Origin: Mollicutes bacterium
GTDB taxonomy: Bacteria > Bacillota_I > Bacilli_A > RFN20 > CAG-826
Assembly: GCA_022780025.1 (NCBI GenBank)
Contig: JALEXS010000040.1
Span: 1 to 38,348, forward strand
DNA: 38,348 nt
Reading direction: 5' to 3'
How positions within the stretch are numbered: position 1 is the first letter of the stretch; every line of letters starts with the position of its first letter. The notes beneath the pieces were generated by a model. The model was not told the DNA's origin, made no database searches, and worked only from the letters and a program-made list of their open reading frames with translations. The translations under genes and the position numbers were made by a program. This document shows, piece after piece, positions 1 through 38,348 of this stretch.

Positions 1-183
1 TTGATTACTATAACAACAAAAGGATTAAAAGCAAAACAAAATGGATGCCTCCATCTAAGTTTAGGGAAGCATCCATGTCAGTCTTGTGATATAATCCAGT
101 TAATAAACATTTAGTGTCTAGGAAACTGGGTACCCATCAAATAAGGATATTTTTTAGAATTATATTATATAAATTATTTTTAA

Positions 184-213
184 TTGACAATTTTTATATA
201 TAAAAATTATATT
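184..213 (+). promoter_or_regulatory. Upstream sigma-A-type promoter of the hydrogenase operon
   Basis: A perfect -35 TTGACA (184-189) is followed after 18 bp by TATATT (208-213). It would give a leader of about 85 nt before the first hydrogenase gene. Confidence 0.55.
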
Positions 214-251
214 AAATAAAATCTTATCCATGGTTAACTTACATTTTTCTT

Positions 252-280
252 TTGTCATTTGAAAGGGGTTACATTATAAT
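252..280 (+). promoter_or_regulatory. Proximal sigma-A-type promoter of the hydrogenase operon
   Basis: TTGTCA (252-257) is followed after exactly 17 bp by the consensus TATAAT (275-280). This places the start of transcription near 287, just ahead of the AGGAGA ribosome-binding site (290-295) and the ATG at 305. Two stacked promoters suggest alternative control of hydrogenase expression. I see no clear Rex palindrome. Confidence 0.7.
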
Positions 281-304
281 CTAAAAGATAGGAGAAATAT
301 AAAT

Positions 305-793
305 ATGCATTTAAGAAAAGAAGCAGTAGATATTATAACAAATATTTGTGCAAAGTATAAAAACGAGCCATCTCCATTGATGTTAGTTTTATCTGAAACA
401 CAAAAAGAATATGGTTATATACCTTTAGAAGTTCAAGAGATTATCTCTAGTGAACTTGATATCCCAGTTAGTGAAATCTATGGTGTTGTTACTTTCTATT
501 CATTTTTTAGTTTGACACCAAAAGGAAGATTTGTTATTGGAGTTTGTTTAGGAACAGCCTGTTACGTTAAAGGTGGCCAAAATATATTAGACAAATTCTC
601 AGAATTATTAAAAATTAAGCCAGGTCAAACAACTGAAGATGGATTATTTACTCTTGATGCTCTTAGATGTATTGGAGCATGTGGAATTGCTCCAGCTATT
701 TCAATTAATGGTAAAGTTTATCCTAAAGTTACCCTTTCTGGTGTAAAAAAGATAATCGATGAATATCGTGAATTAGATAAGAAAGGAGCATAA
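305..793 (+). CDS. hydC: NuoE-like [2Fe-2S] subunit of NAD(P)-linked [FeFe] hydrogenase
   Basis: This 162-aa protein is a NuoE/HndA-type thioredoxin-fold subunit. It carries a [2Fe-2S] cluster that passes electrons between the flavoprotein subunit and the hydrogenase core. The four ligands fit the family spacing: C81-x4-C86 in CLGTAC and C122-x3-C126 in CIGAC. The N-terminal helical half contains the conserved GVVTFYSFF segment (residues 60-68). Length is normal for the family. The start is fixed by AGGAGA nine bases upstream. It is the first gene of a three-gene operon; the next ATG follows its stop by one base, so translation is probably coupled. The enzyme is expected to be cytoplasmic. 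The exact symbol differs between organisms (HydC or HndA). Confidence 0.92.
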   Translation: MHLRKEAVDIITNICAKYKNEPSPLMLVLSETQKEYGYIPLEVQEIISSELDIPVSEIYGVVTFYSFFSLTPKGRFVIGVCLGTACYVKGGQNILDKFSELLKIKPGQTTEDGLFTLDALRCIGACGIAPAISINGKVYPKVTLSGVKKIIDEYRELDKKGA

Positions 794-794
794 G

Positions 795-2672
795 ATGGCT
801 ATTAAGAAATTTAAAAATGAAACTGAATTAGTTAGTGAACTTAAATCTTGTTCTAAATGTTTACAATCTAAATTCGATGGAAAAGATGGAAAAAGACATA
901 TAGTTGTTTGTGGTGGAACTGGATGTTTATCAAGTGATTCTCAAGCAATTATCGATAAATTAAAAGCACTTATTAAAGAAAAGAAACTTGAAGATAAAGT
1001 AACAGTTAATGTTGTTGGTTGTTTTGGTTTTTGTTCTCAAGGTCCTTTCGTTAAAATTTATCCTGAAGATAGACTATATCACGCAGTTAAAGTATCAGAT
1101 TGTGAAAAAATTATTGAAGAAGATATTATTAATGGTAAATGTATTGAAGAATTATTATATTTAGATCCTATAGTTAATAAAAAAGTCGAAAGACAAGATG
1201 ATATTACTTTCTATAAAAAACAATTACGTATTGCATTACATGGTTGTGGAACTATTAATCCTGAAGACTTAAAAGAAGCTTTTGGATATGATGCTTTCGT
1301 TGGCTTAATTAATGCATTACATATGGATAGAAAAGAAGTTATCCAAGAAATGATAGATTCTGGATTAAGAGGCCGTGGAGGCGGAGGATTCTTAACTGGT
1401 AAAAAATGGAATTTTGCTTATTTACAAGAAAACGATACTAAATATGTCGTTTGTAATGGTGATGAAGGTGATCCAGGCGCATTCATGGATAGATCCATCT
1501 TAGAAGGAAATCCAGTATCAGTTATTGAAGGTATGATGATTGCAGGTTATGCAATTGGAGCAGAAAATGGATATTTCTATATTCGTGCTGAATATCCTAT
1601 CGCTGTTAATAGACTTGCTAAAGCAATCGAAGAACTCCGTGCAGTCGGTTTACTTGGTAAAAATATTTTAGGAAGTAATTTTAATTTTGATTGTCATATA
1701 AGATATGGAGCTGGAGCTTTTGTTTGTGGTGAAGAAACAGCTTTATTAAATTCAATTGAAGGTAAAAGAGGTATGCCTAGACCTCGTCCACCATTCCCAG
1801 CAATTAAAGGTTTATGGGGTAAACCTACAATTATAAATAACGTTGAAACATTAGCTAATGTTCCTTATATATTAAGAGTTGGTGCTAAAGAATTTAAGAA
1901 GATTGGTACAAAAAATTCGACTGGAACGAAGGTTTTTGCTTTAGGTGGTAAAGTTAAAAATGTTGGTTTAGTTGAAGTACCTATGGGAACTACTTTACGT
2001 GAACTTGTTTTTGATATTGGTGGAGGTATTCCAAATAATAAAAGATTCCAAGCAATTCAAACAGGTGGACCAAGTGGTGGCTGTTTAACATTAAATGAAC
2101 TTGATACACCAATTGATTTTGATAATCTTATTGAAAAAGGTTCAATGATGGGAAGTGGCGGAGCTATCGTTATGGATGAAGATAACTGTATGGTTGATGT
2201 TGCTAAATTCTATCTTGAATTTATTTGTGATGAATCTTGTGGTAAATGTTCTCAATGTAGAATTGGTACTAAAAGATTATTAGAAATTATTACTAGAATT
2301 ACTGATGGTAAAGGTACTATTGAAGATATTGAAAAGCTTGAAACATTAGCTCATTCAATTCAAGTCGGATCTTTATGTGGTCTTGGTCAAACTGCACCTA
2401 ACCCAGTATTATCAACATTACATAAATTTAAAGAAGTTTATCTTAGACATATTAATGATAAGAAATGTGATGCTGGAGTTTGTAAGAATTTAATTTCATA
2501 TCATATTGATCCTGAAAAATGTAAAAAATGTTCTTTATGTGCTAGAAATTGTCCACCTAATGCTATTAGTGGTGTTGTTGGTAAAGAACCATTTGTTATT
2601 GATCAAGATAAATGTATTAAATGTGGTACTTGTATGAGTGCATGTAAATTTAATGCTATATATAAAGAATAA
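795..2672 (+). CDS. hydB: NuoF-like flavoprotein subunit of NAD(P)-linked [FeFe] hydrogenase
   Basis: This 625-aa subunit binds NAD(P)H, FMN and several Fe-S clusters, and by family role couples NAD(P) to the hydrogenase subunit. Domains in order: a thioredoxin-like [2Fe-2S] domain (C39, C44, C76, C80); a NuoF core with the glycine-rich GRGGGGF nucleotide/FMN motif at about 193-199 and NGDEGDPGAF at about 221-230; a [4Fe-4S] site in ESCGKCSQCRIG and SLCGLGQ; and a C-terminal two-cluster ferredoxin domain with CKKCSLCARNCP and CIKCGTCMSAC. This is the architecture of HndC/HydB from bifurcating or NADP-reducing hydrogenases. Bifurcation itself cannot be decided from sequence. It lies between the NuoE-like and catalytic subunits, with GGAG ahead of its ATG. 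Confidence 0.92.
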   Translation: MAIKKFKNETELVSELKSCSKCLQSKFDGKDGKRHIVVCGGTGCLSSDSQAIIDKLKALIKEKKLEDKVTVNVVGCFGFCSQGPFVKIYPEDRLYHAVKVSDCEKIIEEDIINGKCIEELLYLDPIVNKKVERQDDITFYKKQLRIALHGCGTINPEDLKEAFGYDAFVGLINALHMDRKEVIQEMIDSGLRGRGGGGFLTGKKWNFAYLQENDTKYVVCNGDEGDPGAFMDRSILEGNPVSVIEGMMIAGYAIGAENGYFYIRAEYPIAVNRLAKAIEELRAVGLLGKNILGSNFNFDCHIRYGAGAFVCGEETALLNSIEGKRGMPRPRPPFPAIKGLWGKPTIINNVETLANVPYILRVGAKEFKKIGTKNSTGTKVFALGGKVKNVGLVEVPMGTTLRELVFDIGGGIPNNKRFQAIQTGGPSGGCLTLNELDTPIDFDNLIEKGSMMGSGGAIVMDEDNCMVDVAKFYLEFICDESCGKCSQCRIGTKRLLEIITRITDGKGTIEDIEKLETLAHSIQVGSLCGLGQTAPNPVLSTLHKFKEVYLRHINDKKCDAGVCKNLISYHIDPEKCKKCSLCARNCPPNAISGVVGKEPFVIDQDKCIKCGTCMSACKFNAIYKE

Positions 2673-2682
2673 GGAGACTAAT

Positions 2683-4464
2683 ATGGGAAAAATTACTGTT
2701 TATTTTGAAAACAAACCTTATTTAGTAGATGATAATTTAACTATATTAGAGGCTGCTAAAATATGTGGATATAACATTCCTAATTTATGTACATGGAAGA
2801 AGGGAATGTGTTCTGTTGCTAGTTGTAGAGTATGTTTAGTTAAAGTAGAAGGAGAAAGAAGACTTGTTCCATCTTGTGCTTATCCTGTTAGAGACGGATT
2901 AAAAGTATTTATTAGCGATCCTGATGCAGTTATAGCTAGAAGAACTAGTGTTGAATTACTTTTATCAAATCACTCTTTATCATGTCAAACATGTAGAAAA
3001 AATGGTAAATGTGAATTACTTGAAGTTTCTAAAAGAGTTGGAGCTGAACCTGATAAATATTTAGGTGAAAAAACTAAAACTACATATGATGATGTAGCTC
3101 CTGGTCTTATTAGAGATACTTCAAAATGTATTTTATGTGGTAGATGTATTTCAGCTTGTAAAGAAATTCAAGGTATTGGAATTCTTGGATTTGAAAAAAG
3201 AGGTTTCAATACATTTGTTGGACCTAGTGAAAATAGATCATTTAATAATGTTCCTTGTATTCAATGTGGTCAATGTACTTTAGTTTGTCCAACTGGAGCT
3301 TTAATGGAACATTCAGAAATCGATAAATTAGATAAAGCTTTCCAAGAAGGAAAATATGTTATAGTTCAAACTGCTCCTGCAGTTAGAGCAACTTTAGGTG
3401 AAGAATTTGGCGATAAAATCGGTACTAATTCAGAAGGAAAGATGGTTGCTGCTTTAAGAAGACTTGGTTTTTATAAAGTTTTTGATACTAATTTTGGAGC
3501 TGACTTAACTATTACTGAAGAAGCTAATGAATTTGTTCAAAGAGTTATTACTCATCAACCAATGCCTATGATTACATCTTGCTCTCCAGGTTGGATTAAT
3601 TATATTGAATATTATTATCCTGAACTTTTATCTCATTTATCAAGTTGTAAATCACCTCATGAAATGATGGGAGCAATTATTAAATCATATTATGCAGAGA
3701 AGAAAAATATTGATAGAAGTAAAATTACTGTTGTATCAATTATGCCTTGTACTGCCAAAAAGTATGAAAAGGAAAGAGAAGCTAATTCAGTTGATGGAAT
3801 TAAAGATGTTGATATCGTTTTAACTACTAGAGAATTAGCAGCTTTAATTAGAAGAAGTGGTATTATTTGGAATAAATTACCTAATGAGAAATTTGATGAT
3901 GATTTAATTAGTGAAACTAGTGGTGCTGCTGATATTTTTGGTGCTAGTGGTGGAGTTATGGAAGCTGCTGTTAGAACTGCTTATAATATCTTAACTAGTG
4001 AAGAAATGGAACCAATTGATTTTACTCCTGTTAGAGGACTTGAAGGTATTAAAGAAGCTGAAATTACTATTTTAGGAGCAAAATATCATTTAGCAGTTTG
4101 TAGTGGTATGAAAAATGCTAAAGTCTTATTAGAAAAGATTAAACATCATGAAAATAAATACGATTTCATCGAAGTTATGGGATGTCCTGGTGGATGTGTT
4201 AATGGTGGCGGTCAACCTTATGTTTATCCAGTATTCTTAGAAAATGAAGATGATAATATATTAGATACTTATGTTAGTAAAAGAGCTGCAGTTTTATATA
4301 ATTTAGATAAAGCTAAAGAAGTAAGAAGATCTCATTTAAATAAAGATATTATTACTTTATATAAAACTTATTTAGGAGAATATGGTTCACCTTTAGCTCA
4401 TAAATTATTACATACTCATTATAATGCTCATCGTGAAAGATACCCTGATTTAAACGATAAATAA
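2683..4464 (+). CDS. hydA: [FeFe] hydrogenase catalytic subunit
   Basis: This 593-aa subunit makes or oxidises H2 at an H-cluster. An N-terminal plant-type [2Fe-2S] domain (CTWKKGMCSVASCRVC) is followed by a His/Cys [4Fe-4S] motif (NHSLSCQTCRKNGKC) and two [4Fe-4S] clusters (CILCGRCISAC, CIQCGQCTLVCP). The catalytic domain carries all three signatures: TSCSPGW (C300), MPCTAKKYE (C356) and EVMGCPGGCVNGGG (C501, C505). The layout is that of Clostridium CpI, in which C300, C355, C499 and C503 hold the H-cluster. I chose ATG 2683 because AAGGAGAC lies just upstream, after the hydB stop; an upstream in-frame ATG at 2638 is inside hydB and has no ribosome-binding site. Maturases HydE, HydF and HydG are not in the window. 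Confidence 0.96.
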   Translation: MGKITVYFENKPYLVDDNLTILEAAKICGYNIPNLCTWKKGMCSVASCRVCLVKVEGERRLVPSCAYPVRDGLKVFISDPDAVIARRTSVELLLSNHSLSCQTCRKNGKCELLEVSKRVGAEPDKYLGEKTKTTYDDVAPGLIRDTSKCILCGRCISACKEIQGIGILGFEKRGFNTFVGPSENRSFNNVPCIQCGQCTLVCPTGALMEHSEIDKLDKAFQEGKYVIVQTAPAVRATLGEEFGDKIGTNSEGKMVAALRRLGFYKVFDTNFGADLTITEEANEFVQRVITHQPMPMITSCSPGWINYIEYYYPELLSHLSSCKSPHEMMGAIIKSYYAEKKNIDRSKITVVSIMPCTAKKYEKEREANSVDGIKDVDIVLTTRELAALIRRSGIIWNKLPNEKFDDDLISETSGAADIFGASGGVMEAAVRTAYNILTSEEMEPIDFTPVRGLEGIKEAEITILGAKYHLAVCSGMKNAKVLLEKIKHHENKYDFIEVMGCPGGCVNGGGQPYVYPVFLENEDDNILDTYVSKRAAVLYNLDKAKEVRRSHLNKDIITLYKTYLGEYGSPLAHKLLHTHYNAHRERYPDLNDK

Positions 4465-4493
4465 TATTTATATATTAAATTAATTAGAACTAT

Positions 4494-4529
4494 AAAAATC
4501 GTAATTAGATTATTTAATTACGATTTTTT
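4494..4529 (+). terminator. Intrinsic terminator of the hydrogenase operon
   Basis: A perfect 14-bp stem (4494-4507 with 4515-4528) with a 7-nt loop and a terminal run of T. The A-tract on the left makes it plausibly functional in both directions. Confidence 0.85.
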
Positions 4530-4570
4530 ATTTATTTAGAAGTTTGTATCTATTAAAAATTAATGAGGAA

Positions 4571-4660
4571 ATACGCAAAAATTTTTAGTATCTTGATTGA
4601 TAAAACCTTAATGTATTGGTATACTATTAATGAAAATAAATGCGTATATACGCAAAAATT
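4571..4660 (+). promoter_or_regulatory. Promoter bracketed by a 13-bp direct repeat, upstream of the AAA ATPase gene
   Basis: TTGATA (4597-4602), a 17-bp spacer and TATACT (4620-4625) with an extended TG at 4617-4618 form a strong promoter. The identical 13-mer ATACGCAAAAATT occurs at 4571-4583, upstream of the -35, and at 4648-4660, in the 5' leader. The second copy is part of a 12-bp perfect palindrome GCGTATATACGC (4642-4653). This is the arrangement expected for operators on both sides of a promoter; the regulator is unknown. Confidence 0.6.
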
Positions 4661-4675
4661 ATTCGGAGGTTCAAA

Positions 4676-5971
4676 ATGATTAATAGAGATTATTATTTAA
4701 ACCAATTAATTAGAAAAAAAGAAAATGGTCTTGTTAAAGTAATTACTGGAATAAGAAGATGTGGTAAATCTTATTTACTTTTTAATATTTATCAAGATTA
4801 TTTATTAAATAGTGGTGTTAAACAAAATCATATAATTACTATATCTTTAGATGATATAAATAATCAAAAGTATTGGAATCCAAATGAATTAGATAAATAT
4901 ATAAGAAAACGTATTATTAAAGATAATAAAACAAATTATATTTTTATAGATGAAATTCAACTTGTTAAAGATGTTAATAATCCATATCTAGAAGGAAGTA
5001 AAATAGGATTTACTGATGTAATATTAGGATTAATGAAAATTCCACACGCTGATGTATATGTTACTGGAAGTAATTCTGAAATGCTTTCTAAAAATATTCT
5101 TACTAAGTTTAGGGGAAAAGGTGATCAAATTCATGTTAGACCATTATCTTATAAAGAATTTTATGAAGCATATACAAAAGATAAAAGTAGAGCTTGGGAT
5201 GAATATATTAATTATGGTGGATTACCTTTTATTATGTCACTTGAAGATTATACAGATAAAGCTGAATATTTAAAAAACTTATTCACTGAAATATATATTA
5301 AAGATATCATGGATAATAATGATATAAGAAGTAATGAAGCAATATTAAATGATTTATTAAATATTATTTCATCTTCAATTGGTTCTTTAACTAATCCACT
5401 TAAATTGTCTAAAACATTTAAATCAGTAAAGAATGTTGCAATTAGTTCAATTACAATTGAAAGATATTTAGAATGTTTTTGTGATTCTTTTTTGATTGAA
5501 AAAGCAAAAAAATATGATGTAAAAGGAAAAAAATATATTGAATCCCCACTAAAATACTACTTTACAGATTTAGGTTTAAGAAATGCTAGACTTAATTTTA
5601 GTGAAATTGAAGAAACTCATGTTATGGAAAATGTAATTTATAACGAATTAAGATATAGAGGATTTAATGTTGATGTAGGTGTTTTAGAACTAAATTATAA
5701 AGATGAAGAAGGTAAAAATAAAAGAAAGCAATTAGAAATAGATTTTATATGTAATAAAGGAAATGATAAAATATATATCCAATCAGCATTCGCTTTACAA
5801 ACTCCTGAAAAAGTTCGACAAGAAATAAGAGGTTTAGTTAAGATAAAAGACTCATTTAAAAAAATAGTAGTTGTTAAAGATAATATCGTTCCAAGAAAAG
5901 ATGAAAATGGAATTCAATATGTTGGAGTGGAAGAATTTCTTTTAAATGAACAATTTACAAGTAATAACTAA
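4676..5971 (+). CDS. AAA-family ATPase with DUF4143/PD-(D/E)XK-like C-terminus
   Basis: This 431-aa protein belongs to the widespread AAA_14/DUF4143 family, whose cellular role is poorly known. A Walker A GIRRCGKS occupies residues 25-32. Walker B is YIFIDEIQL (about residue 95), followed by a sensor segment VTGSNSEML. The C-terminal half has the DUF4143 hallmark YYFTDLGLRNA. It is followed by a restriction-endonuclease-like pattern (LEIDF, then IYIQSA), in which the usual ExK is replaced by IQS, so nuclease activity is uncertain. I chose ATG 4676, seven bases after GGAGG; an in-frame ATG at 4640 has no ribosome-binding site and lies in the operator repeat. It is a single-gene unit converging on the histidine kinase gene. 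The family is often scattered in several copies per genome. Confidence 0.8.
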   Translation: MINRDYYLNQLIRKKENGLVKVITGIRRCGKSYLLFNIYQDYLLNSGVKQNHIITISLDDINNQKYWNPNELDKYIRKRIIKDNKTNYIFIDEIQLVKDVNNPYLEGSKIGFTDVILGLMKIPHADVYVTGSNSEMLSKNILTKFRGKGDQIHVRPLSYKEFYEAYTKDKSRAWDEYINYGGLPFIMSLEDYTDKAEYLKNLFTEIYIKDIMDNNDIRSNEAILNDLLNIISSSIGSLTNPLKLSKTFKSVKNVAISSITIERYLECFCDSFLIEKAKKYDVKGKKYIESPLKYYFTDLGLRNARLNFSEIEETHVMENVIYNELRYRGFNVDVGVLELNYKDEEGKNKRKQLEIDFICNKGNDKIYIQSAFALQTPEKVRQEIRGLVKIKDSFKKIVVVKDNIVPRKDENGIQYVGVEEFLLNEQFTSNN

Positions 5972-6005
5972 ATATTAAATAGATAAAAGAAGTAGAAGTA
6001 TTTAA

Positions 6006-7337
6006 TTAATAATTACTATCTAATAATAAATATATTTTAAATTCTGTACCGACTTTTCTTCTTTTTAATTCAATATGTCCATTAGCATTATTTAATTGAG
6101 ATTTAATTAAATATAGACCTAATCCTTCATTATTATTTTTTTCTTCTTTATAAGGATTAAAGATGTGTTCAGGATCACTAATTCCTTTTCCATCATCAAT
6201 TATTTTAATAATGTAGTAATAAGGACTAACTGATGTTTTAATTCTAATTGTTTTACAATTAGAATGTTCTAAAGCATTAAATAAGATATTTTTAATAGAA
6301 CTATCTAATACAAATTTATTAGATATTACCATACCTTCTTTAATTTTATTAATTTTAAGTTCTATTCCTAAAGCGTAAGCATCTTCTTTAAGTTCATCAT
6401 ATATATTTAATAAAATATCTTGAATATTTACACTTTCTAAAATAGTAGGTGTAAAGTTTTCTTTAGAAAAAGAACTACCTTCTTTAATTATATTTAGTTG
6501 AGATTCATTATGTTTAATTAATCCTTCTATTAAAGTTTCTTTTTCTAATTCATTAGAATTAGCTTTTAGTAATTCTAATGAATTTCTTTCTAAGATTAAT
6601 TCATTTTTTAAATCATGAAATAATACTCTTAATACTTTTTGAATATCATCGCTATTATCGATAACATTACCAACATCAATAACTTTAGCATTAGTTAATT
6701 TATATCTTTTAGCATTTAATATAAGATTATGATAAATTACGCCAACAGATATTAAAGCAAAAGTTAATACATAAATAAAACTAGGAGCCAATAAAAATCC
6801 ATAATTAAAAGCAGAAATAAAAGAAATTATTGGCATTAAACTAGCAAAAATCATAAAAATATCAGGTGTTTTTTTAGTATGCATAATTAATATAGAACTA
6901 TAAATAATTTCTATTAAAATAAGTCCTAAATAAATAGCTTTAAATAATACATATGTTTCTAAATGTAAGGAGAATAAAGTAATGTCAGTTATTATAAAAG
7001 CTAAATTAAGTGCTAATAATATGAAATTTAATGTTTTTATTTTATTAAGTCTAAAACAAGGTAAACTTAAAGGAATTAAATCTAAACTAATTACAATTAG
7101 ATAAAACCAAAAAATAGGAATAGTAGAAGAATCATAATTGATAAAGAAAATTGATATAACATAAATTACTAAAATAACACCTAAACTAATTAATATAAAA
7201 TTAGTAGGTGCTTTTTTAGATAATACAATAAATAAAATAAGACTACTTATACTACATAAACTAAATGTTAAAGTTAATATAAGTTGTAATTGATTATAAA
7301 AAGAATAAGAAGCAATTTTATCATAAGTTCCAAACAT
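6006..7337 (-). CDS. Seven-transmembrane sensor histidine kinase (7TM-DISM-like)
   Basis: This 443-aa membrane kinase should autophosphorylate and pass phosphate to the regulator encoded two genes upstream. Residues about 18-205 form roughly seven hydrophobic segments. The DHp segment has the phospho-acceptor in FHDLKNEL (H241). The ATPase domain shows an N box (about 350-359, N354), a G1 box DDGKGI (381-386) and a G2 box GLGLYL (405-410). The N-terminus begins with FGTYDKI and then a membrane segment, which resembles the junction after the extracellular domain in 7TM-DISM receptors. No extracellular domain precedes it in this frame; one is encoded by the gene just upstream. I see no good ribosome-binding site before ATG 7337. 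It may be translationally coupled, or be the back half of a receptor split by a frameshift. Confidence 0.85.
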   Translation of the reverse strand: MFGTYDKIASYSFYNQLQLILTLTFSLCSISSLILFIVLSKKAPTNFILISLGVILVIYVISIFFINYDSSTIPIFWFYLIVISLDLIPLSLPCFRLNKIKTLNFILLALNLAFIITDITLFSLHLETYVLFKAIYLGLILIEIIYSSILIMHTKKTPDIFMIFASLMPIISFISAFNYGFLLAPSFIYVLTFALISVGVIYHNLILNAKRYKLTNAKVIDVGNVIDNSDDIQKVLRVLFHDLKNELILERNSLELLKANSNELEKETLIEGLIKHNESQLNIIKEGSSFSKENFTPTILESVNIQDILLNIYDELKEDAYALGIELKINKIKEGMVISNKFVLDSSIKNILFNALEHSNCKTIRIKTSVSPYYYIIKIIDDGKGISDPEHIFNPYKEEKNNNEGLGLYLIKSQLNNANGHIELKRRKVGTEFKIYLLLDSNY

Positions 7338-7351
7338 GAAACTTAAATTTT

Positions 7352-8014
7352 TTAAATAACATTAGGATTAATCTTATAATGAATTGTAAATATATTAGTA
7401 TGAGGAATACTTCTAGCACTATAAGGAGGTAAATTAATATTTAAAGGTATAGTATTACTTTTAAATTCTTTACTAATTACTTTAGCTTCACATTGACTAA
7501 AGTCTTTATTAATAGCATCATATTTAGCAAATGATCCATTAGTTCTTATTAAATTATCATTTAAATAAACATAATATACATCAAAAACATGAGGGATATA
7601 TAAACCAAATTTAACATTATTTAATCCATCAGCATAATTTTTAAATTTATTATAAATTACTTCATAATCTATTTCGCTTTCATAATTAAATTCTTCAATA
7701 CCAATATAAATAGTACCGTATTCACTAAGACCATTAGATATATTATAACCTTTTCCTTTCCTAATATCTTTAACGTCAGTAAATTTATTAGGTACATAAT
7801 CAACATAATTTATTAAATTAAATCTAGTAGGTTCAATAGTATTTACAGAATAAGAAACATAATCTACTTCGTTATCTTGCTTTATTTTATAATTAAAAGT
7901 AGAAGTAGATTTATAAAGTACTAAAAAAGATAATAATATAGATAATATAAAAGATATAAATAAAGTAATAAACGATACTTTTTCTAAAGTATCTACTTTT
8001 TGATTAGCCTTCAT
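7352..8014 (-). CDS. Membrane-anchored extracellular sensor domain (7TM-DISM extracellular-like)
   Basis: This 220-aa protein has a short cytoplasmic N-terminus, one membrane segment (about residues 13-34) and an extracellular domain of about 185 residues. The domain pattern SEYGTIYIGIE, then FGLYIPHVFDVYYVYLNDNLI followed by TNG, resembles the beta-sandwich ligand-binding domains of 7TM-DISM receptors. I chose ATG 8014, which overlaps the end of the response-regulator gene by 11 bases; an upstream in-frame ATG at 8077 would sit deep inside that gene. It stops 14 bases before the kinase gene, in a different frame. It probably supplies the ligand-sensing part of the kinase, either as a separate subunit or as the front of a now broken single gene. 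The ligand is unknown. Confidence 0.6.
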   Translation of the reverse strand: MKANQKVDTLEKVSFITLFISFILSILLSFLVLYKSTSTFNYKIKQDNEVDYVSYSVNTIEPTRFNLINYVDYVPNKFTDVKDIRKGKGYNISNGLSEYGTIYIGIEEFNYESEIDYEVIYNKFKNYADGLNNVKFGLYIPHVFDVYYVYLNDNLIRTNGSFAKYDAINKDFSQCEAKVISKEFKSNTIPLNINLPPYSARSIPHTNIFTIHYKINPNVI

Positions 8015-8657
8015 CGGAAATAAAATAATATCCTTTTGCATATTGAGTAAAGATATATTTAAAGCTAGATACATCACTTATTTTCTTTCTTAAACTAGAA
8101 ATATGTCTAGAGACACTAGTTCTTAAATTAAGTGAATCTTGTTGCCAAACTTCTTCATATATCTTATCAGGAGTAAAACATTTACCTTCATTTTGAGCTA
8201 AAAATAATAAAATATTAAATTCACTAGCAGTTAAAGGTAATTCTTTATTAGCAATAGTAACTTCTCTAGTATTTAAATTAATTTTCATTTCTTTAAATAT
8301 TAAAATATTATTTACTTTTAATCTTGATTCAATATGAGCTAATAAAGTAGATGGTTTACATGGTTTAATTAAATAATCTAATGCTCCATTATCTAAATAT
8401 TTACATATAAAAGAATAATCATCAATCGAACTTAATATAATAATTGGTACTTTATTAGCTAATTCAATAAATATTTCTTCTCCATTACCATCTGGTAATA
8501 TTAAATCTAATACTATTAAATCAAATGCATTATTTTTTAAAGCATCTTTAGCTTCTTTAACGTTACTAGCTTTAGTAACGTTAAATTTATCTTTTAAAAA
8601 TAATGCATTATTATTTAATACTTCTAAGTTGTCTTCAATTAATAATATATTTTTCAT
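8004..8657 (-). CDS. OmpR/PhoB-family response regulator
   Basis: This 217-aa regulator has a receiver domain (acidic pocket IEDN near residues 8-10, phospho-acceptor D51 in VLDLILPDG, and K98 in LIKP) and a C-terminal winged-helix DNA-binding domain (about 125-217). It is the first gene of the minus-strand two-component operon and overlaps the next gene by 11 bases. The ATG at 8657 has no clear ribosome-binding site. A TATAAT lies on the minus strand at 8680-8675, which would give a leader of only about 10 nt. Divergent placement from the secretion cassette and nearby repeated half-sites suggest that it controls that cassette and itself; this is inference. Confidence 0.93.
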   Translation of the reverse strand: MKNILLIEDNLEVLNNNALFLKDKFNVTKASNVKEAKDALKNNAFDLIVLDLILPDGNGEEIFIELANKVPIIILSSIDDYSFICKYLDNGALDYLIKPCKPSTLLAHIESRLKVNNILIFKEMKINLNTREVTIANKELPLTASEFNILLFLAQNEGKCFTPDKIYEEVWQQDSLNLRTSVSRHISSLRKKISDVSSFKYIFTQYAKGYYFISDEG

Positions 8658-9027
8658 ATCAAAATATTAGCACAATTATATGCATATTTAAATTAATATA
8701 TATATAAATTAATTTGTTATGTTTTGTTACTTTATTAATATTTTATTGATTTATTTATTAATTAAATATTATTCAATTTATTAAAAATATTATAATTAAT
8801 TAAAAATATAATAAGTATTGATATTAGAGTTATATTTTTAAAATAGCAGTGTCAATATACGACTATAACAAATGTTATTTTATAATCCAATATAGAATTA
8901 ATAATAAATATAGTAAATTTTTATTGTTACGAAATGTAACCAAAAAGTAACCATAGGTGCATTTATGTTGAAATGATAATTTTAATAATCAATAATAATA
9001 TGCTTTTTATAGGGGGTAAATGATTAT
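8658..9027. promoter_or_regulatory. Divergent intergenic region with clustered GTAAC/ATAAC half-sites
   Basis: This 370-bp gene-free spacer contains seven related 5-mers. Two lie near the regulator gene (8716-8720 and 8726-8730, reading ATAAC and GTAAC on the minus strand, 10-bp period). One inverted pair lies at 8865-8869/8874-8878. A cluster of three lies at 8926-8930 (inverted), 8936-8940 and 8947-8951; the last two are direct GTAACC copies with an 11-bp period. A possible -10 GATAAT (8975-8980) follows with no recognisable -35, as expected for an activator-dependent promoter. OmpR-family regulators commonly bind direct repeats of 10-11 bp, so these are plausible sites for the adjacent regulator. 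Confidence 0.5.
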
Positions 9028-9702
9028 ATGAAAAGAAAATTAATGTTAGGTTTATTATCCGCTGTTGGTGGATTAACTATTATTGGAAGTGGCTTTAGTG
9101 CTTGGTATTTCGGAGATAGTAATATTGTCAAAAATAGCAATATTGATGCACATGTTACACCTTTAGCTTCCGCTTTTGGTGAAATTACAACATCAGATAT
9201 TAGTGGTGTTTCATTACAATTAGATCAAGGTGGCTATGAAAATGCTAAGGATGTTACTAAAGGAATATCATTCACTTATGGTACAGAAAGTACTTTTAAT
9301 AGCGATATAACCGGTACTTATACAATTAGTGGAGATAATTCTAAGAAAGCTAATGATGCAGGATTAAAGGCAACATTTGAGTGTGTTGTTACTTTAAAGA
9401 AAGAATACGCTGAGTTTATTGAATTCAAAGATGGCTTTTATGGTGAAACATTTACTAGAAGTTCAGATACAGCTGGAAATACAACAATTAACTTAAGTAA
9501 ACCTATTACTTTTGGTGTTGGTTTAACAGAAACTTTTACTTTCCATGTTTCAACAAATGATCAAAAAGTTAATACTGCATTCCAATACAAAGAAAATAAA
9601 AAACCAACAAATTCAACAGATTTTGCAAAACTTTATGCTTTAAATGATAAAGCTAGTAATGTTTTAACTTTCAACTATTCTTTAAAAGTAGTTTCTAAAT
9701 AA
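9028..9702 (+). CDS. Small secreted protein with SipW-type signal peptide
   Basis: This 224-aa exported protein has a basic start, a hydrophobic core and the motif GSGFSAWYFG (residues about 21-30). That resembles the atypical signal peptides cleaved by SipW/ER-type signal peptidases. The mature part is rich in Thr, Ser and Phe and looks like an extended beta protein, with no catalytic motif. It shares weak but repeated patterns with the gene at 10752: N-x-x-I-D-x-x-V-T after the signal, a D-[LV]-T-x-G-I-x-F segment, and KKPT followed by a short helix with LY near the C-terminus. I infer a paralogue pair. A TasA-like fibre role is possible but not shown. AGGGGG (9011-9016) precedes the ATG, and a 3-codon AUG-AUU-AUA-UGA (9020-9031) overlaps the start. 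Confidence 0.75.
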   Translation: MKRKLMLGLLSAVGGLTIIGSGFSAWYFGDSNIVKNSNIDAHVTPLASAFGEITTSDISGVSLQLDQGGYENAKDVTKGISFTYGTESTFNSDITGTYTISGDNSKKANDAGLKATFECVVTLKKEYAEFIEFKDGFYGETFTRSSDTAGNTTINLSKPITFGVGLTETFTFHVSTNDQKVNTAFQYKENKKPTNSTDFAKLYALNDKASNVLTFNYSLKVVSK

Positions 9703-9760
9703 TTGAATTAAAAAATATTTAAACTTATATATTATATAAATAGAAAGGATGGTAATAGTT

Positions 9761-10750
9761 ATGACGGGAAGTAGTCGTTTAATAGATGTTGCATTTTATG
9801 TAGCTTTATTCACTATTATAGGGTTAGCTATTACTTTTTCCTTGCTATTTTTTCTTTATGCTCGATATAAGAGAAAACATATTAAATATGGACATGAAGA
9901 TGAAAAATTATTAAAAGAATTAAAAAGAAAATATAAAAATATATTATCTAAGGATGATCATGATCTAATTGATACTTATAATGATGATAGTAAGTATCAA
10001 TTAGAATATGCTGATAGAGTTAAAAATGTTGAAACATTTTTATATAATCATCCAGAAGTAGAGAAAAAAGATAAAGTTAGATTAGCTAAATTATTAAATT
10101 TAGATGAAGAAAAAGAAAAAAGAAGAAAGAAAAGAAGTAGAATATATACAATTATATTCTCTAGTATATTTATAGTAATTATTATCTTAATAGCTTCATT
10201 TAAATTTAATGGAGAATGTTTTTATTTAGGGGATGAAACTTATATTGTTATTAAGACTGGATCAATGGAAACAGTTAATGATAAGAATACATATATAAAA
10301 GAAAATAACTTAAAGAATCAAATAACTCAATTTTCTTTAATTGGATTAAAGAAAATTAAAGAAGAAGATATTAAAGTATATGATGTAGTTGGTTTTAAAA
10401 ATGATGAAGGTGATATCATAGTTCACCGTATTATTAGAATTAACTATAATAGTGAAGAAAATAAGAATTATTATACATTCCAAGGGGATGCTAATAGTGC
10501 TAGTAATAAATATGAATTAGCAGTAAGTTATGATAAATTTGTTGGTAAATATACTGGATTTAATAATTATGGATTAGGTGTACTTATTACTTATTTAAAA
10601 AGTAGTGCTGGTATAGTTGCTTTATGTAGTTGTATATTCTTTTTAGTTACTTTTAATTATTCAGAAGATGCAATTGATAAAGAATATAAGAAACGTTTTA
10701 GATATGTTGCTGATGTCTATGATAAAGATAAAGATTTAGGAGTTATTTAA
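9761..10750 (+). CDS. sipW: SipW/ER-type signal peptidase I with extra cytoplasmic domain
   Basis: This protein of about 329 aa belongs to the S26B signal peptidases, which use a Ser-His pair instead of Ser-Lys. The nucleophile is S168 in IKTGSM, the His is H222 in GDIIVHR, and the GDAN box is at about 242-245. A membrane segment precedes the catalytic domain and another follows it (near LVTF). Unusually, there is an additional N-terminal membrane segment (about residues 6-33) and a highly charged region of roughly 95 residues before the catalytic part. I chose ATG 9761 because AAAGGA lies about 11 bases upstream; the in-frame ATG at 9749 overlaps that site. Its neighbours on both sides have SipW-type signal peptides and are its likely substrates. 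Confidence 0.85.
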   Translation: MTGSSRLIDVAFYVALFTIIGLAITFSLLFFLYARYKRKHIKYGHEDEKLLKELKRKYKNILSKDDHDLIDTYNDDSKYQLEYADRVKNVETFLYNHPEVEKKDKVRLAKLLNLDEEKEKRRKKRSRIYTIIFSSIFIVIIILIASFKFNGECFYLGDETYIVIKTGSMETVNDKNTYIKENNLKNQITQFSLIGLKKIKEEDIKVYDVVGFKNDEGDIIVHRIIRINYNSEENKNYYTFQGDANSASNKYELAVSYDKFVGKYTGFNNYGLGVLITYLKSSAGIVALCSCIFFLVTFNYSEDAIDKEYKKRFRYVADVYDKDKDLGVI

Positions 10751-10751
10751 A

Positions 10752-11420
10752 GTGAATATACGTAAGATATTATATGTATTTCTTCCTATTATTTCTTTAT
10801 TAACTATTTTAGGTATTGGATTTTCTAGCTGGGCTTTTGGACCTTTAGAAATTGAAAGTAAGAACCAATCAATTGATGTAAAAGTTACTAATAGTATTAC
10901 AAATGGTAAATTACATTTAATTAGTTCACCTGATTTAGTTGTTTTTAGTGAAGGTGTTGGTAAAGTTGAAGATTTAACTGATGGAATCGAGTTTTATCGT
11001 AAAAATAAAGATGCTAATTTAAATGAAGAAGTTTATGTTAATGATCCTTTATTAACGTTAGATTATGAAATTATAGATAGCGAAGATTCAATCGATTATT
11101 TAAATGAATTTTCTTTATTTATTAATATTGATCCTCTTAATAGTGGAGAAAATTCATTAAAGAATTATATTGGTTTAACTTCTAAATATAGTGATGCTGG
11201 AACAACTACAGGATATAACTTTAAAAAGAATATTACTAAATTAAATAAAGATGAAATATATCCTTTAGGTGGATTTAGATTTCAATTAGATTTAAATGAA
11301 ACTATTCAATATATAGATTTAAGTAAAAAACCAACAACATTTGAAAAATATGAAGAGTTATATAATAAACTAAATACTCTTGAAAAATTGTATATACAAA
11401 TATTATTTAGGATTAGTTAA
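10752..11420 (+). CDS. Second small secreted protein with SipW-type signal peptide
   Basis: This 222-aa protein starts at a GTG one base after the peptidase stop, supported by TAGGAG eight bases upstream. Its signal peptide ends in GIGFSSWAFG (about residues 21-30), matching the motif of the two other exported proteins in the operon. The mature chain is acidic and Asp/Asn/Leu-rich with no recognised domain. It shares with the 9028 product an IDVKVT stretch after the signal, a DLTDGIEF segment and a KKPTTFEKYEELY segment near the C-terminus. Placement next to a dedicated peptidase suggests it is cleaved by it and works outside the cell with its paralogue. Confidence 0.72.
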   Translation: MNIRKILYVFLPIISLLTILGIGFSSWAFGPLEIESKNQSIDVKVTNSITNGKLHLISSPDLVVFSEGVGKVEDLTDGIEFYRKNKDANLNEEVYVNDPLLTLDYEIIDSEDSIDYLNEFSLFINIDPLNSGENSLKNYIGLTSKYSDAGTTTGYNFKKNITKLNKDEIYPLGGFRFQLDLNETIQYIDLSKKPTTFEKYEELYNKLNTLEKLYIQILFRIS

Positions 11421-11423
11421 AAG

Positions 11424-14027
11424 ATGAGTAAATGGATTAAAAGAATATTTTTATTTATTGCAACCTTAGTTACTGGACTAAGTTCTTTTGGCTTATCTAG
11501 TTGGTATTTTTCTGAAACAAAAGAAATAAATAAGAAAATTGATAATTCTAATAATAACAATGGTTATAGAATGGATGATATTGAAGAGAATTATCGATTT
11601 GGTAAAGCTAATGAAGATAAGCAATATACAATGTATTTCTTTCCTAGCGCTGCTTATATGTTTTTATATGCTAGATATTTAGAAGATAATACTTTATATT
11701 ATGGACCTCATTATTTACCTGAAGAAGAATTTGGATATAAAGAAGTTTTAACTAATGAATCTGGTAATGTTTTAACTGATAAAGATGGCAATGCTTTATT
11801 TAAATTAAGTGAAAATACAGGTAAATATCAAAATGATGTTAATATTAATAGTGATACAAGCTATGATGGCAGTTATAAATTATTTATAAATAAACATTTT
11901 AGAATTAACGATGAGACTGAATTAGATGGTAAAGCTGGTAGTGGCAGTATTTACGAACATAGTCAAAAATCTGGTAGAACTTGGGGTTCGCCTACTGATA
12001 CATTGACTTTTGATCCTAATAATAAGAATCGCGTGGAGCAATATAATGGTAAAGATTTGTTTTCTTTAGATCGCTTTGGATGTTGGGGTGATTCTTATTA
12101 TTATGGATATAGTGGAGATGAAAATGGTGCTAATGTTACTTTTATAAATGATGAAAAAGCTAATTCATCTAATACTGGAAGATATTTACCAATTAAAATG
12201 ACTGTATCTAACGCAATGTCAATTGATTTATTGAATAAAGTTATTGGTGATGTATTTTCTTCAATGGGAGATATTAGAGAATGGTATAATTTTAGTTTTA
12301 CTAACTGGACTTATGTAACTAAAAATAATGATGGCACTTATTCTTATCCTTATGATTGGAGAAATAATAATTATACGACCGATGCTTTTAAACCAATAGG
12401 TGAAGCTTTTAGTGCTAAAGATATTGATCGTTATTTTGATGTTTTTGAAGACTTATATAAATTTGCTGATGAAAATGGAGTTATTAGATTATTTCCTTTA
12501 TTTTCTAATGGTAAAAAATATAATGCATCTAGTTATACTGATGGTGGTGCTGATTGTTTTAAATTAATCGGCGATTATCAAGATAATAGAAACACTAGTT
12601 ATCGATATTTTATGCCTTCTAGTGAAAGAATTCATGATGGCAGTGATAATTTTTTAGGTACTAAAATACCTAATAGTAATGTACGTTATTACACTTATAA
12701 TTATTTAAAACTTAAAAAGAATCATAATTTTAGTTCTTTAAAAATTGCAATTGACTGGACTGAAAGCAAACCAAAAAATTGGGCTGGAACTTGGCACGAT
12801 ATATATTCATTAGATTTAAATTATATTAATAATGAACTCATTAATAAATATGGTGATGGTCTATATAATTTTTATTTATTCCAAGGCAATTTTGATCATA
12901 AATCTAATGAAATTAGCTATGATGATTTTTATAATAAAATTAAAACTGAAGCAGTAGGCAAAAATGGCTTTAAAACATTAAAAGGCAAATCGATTCAATT
13001 TCTTAATATGCCTGATTTACTTAAAAAATATGAAAAAAAGTGGAATTGGATTTCATATAAATATCCTTCAAGCCCTTACAATGTTTCTCCTGTTATTTTT
13101 GCATTTGAAAAAATTGATGATCCTAAGATTATTGATAATGTTGATATTAAAGGTGAAGGTAGTAATTTAACATATGAATCTATTGATAAATTAGATGAAT
13201 ATATAGTTAAAAAATCAGTTAATGCCCATGGATTTACTAGAATATCATCACCAATATATGGCAGAAAATTAGTTGGCGAATCTTACACTTATTCTAATAA
13301 TTTAAACGAAATGAATCCATATACATATATTGCTAAAAATGTTAATTTTATGAATGCTAAAACTAATTATTTTATTATAGCTTTTAGGGATGTTTATATT
13401 AGTAATGTTAATATTAAAATTAAGAGTGAAAATTATGATAGTGTTGTAGTTGATCCTACAATAGCAGGAATTAATTATACTTATAATCCTGAAGATTTAT
13501 TTGCCAATGCAAGTGAATATATTGATAGAGTTACTTTCTCTACTGGCGATGGTAATAAATATGGTGTTCTTACCTTTAATAATGATGATTTTAAAGGTGT
13601 CTATGATATTTTATTAGTATTTGAAGGTAATAACACATTTGCCTTATATTTTTATCGACATACTAATTTATTCTTGAAAATATTTAGTAATGATTTGACT
13701 AGTTATCAAGATAATTTCTTACTACATGATGAAAATGTCTTAACTGAAGCAGATTTAATCTTTAAAAAGAAATATTTCTTAGGATTAACTATGAATAGGA
13801 ACGATAAAAATAGCATAAGCGGATTAGAGAATCAAACTTTAGAAGATGCTATTATAAATTATGTCTATGAAAAGAAAGGAAATGACTACGATTTAAGTAA
13901 TATTAGAGTAATAGATCACGTTACTAAAACTGTTGTAGCTAAATTTATTTCTAAAAATGGATCTTACGAGCTAGAATGTAATCAAAAGATATATAAAAAC
14001 TATGTATTTTATTTATCAATTGAATAA
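11424..14027 (+). CDS. Large secreted protein of unknown function with SipW-type signal peptide
   Basis: I do not recognise this 867-aa protein. Its N-terminus has a hydrophobic core and the same motif, GLSSWYFS (about residues 23-30), which links it to the co-encoded signal peptidase. The mature protein is rich in Tyr, Asn, Asp and aromatic residues, with stretches such as WGDSYYYGYSGD and many short polar loops, typical of large extracellular beta proteins. There is no LPxTG motif and no C-terminal membrane segment, so it should be released or held non-covalently. It is the last gene of the cassette, three bases after the preceding stop, and has only a weak AGGA ribosome-binding site. An adhesin or matrix role is a guess. 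Confidence 0.7.
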   Translation: MSKWIKRIFLFIATLVTGLSSFGLSSWYFSETKEINKKIDNSNNNNGYRMDDIEENYRFGKANEDKQYTMYFFPSAAYMFLYARYLEDNTLYYGPHYLPEEEFGYKEVLTNESGNVLTDKDGNALFKLSENTGKYQNDVNINSDTSYDGSYKLFINKHFRINDETELDGKAGSGSIYEHSQKSGRTWGSPTDTLTFDPNNKNRVEQYNGKDLFSLDRFGCWGDSYYYGYSGDENGANVTFINDEKANSSNTGRYLPIKMTVSNAMSIDLLNKVIGDVFSSMGDIREWYNFSFTNWTYVTKNNDGTYSYPYDWRNNNYTTDAFKPIGEAFSAKDIDRYFDVFEDLYKFADENGVIRLFPLFSNGKKYNASSYTDGGADCFKLIGDYQDNRNTSYRYFMPSSERIHDGSDNFLGTKIPNSNVRYYTYNYLKLKKNHNFSSLKIAIDWTESKPKNWAGTWHDIYSLDLNYINNELINKYGDGLYNFYLFQGNFDHKSNEISYDDFYNKIKTEAVGKNGFKTLKGKSIQFLNMPDLLKKYEKKWNWISYKYPSSPYNVSPVIFAFEKIDDPKIIDNVDIKGEGSNLTYESIDKLDEYIVKKSVNAHGFTRISSPIYGRKLVGESYTYSNNLNEMNPYTYIAKNVNFMNAKTNYFIIAFRDVYISNVNIKIKSENYDSVVVDPTIAGINYTYNPEDLFANASEYIDRVTFSTGDGNKYGVLTFNNDDFKGVYDILLVFEGNNTFALYFYRHTNLFLKIFSNDLTSYQDNFLLHDENVLTEADLIFKKKYFLGLTMNRNDKNSISGLENQTLEDAIINYVYEKKGNDYDLSNIRVIDHVTKTVVAKFISKNGSYELECNQKIYKNYVFYLSIE

Positions 14028-14061
14028 ATTTAAATATTATCAATTTTGTCAATATAAAAAA

Positions 14062-14076
14062 ATGTAAGCGTTTACA
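14062..14076 (+). promoter_or_regulatory. CcpA-type cre site
   Basis: ATGTAAGCGTTTACA matches every fixed position of the Bacillus cre consensus (WTGNAANCGNWNNCW). It lies 11 bp upstream of the -35 of the transporter promoter. A weaker half match (TGCAAGTGTTTA) sits in the promoter spacer around 14101. Carbon catabolite control of the downstream transporter is inferred. Confidence 0.65.
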
Positions 14077-14087
14077 ATAAAAAAATA

Positions 14088-14116
14088 TTTACAAACAAAA
14101 TGCAAGTGTTTAAAAT
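14088..14116 (+). promoter_or_regulatory. Sigma-A-type promoter of the PhnDCEE operon
   Basis: TTTACA (14088-14093), a 17-bp spacer and TAAAAT (14111-14116). Transcription would begin near 14123, giving a leader of about 137 nt that contains a terminator-like hairpin. Confidence 0.6.
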
Positions 14117-14171
14117 GAAGGCATGAAAAGACAAAAGTCAAATATTATTAAATTAAATTTGATTACTTATT

Positions 14172-14194
14172 AAGGGGGATTAACCCCTTTTTTG
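14172..14194 (+). terminator. Terminator-like hairpin in the PhnDCEE leader
   Basis: AAGGGG pairs with CCCCTT around a short loop and is followed by a T-run. It lies between the proposed promoter and phnD, so it could act as an attenuator. It could also be the end of the upstream secretion operon, which otherwise lacks a terminator. No known riboswitch is recognisable. Confidence 0.6.
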
Positions 14195-14259
14195 TTGCCT
14201 TTTCAGGTGAAGGTATTAAGTCCTTTACATAATGAAAAAACTTTTAGGGAGAGAAAAAA

Positions 14260-15366
14260 ATGAAAAAAAGTTTATGTTTATGTGCTACTTTAGCTGCTTT
14301 AATGATTTGTGGTGGTGCTACTAGTTGTGGAAAAGAAGACACTAAGAGTACTATTAAGATTCAATTCGTTCCATCAAATGATCCTGATACTTTAGGTGCT
14401 CTTGCAAAAAGACTTGAGCCAGTATTACACGAGATTACTCCAGAATATAATTATGAAATCTCTGTTGGTACTAGTTATGGTGCTACTACTGAAGCTTTAT
14501 TATCAAATCAACTTGATATCGGTTTCTTAACTGCTTCAGGCTATGCTCAAGTTACATTGCAAAATAAAGGTAAAGTTGAAGTTTTATTAACTAGTGTTAG
14601 AAAAGGTTATAAAGTTCAAGTTGAAGATTATGTTGGTGATGTAAAAAAACAAATGCAAGCTATGAATGGCGAGATTGAAGGCTATAAATATTTAGGCGAA
14701 CAATCAGACAAAGATGTAAACTGGTATACTTCACAATTATCTGTTGGCAATGCTTATTATAAAGATGCTAATAAAGATGGTAAAATTGATGTTTTAGATT
14801 TAGCTGGTTTAAAAATTGGTAGAATGGATGTTAGTAGTGGTGCAGGTTATTTAAGACCATTAAAATATCTTAACGATATGGGTATGAGCATGGTTGATCA
14901 AACAACTTATGATAAAGCTTCAGCAGAAGAAAAGAAAAAGATGATTATTGGCGTTGAACAACAAAACTATGGTGCTGCTTTCAATAATACTCAAGATGGT
15001 GTTATTGCTGGTTTCTGGGGATTCACCGATGTTAGATATGCTCAAGGATATATTAAGAAAGATAATGCATACTATGGAAAAGAAGAAGCTTTCACAAAAA
15101 CTAAAGTTATCGCTATAACAGATGGTATTTATAATGATACAATTTCAGCAAGAAGTAGCTTAGAAGCTAGTAAGAAAGAAGCTGTTATGAAAGCATTTAA
15201 AACTGCTGTTACTATGACTGAAAAAATCGAAGGTACAGATATGTCACCAAAAGATGTTCTTTATAAAGTTTATTCACATACTGGATATACTGAAGCTAAA
15301 GATAGTGATTTCGAAGGTGAAAGAGAATTCTATCAATATTGTGTTGACCACGATTTGATTAAATAA
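14260..15366 (+). CDS. phnD: PhnD-like ABC transporter substrate-binding lipoprotein with EF-hand-like loop
   Basis: This 368-aa lipoprotein of the phosphate/phosphite/phosphonate-binding family delivers an oxyanion or organophosphorus ligand to the PhnC/PhnE transporter. The signal peptide ends in GGATSC with C23 as the lipid site. The family pattern is clear: an IQFVPSNDP start, GTSYGATTEALLSNQLDIGFL, and a segment near residues 186-200 ending in SSGAGYLRP. Between the two lobes, residues 169-180 form a textbook calcium loop: D169, N171, D173, K175 backbone, D177, D180. It continues as LAGLK like a dockerin repeat. This replaces the short linker normally found there. The ligand cannot be told from sequence; no C-P lyase genes are nearby. 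A strong AGGGAGAG precedes the ATG. Confidence 0.85.
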   Translation: MKKSLCLCATLAALMICGGATSCGKEDTKSTIKIQFVPSNDPDTLGALAKRLEPVLHEITPEYNYEISVGTSYGATTEALLSNQLDIGFLTASGYAQVTLQNKGKVEVLLTSVRKGYKVQVEDYVGDVKKQMQAMNGEIEGYKYLGEQSDKDVNWYTSQLSVGNAYYKDANKDGKIDVLDLAGLKIGRMDVSSGAGYLRPLKYLNDMGMSMVDQTTYDKASAEEKKKMIIGVEQQNYGAAFNNTQDGVIAGFWGFTDVRYAQGYIKKDNAYYGKEEAFTKTKVIAITDGIYNDTISARSSLEASKKEAVMKAFKTAVTMTEKIEGTDMSPKDVLYKVYSHTGYTEAKDSDFEGEREFYQYCVDHDLIK

Positions 15367-15404
15367 TTAAAATATAAATAAATAAAAAAAGAAAAAGGAT
15401 AATT

Positions 15405-16187
15405 ATGATAAAGTTTGATCATGTTGATAAGATATATCCTAACGGATATAAAGCATTAGATGATGTTAGTTTAACTGTTAATGATGGTGATTTTTTATGT
15501 ATCATTGGTTTATCTGGAGCTGGTAAATCAACATTAATACGTACTATTAATAAAATGCATGATATTCAACATGGTCAACTTATCGTTAATGATGTCGATA
15601 TAAGTAAAATAAAAGGTAAAAAACTTAGAGAACTTAGAAAAAATATTGGTATGATATTCCAATCTTTTAACTTAGTTAAAAGAAGTAGTGTTTATAAAAA
15701 TGTTTTAAGTGGAAGAGTTGGTTATCATAATACATTTGAAAATTTGTTCAATATCTATTCTAAAAAAGAGAAGATGCTTGCGTTACAATCTTTAGATAAA
15801 TTAGGTATTTTAGATAAAGCTTTTGTTAGAGCTGATCAATTAAGTGGAGGTCAACAACAACGTGTTGCCCTTGCTAGAGCTTTAACGCAAGAACCTTCAA
15901 TCATCTTAGCTGATGAACCAGTTGCTAGTCTTGATCCTGTCACTACTTTAAGTGTTATGGATGACTTTAAACGTATTAATAAAGATTATCATATTACAAT
16001 TGTTGCTAATATGCATCACGTTGATTTAGCGCTTAAATACGCAACTAGAGTAATTGGTATTAAACAAGGTAAGATTGTATTTGATGGATTACCAAGTGAA
16101 GTTAATGATGATATTTTACTTAATATTTATGGACGTGCTTTAAAACATAGTGAAAAATTAGGAGATGTAGATACTAATGAAAAATAA
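15405..16187 (+). CDS. phnC: PhnC-like ABC transporter ATP-binding protein
   Basis: This 260-aa ATPase powers the importer from the cytoplasmic face. Walker A is GLSGAGKST (residues 35-43), the signature is LSGGQQQR (about 146-153), Walker B is IILADEP (about 166-172), and the switch His lies in MHHVDLA. The closest family is PhnC, given the PhnD and two PhnE partners beside it. Its 3' end overlaps the next gene by 11 bases, showing tight coupling. AAAGGA precedes its ATG. Confidence 0.93.
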   Translation: MIKFDHVDKIYPNGYKALDDVSLTVNDGDFLCIIGLSGAGKSTLIRTINKMHDIQHGQLIVNDVDISKIKGKKLRELRKNIGMIFQSFNLVKRSSVYKNVLSGRVGYHNTFENLFNIYSKKEKMLALQSLDKLGILDKAFVRADQLSGGQQQRVALARALTQEPSIILADEPVASLDPVTTLSVMDDFKRINKDYHITIVANMHHVDLALKYATRVIGIKQGKIVFDGLPSEVNDDILLNIYGRALKHSEKLGDVDTNEK

Positions 16188-17082
16188 TGTTTTAAAGGAT
16201 GAGACTAAATCCAATAAAATAAAAGATTTTTTTCATAAAATTTTTTATAGAAATGTAGTTGTCTCAGTTGATGAATTTAATAAGCCAACTAAAATAATTG
16301 AAAAGAAAAGAAGTAAAGCATTATTATTTACTTTACTTATACTTTTAGTCTTTTTTGGTTCATTTTATTTTGTTGATTTGCCTAATAGAGTTGCTATTGA
16401 TCAATTTGGTATTATTTTTGAACAAATGTTTAAACCAAATCCTTATTCTTTAAAGACTTGGCCTAGATATTGGGATTATTTATTTAATAGCGCAGTTCCA
16501 GCAATTGGACAAACTATTGAAATGGTCTTTATTGGTACTTTATTTGGAACTATTTTAGCTATTCCTTTATTTATGTTAGCTAGTAAAAATATAAGTAAAC
16601 ATTCTTATATTTATATGCCAGTTAGAGTAATAATGGATATTGTTAGAAGTATTCCTACCTATGTTTTAGCTCTTATGTCAGTTGCTTTTTTTGGAATAGG
16701 TTCTACTGCTGGTATTATGGCAATTATCATATTTACAATGGGTATTATGTTTAAACTTATGTTTGAATATTTAGATACTTTAGATATGAATGCTTTTGAA
16801 GCTTGTTTATCTTGTGGTGCTAGTAGATTTGAAGCAGCTAAAATCAGTTTATTTCCTGATGCTAATCCAATGTTAATTTCTAACTTTATTTATACATTTG
16901 AAATTAACGTTAGAGCTAGTGTTATTTTAGCTTGGGCTAATGCTGGTGGTATTGGTTCTTTATTAAAAACTGCGATGGCAGCAATGCAATATGATAAAGT
17001 TGGTGCAATATTAATTCCTTTATTTATTGTTGTATTTATATTGCAACTTATTTCTAGTTTCTTAAGAAGGAAGGTCTTATAA
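16177..17082 (+). CDS. phnE: PhnE-like ABC transporter permease 1
   Basis: This 301-aa inner-membrane permease has a cytoplasmic N-terminal extension of about 45 residues and about six membrane segments. The EAA coupling loop, which contacts PhnC, contains EACLSCGASRFEAA. It overlaps phnC and is followed two bases after its stop by a second, related permease. The two are probably the halves of a heterodimeric channel. Confidence 0.9.
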   Translation: MKNNVLKDETKSNKIKDFFHKIFYRNVVVSVDEFNKPTKIIEKKRSKALLFTLLILLVFFGSFYFVDLPNRVAIDQFGIIFEQMFKPNPYSLKTWPRYWDYLFNSAVPAIGQTIEMVFIGTLFGTILAIPLFMLASKNISKHSYIYMPVRVIMDIVRSIPTYVLALMSVAFFGIGSTAGIMAIIIFTMGIMFKLMFEYLDTLDMNAFEACLSCGASRFEAAKISLFPDANPMLISNFIYTFEINVRASVILAWANAGGIGSLLKTAMAAMQYDKVGAILIPLFIVVFILQLISSFLRRKVL

Positions 17083-17084
17083 TT

Positions 17085-18005
17085 ATGGAAAATAAAAGAA
17101 ATATATTAGTAATTATAAGTGATTTTTTTGAGAAGTATATTATTAATCCTCTTAATAAATTTTGGAATATAATTACTTTTAAATCTAAGAAAACTTTTGA
17201 TGATCCTAGTGATGCATATCATCATAGACCATTATATTGGATATATACTTTATTATTAATTATAGTTATATTTGGTTGTTTAATTTATTCATGTATTGAT
17301 GTTGATTTTATGGGACATATAAGTAGTAGTCCTAGTAATATTAAAATGTTATTTAAGGGCTTAGCTCATCCTGATTGGTCATTATTTTTTGGATATGGAA
17401 GTTTTAATTTTAGTGAATCTACAATCTATCAAATAATTGAAACTTTAGCGATTGCATTTATTGGAACTTCGATAAGTTCTATTTTATCATTACCATTTGG
17501 GTTCTTAGCTAGTAGAAAAATAGTAGGAAAATGGGCATTTATTAGTGAATTTTTATTAATAATCATTAGAACTTTCCCAGAATTACTATTTGGTTTAATC
17601 ATTATTAAGGTAGTTGGATTTGGTGCTTTTACTGGAGTTGTTGTTTTATCTATTCATAGTATTGGTATGATTGGTAAGATGTTTGCTGAACAATTAGATG
17701 TTATTTCTAATGAACCTTTAGAAGCTCTTGATGCTTGTGGAGCTAGTGGATTAGTTAGAATCAAAAATGGTGTTATTCCTCAAGTTGCTCCTAATTTCTT
17801 AAGTGTTATTTTATATAGATTTGACTTAAATGTTAGAACTGCTAGTTTACTTGGTGTTGTTGGTGCTGGTGGTATCGGATATTCTTTATGGGTTTATAGT
17901 GCTTTTAACTCATGGAGTCAAGAAGCTAGTATGATATATGGAATTATTATTATGATTGTATTAATTGATATATTGTCTAGTTATTTAAGAAAGAAATTAA
18001 TTTAA
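17085..18005 (+). CDS. phnE: PhnE-like ABC transporter permease 2
   Basis: This 306-aa permease is paralogous to its upstream neighbour. It shares the N-terminal cytoplasmic segment, similar membrane topology, the EAA loop with EALDACGASG, and a late NVRTASLLGVVGAGGIG segment that matches NVRASVILAWANAGGIG in permease 1. AGGAAGG lies ahead of its ATG. Paired PhnE genes with one PhnD and one PhnC are a common arrangement. Confidence 0.9.
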   Translation: MENKRNILVIISDFFEKYIINPLNKFWNIITFKSKKTFDDPSDAYHHRPLYWIYTLLLIIVIFGCLIYSCIDVDFMGHISSSPSNIKMLFKGLAHPDWSLFFGYGSFNFSESTIYQIIETLAIAFIGTSISSILSLPFGFLASRKIVGKWAFISEFLLIIIRTFPELLFGLIIIKVVGFGAFTGVVVLSIHSIGMIGKMFAEQLDVISNEPLEALDACGASGLVRIKNGVIPQVAPNFLSVILYRFDLNVRTASLLGVVGAGGIGYSLWVYSAFNSWSQEASMIYGIIIMIVLIDILSSYLRKKLI

Positions 18006-18009
18006 TATA

Positions 18010-18516
18010 ATGAAAAGTTTAATCATGGTTAGTGGTTTACCAGGTAGTGGTAAATCTACATATTTAAGAAGTCATATTAAAGAATATAAAAATCCAGTTC
18101 GTATTGATAGTGATGAAACTAGAAGAACGATGTTTGGATCTTATTTAACTTTTCCTAAAGATATGTATATTATCTATGATCATATGATTGATATAGCTAA
18201 TGATATATACGATAAATATAAAGATAAAGATTTAACTATTATTATGGATTCTACTTTTTTAGATAATTATAAAAAAGAACATTTTTTAGCTAGATTAAGA
18301 CCATTTGATTATTATGAATTAATAATATTTAAATCAACTGATTTAAATTTTAATTTTGCAAATAATAAAAAAAGAATAAAAGAAAAATGGGTTCCTGAAG
18401 ATGTTATTATTAAAATGACTAAAGAAATAGAACCATTAAGTGACAATTTATTAAAAAAATTTAATAAAATAATTGAAATAGAAATACCATCTTATAAAGA
18501 AAATATTATAAAATAA
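18010..18516 (+). CDS. P-loop kinase-like ATPase (AAA_33/polynucleotide-kinase type)
   Basis: This 168-aa protein has Walker A GLPGSGKST (residues 9-17), a RIDSDETRR segment that in this superfamily positions the acceptor, and a Walker B-like TIIMDSTFLDN. The size and motifs fit a small kinase of the AAA_33/zeta-toxin/polynucleotide-kinase group. The substrate is unknown. It starts four bases after the permease stop without a clear ribosome-binding site, so it is probably coupled to the transporter and could act on something linked to the imported ligand. That link rests only on position. Confidence 0.75.
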   Translation: MKSLIMVSGLPGSGKSTYLRSHIKEYKNPVRIDSDETRRTMFGSYLTFPKDMYIIYDHMIDIANDIYDKYKDKDLTIIMDSTFLDNYKKEHFLARLRPFDYYELIIFKSTDLNFNFANNKKRIKEKWVPEDVIIKMTKEIEPLSDNLLKKFNKIIEIEIPSYKENIIK

Positions 18517-18538
18517 TAATTAATAAAAGGACAAGAAT

Positions 18539-19045
18539 ATGAAAAAGAATAAAATCTTAATTAGTGTTATTAGTTTATTAACCTTAACTACTTTATTTAG
18601 TTGTGGTGGTGGATTTGAAATTAATATTGCTGTTGGTGATGGTAATATTGAAAATGATGATGTTTATATTAAATTTAATATTGATGAAACTCTTAAAGAA
18701 GGATCAAAGATTAAAGGTTATTTAAGTGCTCAAAAAGAAGCTATTATCGATAGTGGATATGATTTTACTTATAGTTATAATTCTCCTTTTAGTGATACTT
18801 ATAGTGATACTGTTTTATTTAGTAGAATTAAAGAGAATTTATTAGATTCAAAAACTAGTGATGGATATAAAAAGACTAATTTTGAAATTACTTTAAATAT
18901 TAAAACTATGTTTAAAGAAGATAATGATAAGATTTATTTTGTCTTACGTAAATCTAATTGGGATAAAGGTAATATCCATTCTTATAATTACACTTCTTAT
19001 AAATATAGTGCTAAGAATAGTAAAGTAACTTTAACTGCTTTTTAA
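18539..19045 (+). CDS. Small lipoprotein of unknown function
   Basis: This 168-aa protein has a lipoprotein signal peptide ending in TLFSC (C22), then a Gly-rich linker. The mature domain of about 140 residues is predicted to be beta-rich, with repeated short polar strands and many Tyr and Ser. I recognise no family. It is the last gene of the transporter operon (AAAGGA before its ATG), so it may be an accessory surface component of the uptake system. Unrelated function is equally possible. Confidence 0.65.
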   Translation: MKKNKILISVISLLTLTTLFSCGGGFEINIAVGDGNIENDDVYIKFNIDETLKEGSKIKGYLSAQKEAIIDSGYDFTYSYNSPFSDTYSDTVLFSRIKENLLDSKTSDGYKKTNFEITLNIKTMFKEDNDKIYFVLRKSNWDKGNIHSYNYTSYKYSAKNSKVTLTAF

Positions 19046-19099
19046 GTAAGTAACACACTTAAATTATCTTGAAATTTGTCAAAATTTTATAGATATATA

Positions 19100-19128
19100 T
19101 TGAAGATGGTCTTACAATTTGATAAAAT
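19100..19128 (+). promoter_or_regulatory. Promoter of the rimP-nusA-infB operon
   Basis: TTGAAG (19100-19105), a 17-bp spacer and TAAAAT (19123-19128), giving a start near 19135 and a leader of about 60 nt. Confidence 0.55.
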
Positions 19129-19154
19129 AATGGCGATTTAAAAATCAGCTCGGA

Positions 19155-19183
19155 AGAGTGCCAATTGGCATTCTTTATTTTTT
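19155..19183 (+). terminator. Terminator-like hairpin in the rimP leader
   Basis: AGAGTGCC (19155-19162) pairs with GGCATTCT (19167-19174) over 8 bp with one G-U pair and a 4-nt loop, followed by a T-rich tail. It lies between promoter and ribosome-binding site (AGGAGG, 19186-19191), a position suited to attenuation. NusA encoded downstream could affect read-through; that is inference. Confidence 0.6.
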
Positions 19184-19197
19184 ATAGGAGGTAATTG

Positions 19198-19659
19198 ATG
19201 GAAGATATTCAAACTGTTAAAAGCGGTATTGAAAAATTATTATTAGAGCTAAATTATGATTTATCGGTTTTTAATTTTAAAAAGAAAATCGGAGGTAATG
19301 TGTTAGAAATTGTTATTGACTCAATAGATCCAATATCAATGGAAGATATTGTTAGTGTCAGTGAAAAAATTTCTACTTATCTAGATGAACATGATTTTAC
19401 AACAAGTAATTACACTTTAGATGTTAGTAGTCTAGGTGCAGAAAAACCTATTGATGTAGCTAAGATTGATAAATATATTGGAAAATATATTAGTGTCCAT
19501 CTTAAAAATCCTATAAATGGTGAAAATTATTTCGAAGGGGATTTATTAGCAAGTAATGAGACAATCATTACAATTGAAATTAGAATCAAAACAAGAAAGA
19601 AAAAAATTGAAATTGAAAAAGGAAATATTAGTAGTTGCAAACTAGCGATTAAGTTTTAG
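19198..19659 (+). CDS. rimP: Ribosome maturation factor RimP
   Basis: This 153-aa protein helps assemble the 30S ribosomal subunit. The N-terminal domain has the typical GIEKLLLELNYDLSVFNF and ISMEDIVSVSEKISTYLD segments; the LDVSSLGAEKPI stretch near residue 80 is the family hallmark. I chose ATG 19198, six bases after AGGAGG; the TTG at 19195 is too close to it. It is followed by nusA after eight bases, the usual bacterial order. Confidence 0.92.
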   Translation: MEDIQTVKSGIEKLLLELNYDLSVFNFKKKIGGNVLEIVIDSIDPISMEDIVSVSEKISTYLDEHDFTTSNYTLDVSSLGAEKPIDVAKIDKYIGKYISVHLKNPINGENYFEGDLLASNETIITIEIRIKTRKKKIEIEKGNISSCKLAIKF

Positions 19660-19667
19660 GAGTAAAT

Positions 19668-21452
19668 ATGAAACAAAATAAACAAGGATTTAAACAAAAA
19701 GTATTTTTAAAAGCTCTTGAAGAAATGGGTAATGATAAAGGTATTTCTCAAGATGCTATCGTTCAAATCATTCAAGAAACTTTTCAAGTAACTTATAGTA
19801 AAAAGCTTGAAGATGAAGCTAGAATTTTTAAAGGTAAAAGTTCTAATAAAGGTTTAAATAAAGTTAAATTAAGTGATGCATTAGTTAGATGTGATATCGA
19901 TTTAAAGAAAGGTATTATCGATATAGCTCGTCAATTTAAAGTTGTAAATGATGATGATATTGAAGATGATTTTATTGAAATTGGCTTAACTGAAGCTCAA
20001 GAAATTGATCCAAGCTTAAAAGTTGGTGATTATTATGAAATTCCTTTCAATTTTGAAGATTTCAATCAAAACGATGTTAATAGATTTAAAGCAACTTTCT
20101 TACAAAAGATTCAAAAAGCTTCTAAAGATGCTTTACTTGAAACTTATAATGGCCGTATTGGTGAATTAGTTACTGGTACTGTTGAAAAAGCAGATAGTCA
20201 TTCTGTTATTGTTAATTTAGGACGTACAACTGCTGTATTATATGCTAGAGATTTAATTGGTAAAGAAACATTTAGACCTGGTGATAGTATTAAAGTTTAT
20301 ATTCAAAGTATTGGTAAAGATGATAAAAAAGGTAGTAATTTAATTCATATTTCTAGAAGTTGCCCTGAATTTTTACAAAAATTATTTGAAAATGAAGTTC
20401 ATGAAATTTATGACCATACAGTAATGATTAAAAGTGTAGCAAGAATTGCTGGTATTAGAAGTAAAGTTAGTGTTTATAGTAATGATCCTAACGTTGATGC
20501 TAGTGGTGCTTGTATTGGTACTAATGGTAGTAGAATTCAAGCTATTGTTTCTCAACTTGGAAATAATAAAGATTCTAAAGAAAAAATTGATGTTATTACT
20601 TATAAACCAAATTTAGGATTATATCTTGAAGAATGTTTAAAACCTGGAATTATGATTGGTGCTAAAATTGATGAAGCAAATAATTCAGCAATCGTAGTTA
20701 CTCAAGATGGTACAAGTAAATTAGCAATTGGCTTAAAAGGATATAATGTAAAATTAGCTAGACAACTTTGTGGTTTAACTACTTTAGATATTATTGATGA
20801 AAGTGTAGCTCAAGAAAAAAATATTGATTATAAAACAATCGAAGAATTTACTATTGAAGCTAGACAAGAAGAAAAAAGAAAATACCGTGAAGAATCAATT
20901 AAAGCTTATCAACAAAATGGTGGCAAAAAATACACAATTGAAGATGATAACACATCTTTCATTGACAAAGATGAATTTGATGATGATTTAATCGAAGATA
21001 CAAATTATGATGTAACTGAAGATAAAGAAGTTATTAATAAAGTCGAAGAAGTTACTCCAGTTGAAGAAAAAGTTGAAGAAAAGGTTATTGAAAAAGAAGA
21101 ACCTGTAACTGAAACTATAGTTGAAGAAACACCTGTTATTAAACCAGTTAAAAAAGAACCAGTTTATGAACAAACAGATGTTAAAACAACTACAACCCTT
21201 GAATCTTTAGAAAAATCTTTAGAAGAAGAAAAAGAAAAAGAAAAACAAAAAGAAATCAATAGATTTAAAAAGAAGAAAGATCATTCTAAAGAAGATAAAA
21301 ATGATGAATCATCAACTAAAAAAGAAATCAAGAAAATGGCAGTTTATACTGATGAAGAATTGGCAGATCTTGATGATGAATTTGATGATAATTATGATGA
21401 TGAAGAGGATTATTCAGAATATGATAGCGACTCTTTCTACGAAGATAATTAA
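19668..21452 (+). CDS. nusA: Transcription factor NusA with long acidic C-terminal tail
   Basis: This 594-aa elongation/termination factor binds RNA polymerase. In order: an N-terminal polymerase-binding domain, an S1 domain (GELVTGTVEKADSHSVIVNLG), KH1 (GACIGTNGSRIQ) and KH2 (KLAIGLKGYNVKLARQL, about 351-367). KH1 is followed by an unusual insert, NNKDSKEK, where most NusA proteins have only GEK. From about residue 400 to the end runs a charged, low-complexity tail with VEEKVEEKVIEKEE-like repeats and a very acidic final 40 residues. Most Firmicutes NusA proteins stop at about 350-400 residues. Confidence 0.95.
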   Translation: MKQNKQGFKQKVFLKALEEMGNDKGISQDAIVQIIQETFQVTYSKKLEDEARIFKGKSSNKGLNKVKLSDALVRCDIDLKKGIIDIARQFKVVNDDDIEDDFIEIGLTEAQEIDPSLKVGDYYEIPFNFEDFNQNDVNRFKATFLQKIQKASKDALLETYNGRIGELVTGTVEKADSHSVIVNLGRTTAVLYARDLIGKETFRPGDSIKVYIQSIGKDDKKGSNLIHISRSCPEFLQKLFENEVHEIYDHTVMIKSVARIAGIRSKVSVYSNDPNVDASGACIGTNGSRIQAIVSQLGNNKDSKEKIDVITYKPNLGLYLEECLKPGIMIGAKIDEANNSAIVVTQDGTSKLAIGLKGYNVKLARQLCGLTTLDIIDESVAQEKNIDYKTIEEFTIEARQEEKRKYREESIKAYQQNGGKKYTIEDDNTSFIDKDEFDDDLIEDTNYDVTEDKEVINKVEEVTPVEEKVEEKVIEKEEPVTETIVEETPVIKPVKKEPVYEQTDVKTTTTLESLEKSLEEEKEKEKQKEINRFKKKKDHSKEDKNDESSTKKEIKKMAVYTDEELADLDDEFDDNYDDEEDYSEYDSDSFYEDN

Positions 21453-21463
21453 GGAGTAAAAAT

Positions 21464-21721
21464 ATGCAAAAAGTTCCAACAAGAAAATGTTTAGTATCTA
21501 ATAAAACGTTTCCTAAAAAGGAACTTTTTCGCGTAATTAGAACACCTGAAAATAAGGTTGTTTTAGATATTACAGGCAAGCAAAATGGAAGAGGTGCTTA
21601 TATTCATAAAGACCCTATTTCTATTGAAAAAGCCCGCAAAACTAATGTATTATCAAGAATTTTGGAAGTCGAAGTTCCTGATGAAATATATGATAGAATG
21701 TATAAGTTTTTAGATGTATAG
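21464..21721 (+). CDS. ylxR: YlxR/RnpM family RNA-binding protein
   Basis: This 85-aa protein is a YlxR (RnpM) family member, a small basic protein encoded between nusA and infB in many Firmicutes and linked in Bacillus to RNase P control. The hallmarks are VPTRKCLVSNKTFPKKELFR near the start and GRGAYIHKD in the middle. It uses a TAG stop and lies 12 bases before infB. The YlxQ (L7Ae-like) gene that often follows it is absent. Confidence 0.9.
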   Translation: MQKVPTRKCLVSNKTFPKKELFRVIRTPENKVVLDITGKQNGRGAYIHKDPISIEKARKTNVLSRILEVEVPDEIYDRMYKFLDV

Positions 21722-21733
21722 AGGAGGTAAAAT

Positions 21734-23575
21734 ATGAAAAAGAAAAAAGACGAAAGAGTAAGTAACGTTTCAAATAACGTTAATAAACAAAATAAGGATT
21801 ACGCTAAAGTAAATGGTGGTGTTTTCGTATTTACAAAATCTATTACTGTTGGAGAATTAGCTAAACAATTAAATGTTGGCGCTGGTGATATTATTAAGAA
21901 ATTATTCTTAAAAGGTAAGATGGTTAATATCAATCAATATCTTGATGATGATACAATTGGTGAACTTTGTTTAGAATATGGATATGATTTTAAAAAAGAA
22001 GAATTAGTTAATGAAGAAGATTTTGAAAAATTAAACATTGAAGATGATGAAAAAGATTTAACTGAAAGACCACCTGTAGTTACTATTATGGGTCACGTTG
22101 ATCATGGTAAAACTACTTTAATTGATGCTATTAGAAATTCTAATTTAGCTAGTGAAGAATATGGTGGTATCTCTCAAGAAATAGGTGCTTATCAAAAAAC
22201 TTATAAAGGCAAAAAAATAACTTTCATTGACACTCCAGGACACGAAGCTTTTAGTGCTATGAGAATGCGTGGAGCTAGTGTTACTGATATTGTTGTATTA
22301 GTAGTTGCTGCTGATGATGGTGTTATGCCTCAAACAATTGAAGCTATAGATCACGCTAAAGCTGCTCAAGTTCCTATTATTGTTGCTATTAATAAAATGG
22401 ATGTACCAGGAGCTGAACCAAGTAAAGTTATTAATGAACTTATGCAACATGGTATTATCGCTGAAGAATATGGTGGTGAAAATATTACTTGTAAAATAAG
22501 TGCTAAGAAAAAAGAAGGTATTGAAGATTTACTTGATGCAATCTTATTACAAGCTGAAATGCTTGAATTAAAAGCTAATCCAAAACGTTATGCGTTTGGA
22601 ACTGTTCTTGAAGCAAATCTTGATAAAGGTGAAGGACCTAAAGCTACATTATTAGTTCAAAATGGTACATTAAATTCTAATGATTATATCGTTGCTGGAA
22701 CAAGCTTTGGCAAAATTAGAAGAATGACTAACGAACATAATAGCGTTTTAAAAGAAGCTTTACCTTCTACACCTGTTAGTGTAATTGGCTTAAGTGAAGT
22801 ACCTTTAGCAGGTGATCACTTCATGGCTTTCCCTACTGAAAAACAAGCAAAAGATATTGCTAGTAAAAGACAACTTAAGAAAATTGAAGAAGAAAGAGCG
22901 CTTAATAGTGGCGTTACTTCTTTAGATGATTTATATAGTAAAATCAATGAAGGTATGCTTAGCCAAATTAATATTGTTTTAAAAGCTGATAGTACAGGTA
23001 GTGCTGAAGCTTGTAAAGCTAGCTTAGAAAAACTTAATAATGATAAAGTAAAAATTAAAGTTATTAGAGCTGCTGCTGGTGGAATTACTGAAAGTGATGT
23101 TTTATTAGCTAAAGCTAGTGATGCTATAATTTATGGATTCAACGTTAGACCTACTGCAGTAGTTAGAAAGAAAGCTGAAGAAGATAAAGTTGAAATTAGA
23201 TTACACCGTATCATATATGCCATGATTGAAGAAGTCGAAGATGCAATAAATGGTATGATTAAGAAAGAAGAAGTCGAACACGTTTTAGGACAAGCTGAAG
23301 TTAGAAATGTATTTAAAGTTTCTAAAGTTGGTAGCGTTGCTGGGTGTTACGTTATTGATGGTGAAGTTAAACGTGATGCACTTTGTAGAGTATTACGTGA
23401 TGGTGTCATCGTCTATGAAGGAAAGATTGAAACTTTAAAGAGATTTAAAGATGATGCTAAAACTGTTGCTAGTGGATTTGAATGTGGTATCAAGATTGAG
23501 AATTATAATGATGTCCATGAAGGCGATATAATCGAAGCATTCGAAATGAAGGTAAAAGAAGATAATGGCAAATAA
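21734..23575 (+). CDS. infB: Translation initiation factor IF-2
   Basis: This 613-aa GTPase brings initiator tRNA to the ribosome. After a short N-terminal region with one IF2-N module ([20 protein letters not shown]), the G domain shows G1 GHVDHGKT (about 120-127), G2 [11 protein letters not shown]3 DTPGHEAF, G4 NKMD and G5 SAKKKEG. The C-terminal domains are complete. The N-terminal extension is short compared with Bacillus IF-2. GAGGAGGT is an excellent ribosome-binding site. The gene overlaps rbfA by 11 bases. Confidence 0.97.
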
Positions 23576-23933
23576 TGTTGAAAGAATAAAAGCAACTATT
23601 GCTAAAAATATTCGTGAAATTGCTCAGTACGAATTAAACGTTGAAAAGATTGATTTCATGACTATTACAGATATTGAAGTAAGTAGTGACCATTCTTATG
23701 CAAAAGTATTTGTTTCATTTTTCACAAATCCTGAGAAAAATTTAGAAAAATTAAATAAAGTTAAAGGATTTGTTAGAAGTGCTTTAGCTAAGCGAATTAA
23801 ATTAAGAAGAGTTCCTGAAATTTCATTCGTATTAGATGATACTTATTTCAAAGAAAAAAGATTGAACGATTTATTAAATAAAGAAAGTGATGAACTTTCT
23901 AAAATGAAAAGTGAAAATAATAAGGAGGACTAA
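23565..23933 (+). CDS. rbfA: Ribosome-binding factor A
   Basis: This 122-aa, one-domain KH-type protein acts in late 30S maturation. The core VERIKATIAKNIREIAQYEL, the SSDHSYAKVFVSF strand and the KLRRVPEISFVLDDT segment are typical. It overlaps infB by 11 bases. The truB/ribF genes that often follow are missing; instead a terminator overlaps its stop codon. Confidence 0.95.
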   Translation: MANNVERIKATIAKNIREIAQYELNVEKIDFMTITDIEVSSDHSYAKVFVSFFTNPEKNLEKLNKVKGFVRSALAKRIKLRRVPEISFVLDDTYFKEKRLNDLLNKESDELSKMKSENNKED

Positions 23934-23947
23934 TCCTCCTTTTATTT
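23922..23947 (+). terminator. Intrinsic terminator of the rimP-rbfA operon
   Basis: AAGGAGGA and TCCTCCTT form a perfect 8-bp stem around CTAA, followed by T-rich sequence. The rbfA stop codon lies in the loop, so the last codons form the left arm. Coordinates may be off by one. Confidence 0.85.
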
Positions 23948-23959
23948 TGAATTTTAAAT

Positions 23960-23984
23960 AAATAGTTGAGTTTTAAAGGGTTTT
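23960..23984 (+). repeat. 25-nt intergenic repeat, copy 1 (after rbfA)
   Basis: AAATAGTTGAGTTTT, then AAAGGG and TTTT. It matches the copy after polC at 21 of 25 positions and lies just past the operon terminator. Confidence 0.45.
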
Positions 23985-24099
23985 ACAATTTTTAAGGACT
24001 TTTTAAGAAAAAAATAATAAAAATTATGGTTAAATATATAATTAAATATAGAACTTGATTGTGTCCCTTTGTTGTAGGTCTCCCTAAAATTAAATACAA

Positions 24100-25347
24100 T
24101 TAAGTATTACTTCCGAAAATCATATTTGCAAGAAGTTTTCTAGTTTGAAGTGTAAAACTGTTTAAGTTTACGTTATAAGTTTTGTCTATATCATCAAACG
24201 AAGGCTTGTAATGAATTTTAGGAATTACATAATTTGACTTTCTAATTCCTATTTTTGGCTTAACGTCAATGCATTTACTAAGTTCAATCAAATTAATTTT
24301 TTCTACTGTTTCTTTTGAAAAATTAGATGTTCTATAAAATCTTTGAGAATAGTGATGAGAATTTATACATTCTTGACAGCATCCAAGATATCTATCAATT
24401 TTCCATATTTTTTCGATATCATCGTGTGTTTTGATTAATTTAATTATATATGATTGACCTTGGTTTATAATTCTAGCTTTAGGCGTTGTTTTTAATGTAT
24501 TTAGTAATAAGTCTTTATCATATTTATTCATGTTGCAATATCTCATTAAGTCGTTAATAGATTTTAATACATGCCATTTATCAGGTATGTACTTAGCTTT
24601 ACATACATAAATTTTATTTTTGAAACTTCTAATATATTGTGCTAAATCACCTGAAAGAAAGATCTCAGAAGATTCAGAAACATGATATATATTTTTTAAG
24701 CAGTAATTAATTTCATCAATAAAATCTTTCATATTAAATGTGCCATAAATTATCTTATTAACAAGTTTATTTCTTGGACTTTCTTCAGTACCAACATTTA
24801 ATTTATCAGTAAACATACAGCACGTATAAAGCGGTATTTTATTTGGAAAGCCTCTAATTTTCAGATATTTTTCATCAATTTGAAGATGTACGTTACCACT
24901 AAATTCTTTAATTTTGATTTGTTTTTCATCTAAATATATTTGCGTATTTTTGATAGCACGATATATTGTCGACTTAGAAATCACATGATTAGGAACAATA
25001 GTTTTTCCTATTTTTCTATAAGATGTTTCGTTAATTCTGTCCATTATTTTAAGAACTAATTCATCAGATAGTTTTTTATATTTGCTGATTTTTAATTTCA
25101 AATCTAAAAGATAGTAATATTTTTTAATACTTTCGTCATAATAATATCGTCGTTTAAAAGTCACATAACCTTTTGTAGTTAATATTGATCTGGATGATAT
25201 TTTAATTGATTTTAAATATTTTGGCTTACTTTTAAATAATTCATCATCGAGCGTTATTAATAGCTCAGAGTAACTAGAAATTGCTAATTTATCAACTTTT
25301 TCAAAATATTCGGTTAAACTATCGTTAAAATTTGCTAATATATTCAT
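24100..25347 (-). CDS. ISLre2/UPF0236-family transposase
   Basis: This 415-aa protein resembles ISLre2 (UPF0236) transposases. The N-terminal block contains SRSILTTKGYVTFKRRYYYD and KKYYYLLDLKL; the middle carries VHLQIDEKYLKIRG (D158) and a second acidic site, LSGDLAQYI (D234), followed by PDKWHVLKSIN. A late CQECINSHHYSQRFYRTSNFS block is also a family feature. It should cut and move the surrounding element. The frame is intact and slightly shorter than typical members. The start ATG follows a hairpin that hides the ribosome-binding site (see separate entry). Confidence 0.78.
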   Translation of the reverse strand: MNILANFNDSLTEYFEKVDKLAISSYSELLITLDDELFKSKPKYLKSIKISSRSILTTKGYVTFKRRYYYDESIKKYYYLLDLKLKISKYKKLSDELVLKIMDRINETSYRKIGKTIVPNHVISKSTIYRAIKNTQIYLDEKQIKIKEFSGNVHLQIDEKYLKIRGFPNKIPLYTCCMFTDKLNVGTEESPRNKLVNKIIYGTFNMKDFIDEINYCLKNIYHVSESSEIFLSGDLAQYIRSFKNKIYVCKAKYIPDKWHVLKSINDLMRYCNMNKYDKDLLLNTLKTTPKARIINQGQSYIIKLIKTHDDIEKIWKIDRYLGCCQECINSHHYSQRFYRTSNFSKETVEKINLIELSKCIDVKPKIGIRKSNYVIPKIHYKPSFDDIDKTYNVNLNSFTLQTRKLLANMIFGSNT

Positions 25348-25349
25348 AT

Positions 25350-25391
25350 AGAACCCTCTTTTTATATATGCAAATTTAATTATAGGGTTCT
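25350..25391 (-). promoter_or_regulatory. Transposase promoter within a translation-blocking hairpin
   Basis: AGAACCCT (25350-25357) and AGGGTTCT (25384-25391) form an 8-bp stem. On the minus strand the second arm contains the purine-rich AGAGGG, the likely ribosome-binding site two to six bases before ATG 25347. A TATAAT (25384-25379, minus) lies between the arms. Transcripts from this promoter would lack the first arm and be translatable; read-in transcripts would include both arms and be blocked. That logic is known for IS10 and IS50. Confidence 0.55.
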
Positions 25392-25445
25392 TTTATTTTT
25401 TTATCGACCTACAAATATGAAACGCAAACGAAATTTGCAAGGTAA

Positions 25446-25474
25446 TTAATATCTTATAATTTTTGTATTATAAT
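25446..25474 (+). promoter_or_regulatory. Promoter of the KAP NTPase/alcohol dehydrogenase pair
   Basis: TTAATA (25446-25451), a 17-bp spacer and TATAAT (25469-25474). A second TATAAT lies at 25455-25460. AAGAAGG (25479-25485) then serves the ATG at 25493. Confidence 0.5.
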
Positions 25475-25492
25475 ATTTAAGAAGGTAATATT

Positions 25493-27046
25493 ATGAACTC
25501 AAAAGAATTATTAATTGAATTAAATAAATTTAAAAATAGTAATTATAATGTTGTATTAATTGATGGACCTTGGGGTAGTGGTAAAACTTATTTGATCAAT
25601 AAATATATTAATGAAAATAAAGATAAAATAAGTATTTATTATGTCTCAATGTTAGGTAAGAAAAATGTCGATGATATCAATACTTCTTTATATAGTGAAG
25701 TAAATAAAAATAGTAAAAGTAATATAACTGGGTTAATTCCTAGCGCAATTAATGCTTTAAGTAATATAACTAAAGATAAAGATTTAGATTTTGTATTAAA
25801 ATTAAATAATAAAGAAGCTAATTGTATTGTTATTTTGGATGATTTAGAAAGATATGCAAGTAGTGACTATGATGAATTTTTGGCTTATATATCAAATTTA
25901 GTACTTAGAGGAAGTAAAATTATTTGTGTAAGTAATTTACTTGAACTTGGTAGTGGAGAAAGATATAACTTTAATTTATATAAAGAAAAAATATTTGATC
26001 GTGTTTATAAAGCAGAATTATTTAATAAAGATGTCATCAATGAAAAATTCTCTAATCTATCTAAATATTTAGACAATGAAATTGATAAATTGTTTAATAA
26101 TAATTTTAGAATTGTTGAGAAATCTTATAATTTTTCTAATGAAGTTATCTCTCATTTGTTAGAATCTAAAGTAAACTTAAGCGATTTCGATTATAAAGCA
26201 ATTATTTTCTATTCTACGATTTTACTTAATGTTTATTTCGATAATAAAAAATTAAGATTAGAAGATTTTAAAATTAGACCTGAAACAAATACTATTAATT
26301 ATAATAAATCTGTCTTTTCTTTAGAGGATGATGCTTGGTCTAGTATATTTATTTATGAATATTCTTTGAATACAAATTATATTTATAAATATGAAAATGA
26401 TTATATTTTTATTTCTAAATTATTAAAAGCTTATTTATTTAGTAAATATGATGAATTAATAAATTATTATAATCATAAATTTATAACTATTGATAATTTA
26501 GAAAGTATAAATGTTATCACACTAAATAATTTAATTGATATAAGCAGTTTAATTAATGATGAGAACTATAATTTTATTTTAAATTGCTTATTTAATAAAT
26601 TAGATAAATCAGATTTGATTAGTAAATTTTTATTTATAAATTCTAAGAGTTTAAATGATATTTCAAAGAAATTATTTAATGAGTTAATTTATAAAATTAA
26701 TGAACATAAAGAAGCTGATTTTATTAATAGTATTGATAAATTATATGAAGAAAAAGAGTATGATAATTTATTTGCTTTAATTAATAATAACATTGATTTA
26801 TTGACAAATAATGTTGATAATCAAATTAAAGATTGGATTATTGATAATAACTTTTTATTAGAATTTACTAATTTAGATTATGTTAATAAATATAGAACCT
26901 ATATTATTAACTTATTTGGTATTTATTGTAATTCATCATTGAAAGATGAAGCGCTTGAATATTTGAAAAAACAAAAAAATAATTCAGATTTGAGGGATCT
27001 TTTAATTAAAAAATTGAGTTATATAAAGGAAGAGATATCAGATTAA
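25493..27046 (+). CDS. KAP-like P-loop NTPase
   Basis: This 517-aa soluble protein has Walker A GPWGSGKT (residues 25-32) and Walker B IVILDDLER (D116, D117), followed by a sensor-like IICVSN. The DDLER form is characteristic of KAP-family and related STAND-like NTPases. The remaining roughly 350 residues are Asn/Leu/Tyr-rich and mostly helical, with no membrane segments or identifiable effector domain. KAP NTPases occur in several phage-defence contexts, but nothing here proves that role. It starts about 80 bases from an IS end, with its own promoter, and its stop is followed after one base by the alcohol dehydrogenase gene. Codon usage is as AT-rich as its neighbours. Confidence 0.72.
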   Translation: MNSKELLIELNKFKNSNYNVVLIDGPWGSGKTYLINKYINENKDKISIYYVSMLGKKNVDDINTSLYSEVNKNSKSNITGLIPSAINALSNITKDKDLDFVLKLNNKEANCIVILDDLERYASSDYDEFLAYISNLVLRGSKIICVSNLLELGSGERYNFNLYKEKIFDRVYKAELFNKDVINEKFSNLSKYLDNEIDKLFNNNFRIVEKSYNFSNEVISHLLESKVNLSDFDYKAIIFYSTILLNVYFDNKKLRLEDFKIRPETNTINYNKSVFSLEDDAWSSIFIYEYSLNTNYIYKYENDYIFISKLLKAYLFSKYDELINYYNHKFITIDNLESINVITLNNLIDISSLINDENYNFILNCLFNKLDKSDLISKFLFINSKSLNDISKKLFNELIYKINEHKEADFINSIDKLYEEKEYDNLFALINNNIDLLTNNVDNQIKDWIIDNNFLLEFTNLDYVNKYRTYIINLFGIYCNSSLKDEALEYLKKQKNNSDLRDLLIKKLSYIKEEISD

Positions 27047-27047
27047 T

Positions 27048-28217
27048 ATGAAAGATTTTATTTTTACACTACCAACAAAACTATATTTTGGTGAAAGTTA
27101 TATTGAAAAAGTAGGAAGTATTTTAAAAGAAAAATCTTTTGAAAAAGTTTTAATAGTATTCGGAAAACATTCTAAAAAGGTCGGATTAATTGACAATATT
27201 GAAACACAACTTAAACAGGAGAATATTAATTATTTTGAATTAGATGATATAAGAGTTAATCCTATTAGAAGTAAGGTTTATCAAGGTATTAAAATTGCTA
27301 AAGAAAATAATGTAGATTTAATTTTAGCTATAGGCGGTGGAAGTGTTATTGATACAGCTAAAGCTATTGCATGTGGAGTAAAAGTTGATTTTGATTTCTT
27401 TGATTTTAATTTACATTTAAAAGAAGTTAAAAGTGCAATGCCAATCGTTACTATATTAACTATTGCTGCAAGCGGTAGTGAAATGAGTGATAGTTGTGTA
27501 ATTAGTGATGATAACTTAAATATTAAAAATGGATTTAATAGTGAATATGTTAGACCTCTTATTAGTTTTTTAAATTCAGAGTATTTAAAAACTTTACCTA
27601 AACATCAAATGGCATGTGGAATCACTGATATGTTTATGCATACTTTTGAAAGATACATTTATATAGAAGAAAGCTCTGAAATTGCTGACGGATTTGCTCT
27701 TGCATTACTTAAAAATTGGTATAAAACTGTTCAAAAATATTTGAAAGGTGATAATAGCAAAGAAGTATTAGATGATTTTATGTTGATTGGAAGTTTTGCT
27801 CATAATGGACTAACTAATATTGGAAAGAAATTTTTAATGCCAGTTCACAAATTAGAACATGGTGTTGGCGGATTTTATCCTAATTTAGTTCATGCTGATG
27901 GATTAGCGATTTTACTACCTTATTTTTTAGAAGAATATAAGACTTATCTTAAAGATAAATTAATAACATTTGGAAAAGTAGTTTTGGAATTAGATTCTAA
28001 TAATGATGATAAATTAATTAATGATATTATATTAAAAATTAAATCTATATTCCACGAACTAGGAATGCCACAATCTTTTAATGAATTAGGCATTTCTTTT
28101 GATTATTTAAAAATAGCTAATGCATTAACTAAAAATAACAGTTCGCCATTATCTTATCCAAATAAAAATATTGATGTTAATGTTGCATCTAGAATTTATA
28201 AAAACTCTCTATTTTAA
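27048..28217 (+). CDS. Iron-containing alcohol dehydrogenase (BDH type)
   Basis: This 389-aa enzyme resembles NAD(P)H-dependent butanol dehydrogenases, which reduce aldehydes to alcohols in fermentation. The nucleotide-binding domain has VNPIRSKVYQGI and the glycine-rich AIGGGSVIDTAKAIA (about residues 92-106). The metal ligands are expected in GITDMFMHTFE, in HKLEHGVGG and in LVHADGLA. The KLEH segment differs slightly from the usual PMEHE. It begins one base after the KAP NTPase stop, so the two are co-transcribed. A fermentation role agrees with the hydrogenase in this window. Confidence 0.88.
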   Translation: MKDFIFTLPTKLYFGESYIEKVGSILKEKSFEKVLIVFGKHSKKVGLIDNIETQLKQENINYFELDDIRVNPIRSKVYQGIKIAKENNVDLILAIGGGSVIDTAKAIACGVKVDFDFFDFNLHLKEVKSAMPIVTILTIAASGSEMSDSCVISDDNLNIKNGFNSEYVRPLISFLNSEYLKTLPKHQMACGITDMFMHTFERYIYIEESSEIADGFALALLKNWYKTVQKYLKGDNSKEVLDDFMLIGSFAHNGLTNIGKKFLMPVHKLEHGVGGFYPNLVHADGLAILLPYFLEEYKTYLKDKLITFGKVVLELDSNNDDKLINDIILKIKSIFHELGMPQSFNELGISFDYLKIANALTKNNSSPLSYPNKNIDVNVASRIYKNSLF

Positions 28218-28284
28218 TTAAAAAACACCTAAAACTTAGTTAAAAATTTAAATTATTAGTGAATTTTTATTTTTAAAATAAAAG

Positions 28285-28313
28285 TTAAAGAACAATTGCA
28301 TCTATGGTATAAT
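28285..28313 (+). promoter_or_regulatory. Extended -10 promoter of pyrH
   Basis: TGGTATAAT (28305-28313) is an extended -10; the -35 position (28285-28290, TTAAAG) is weak. AGAGGAAAG follows, 3-4 bases before the ATG at 28331. Confidence 0.6.
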
Positions 28314-28330
28314 TTTTTAGAGGAAAGAAA

Positions 28331-29047
28331 ATGAAATATAAAAGAATTATTTTAAAACTAAGTGGTGAAGCTTTAGCAGATAAAAAAGATGGCACTATTT
28401 TAGATAACGAAAAATTAAAAAATATTGCACTAGCAGTAAAACAAATGCATGATGCTGGTGTACAAATTGGTATTGTAATTGGTGCTGGAAATATTTTTAG
28501 AGGTAAAATTGCTAGTAAAATTGGAATCGATCAAACTAATGGCGATTACATGGGTATGCTTGGAACCATTATAAATTGTACAGCTTTAAGTAGTGCACTT
28601 GAAAAGATTGGAGTTACTACTAGAGTTATGTCAGCAATTGATGTTAATAAAATTGCTGAACCATATATTTATAAAAGAGCTATTGCTCATTTAGAATGTA
28701 ATAAAGTCGTTTTATTTGCAGGTGGAACTGGTAATCCATATTTTACAACTGATACATGTGCTTCATTACGAGCTCTTGAAATTAATGCTGATGCTATATT
28801 AATGGCAAAAAATGGTGTTGATGGAGTTTATGATAGTGATCCAAGAATTAATAAAGATGCTAAATTCTTAAAACATCTTACTTATCACGATATAATAGAG
28901 AAAAATTTAAATGTTATGGATCAAACTTCAATTACAATGTTAATTGGAAAACATAAAGAAGTTAGAATATTCTCAATGGATGATATTAATAATTTTATGA
29001 AAGTCATTGAGGGTGAAAATATAGGTAGTACCATTACGGAGGAATAA
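28331..29047 (+). CDS. pyrH: UMP kinase
   Basis: This 238-aa amino-acid-kinase-fold enzyme phosphorylates UMP to UDP. The family segments are present: KLSGEALA at the N-terminus, GAGNIFRG, the UMP-binding GGTGNPYFTTDT (about residues 136-147), and KNGVDGVYDSDP for ATP binding. Length is standard. It is followed after two bases by frr, the usual partner. Confidence 0.96.
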   Translation: MKYKRIILKLSGEALADKKDGTILDNEKLKNIALAVKQMHDAGVQIGIVIGAGNIFRGKIASKIGIDQTNGDYMGMLGTIINCTALSSALEKIGVTTRVMSAIDVNKIAEPYIYKRAIAHLECNKVVLFAGGTGNPYFTTDTCASLRALEINADAILMAKNGVDGVYDSDPRINKDAKFLKHLTYHDIIEKNLNVMDQTSITMLIGKHKEVRIFSMDDINNFMKVIEGENIGSTITEE

Positions 29048-29049
29048 TT

Positions 29050-29595
29050 ATGGATGATTACGCTTTATTAGCTAAAGAAGAAATGAACAAGAGTATTAAC
29101 TCTTTACGTGAAAATTTAAGTTCATTAAGAACTGGAAGAGCATCACCAGCTTTACTTAATAATTTAGAATGCGATTATTACGGTGATAAAATGCCAGTTA
29201 CTCAAATTGCTGCAATTAAGGTTCCTGAACCAAGACAATTAGTTATTGAGCCATATGATCGCAACGATGTTAAATCAATTGTTACAGCAATTAACGCTAG
29301 TGATATAGGTATTAATCCAGTTATTGATGGAAATAAAATTAGATTAATTATTCCGGCTTTAACTGAAGATAGAAGAAAAGAACTTGTTAAAAAATGTAAA
29401 TCTTATTGTGAAGAATATAAAGTTGCTATTAGAAATGTTCGCCGCGATATGATGGATAAACTTAAAAAAGATGATACTTATACTGAAGATACTAGAAAAA
29501 GAGCTGAAGCTGATATTCAAAAAGTAACTGATGAATCTATAGTAGAAGTAGATAAAGTTTATAAAGAAAAAGAAAGTGAAATAATGGCTATTTAA
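29050..29595 (+). CDS. frr: Ribosome recycling factor
   Basis: This 181-aa protein splits the post-termination ribosome with EF-G. It has the characteristic SLRTGRASPALL near the N-terminus, and IKVPEPRQLVIEPYD and IPALTEDRRKELVK in the middle. GGAGG precedes its ATG. Its TAA overlaps the ATG of cdsA by one base; the uppS gene that usually separates them is absent. Confidence 0.96.
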   Translation: MDDYALLAKEEMNKSINSLRENLSSLRTGRASPALLNNLECDYYGDKMPVTQIAAIKVPEPRQLVIEPYDRNDVKSIVTAINASDIGINPVIDGNKIRLIIPALTEDRRKELVKKCKSYCEEYKVAIRNVRRDMMDKLKKDDTYTEDTRKRAEADIQKVTDESIVEVDKVYKEKESEIMAI

Positions 29596-30596
29596 TGGAA
29601 GAACATAAAGAACTTATACATCATAACGAGCTTTCAAATGATGCTAAAAAATCGATGAAATCTCGTGTTTTGGTTGGGGTTATAATGTTTATAACCCTTG
29701 TACCTTTGTTCATATTAGGAGATTATTTCTTCTTTGCTTTGATTTTGTTTATATGCGGAGTTTCTACTTATGAAATAATTAAAGCTCCACAAAATGAAAC
29801 AAAAAAGTATGATATATGGGTTTATATTGTCACGTATTTTGTAATTTTTGGATCTTTATTATTGTTGTTAGTAAGTAATAATTATAATTCTGGTCAAAGT
29901 TTATATAATTTGATAAATGGTTTTTCTCATGTTGAGATTTCTTTATCGATAGGTACTTTGATAATATTACCTTATTTAATTCTTACTATATTAGATAAAA
30001 AATTTAGTATTACTGACGCTTTATATTTTATTTGCTTTGATGTTATCTTAATTTTAGGTTTTAGTTCTTTATTATTTTTACGATATGTACCTATTAATGA
30101 TTTTATAAAAGGTAATGCTACTTCTGAAATTGGATTATCAGTTAGATTTGGAACATCACTTTGCTTACTTTTATATTTATTAATTGGTGTTTGCTTTAAT
30201 GATATATTTGCCTATTTTACAGGTGTTCTATTTGGAAAACATAAAATGTGTCCTAATATTTCTCCTAAAAAGACCTGGGAAGGATTTATTGGTGGAATCT
30301 TATTATCGTTTATTTTTTCATTCTTATTTGCTTTCTTATTAGCATATTTTGATTATCCTATCGTTAGTTGTTTAGCTTTATCTAAAACTTATAATATCGT
30401 TATTTTAAGTTTTATAATGCCTTTAGTAGCTACATTAGGTGATTTAGTTTTTAGTTCGATAAAAAGACATTATAATGTTAAAGATTTTGGAACTATTTTA
30501 AAAAGTCACGGTGGAGCTTTAGATAGATTAGATTCTATATTAATATCAAGTATTGTTATTTCTTGCATAATTCACTTAATGACTTTAAGTTTATAA
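29595..30596 (+). CDS. cdsA: Phosphatidate cytidylyltransferase
   Basis: This 333-aa membrane enzyme makes CDP-diacylglycerol for phospholipid synthesis. It has multiple hydrophobic segments. The signature SPKKTWEGFIGG is followed by the C-terminal motif SSIKRHYNVKDFGTILKSHGGALDRLDS, in which KSHGG replaces the usual PGHGG. Translation probably depends on coupling to frr (TAATG overlap), since no clear ribosome-binding site is seen. dxr follows after one base. Confidence 0.93.
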   Translation: MEEHKELIHHNELSNDAKKSMKSRVLVGVIMFITLVPLFILGDYFFFALILFICGVSTYEIIKAPQNETKKYDIWVYIVTYFVIFGSLLLLLVSNNYNSGQSLYNLINGFSHVEISLSIGTLIILPYLILTILDKKFSITDALYFICFDVILILGFSSLLFLRYVPINDFIKGNATSEIGLSVRFGTSLCLLLYLLIGVCFNDIFAYFTGVLFGKHKMCPNISPKKTWEGFIGGILLSFIFSFLFAFLLAYFDYPIVSCLALSKTYNIVILSFIMPLVATLGDLVFSSIKRHYNVKDFGTILKSHGGALDRLDSILISSIVISCIIHLMTLSL

Positions 30597-30597
30597 A

Positions 30598-31755
30598 ATG
30601 AATTTAATATTATTAGGAGCAAGTGGCTCCATTGGTACTCAAACACTTTCATGTTTACAAAATTTTAAAAATAAGTGGACTTTAGTAGGGCTTTCTGTAG
30701 GAAATAAGGCTTTTTTAATAGATTCTATTTTAGAAAAATTTAATAATATTAAATATATTTGTGTTAAAAACAAAAAAGATTATTTAAGTTATAAAAAGAA
30801 ATATCCTAATATTAAATTTTTCTATGGCAATAAAGGCTTAGTTAAACTTGTTAACGCTGATAAAAGATCAGCAGTAGTAAACGCTTTAGTAAGTTATATT
30901 GGATTAAAGCCTAGTATAGTTACTTTAAAAAGAAATAGAATTTTATTATTAGCAAATAAAGAATCTCTTGTTATAGGAGGATCTTTATTAAAAAAACTAG
31001 TTTCTAAACATAAAGGAAGAATAATTCCTATTGATAGTGAACATAGCGCAATTTCTAAATGCTTATTATTTAGTGATACTAACGAAGTTGATTCAATAAC
31101 TATTACTGCTAGTGGTGGTCCTTTTTTTAATTTAACTAAAGAAGAACTAAAAAATGTTAAGTTAGAAGATGCTTTAAAACATCCTAATTGGTCGATGGGT
31201 AAAAAAATTACTATAGATAGTGCAACTATGATGAATAAAGTCTTTGAAGTTATTGAGGCCCATTATTTATTTAATTATCCTTATGAGAAAATTAATGTTA
31301 TGATTGATAGAATTAGTCATACTCATGGATTTATAAAATTAAAAAATAATGATTATATCGTAAATAATTCAAATCCTTCTATGATATCTTCGATTAATTT
31401 TGCTTTAAATATGAATTCTTGCAATGTTAATGAAAATCAAGATGATATTTATAAAGTTAAATCATTAGAGCAATTTAATTTATTACCTTTTGATTATAAT
31501 AGATTTGATTTAATGAAATATGCAAAATTTGTAATCGAACATAAAGGCAATAGTGGTGCTATTTTATGTACTATTAATGATACATTAGTGAATTCTTTTA
31601 TAAATAAAAGAATCACTTATGTTGAACTATTAGAAAATATTGATAAAATTATGTCTAGTGTAAAATTTAGTAAGTGTGATAATTATTTATCTTTAATTCT
31701 TACTATAAAATATACTAAAAAAAGAATTTTGAAATATATACAAAGGAGTAAATAA
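30598..31755 (+). CDS. dxr: 1-deoxy-D-xylulose 5-phosphate reductoisomerase
   Basis: This 385-aa enzyme is the NADPH-dependent second step of the MEP isoprenoid pathway. GASGSIGTQTL binds NADPH; ANKESLVIGG, PIDSEHSAI, ITASGGPFF and the HPNWSMGKKITIDSATMMNK block form the active site, including the metal ligands. The region usually reading HPQSIVHS is changed to RISHTHGF, and the C-terminus is divergent but full length. A MEP pathway is therefore present. No ribosome-binding site is evident, suggesting coupling to cdsA. Confidence 0.93.
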   Translation: MNLILLGASGSIGTQTLSCLQNFKNKWTLVGLSVGNKAFLIDSILEKFNNIKYICVKNKKDYLSYKKKYPNIKFFYGNKGLVKLVNADKRSAVVNALVSYIGLKPSIVTLKRNRILLLANKESLVIGGSLLKKLVSKHKGRIIPIDSEHSAISKCLLFSDTNEVDSITITASGGPFFNLTKEELKNVKLEDALKHPNWSMGKKITIDSATMMNKVFEVIEAHYLFNYPYEKINVMIDRISHTHGFIKLKNNDYIVNNSNPSMISSINFALNMNSCNVNENQDDIYKVKSLEQFNLLPFDYNRFDLMKYAKFVIEHKGNSGAILCTINDTLVNSFINKRITYVELLENIDKIMSSVKFSKCDNYLSLILTIKYTKKRILKYIQRSK

Positions 31756-33375
31756 ATGGGTTCTAAGATATTATCTCTATTACTATTTATAATAGCCTTA
31801 GGTGTTTTAGTTACAATTCACGAATTAGGTCACTTAATTGCTGCAAAAAGCTTCAAAGTTTATTGTAGTGATTTTTCAATAGGATTTGGTCCTAAAATAG
31901 TAAATATCAAAAGAAAAGGACATGAAACTGCTTTTAAAATAGGTGTTTTACCATTAGGTGGTTATGTTTCGATGTATGGCGAAGGAACTGAACTTCCTGA
32001 AGGTGTAAAAATTCCTAGAAGTAGAAGTTTAGAAGGAATAGCTAGATGGAAACGCTTTATTATTATGAGCGCTGGTATCGTAATGAATTTCATTTTAGCT
32101 TATATAATATTCTTTATATGTGCTAGTTGTTTTCCACAATATAAGACTTCATACATAAATCAAATTCAAATTAGAAACGAAGAAACATTTGCTCAAAAAA
32201 TTACTATTTTAGATACTGGTAAAGTTATTGAAAATGATGATTATTTAGCGGTTGGTACTTTTTCTTTAGATAAAAAAGTTGGCTTTAATTTATTAGGATA
32301 TTATGATGGCACAAATTTTAAACCAGGTGTTCATCATAATGCTAGCACTAATAAATATTATGTATTTTCATTAAATACTGCAAATGCTGGTATATATGAT
32401 TTAGATGATTATGCATCACTTATGACAATTTATGAAGCTAGTTTAGTTAATGGATATTTATATGAAACTAATAAAGAAACTAGTGAACAAGTTATTAAAG
32501 AAGTTAATGATTATCTACCTGTTTTAAATAATGGGACACCTGTTTCATATAGAATATTAAAAGATGAAAGTTTTGATGATGTTACTTTTTCATTTAAAAA
32601 TAAAAATAATGAAATAATAAATGCTAAAGTTAATATTTCATCTAAAAAAGAAGGCGTTATTGATAGCTTTGGATTTGGTGTAAGTTATATTAAATTCTGG
32701 GCAAAAGGACAAGCATTTAAAATTGCTGGCGATAATTGGATAACTTCAACTAAATTAATAAGTAAAGCTTTAGGAAATTTATTTGTTGGTAAAGGTTGGG
32801 ATCAACTTGGAGGCCCTATTTCTATATTTACTCAAACAACGACCATATTAGAAAATAATCCTTTCAATGCCTATTTACAAACATGGGGAATCATTAGTGT
32901 TAATTTAGCCTTATTTAATTTATTGCCATTCCCTGGACTTGATGGATGGCATATGTTGGTTACTATTATTGAAGGAGCAACTAATACAATTAAAAGAATA
33001 TTCTATTACAAAAAGAACCCAAAAATTTCAAAAAGTCTTCTAAAAGCCTATGAAATTAATGAAAATGATTTAGGTATTTTAAAAACTGATTTCGAAAATA
33101 AATATAAAGTTTCTTATGAAACATGTTTACTTGATAATACTTTTAGTGGTGATAATAGTGAATTAGATGCAAAGTATATTGATTTTACCGGAATTAAAAA
33201 TAAAGAAGATGAATGTGAAAAATTTATTAAAGAAAATAAATTAGAAGATACTAAGCCATTTAAAGAATGGGGTTTACCTGAAAAAGTTAAAAATATTGTT
33301 TCTTATATTGGATTAGCCTTATTATTTGCTTTAATGATTGCTGTATTTGCAATGGATATTATAAGGATTGTTTAA
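31756..33375 (+). CDS. rseP: RseP-type site-2 membrane protease with extra domain insertions
   Basis: This 539-aa intramembrane zinc protease cleaves membrane-bound regulators and signal-peptide remnants. Zinc ligands H22 and H26 lie in HELGH within the first membrane segment; the third ligand is D396 in LPFPGLDGWH. A second membrane segment follows at about 107-127. The PDZ-containing middle (about 130-320) is longer than usual. About 80-100 polar residues are inserted between the LDG segment and the last membrane helix (about 517-537), where relatives have a short loop. AAAGGAG precedes the ATG. Relatives have about 420 residues. Confidence 0.9.
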   Translation: MGSKILSLLLFIIALGVLVTIHELGHLIAAKSFKVYCSDFSIGFGPKIVNIKRKGHETAFKIGVLPLGGYVSMYGEGTELPEGVKIPRSRSLEGIARWKRFIIMSAGIVMNFILAYIIFFICASCFPQYKTSYINQIQIRNEETFAQKITILDTGKVIENDDYLAVGTFSLDKKVGFNLLGYYDGTNFKPGVHHNASTNKYYVFSLNTANAGIYDLDDYASLMTIYEASLVNGYLYETNKETSEQVIKEVNDYLPVLNNGTPVSYRILKDESFDDVTFSFKNKNNEIINAKVNISSKKEGVIDSFGFGVSYIKFWAKGQAFKIAGDNWITSTKLISKALGNLFVGKGWDQLGGPISIFTQTTTILENNPFNAYLQTWGIISVNLALFNLLPFPGLDGWHMLVTIIEGATNTIKRIFYYKKNPKISKSLLKAYEINENDLGILKTDFENKYKVSYETCLLDNTFSGDNSELDAKYIDFTGIKNKEDECEKFIKENKLEDTKPFKEWGLPEKVKNIVSYIGLALLFALMIAVFAMDIIRIV

Positions 33376-33381
33376 TTTAAA

Positions 33382-36300
33382 ATGGTTCAAGGTGATCAAA
33401 AATTTAAAAGGTTTTTAAATAGTATTGGGATTATTGATGTTGAATCTTTTGACATGCGTTTTTTAAGTATTACAAAAGATCCTAATAAAGATAATTTCTT
33501 TATCTATGATATAGAAAAAGATACACCTTGGAATTTTAAATTAGTTAATCAATTTATTAATAGTCTTAATAATATTGTATCTTATGATTATAAATTAATT
33601 TTCGAATATAAACATGAAATTGAAGAAATTGATATTATAAGTCTAATCAAAGACTGGTATTTTAATCACGAATTTAAAGAATGTCCATTTAATATACATT
33701 TAGAAAATCATGATATTATAATTACTTTTATTAATGATCAAGATGAAAAAGATTTTGATAAAATTAAATTAGATCTTAAGTCCTTTCTAGATTTTATTAA
33801 TTATAATTTTGGTATTAAAGAAGAATTAAAAACACCTGATGAAATTGAAGAAATTATTGATGATGTAGATACAAAAAATGAAGAAGTTAACGAAGAAGAC
33901 GCTAATGAAATTCATATTGATAACGAAGAAGATTTTAATAAGTTTAAAGAGCAAAAAGAAAAAGAATTAGTAGAAGCATTAAAAGCTAATTATGAAAGAA
34001 TGATTGAAGAAAGAAGACATAATAATGTTTTTGTTAAAGGGAACTATAAAGAAGCTAAATTAGGTTATGTAGACTCAAATAGTGGGGCTATAGATTTTAA
34101 TGGTTTTATTTTTGAATGTGATGCAAAAGATACAAAAACTGGTAAAAAACTTTATAAAATAGGTGTTAATGATGATACTGGTGCAATTTATGTTACTTTT
34201 ATATCTAACGCAAACGCTTTAACTCCTGAAAAATTAAGTCAAATTAAAGTTGGTAAAAATATTAGAATTAAAGGACGTGTTGATATTGATAAATATAAAA
34301 AAGAACCTTTTGTAATGGCTCATTATTTTGATATGCTTCCAGATACTTCCTTAAGAACTGATGATTATGAGGGCGAAAAAAGAGTAGAACTCCATGTTCA
34401 TACTAAAATGAGCGAAATGGATGCAGTAACAACAATTACTGATTATTGTAAATTAGCTAAAAATATGGGACATAAAGCGATAGGCTTAACCGATCATGGT
34501 GTTGTTCAAGCTTTCCCTGAAGCTCAAGCTGCTAGTAAAAAAACTGGTGTTAAAATATTATATGGTAGTGAGCTTTATTTAAGTGAAGATTATTTAATAG
34601 GTGCTTTAAATCCAACTGATGATAAATTAAAAGATGTTACTTTTGTTTGCTTCGACTTAGAAACAACAGGTTTATCAATTCGATATGATCGTATCACAGA
34701 ATTTGGTGCTGTTAAAATTGTTAATGGTTTTGTTACAGATAGATTAGATATTTTAATAAATCCAGTTATACCTATTCCAAAGAAAATTGAAGAAAAAACA
34801 AATATTACTAATGAAATGGTTAAAGACCAACCAGTATTTAAAGATGTTTATGATAAAATACATGAATTTATTAAAGGATGTGTTTTAGTCTCTCATAATA
34901 TTGAATTCGACTTTGGTATGCTTAATGAAGCAATGGAAAGGGATGGATTTGGAAGTTTAGAGATGAGCGCAATCGATACTCTTGCTTTATCTAGATATAT
35001 ATTCCCTGAAAATCAAAACCATAATTTAGGTGCTTTATGTCGTAGACTTGATGTAAATTATGATACTGAAAGCGCTCATAGAGCTGATTACGATGCTGAA
35101 GTTTTATCAAAATGTTTTATGGCAATGAGAGCTGATTTTGTTAGAAAAAATAGCGATGTTACTTTAAAAGATATTGAAAAATTACCTATCTCACCTTTAT
35201 TAATTAAACATAGAAGATATAGAACATGGCATGCAACTGTCTATGCTAAAAATTTAGAAGGTTTACATGATTTATATCGAATTATTAGTTATGCTCATAC
35301 AGAAAATATGGGTTACGTTCCTATTTGTCCTAGATCAATTTTAGAAAAATATAGAAAGAATTTAATAATAGGAAGCGCTTGTTTTAATGGTGAAGTTTTT
35401 TATAGTTCTACAAATCGTGGATTAAAAAGCCTGCAGAAAGCCATTAATTTTTATGATTTTATAGAAATTCAACCACTAGATTGTTATTCCTTTTTAGTTA
35501 ATATGGGTGAATTGCCATCTTATGACCAATTGAAAATTTATTTATTAGATATAATAAATGAAGCAAAAAAACAAAATAAAATAATTTGTGCAACTGGCGA
35601 TGTTCACTATGCTAACCCATCCGATAAAATATATCGTGATGTTTTTATTGCTTCTCAAGCTGTTGGTGCAATAGATCACCCATTAAATCCTTATAATAGA
35701 AAAAAAGGTCCACTATTTGAAAATCCAAATCAACATTATTTATCCACAACTGAAATGTTAGAAGCTTTTAAATGGTTAAATAATGATGAAGATATTTATA
35801 ATTTTGTAATTAAAAATCCTAATTATATAGCTGATCAAGTTGAAGATATTCAACCTATTCCACCAGGTCTTTTCCCACCTAGAATCGATAACTGTGAAAA
35901 TTTATTAAGAGATTTGTGTTATAAAACAGCTCATGAGCTATATGGAGAAACATTACCACCATTAATTGAAAAACGATTAGGCGAAGAGCTACATGGTATT
36001 ATTTCTAATGGATATAGTGTTACTTATTATATTGCCCACAAATTAGTTCAACAAGCTAATATAGATGGATATATTATTGGTAGTAGAGGAAGTGTTGGCA
36101 GTTCTTTTGCTGCAACAATGGCTGGAATTACTGAAGTTAATCCATTGCCTCCACATTATAGATGCCCAAAATGTAAACATGTTGAATTTTATGAAGGCGA
36201 TGATATTACTAGTGGCTATGATTTACCTGAGAAAAAATGCCCACATTGTGGTGAAAAAATGATTAGCGATGGACAAAGTATTCCCTTCCAAACATTCTTA

Positions 36301-37794
36301 GGATTTAATGCTGAAAAAGTCCCGGATATTGATTTAAATTTCCCTACAGATTATCAAGCAACAGCTCATAATTATACAAAAGTATTATTAGGTGAAAAAA
36401 ATGTTTATAGAGCAGGTACTATTTCAACTGTTCAATTAAAAACAGCTTTCGGATATGTTAAAAAAGCTTATTTTGAAGAATTTCTTCATATGGATTCAAA
36501 TAGTATTAGCAATGCTCGAGTTGCTGCGATTGCTTATGGATGTCAAGAAGTTAAAAGAACAACAGGACAACACCCTGGTGGTATTGTTGTTATTCCTAGA
36601 GATCATGAAGTTTATGATTTTACACCTGTTCAATATCCTGCAGGAGATACTGATGCAGCATGGCAAACAACTCACTTCGATTTCCACGCAATTCATGACA
36701 CAGTATTAAAATTAGATATGTTAGGACACGTTGATCCTCAAGCTTTAAAAATGATGGGAGATTTAACAAACACTGATTGTAGACAATTACCACCTAATGA
36801 TCCTAAAGTTATATCTTTATTTTCTAGTGATGATGCTCTTAACTTGGAACATAAATATTTGCCAAAAGATAATGGTGTTCTTGGTCTTCCTGAATTTGGA
36901 ACTCCTTTTGTTAGACAAATGTTAAGAGAAACTAATCCAACTTCATTTAGAGATTTATTAATTATTTCTGGATTAAGTCATGGTACTAATGTTTGGAATA
37001 ATAACGCACAAGATTTAATTGAACAAAAAATAGCTGACCTTAGAGGGGTTATTGGATGTAGAGATGATATTATGACTTATTTAATAAGTATGAATTTAGA
37101 TCCTCATGATGCCTTTATTATTATGGAAAACGTAAGAAAAGGTAAGGGATTATCAAAAGAAGATAAAGAAAATATGTTAGCTCATGGAGTTCCACAATAC
37201 TATATTGATTCTTGTATCAAAATTAAATATTTATTCCCTAAAGGACATGCCTGTGCTTATGTTATGATGGCTTTAAGAGTCGGATATTATAAGATTTACT
37301 ATCCATTAGAATTTTATGCTACATTCTTTACATTAAGATGTGATCAATATGACATTATATCGATGATTGGTGGTTGCGAAAAAATTCATGATAAATTAAT
37401 GGAATATAAACAACGTGTATCTTCAAATAATCCTGAATTAGCTTTATCTGTTAAAGAAGAAGAAATTGAAAAAACTTTACAAGTTGCTTTAGAGATGACT
37501 GAAAGAGGATTTAAATTTGAAAACATTGATATAGAGAAATCTGATTCAACTAAATTTATAGTTGATAAAGAGAATAATGCTTTAATTCCTCCGTTTAAAG
37601 TTCTTGATGGCTTAGGCGAAAAAGTTGGTGATTCTATTGTAAAAGCTAGAGAAGAAAAATCCTTTATTTCTAAAGAAGATTTACTCAAAAGAGGAAAGGT
37701 ATCAAAAACAAATCTCGAACAACTAGAGAAATTAGGTGCATTAGATAATTTAAGTGATACAGCTCAATTATCTTTGTTTGACTTCAATTTCTAA
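33382..37794 (+). CDS. polC: DNA polymerase III alpha subunit, PolC type
   Basis: This 1470-aa replicative polymerase is specific to low-GC Gram-positives. After an N-terminal region come an OB fold (about 235-320), the first part of a PHP domain (VELHVHTKMSEMDAV, about 335), an inserted proofreading exonuclease (CFDLETTGL, about 422-430), the rest of PHP, then the polymerase. A zinc knuckle CPKCKH...CPHCGEK lies near residues 928-955, and the catalytic PDIDLNFP lies at about 982-989. The C-terminus carries a helix-hairpin-helix segment and ends LSLFDF. Length is close to that of Bacillus PolC (about 1437). The proS gene usually between rseP and polC is absent. Confidence 0.97.
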   Translation: MVQGDQKFKRFLNSIGIIDVESFDMRFLSITKDPNKDNFFIYDIEKDTPWNFKLVNQFINSLNNIVSYDYKLIFEYKHEIEEIDIISLIKDWYFNHEFKECPFNIHLENHDIIITFINDQDEKDFDKIKLDLKSFLDFINYNFGIKEELKTPDEIEEIIDDVDTKNEEVNEEDANEIHIDNEEDFNKFKEQKEKELVEALKANYERMIEERRHNNVFVKGNYKEAKLGYVDSNSGAIDFNGFIFECDAKDTKTGKKLYKIGVNDDTGAIYVTFISNANALTPEKLSQIKVGKNIRIKGRVDIDKYKKEPFVMAHYFDMLPDTSLRTDDYEGEKRVELHVHTKMSEMDAVTTITDYCKLAKNMGHKAIGLTDHGVVQAFPEAQAASKKTGVKILYGSELYLSEDYLIGALNPTDDKLKDVTFVCFDLETTGLSIRYDRITEFGAVKIVNGFVTDRLDILINPVIPIPKKIEEKTNITNEMVKDQPVFKDVYDKIHEFIKGCVLVSHNIEFDFGMLNEAMERDGFGSLEMSAIDTLALSRYIFPENQNHNLGALCRRLDVNYDTESAHRADYDAEVLSKCFMAMRADFVRKNSDVTLKDIEKLPISPLLIKHRRYRTWHATVYAKNLEGLHDLYRIISYAHTENMGYVPICPRSILEKYRKNLIIGSACFNGEVFYSSTNRGLKSLQKAINFYDFIEIQPLDCYSFLVNMGELPSYDQLKIYLLDIINEAKKQNKIICATGDVHYANPSDKIYRDVFIASQAVGAIDHPLNPYNRKKGPLFENPNQHYLSTTEMLEAFKWLNNDEDIYNFVIKNPNYIADQVEDIQPIPPGLFPPRIDNCENLLRDLCYKTAHELYGETLPPLIEKRLGEELHGIISNGYSVTYYIAHKLVQQANIDGYIIGSRGSVGSSFAATMAGITEVNPLPPHYRCPKCKHVEFYEGDDITSGYDLPEKKCPHCGEKMISDGQSIPFQTFLGFNAEKVPDIDLNFPTDYQATAHNYTKVLLGEKNVYRAGTISTVQLKTAFGYVKKAYFEEFLHMDSNSISNARVAAIAYGCQEVKRTTGQHPGGIVVIPRDHEVYDFTPVQYPAGDTDAAWQTTHFDFHAIHDTVLKLDMLGHVDPQALKMMGDLTNTDCRQLPPNDPKVISLFSSDDALNLEHKYLPKDNGVLGLPEFGTPFVRQMLRETNPTSFRDLLIISGLSHGTNVWNNNAQDLIEQKIADLRGVIGCRDDIMTYLISMNLDPHDAFIIMENVRKGKGLSKEDKENMLAHGVPQYYIDSCIKIKYLFPKGHACAYVMMALRVGYYKIYYPLEFYATFFTLRCDQYDIISMIGGCEKIHDKLMEYKQRVSSNNPELALSVKEEEIEKTLQVALEMTERGFKFENIDIEKSDSTKFIVDKENNALIPPFKVLDGLGEKVGDSIVKAREEKSFISKEDLLKRGKVSKTNLEQLEKLGALDNLSDTAQLSLFDFNF

Positions 37795-37796
37795 TT

Positions 37797-37821
37797 AAAT
37801 AATTGAGTTTTGCAAGGTTTT
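37797..37821 (+). repeat. 25-nt intergenic repeat, copy 2 (after polC)
   Basis: AAATAATTGAGTTTT, then GCAAGG and TTTT, directly after the polC stop. It is the partner of the copy at 23960. A weak palindrome TCTAAATTTAGA (37824-37835) follows with some T's and might terminate transcription. Confidence 0.45.
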
Positions 37822-37896
37822 TATCTAAATTTAGAGTTTTTATAAATAAAAATTGTTATTATAATTACTTCTTAATTGAATTATAATAATTATAAA

Positions 37897-37975
37897 GGCT
37901 CCATAGCTCAGATGGATAGAGCACAGTCCTCCTAAGACTGGTTTTGGACGAGTTCGAGTCTCGTTGGGGCCTCCA
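37897..37975 (+). tRNA. tRNA-Arg (anticodon CCU)
   Basis: A complete cloverleaf. The acceptor GGCTCCA pairs with TGGGGCC (one G-U); the D arm is GCTC/GAGC; the anticodon stem CAGTC/GACTG encloses CTCCTAA with anticodon CCT; the T arm is ACGAG-TTCGAGT-CTCGT; the 3' CCA is encoded. It reads AGG codons. A TATAAT at 37882-37887 is a likely -10. Confidence 0.95.
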
Positions 37976-37987
37976 TATTGAAAGCAT

Positions 37988-38026
37988 AGGTTTGATACAA
38001 TAGAAACAACGTATCAGGCCTTTTTT
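37988..38026 (+). terminator. Terminator of the tRNA-Arg gene
   Basis: AGGTTTGATAC (37988-37998) pairs over 11 positions, two of them G-U, with GTATCAGGCCT (38011-38021). It has a 12-nt loop and is followed by a run of T. Confidence 0.8.
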
Positions 38027-38348
38027 CGGGAGTCCCATTTCCACCAAAAAAACCTCAAAATTCAGGAAAATGTGATCCAAGCAGTTAGTAACTATTACTA
38101 ATTGGTTGCTTCCTTCACGAACTATCTTATTTCTACTTCTACTGGAATAGAAGATCAACATAAAGGTTAAATTTAAAATTACTTTTAACATAATTATTTA
38201 TTAAATAGGTTAATTTACATCTTGTTCGATACACTTTTTAATTTATTAGAAATTTACATACCTATCGATACAATTTATAAATTAGAATGTTGTTTAAATA
38301 ATAAAATTCTTTTAAAAAAGCATGCTAAAAAGTAATTTTGATTTCAAA
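38027..38348. other. Gene-free tail with three successive hairpins
   Basis: No supported protein gene. Bases 38031-38130 have 35 G/C in 100, above neighbouring spacers. Three hairpins occur in a row: CATTTCC/GGAAAATG (38036-38042 with 38065-38072); AAGCA plus GTTAGTAA pairing TTACTAAT plus TGCTT (38079-38111, with a 4-nt bulge); and CTTCTA/TAGAAG (38136-38153). This looks like an RNA gene or leader for something beyond the window; the family is not recognised. The rest (38160-38348) is AT-rich, with TCGATACA repeated at 38226 and 38265. Confidence 0.35.

Follow-up and report, generated by a model that had tools for sequence, protein, structure and literature searches.

SipW-type signal peptidases are known from a few matrix operons of Bacillus and Clostridium. 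The TasA/camelysin proteins are recognized by a jelly-roll fold whose N-terminal strand complements its own subunit and is then donated. In TasA fibers the freed N terminus serves as the donor strand in donor-strand exchange (PMC9674648), and the cleavage site of the precursor reads TWA|AF; its two aromatic residues, Trp at P2 and Phe at P2', hinder the ordinary LepB enzyme (PMC10269814). In the Clostridium perfringens sipW-bsaABCRSD locus, BsaA polymerizes and needs SipW, and the locus is under two-component control (PMC7395162). The Bacillus cereus system consists of two homologous fiber subunits, TasA and CalY, and an assembly factor, CapP, all SipW-processed and sortase-free (PMC13082335).

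The window analyzed here, a stretch of 38,348 bases, corresponds to contig C79 in the 1.43-Mb draft genome (G000) of an uncultured gut species of Bacilli. Three exported proteins of 224, 222, and 867 aa together with a Ser-His signal peptidase had been predicted in this DNA, and the open reading frames bear this out: on the forward strand, protein A (224 aa; 9028..9702) is followed by an S26B peptidase (9761..10750), protein B (222 aa, with a GTG start; 10752..11420), and protein C (867 aa; 11424..14027). The peptidase and B are separated by 1 base and B and C by 3 bases, giving an operon-like run of four genes that we read as a tight operon at 9028-14027. A promoter-like TTGAAA-17-AATAAT upstream of A (8968..8996, forward strand) is a consensus match only, and a terminator-like stem-loop with a T-run (14172..14190, forward strand) lies between C and the next gene (14260), where two overlapping ones were found against 0.9 expected. 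Divergent from A, on the reverse strand, are an OmpR-type response regulator (8004..8657), which is a candidate regulator of the cassette, the partner of the regulator, a membrane histidine kinase (6006..7337), and, between these two, a 241-aa protein that has a single hydrophobic segment and falls in no known family (7352..8077). The frame of the 241-aa protein, possibly a third signaling component, overlaps that of the response regulator as called, and its true start may be downstream of the overlap.

The locus resembles Bacillus subtilis tapA-sipW-tasA in its operon layout, with an ER-type (Ser-His) signal peptidase encoded beside exported substrates whose sizes are similar, but it differs in having a large third partner (867-1020 aa across relatives), in the several parallel modules per genome, and in that no LepB-type peptidase was detected alongside it in the window genus. 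Like C. perfringens sipW-bsaABCRSD, it brings a SipW-type enzyme together with multiple secreted proteins encoded alongside it and with a two-component system; here, however, the two-component system is divergent and is usually missing beside the cassettes of relatives, which carry poly-G upstream of A. The three SipW-processed exported proteins encoded by B. cereus sipW-tasA, calY, and capP (PMC13082335) offer a further likeness, although those subunits belong to the TasA family and CapP is separately transcribed, whereas A and B form a new family and the very large C is encoded within the operon. We file the cassette with the SipW-dependent surface-assembly systems and not as a member of the TasA family.

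The reading frame of the peptidase opens at 9749, but the ATG at 9761 is the more likely start because relatives align from there; three hydrophobic (membrane) segments are visible by eye. The catalytic boxes GSM ... VHR ... GDxN carry Ser and His with no Lys dyad, as in S26B (SipW/SEC11-type) enzymes, and Ser172, His226, and Asp247 (numbering of the 9749 frame) are invariant in 13 aligned cassette peptidases. The catalytic part matches the NCBIfam SipW model (NF046067) with 49.8 bits (E 2.9e-13), below the 190-bit equivalog cut-off, and the best match among solved structures is human SEC11C (E 2e-5). The Ser-His (S26B) identity proposed in the original prediction is thereby supported, and these matches place the enzyme in the SipW superfamily but not as the orthologue of Bacillus SipW. 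Its Ser-His-Asp catalytic region is that of SEC11 and the archaeal-type signal peptidase I (MEROPS S26B), from which it differs in having extra hydrophobic segments at both ends and in belonging to a set of peptidases that falls into module-specific clades.

When every open frame of at least 60 aa in the window is considered, the motif on which the original prediction was built, G[FL]S[AS]W[YA]F, has just three occurrences, at the N termini of A, B, and C, and it appears not once in 200 shuffles, a post hoc test given that the pattern was derived from these three proteins. Independent support for the shared signal end comes from relatives, which carry identical residues in the identical place. 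Among 59 related proteins the conserved signal reads G(P5) ... G(P3) F(P2) S/A(P1) | x W/F(P2') x F(P4'); the anchoring pattern comprised P3, P2, P1, and P2', and at the two positions outside it Gly occupies P5 in 50 of 59 proteins and Phe occupies P4' in 54 of 59. Because P1 is always small and the following residue varies freely, we infer that the cut falls between them (G22-F-S|A-W-Y-F28 in A), and G-F-S|x-W-x-F, with a small P1 and aromatics at P2 and P2', is a better description of the motif. As the TasA signal also has aromatics on both sides of its cut (PMC10269814), GFS|xW and TWA|AF follow one logic with the aromatics swapped. The claim that the Trp departs from the usual SipW-type pattern therefore needs qualification: the cassette has Trp at P2' and Phe at P2, but TasA too has a Trp, at P2 (PMC10269814). 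The cassette signal further differs from that of B. subtilis TasA by the extra conserved Phe at P4'.

Proteins A and B, said to share further segments, are in fact homologous along their whole mature length (hhalign 96%, E 4e-9, with the signal removed), B being a diverged paralogue of A. Protein A finds no match among Pfam or NCBIfam families and no clear match of fold, and apart from isolated weak matches no known domain was found in its 26 homologues; sequence searches of solved structures with A and with C returned chance-level matches only. The model of A is a beta-sandwich over residues 44-224, mostly at pLDDT 84-95, whereas residues 18-43, which span the end of the signal and the new N terminus, are disordered, as expected of a donor strand. 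A fold search with this model gave weak beta-sandwich matches at Z about 6 (integrin leg domains and the C. perfringens pilin CppA), the best having a Z of 6.2 and an rmsd of 3.7 over 126 residues; we consider these too weak to build on. Protein C, an exported protein of a new family with a D-x-I-x-x-N stretch conserved after the signal, was described as having no recognizable domain, and this is borne out: it matches no Pfam or NCBIfam family, and in 21 homologues, isolated weak matches apart, no known domain was found. Its model is of low confidence (pLDDT 66.6), the C-terminal region being better, and the fold search gave nothing above Z 4.5.

The four genes recur as a set in relatives, uncultured bacteria with genomes mostly of 1.1-1.6 Mb, of which 14 besides that of the window were examined. 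The A/peptidase/B/C set is present in every fully covered locus of this kind (type I), in two gene orders, A-peptidase-B-C and A-C-peptidase-B, and all four genes are co-inherited across the genus and other families of the order. In the phylum and class genomes sampled, A and C hardly occur outside this order, and the genomes that have one are almost the same as those that have the other, with a class-level exception for C in G439. Protein A is often duplicated in relatives, with tandem paralogues in L118 and L125. As judged by this co-inheritance, the four-gene cassette is a real unit, and it combines an ER-type peptidase with exported substrates sharing one non-canonical signal, as SipW-dependent matrix operons do. 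A cousin set in which the peptidase is fused to a long C-terminal part was found in four loci (G019, G006, G036, and G057), those of G036 and G057 belonging to another family. Peptidases fused to a long acidic C-terminal region (L073:11687-14041, L075:5798-7756, L076:1128-4169, and L079:8908-10794) hold there a repeated domain, in up to three copies by eye, and the two such regions scanned gave no Pfam match.

The idea of one dedicated cassette has to be broadened. The window genome encodes at least 12 further exported motif proteins outside the cassette and two further S26B peptidases, each with its own substrates. The peptidase on contig C3 comes after seven small motif proteins and before an AAA ATPase and a DUF2357 protein (sub-threshold Pfam names for proteins of this module were disregarded), and hhalign detected no relation of A or B to these small proteins. 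The C37 peptidase adjoins a motif protein of 909 aa that contains a Big_2 domain. Still other motif proteins, on C65, on C62, and elsewhere on C3 (L080, L081, and L082), have no peptidase linked to them. The original prediction had held that a motif present in many unlinked exported proteins would tell against dedication; this is the case in part only, because each module has its own flavor of the motif. Of the proposed self-contained export and surface-assembly system, the co-kept four-gene unit and the single peptidase clade remain, but proteins outside the cassette carry the motif as well.

The module on C3 (L005) and its very syntenic counterparts L188-L195 contain 2-7 small motif proteins, an S26B peptidase, an AAA_5 ATPase, a DUF2357 protein with a zinc ribbon, an ABC ATPase and permease, and a protein of ~840 aa; this second module has the look of a machine of its own for export or for the surface. 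A fourth module type (L202-L204) has its own S26B clade (about 305 aa) and an AAA-type ATPase, and its motif-like proteins carry ALAAYI at the signal end. A Hint-like C terminus seen by eye in a 778-aa motif protein (L082:2994-5330, G000:C62) was unconfirmed by Pfam and was set aside.

A tree was built from 40 peptidases of the genus and order that had been grouped beforehand by their neighboring genes. Each of the six neighbor-defined groups forms a single side of one branch (support 98/98 to 100/100), type-I peptidases being one clade (100/97), and the six module labels need only five changes on the tree, which is the minimum; in this phylogeny the peptidase clades match the module types exactly across the genus. 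The signals separate in a similar manner, with P4' being Phe in type I, Ile/Val/Leu in type II, and Ile/Val in type III, and leave-one-locus-out classification put 97 of 100 motifs in the right module, a separation that shared descent of the signals can explain in part. Phe at P4' is found in 45 of 48 type-I proteins versus 2 of 52 in types II and III: all 32 type-I small proteins have it, as do 13 of the 16 large ones, with Tyr in 2 more (p ~2e-9 against types II and III together). As far as is visible, the mature parts of large and small type-I proteins are not homologous, so the common Phe points to a functional constraint, either peptidase choice or a common docking strand. Motif models made from small proteins only assigned 5 of the 16 type-I large proteins to type I; because most were not so assigned, and large and small proteins differ at motif positions other than P4', the flavor shared by A/B and C lies in P4' and not in the whole motif.

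Comparison of closely related loci indicates that divergence is much faster in A, B, and C than in the peptidase or the flanks, which we take as a sign of surface exposure. Between L067 and L070, whose flanks are 92-99% identical on the right side and 71-88% on the other, identity is 96% for the peptidase and 100% for the signal of A, but 60% for A, 60% for B, and 36% for C. Between L062 and L066 the flanks are 90-98% identical, against 32% for A, 43% for B, 38% for C, and 59% for the peptidase. Upstream of A, the first type-I gene, about twelve loci have runs of 8-11 G or C (L060, L063, L067, L068, L070, L071, L072, L076, L079, L121, L125, and L205). Of 31 poly-G tracts of at least 9 genus-wide, six lie no more than 200 bp upstream of A, where 0.004 would be expected (p ~2e-18), and in L205 and L060 the tract falls between the -35-like and -10-like boxes. 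Slipped-strand, phase-variable surface loci are marked by a homopolymer tract where its length matters, in the promoter or at the gene start; the tracts in the promoter region of A suggest phase variation, and in several relatives such a tract, within the promoter or beside it, probably turns the cassette on and off. Tracts also precede the first genes of type II (L191) and type IV (L202) modules and lie near collagen-like lipoprotein genes in L205. Literature searches on SipW, combined with phase variation or with uncultured Bacilli of the gut, turned up no description of this system among the titles and abstracts covered.

The window genome has no poly-G tract of 9 or more, and on this ground we rejected phase variation of the window cassette itself. 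In this species the neighboring two-component system probably controls expression instead. A direct repeat, GTAACC-N5-GTAACC, with an 11-bp period (8936..8952, forward strand) is a candidate response-regulator site a short way upstream of the -35-like TTGAAA, 15 bases before it (0.03 expected by chance in the window, for a pattern picked after it was seen). The two-component system is mostly missing beside the cassettes of relatives; in G015 (L072), GTTACA repeats, a poly-G tract, and the gene of a related response regulator are all present upstream.

We favor, at slightly better than an even chance, the reading that this operon encodes a surface filament or adhesin, sortase-independent, SipW-processed, and built from new protein families. 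The S26B peptidase would cleave all three exported proteins behind the small residue in G-F-S|x-W-x-F, freeing in each a new N terminus that begins with hydrophobic and aromatic residues. A would then polymerize as the main beta-sandwich subunit, B would start or end the polymer as a minor subunit, and C would form its tip or cell anchor. By analogy with TasA (PMC9674648), BsaA (PMC7395162), and the B. cereus TasA/CalY/CapP system (PMC13082335), the freed N termini would probably dock into the next subunit as donor strands, so we propose that cleavage licenses assembly. This reading is favored by the co-inheritance of the four genes, the agreement of peptidase clade with module type, and the signal residues shared by the non-homologous A/B and C; by the TasA-like cleavage register, the disordered N terminus of A, its tandem paralogues, the fast divergence, and the poly-G tracts; and by sipW-bsaABCRSD, an operon of the same kind that makes polymers (PMC7395162). 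It is weakened by the missing sequence relation to TasA/camelysin, the weak structural match of A, the low-confidence model of C and its lack of a fold match, the chance that peptidases of the other modules cut A, B, and C as well, and, for regulation, by the window genome having no poly-G of 9 or more and by the scarcity of the two-component system beside other cassettes.

The S26B enzymes could instead be the general signal peptidases of the lineage, with A, B, and C merely adjoining one of them and no dedicated pairing, which we think unlikely. No LepB-type (S26A) signal peptidase I passes the curated cut-off of either of two families, TIGR02227 and PF10502, in any of 26 genus genomes including that of the window, versus 10-11 of 14 control genomes, and apart from S26B enzymes the genus yields only small proteins, about 147 aa long, of S24/S26-like type (L280 and L282). 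The S26B enzymes may thus be the only type-I signal peptidases of the genus, allowing for draft genomes and divergent enzymes, and the motif proteins without a linked peptidase fit this alternative. Each peptidase clade, however, travels with its own substrate family, motif flavor predicts the module, and the cassette-type peptidase is absent from several genus genomes, unlike a housekeeping enzyme.

A, B, and C might also form a non-polymeric surface complex, such as an adhesin or a nutrient-binding layer near the membrane, the signal marking only a shared time or place of export. Polymerization is argued here from sequence and analogy, the size and variability of C recall a receptor-binding protein, and there is no fold link to known fiber subunits; even so, the tandem duplicated A-type subunits of some relatives, the hydrophobic and aromatic new N termini common to non-homologous partners, and the likeness to the operons of TasA and BsaA make this improbable. 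That the locus is a true TasA/camelysin matrix system diverged past sequence recognition is quite unlikely in our judgment, despite the same peptidase class and signal register, a similar subunit size (PMC9674648), and canonical TasA-like genes in another family of the same order. The TasA/camelysin model PF12389 matches neither A nor B nor anything else in the window genome, with a positive B. subtilis control; TIGR04088, the 34-residue model of the SipW-cognate signal, has no match there at E <= 1, while other genomes of the order do match; and when A and B are compared by profile (hhalign) with TasA-like proteins from this order, the probability is 0.1-0.5% (A, 0.5%). TasA is also not among the structural matches listed for A, although A may still have a TasA fold. 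The parallel with TasA and SipW drawn in the original prediction thus extends to architecture and signal logic but not to sequence.

Beyond the surface filament or adhesin reading, it is possible, if doubtful, that the lineage swapped its ordinary signal peptidase for a parallel SipW-type set, with one signal variant per module, and that the type-I module adds a hypervariable, phase-variable donor-strand fiber of families unrelated in sequence to TasA. The apparent absence of a LepB-type enzyme from the genus, if confirmed, would set its export clearly apart from the bacterial standard. With three peptidase modules, each with a signal flavor of its own, this one small genome provides a natural set for studying how peptidases recognize their own substrates. 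If the fibers are real, uncultured Bacilli would have a new kind of surface structure, assembled without sortase, and the rapid change of its exposed parts from one near-identical genome to the next is what would be expected of structures that meet host immunity, phages, or competitors.

Follow-up and report, generated by a model that had tools for sequence, protein, structure and literature searches.

The phnDCE locus and its binding protein

In the window, i.e. the whole analysed stretch of 38,348 nucleotides from a gut-type bacterium, the open reading frame at 14260-15366 (forward strand, ATG start, 368 aa) constitutes the first gene of a phnD-phnC-phnE-phnE operon. The features of the locus are collected in Table 1. 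The identity of the operon is clear from the presence of TIGR02315 and TIGR01097 matches within the window, and phnC was found to adjoin the gene of the binding protein in 19 of the 20 fetched regions. A riboswitch or other RNA family was not found upstream of the operon, the only RNA found being a tRNA at 37897-37972. The second phnE is followed by a fifth gene, encoding a small kinase-like protein, that recurs in this position (E<1e-30) in 7 of the 20 fetched regions. Considering this recurrence beside phnE, one may speculate that the imported compound is phosphorylated. Upstream of the operon, at 9749-14027, the window holds a gene for a SipW-like signal peptidase (NF046067, 49.8 bits, cut-off 190) and then genes for two proteins, of 222 and 867 aa, that look exported. 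For the former, neither Pfam (E<=0.1) nor NCBIfam (E<=0.001) gave a match, and the sole match of the latter, to Pfam PhoQ_Sensor (13.9 bits), was under the cut-off.

Table 1. Coordinates of the genes and protein features discussed in the text (positions in the window)
Feature	Position	Strand	Evidence
PhnD-type (PF12974, cluster F / type II) substrate-binding protein, putative lipoprotein, 368 aa	14260..15366	+	Pfam, AlphaFold, structural matches
Predicted signal peptide to lipid-anchor cysteine C23	14260..14328	+	C23 invariant in 18/18 aligned sequences
Strand 155-163 leading into the loop	14722..14748	+	DSSP of the model; presumed lobe 1 to lobe 2 crossing strand
EF-hand-like 12-residue calcium-type loop, residues 169-180	14764..14799	+	Translation; kept in 14/23 genomes; single clade
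DLAGLK, family-wide PhnD motif 'DLaGKkV'	14797..14814	+	Same columns in loop-less relatives
SSGAG turn, residues 192-196	14833..14847	+	S193 and G196 invariant in 18/18 aligned sequences
phnC, ATP-binding subunit	15405..16187	+	TIGR02315 339.3 bits, cut-off 266.1
phnE, first permease	16177..17082	+	TIGR01097 214.0 bits, just under cut-off 216.7
phnE, second permease	17085..18005	+	TIGR01097 235.2 bits, cut-off 216.7
Small P-loop kinase-like protein (AAA_33 / zeta-toxin-like)	18010..18516	+	PF13671 53 bits, PF06414 33.8 bits

The product of the first gene, a putative lipoprotein judging from its N-terminus, belongs to the PhnD-type cluster F of the binding proteins, as it combines PF12974 (70.8 bits versus a cut-off of 27) with a two-lobed type II fold. 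The AlphaFold model, made with 18 sequences (pLDDT 89.6, pTM 0.82), is that of a two-lobed cluster F protein, and its top structural matches include PtxB, HtxB, XAC2383, AioX, PhnD and the mycoplasma protein p37. Among the structures matched were 5ub7_B (Z 24.1, 2.9 A, 265 aligned), 3e78 (Z 23.8, 3.2 A, 285 aligned) and 6ghq (Z 23.0, 3.2 A, 261 aligned). The protein shares with PhnD, PtxB, HtxB, AioX and p37 the fold, the Pfam family, the DLxGKkV strand, the SS/STS turn and the phnDCE operon. The score against NCBIfam TIGR03431, the true PhnD phosphonate equivalog, was 51 bits versus a cut-off of 261.1, and that against the wider NCBIfam phosphate/phosphite/phosphonate family 87 bits versus 112.05. 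Since both scores are under the cut-off a substrate was not assigned. A sequence search of the PDB yielded no close relative and, by sequence, no solved PhnD-type structure with a loop like the one described below.

Codons 169-180 translate to DANKDGKIDVLD (D-A-N-K-D-G-K-I-D-V-L-D) and are followed by L-A-G-L-K. According to the first-pass annotation all canonical positions of a calcium loop are filled in this stretch, and the translation bears this out for positions 1, 3, 5, 6, 8, 9 and 12. More specifically, the stretch corresponds to the canonical 12-residue loop of the EF-hand (ligands at 1, 3, 5, 7, 9 and 12, Gly at 6), both in its sequence and in the conservation among 14 sequences. It likewise corresponds to a Dx[DN]xDG loop with a later acidic ligand in the definition given in PMC3123361, formed by D169-G174 and then D180. 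Across the 30 ORFs of the window that were used (11,906 aa) a loose EF-hand/dockerin pattern matched a single time, against 0.085 matches expected when residues are shuffled; when only the PhnD-type protein was shuffled, the pattern had P = 0.0028. The exact form D.N.DG.ID..D, a pattern written after seeing the sequence, was found in 0 of 1,000 window shuffles and in 0 of 50,000 single-protein shuffles. On composition alone these numbers are suggestive, the loop being only mildly to moderately improbable. What lifts the motif above chance is the conservation of the loop in homologues, rather than the improbability of the sequence alone.

Conservation and origin of the loop

An order-level search covered 279 genomes and revealed homologues of the binding protein in 23 of them, the genome of the window included. 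The loop is present in 14 of the 23 (L001-L009, L011-L013, L016 and L017) and absent in 7 (L010, L014, L015, L018 and L021-L023), and in the remaining two, the permuted homologues L019 and L020 (see below), the sequence at the loop site is degenerate. A scan of the genome contigs produced one locus, L029, the protein of which is identical to L004. The mean pairwise identity of the 14 loop-bearing sequences is 45% (range 31-98%). Nevertheless, positions 1, 5 and 6 of the loop are D, D and G in all 14, position 3 is N (9) or D (5), and position 12 is acidic throughout (5 D, 9 E). Position 8 is always I, V or T, position 9 always D, S, T or E, and the residue following the loop is L, M, I or V in each of them, whereas positions 2, 4, 7 and 11 are variable. 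Fixed ligand positions next to free non-ligand positions constitute the pattern that selection on metal ligands would leave, and the swaps between D and E at position 12 and between N and D at position 3 are exchanges tolerated by metal ligation. The first-pass reading was to be considered refuted if close homologues lacked the acidic positions, which is not what was found: positions 1, 3, 5 and 12 are kept in 13 of the 13 other loop-bearing homologues, and two permuted members of the clade have lost the loop.

The search was extended to the class level (395 genomes, 87 with a match), where loci were made for 30 genomes, 26 of them new, and the loop was missing in all 26 new relatives that were aligned. 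At the phylum level (392 genomes, 86 with a match) 21 further loci were obtained, several of which represented the same genes again, and the sole match to the pattern was an unrelated DSDYDG near the C-terminus. The loop is dispensable, as it is missing in 7 of the 23 order-level homologues, in the two permuted ones, and in 26 of the 26 class-level relatives.

In a tree of 49 sequences, from which the loop columns had been left out, all loop-bearing proteins and the two degenerate permutants were found on one side of a single branch (support 100/100). The presence and absence of the loop required two changes on this tree, a count that by itself cannot separate gain from loss. Because loop-less proteins occupy all other branches, we infer one gain, followed by one loss within the clade. 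The relatives outside the clade carry other turns at the loop site, which are mostly shorter. More specifically, in the sequences that adjoin the clade L010 has DSGINSVTDLAGKKV and L033 has DSPVNTVADLKGKI where the protein of the window has DANKDGKIDVLDLAGLKI, a comparison which suggests that the loop probably arose via the insertion of a few residues in a surface turn. The dockerin-like character that had been ascribed to LAGLK turned out to be a coincidence, in that the same columns hold DLAGKKV, DLKGKTV or similar sequences in relatives that lack the loop. DLAGLK is thus probably inherited PhnD sequence, the Asp of which became ligand 12 of the loop. Of the original reading, the complete EF-hand-type loop inside a PhnD-type protein was upheld, the loop moreover being conserved, and the likeness of LAGLK to a dockerin was not.

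Residues 169-180 form an EF-hand-like loop and constitute neither an EF-hand nor a dockerin domain. The match to Pfam Dockerin_1 scored 13.9 bits (cut-off 22.9) and spanned residues 168-184 only, the match to EF-hand_5 scored 11.9 bits (cut-off 25.9), and the best EF-hand E-values among 18 members were 0.0017-0.011. A full helix-loop-helix is not present either, for the model is helical only at 164-166 and 178-181 around the loop. Membership of either domain family was rejected on the basis of these scores and the very short flanking helices. For the homologues with a longer loop (L006-L009 and L016) a true helix-loop-helix was considered as well and found no support, the weak model of L016 being helical only at 66-71 and 87-92 around the loop. 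The loop of a type I dockerin reads D-x-N-x-D-G-x-I-D-x-x-D, with an acidic residue at position 12. The loop described here is like such a repeat in exactly this respect, and unlike it in that it is single, with neither a second repeat nor a full dockerin helix. A phmmer search with a stretch of 33 residues retrieved secretagogin (E 0.0003) and the dockerin of endoglucanase A (E 0.0065). Although these matches, together with the weak ones to Dockerin_1 and EF-hand, could point to PhnD having taken up a piece of a gene for a dockerin or EF-hand protein, we consider such a capture highly improbable. The shared part comprises the loop and a few following residues only, a second repeat is lacking, DLAGLK is PhnD's own sequence, and convergent evolution produces Dx[DN]xDG loops time and again (PMC3123361).

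Position in the fold and possible role of a bound ion

In the model a loop at 167-177 is followed by a helix at 178-181, and the mean pLDDT of the corresponding 10-residue blocks is high (97 for 161-170 and 95 for 171-180). The calcium-type loop sits between strand 155-163 and the short strand 185-188, which leads to the SSGAG turn, and its end precedes that turn by 12 residues. In our reading of the alignment the SSGAG turn would correspond to the oxyanion-binding STS motif of PhnD, which binds phosphate in PhnD1 (PMC10284923). Considering that the model shows a non-regular loop and that its length varies among the relatives, the loop is probably exposed. In proteins of type II topology a strand like 155-163 crosses from the hinge and lobe 1 into lobe 2, and strand 185-188 presumably points at the cleft. 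Together with the order of the strands, this topology would place the loop at the outer end of lobe 2, outside the hinge. The proposal that it resides in the linker between the lobes is therefore doubtful, and the reading of the loop as part of the hinge is unsupported.

We consider it probable, taking the statement as a whole, that the protein carries a genuine EF-hand-like Ca2+ loop that was gained once, has been kept by selection and most likely stabilises lobe 2. A single insertion, in a surface turn of the PhnD-type lipoprotein that the ancestor of a clade of Bacilli possessed, would have given rise to the loop, which would then have persisted through selection for its metal ligands. Residues 169-180 very probably bind Ca2+. 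One ion, taken from the outside medium, would be held by the side chains of D169, N171, D173 and D180 and by the main-chain carbonyl of K175, and D177 may coordinate it too, either directly or through water. The ion would pin the turn between strand 155-163, which presumably crosses the lobes, and strand 185-188, the first one of lobe 2, at whose far end the oxyanion-binding SSGAG turn would be located. The benefit would most likely be structural, i.e. a stiffer and more stable lobe 2, with calcium permanently bound at extracellular concentrations. Dx[DN]xDG motifs show frequent convergence and a bias to extracellular proteins (PMC3123361), and the fact that the loop is part of a presumed extracytoplasmic lipoprotein, where such motifs concentrate, counts in favour of a Ca2+ loop. 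It is improbable that the acidic residues were merely kept for the geometry or solubility of a metal-free surface turn. The Pfam scores under the cut-off would be in line with such a turn, but the ligand positions are jointly conserved, with the swap between D and E at position 12, across a mean identity of 45%.

Comparable loops have been described in other binding proteins. MglB and TpMglB-2 possess an EF-hand-like calcium loop, located about 30 A from the cleft in TpMglB-2, for which structural stabilisation is the only role posited (PMC4990184). The protein of the window resembles them in being a substrate-binding protein with such a loop, here a predicted one, whereas MglB and TpMglB-2 have the type I / cluster B fold. 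In TpMglB-2, moreover, a ligand is provided by the distant D166 after D71, N73 and D75 (PMC4990184), whereas here the loop itself has an acidic residue at its position 12. AlgQ1, AlgQ2, FusA, Blon_2351 and Smon0123, all of cluster G, have an EF-hand-like calcium site remote from the ligand (PMC5717064). These are large sugar-binding proteins (57 kDa in the case of Smon0123), unlike the 368-residue oxyanion-type protein of cluster F. MglB, TpMglB-2, AlgQ2 and Smon0123 thus constitute convergent precedents, which count in favour of a Ca2+ loop. In the open-licence literature no description of a calcium loop in a PhnD-type protein was found. Sequence and evolutionary evidence would add the PhnD-type proteins of cluster F to the binding proteins that have gained EF-hand-like calcium sites. 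In addition, one family now offers a gain that apparently happened only once, a loss, and relatives without the loop for direct comparison, so that the role of remote calcium sites can be tested within it.

A bound ion could serve other purposes than stability. Regulation of ligand capture, in which calcium shifts the balance between open and closed lobes or acts on the SSGAG turn and import comes to depend on external calcium, seems unlikely. Extracellular calcium normally saturates such sites, and the topology would put the loop at the outer end of lobe 2. Metal binding by E. coli MglB was reported to be without effect on sugar binding (PMC4990184), and the same holds for the site of Smon0123 and substrate binding (PMC5717064). 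Still, the loop lies between strand 155-163, which presumably crosses the lobes, and the strand toward the SSGAG turn, a location that would suit a regulatory role, as would the long and supposedly flexible hinge of cluster F proteins (PMC10284923). A calcium-sensing oxyanion importer, whose capture of a phosphate-type ligand depends on external calcium, is likewise unlikely; if real, it would allow these Bacilli to couple uptake to the supply of calcium and phosphate. A docking element, by which the calcium loop shapes the surface of lobe 2 toward the PhnE permeases or the cell envelope, has a parallel in AlgQ2, the EF-hand-like site of which contacts the ABC transporter in the crystal structure (as stated in PMC5717064), and the cognate permeases are encoded next door. 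We nevertheless find this rather unlikely, for the same operon accompanies the loop-less homologues L072, L073, L078 and L079, and docking thus does not need the loop. Considering that the known EF-hand-like sites in binding proteins are remote, and that those of MglB and Smon0123 were reported to leave substrate binding unaffected, a stabilising Ca2+ site is to be favoured over docking and regulation.

Circularly permuted homologues and other motifs

In four genomes of one genus (G230/L017, G231/L016, G239/L020 and G240/L019) the homologue is circularly permuted. The order in these proteins is a signal peptide with lipobox, the part that corresponds to residues 142 to 361-364 of the query, a linker, and the part that corresponds to residues 27-32 to 140. 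Each is encoded by one open frame (422-443 aa from the first Met), on contigs of 10.8 to 565 kb, with phnC directly downstream in all four cases and phnE also nearby. The cut maps to the segment between MNGEI and GYKYLG in the protein of the window, a loop whose length is variable, and the four permutants constitute one clade (support 100/100) that requires one change on the tree. The AlphaFold model of L016 is weak (pLDDT 67.6, pTM 0.57) and a Foldseek search with it gave no match at E <= 0.001. Among the type I binding proteins, TpMglB-2 is known to be a natural permutant (PMC4990184), and none was found described for a type II binding protein in the open-licence literature. The four relatives may represent the first case of a type II binding protein that has been circularly permuted in nature, with relocation of the lipid anchor. 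The calcium-type loop is kept in two of them (L016 and L017) and lost in the other two (L019 and L020), so that the family offers natural circular permutants both with and without the loop.

The protein of the window contains a second DxDxDG-like stretch, DSDYDGER at about residues 348-353, which is also spread over loop-less relatives and which we do not read as a calcium site. Further DxDxDG motifs were observed in other loops of the homologues, i.e. near residue 272 in L014 and L018 and at about 321-326 in L007 and L011-L013, which may mean that calcium-type loops have been gained repeatedly in this family.
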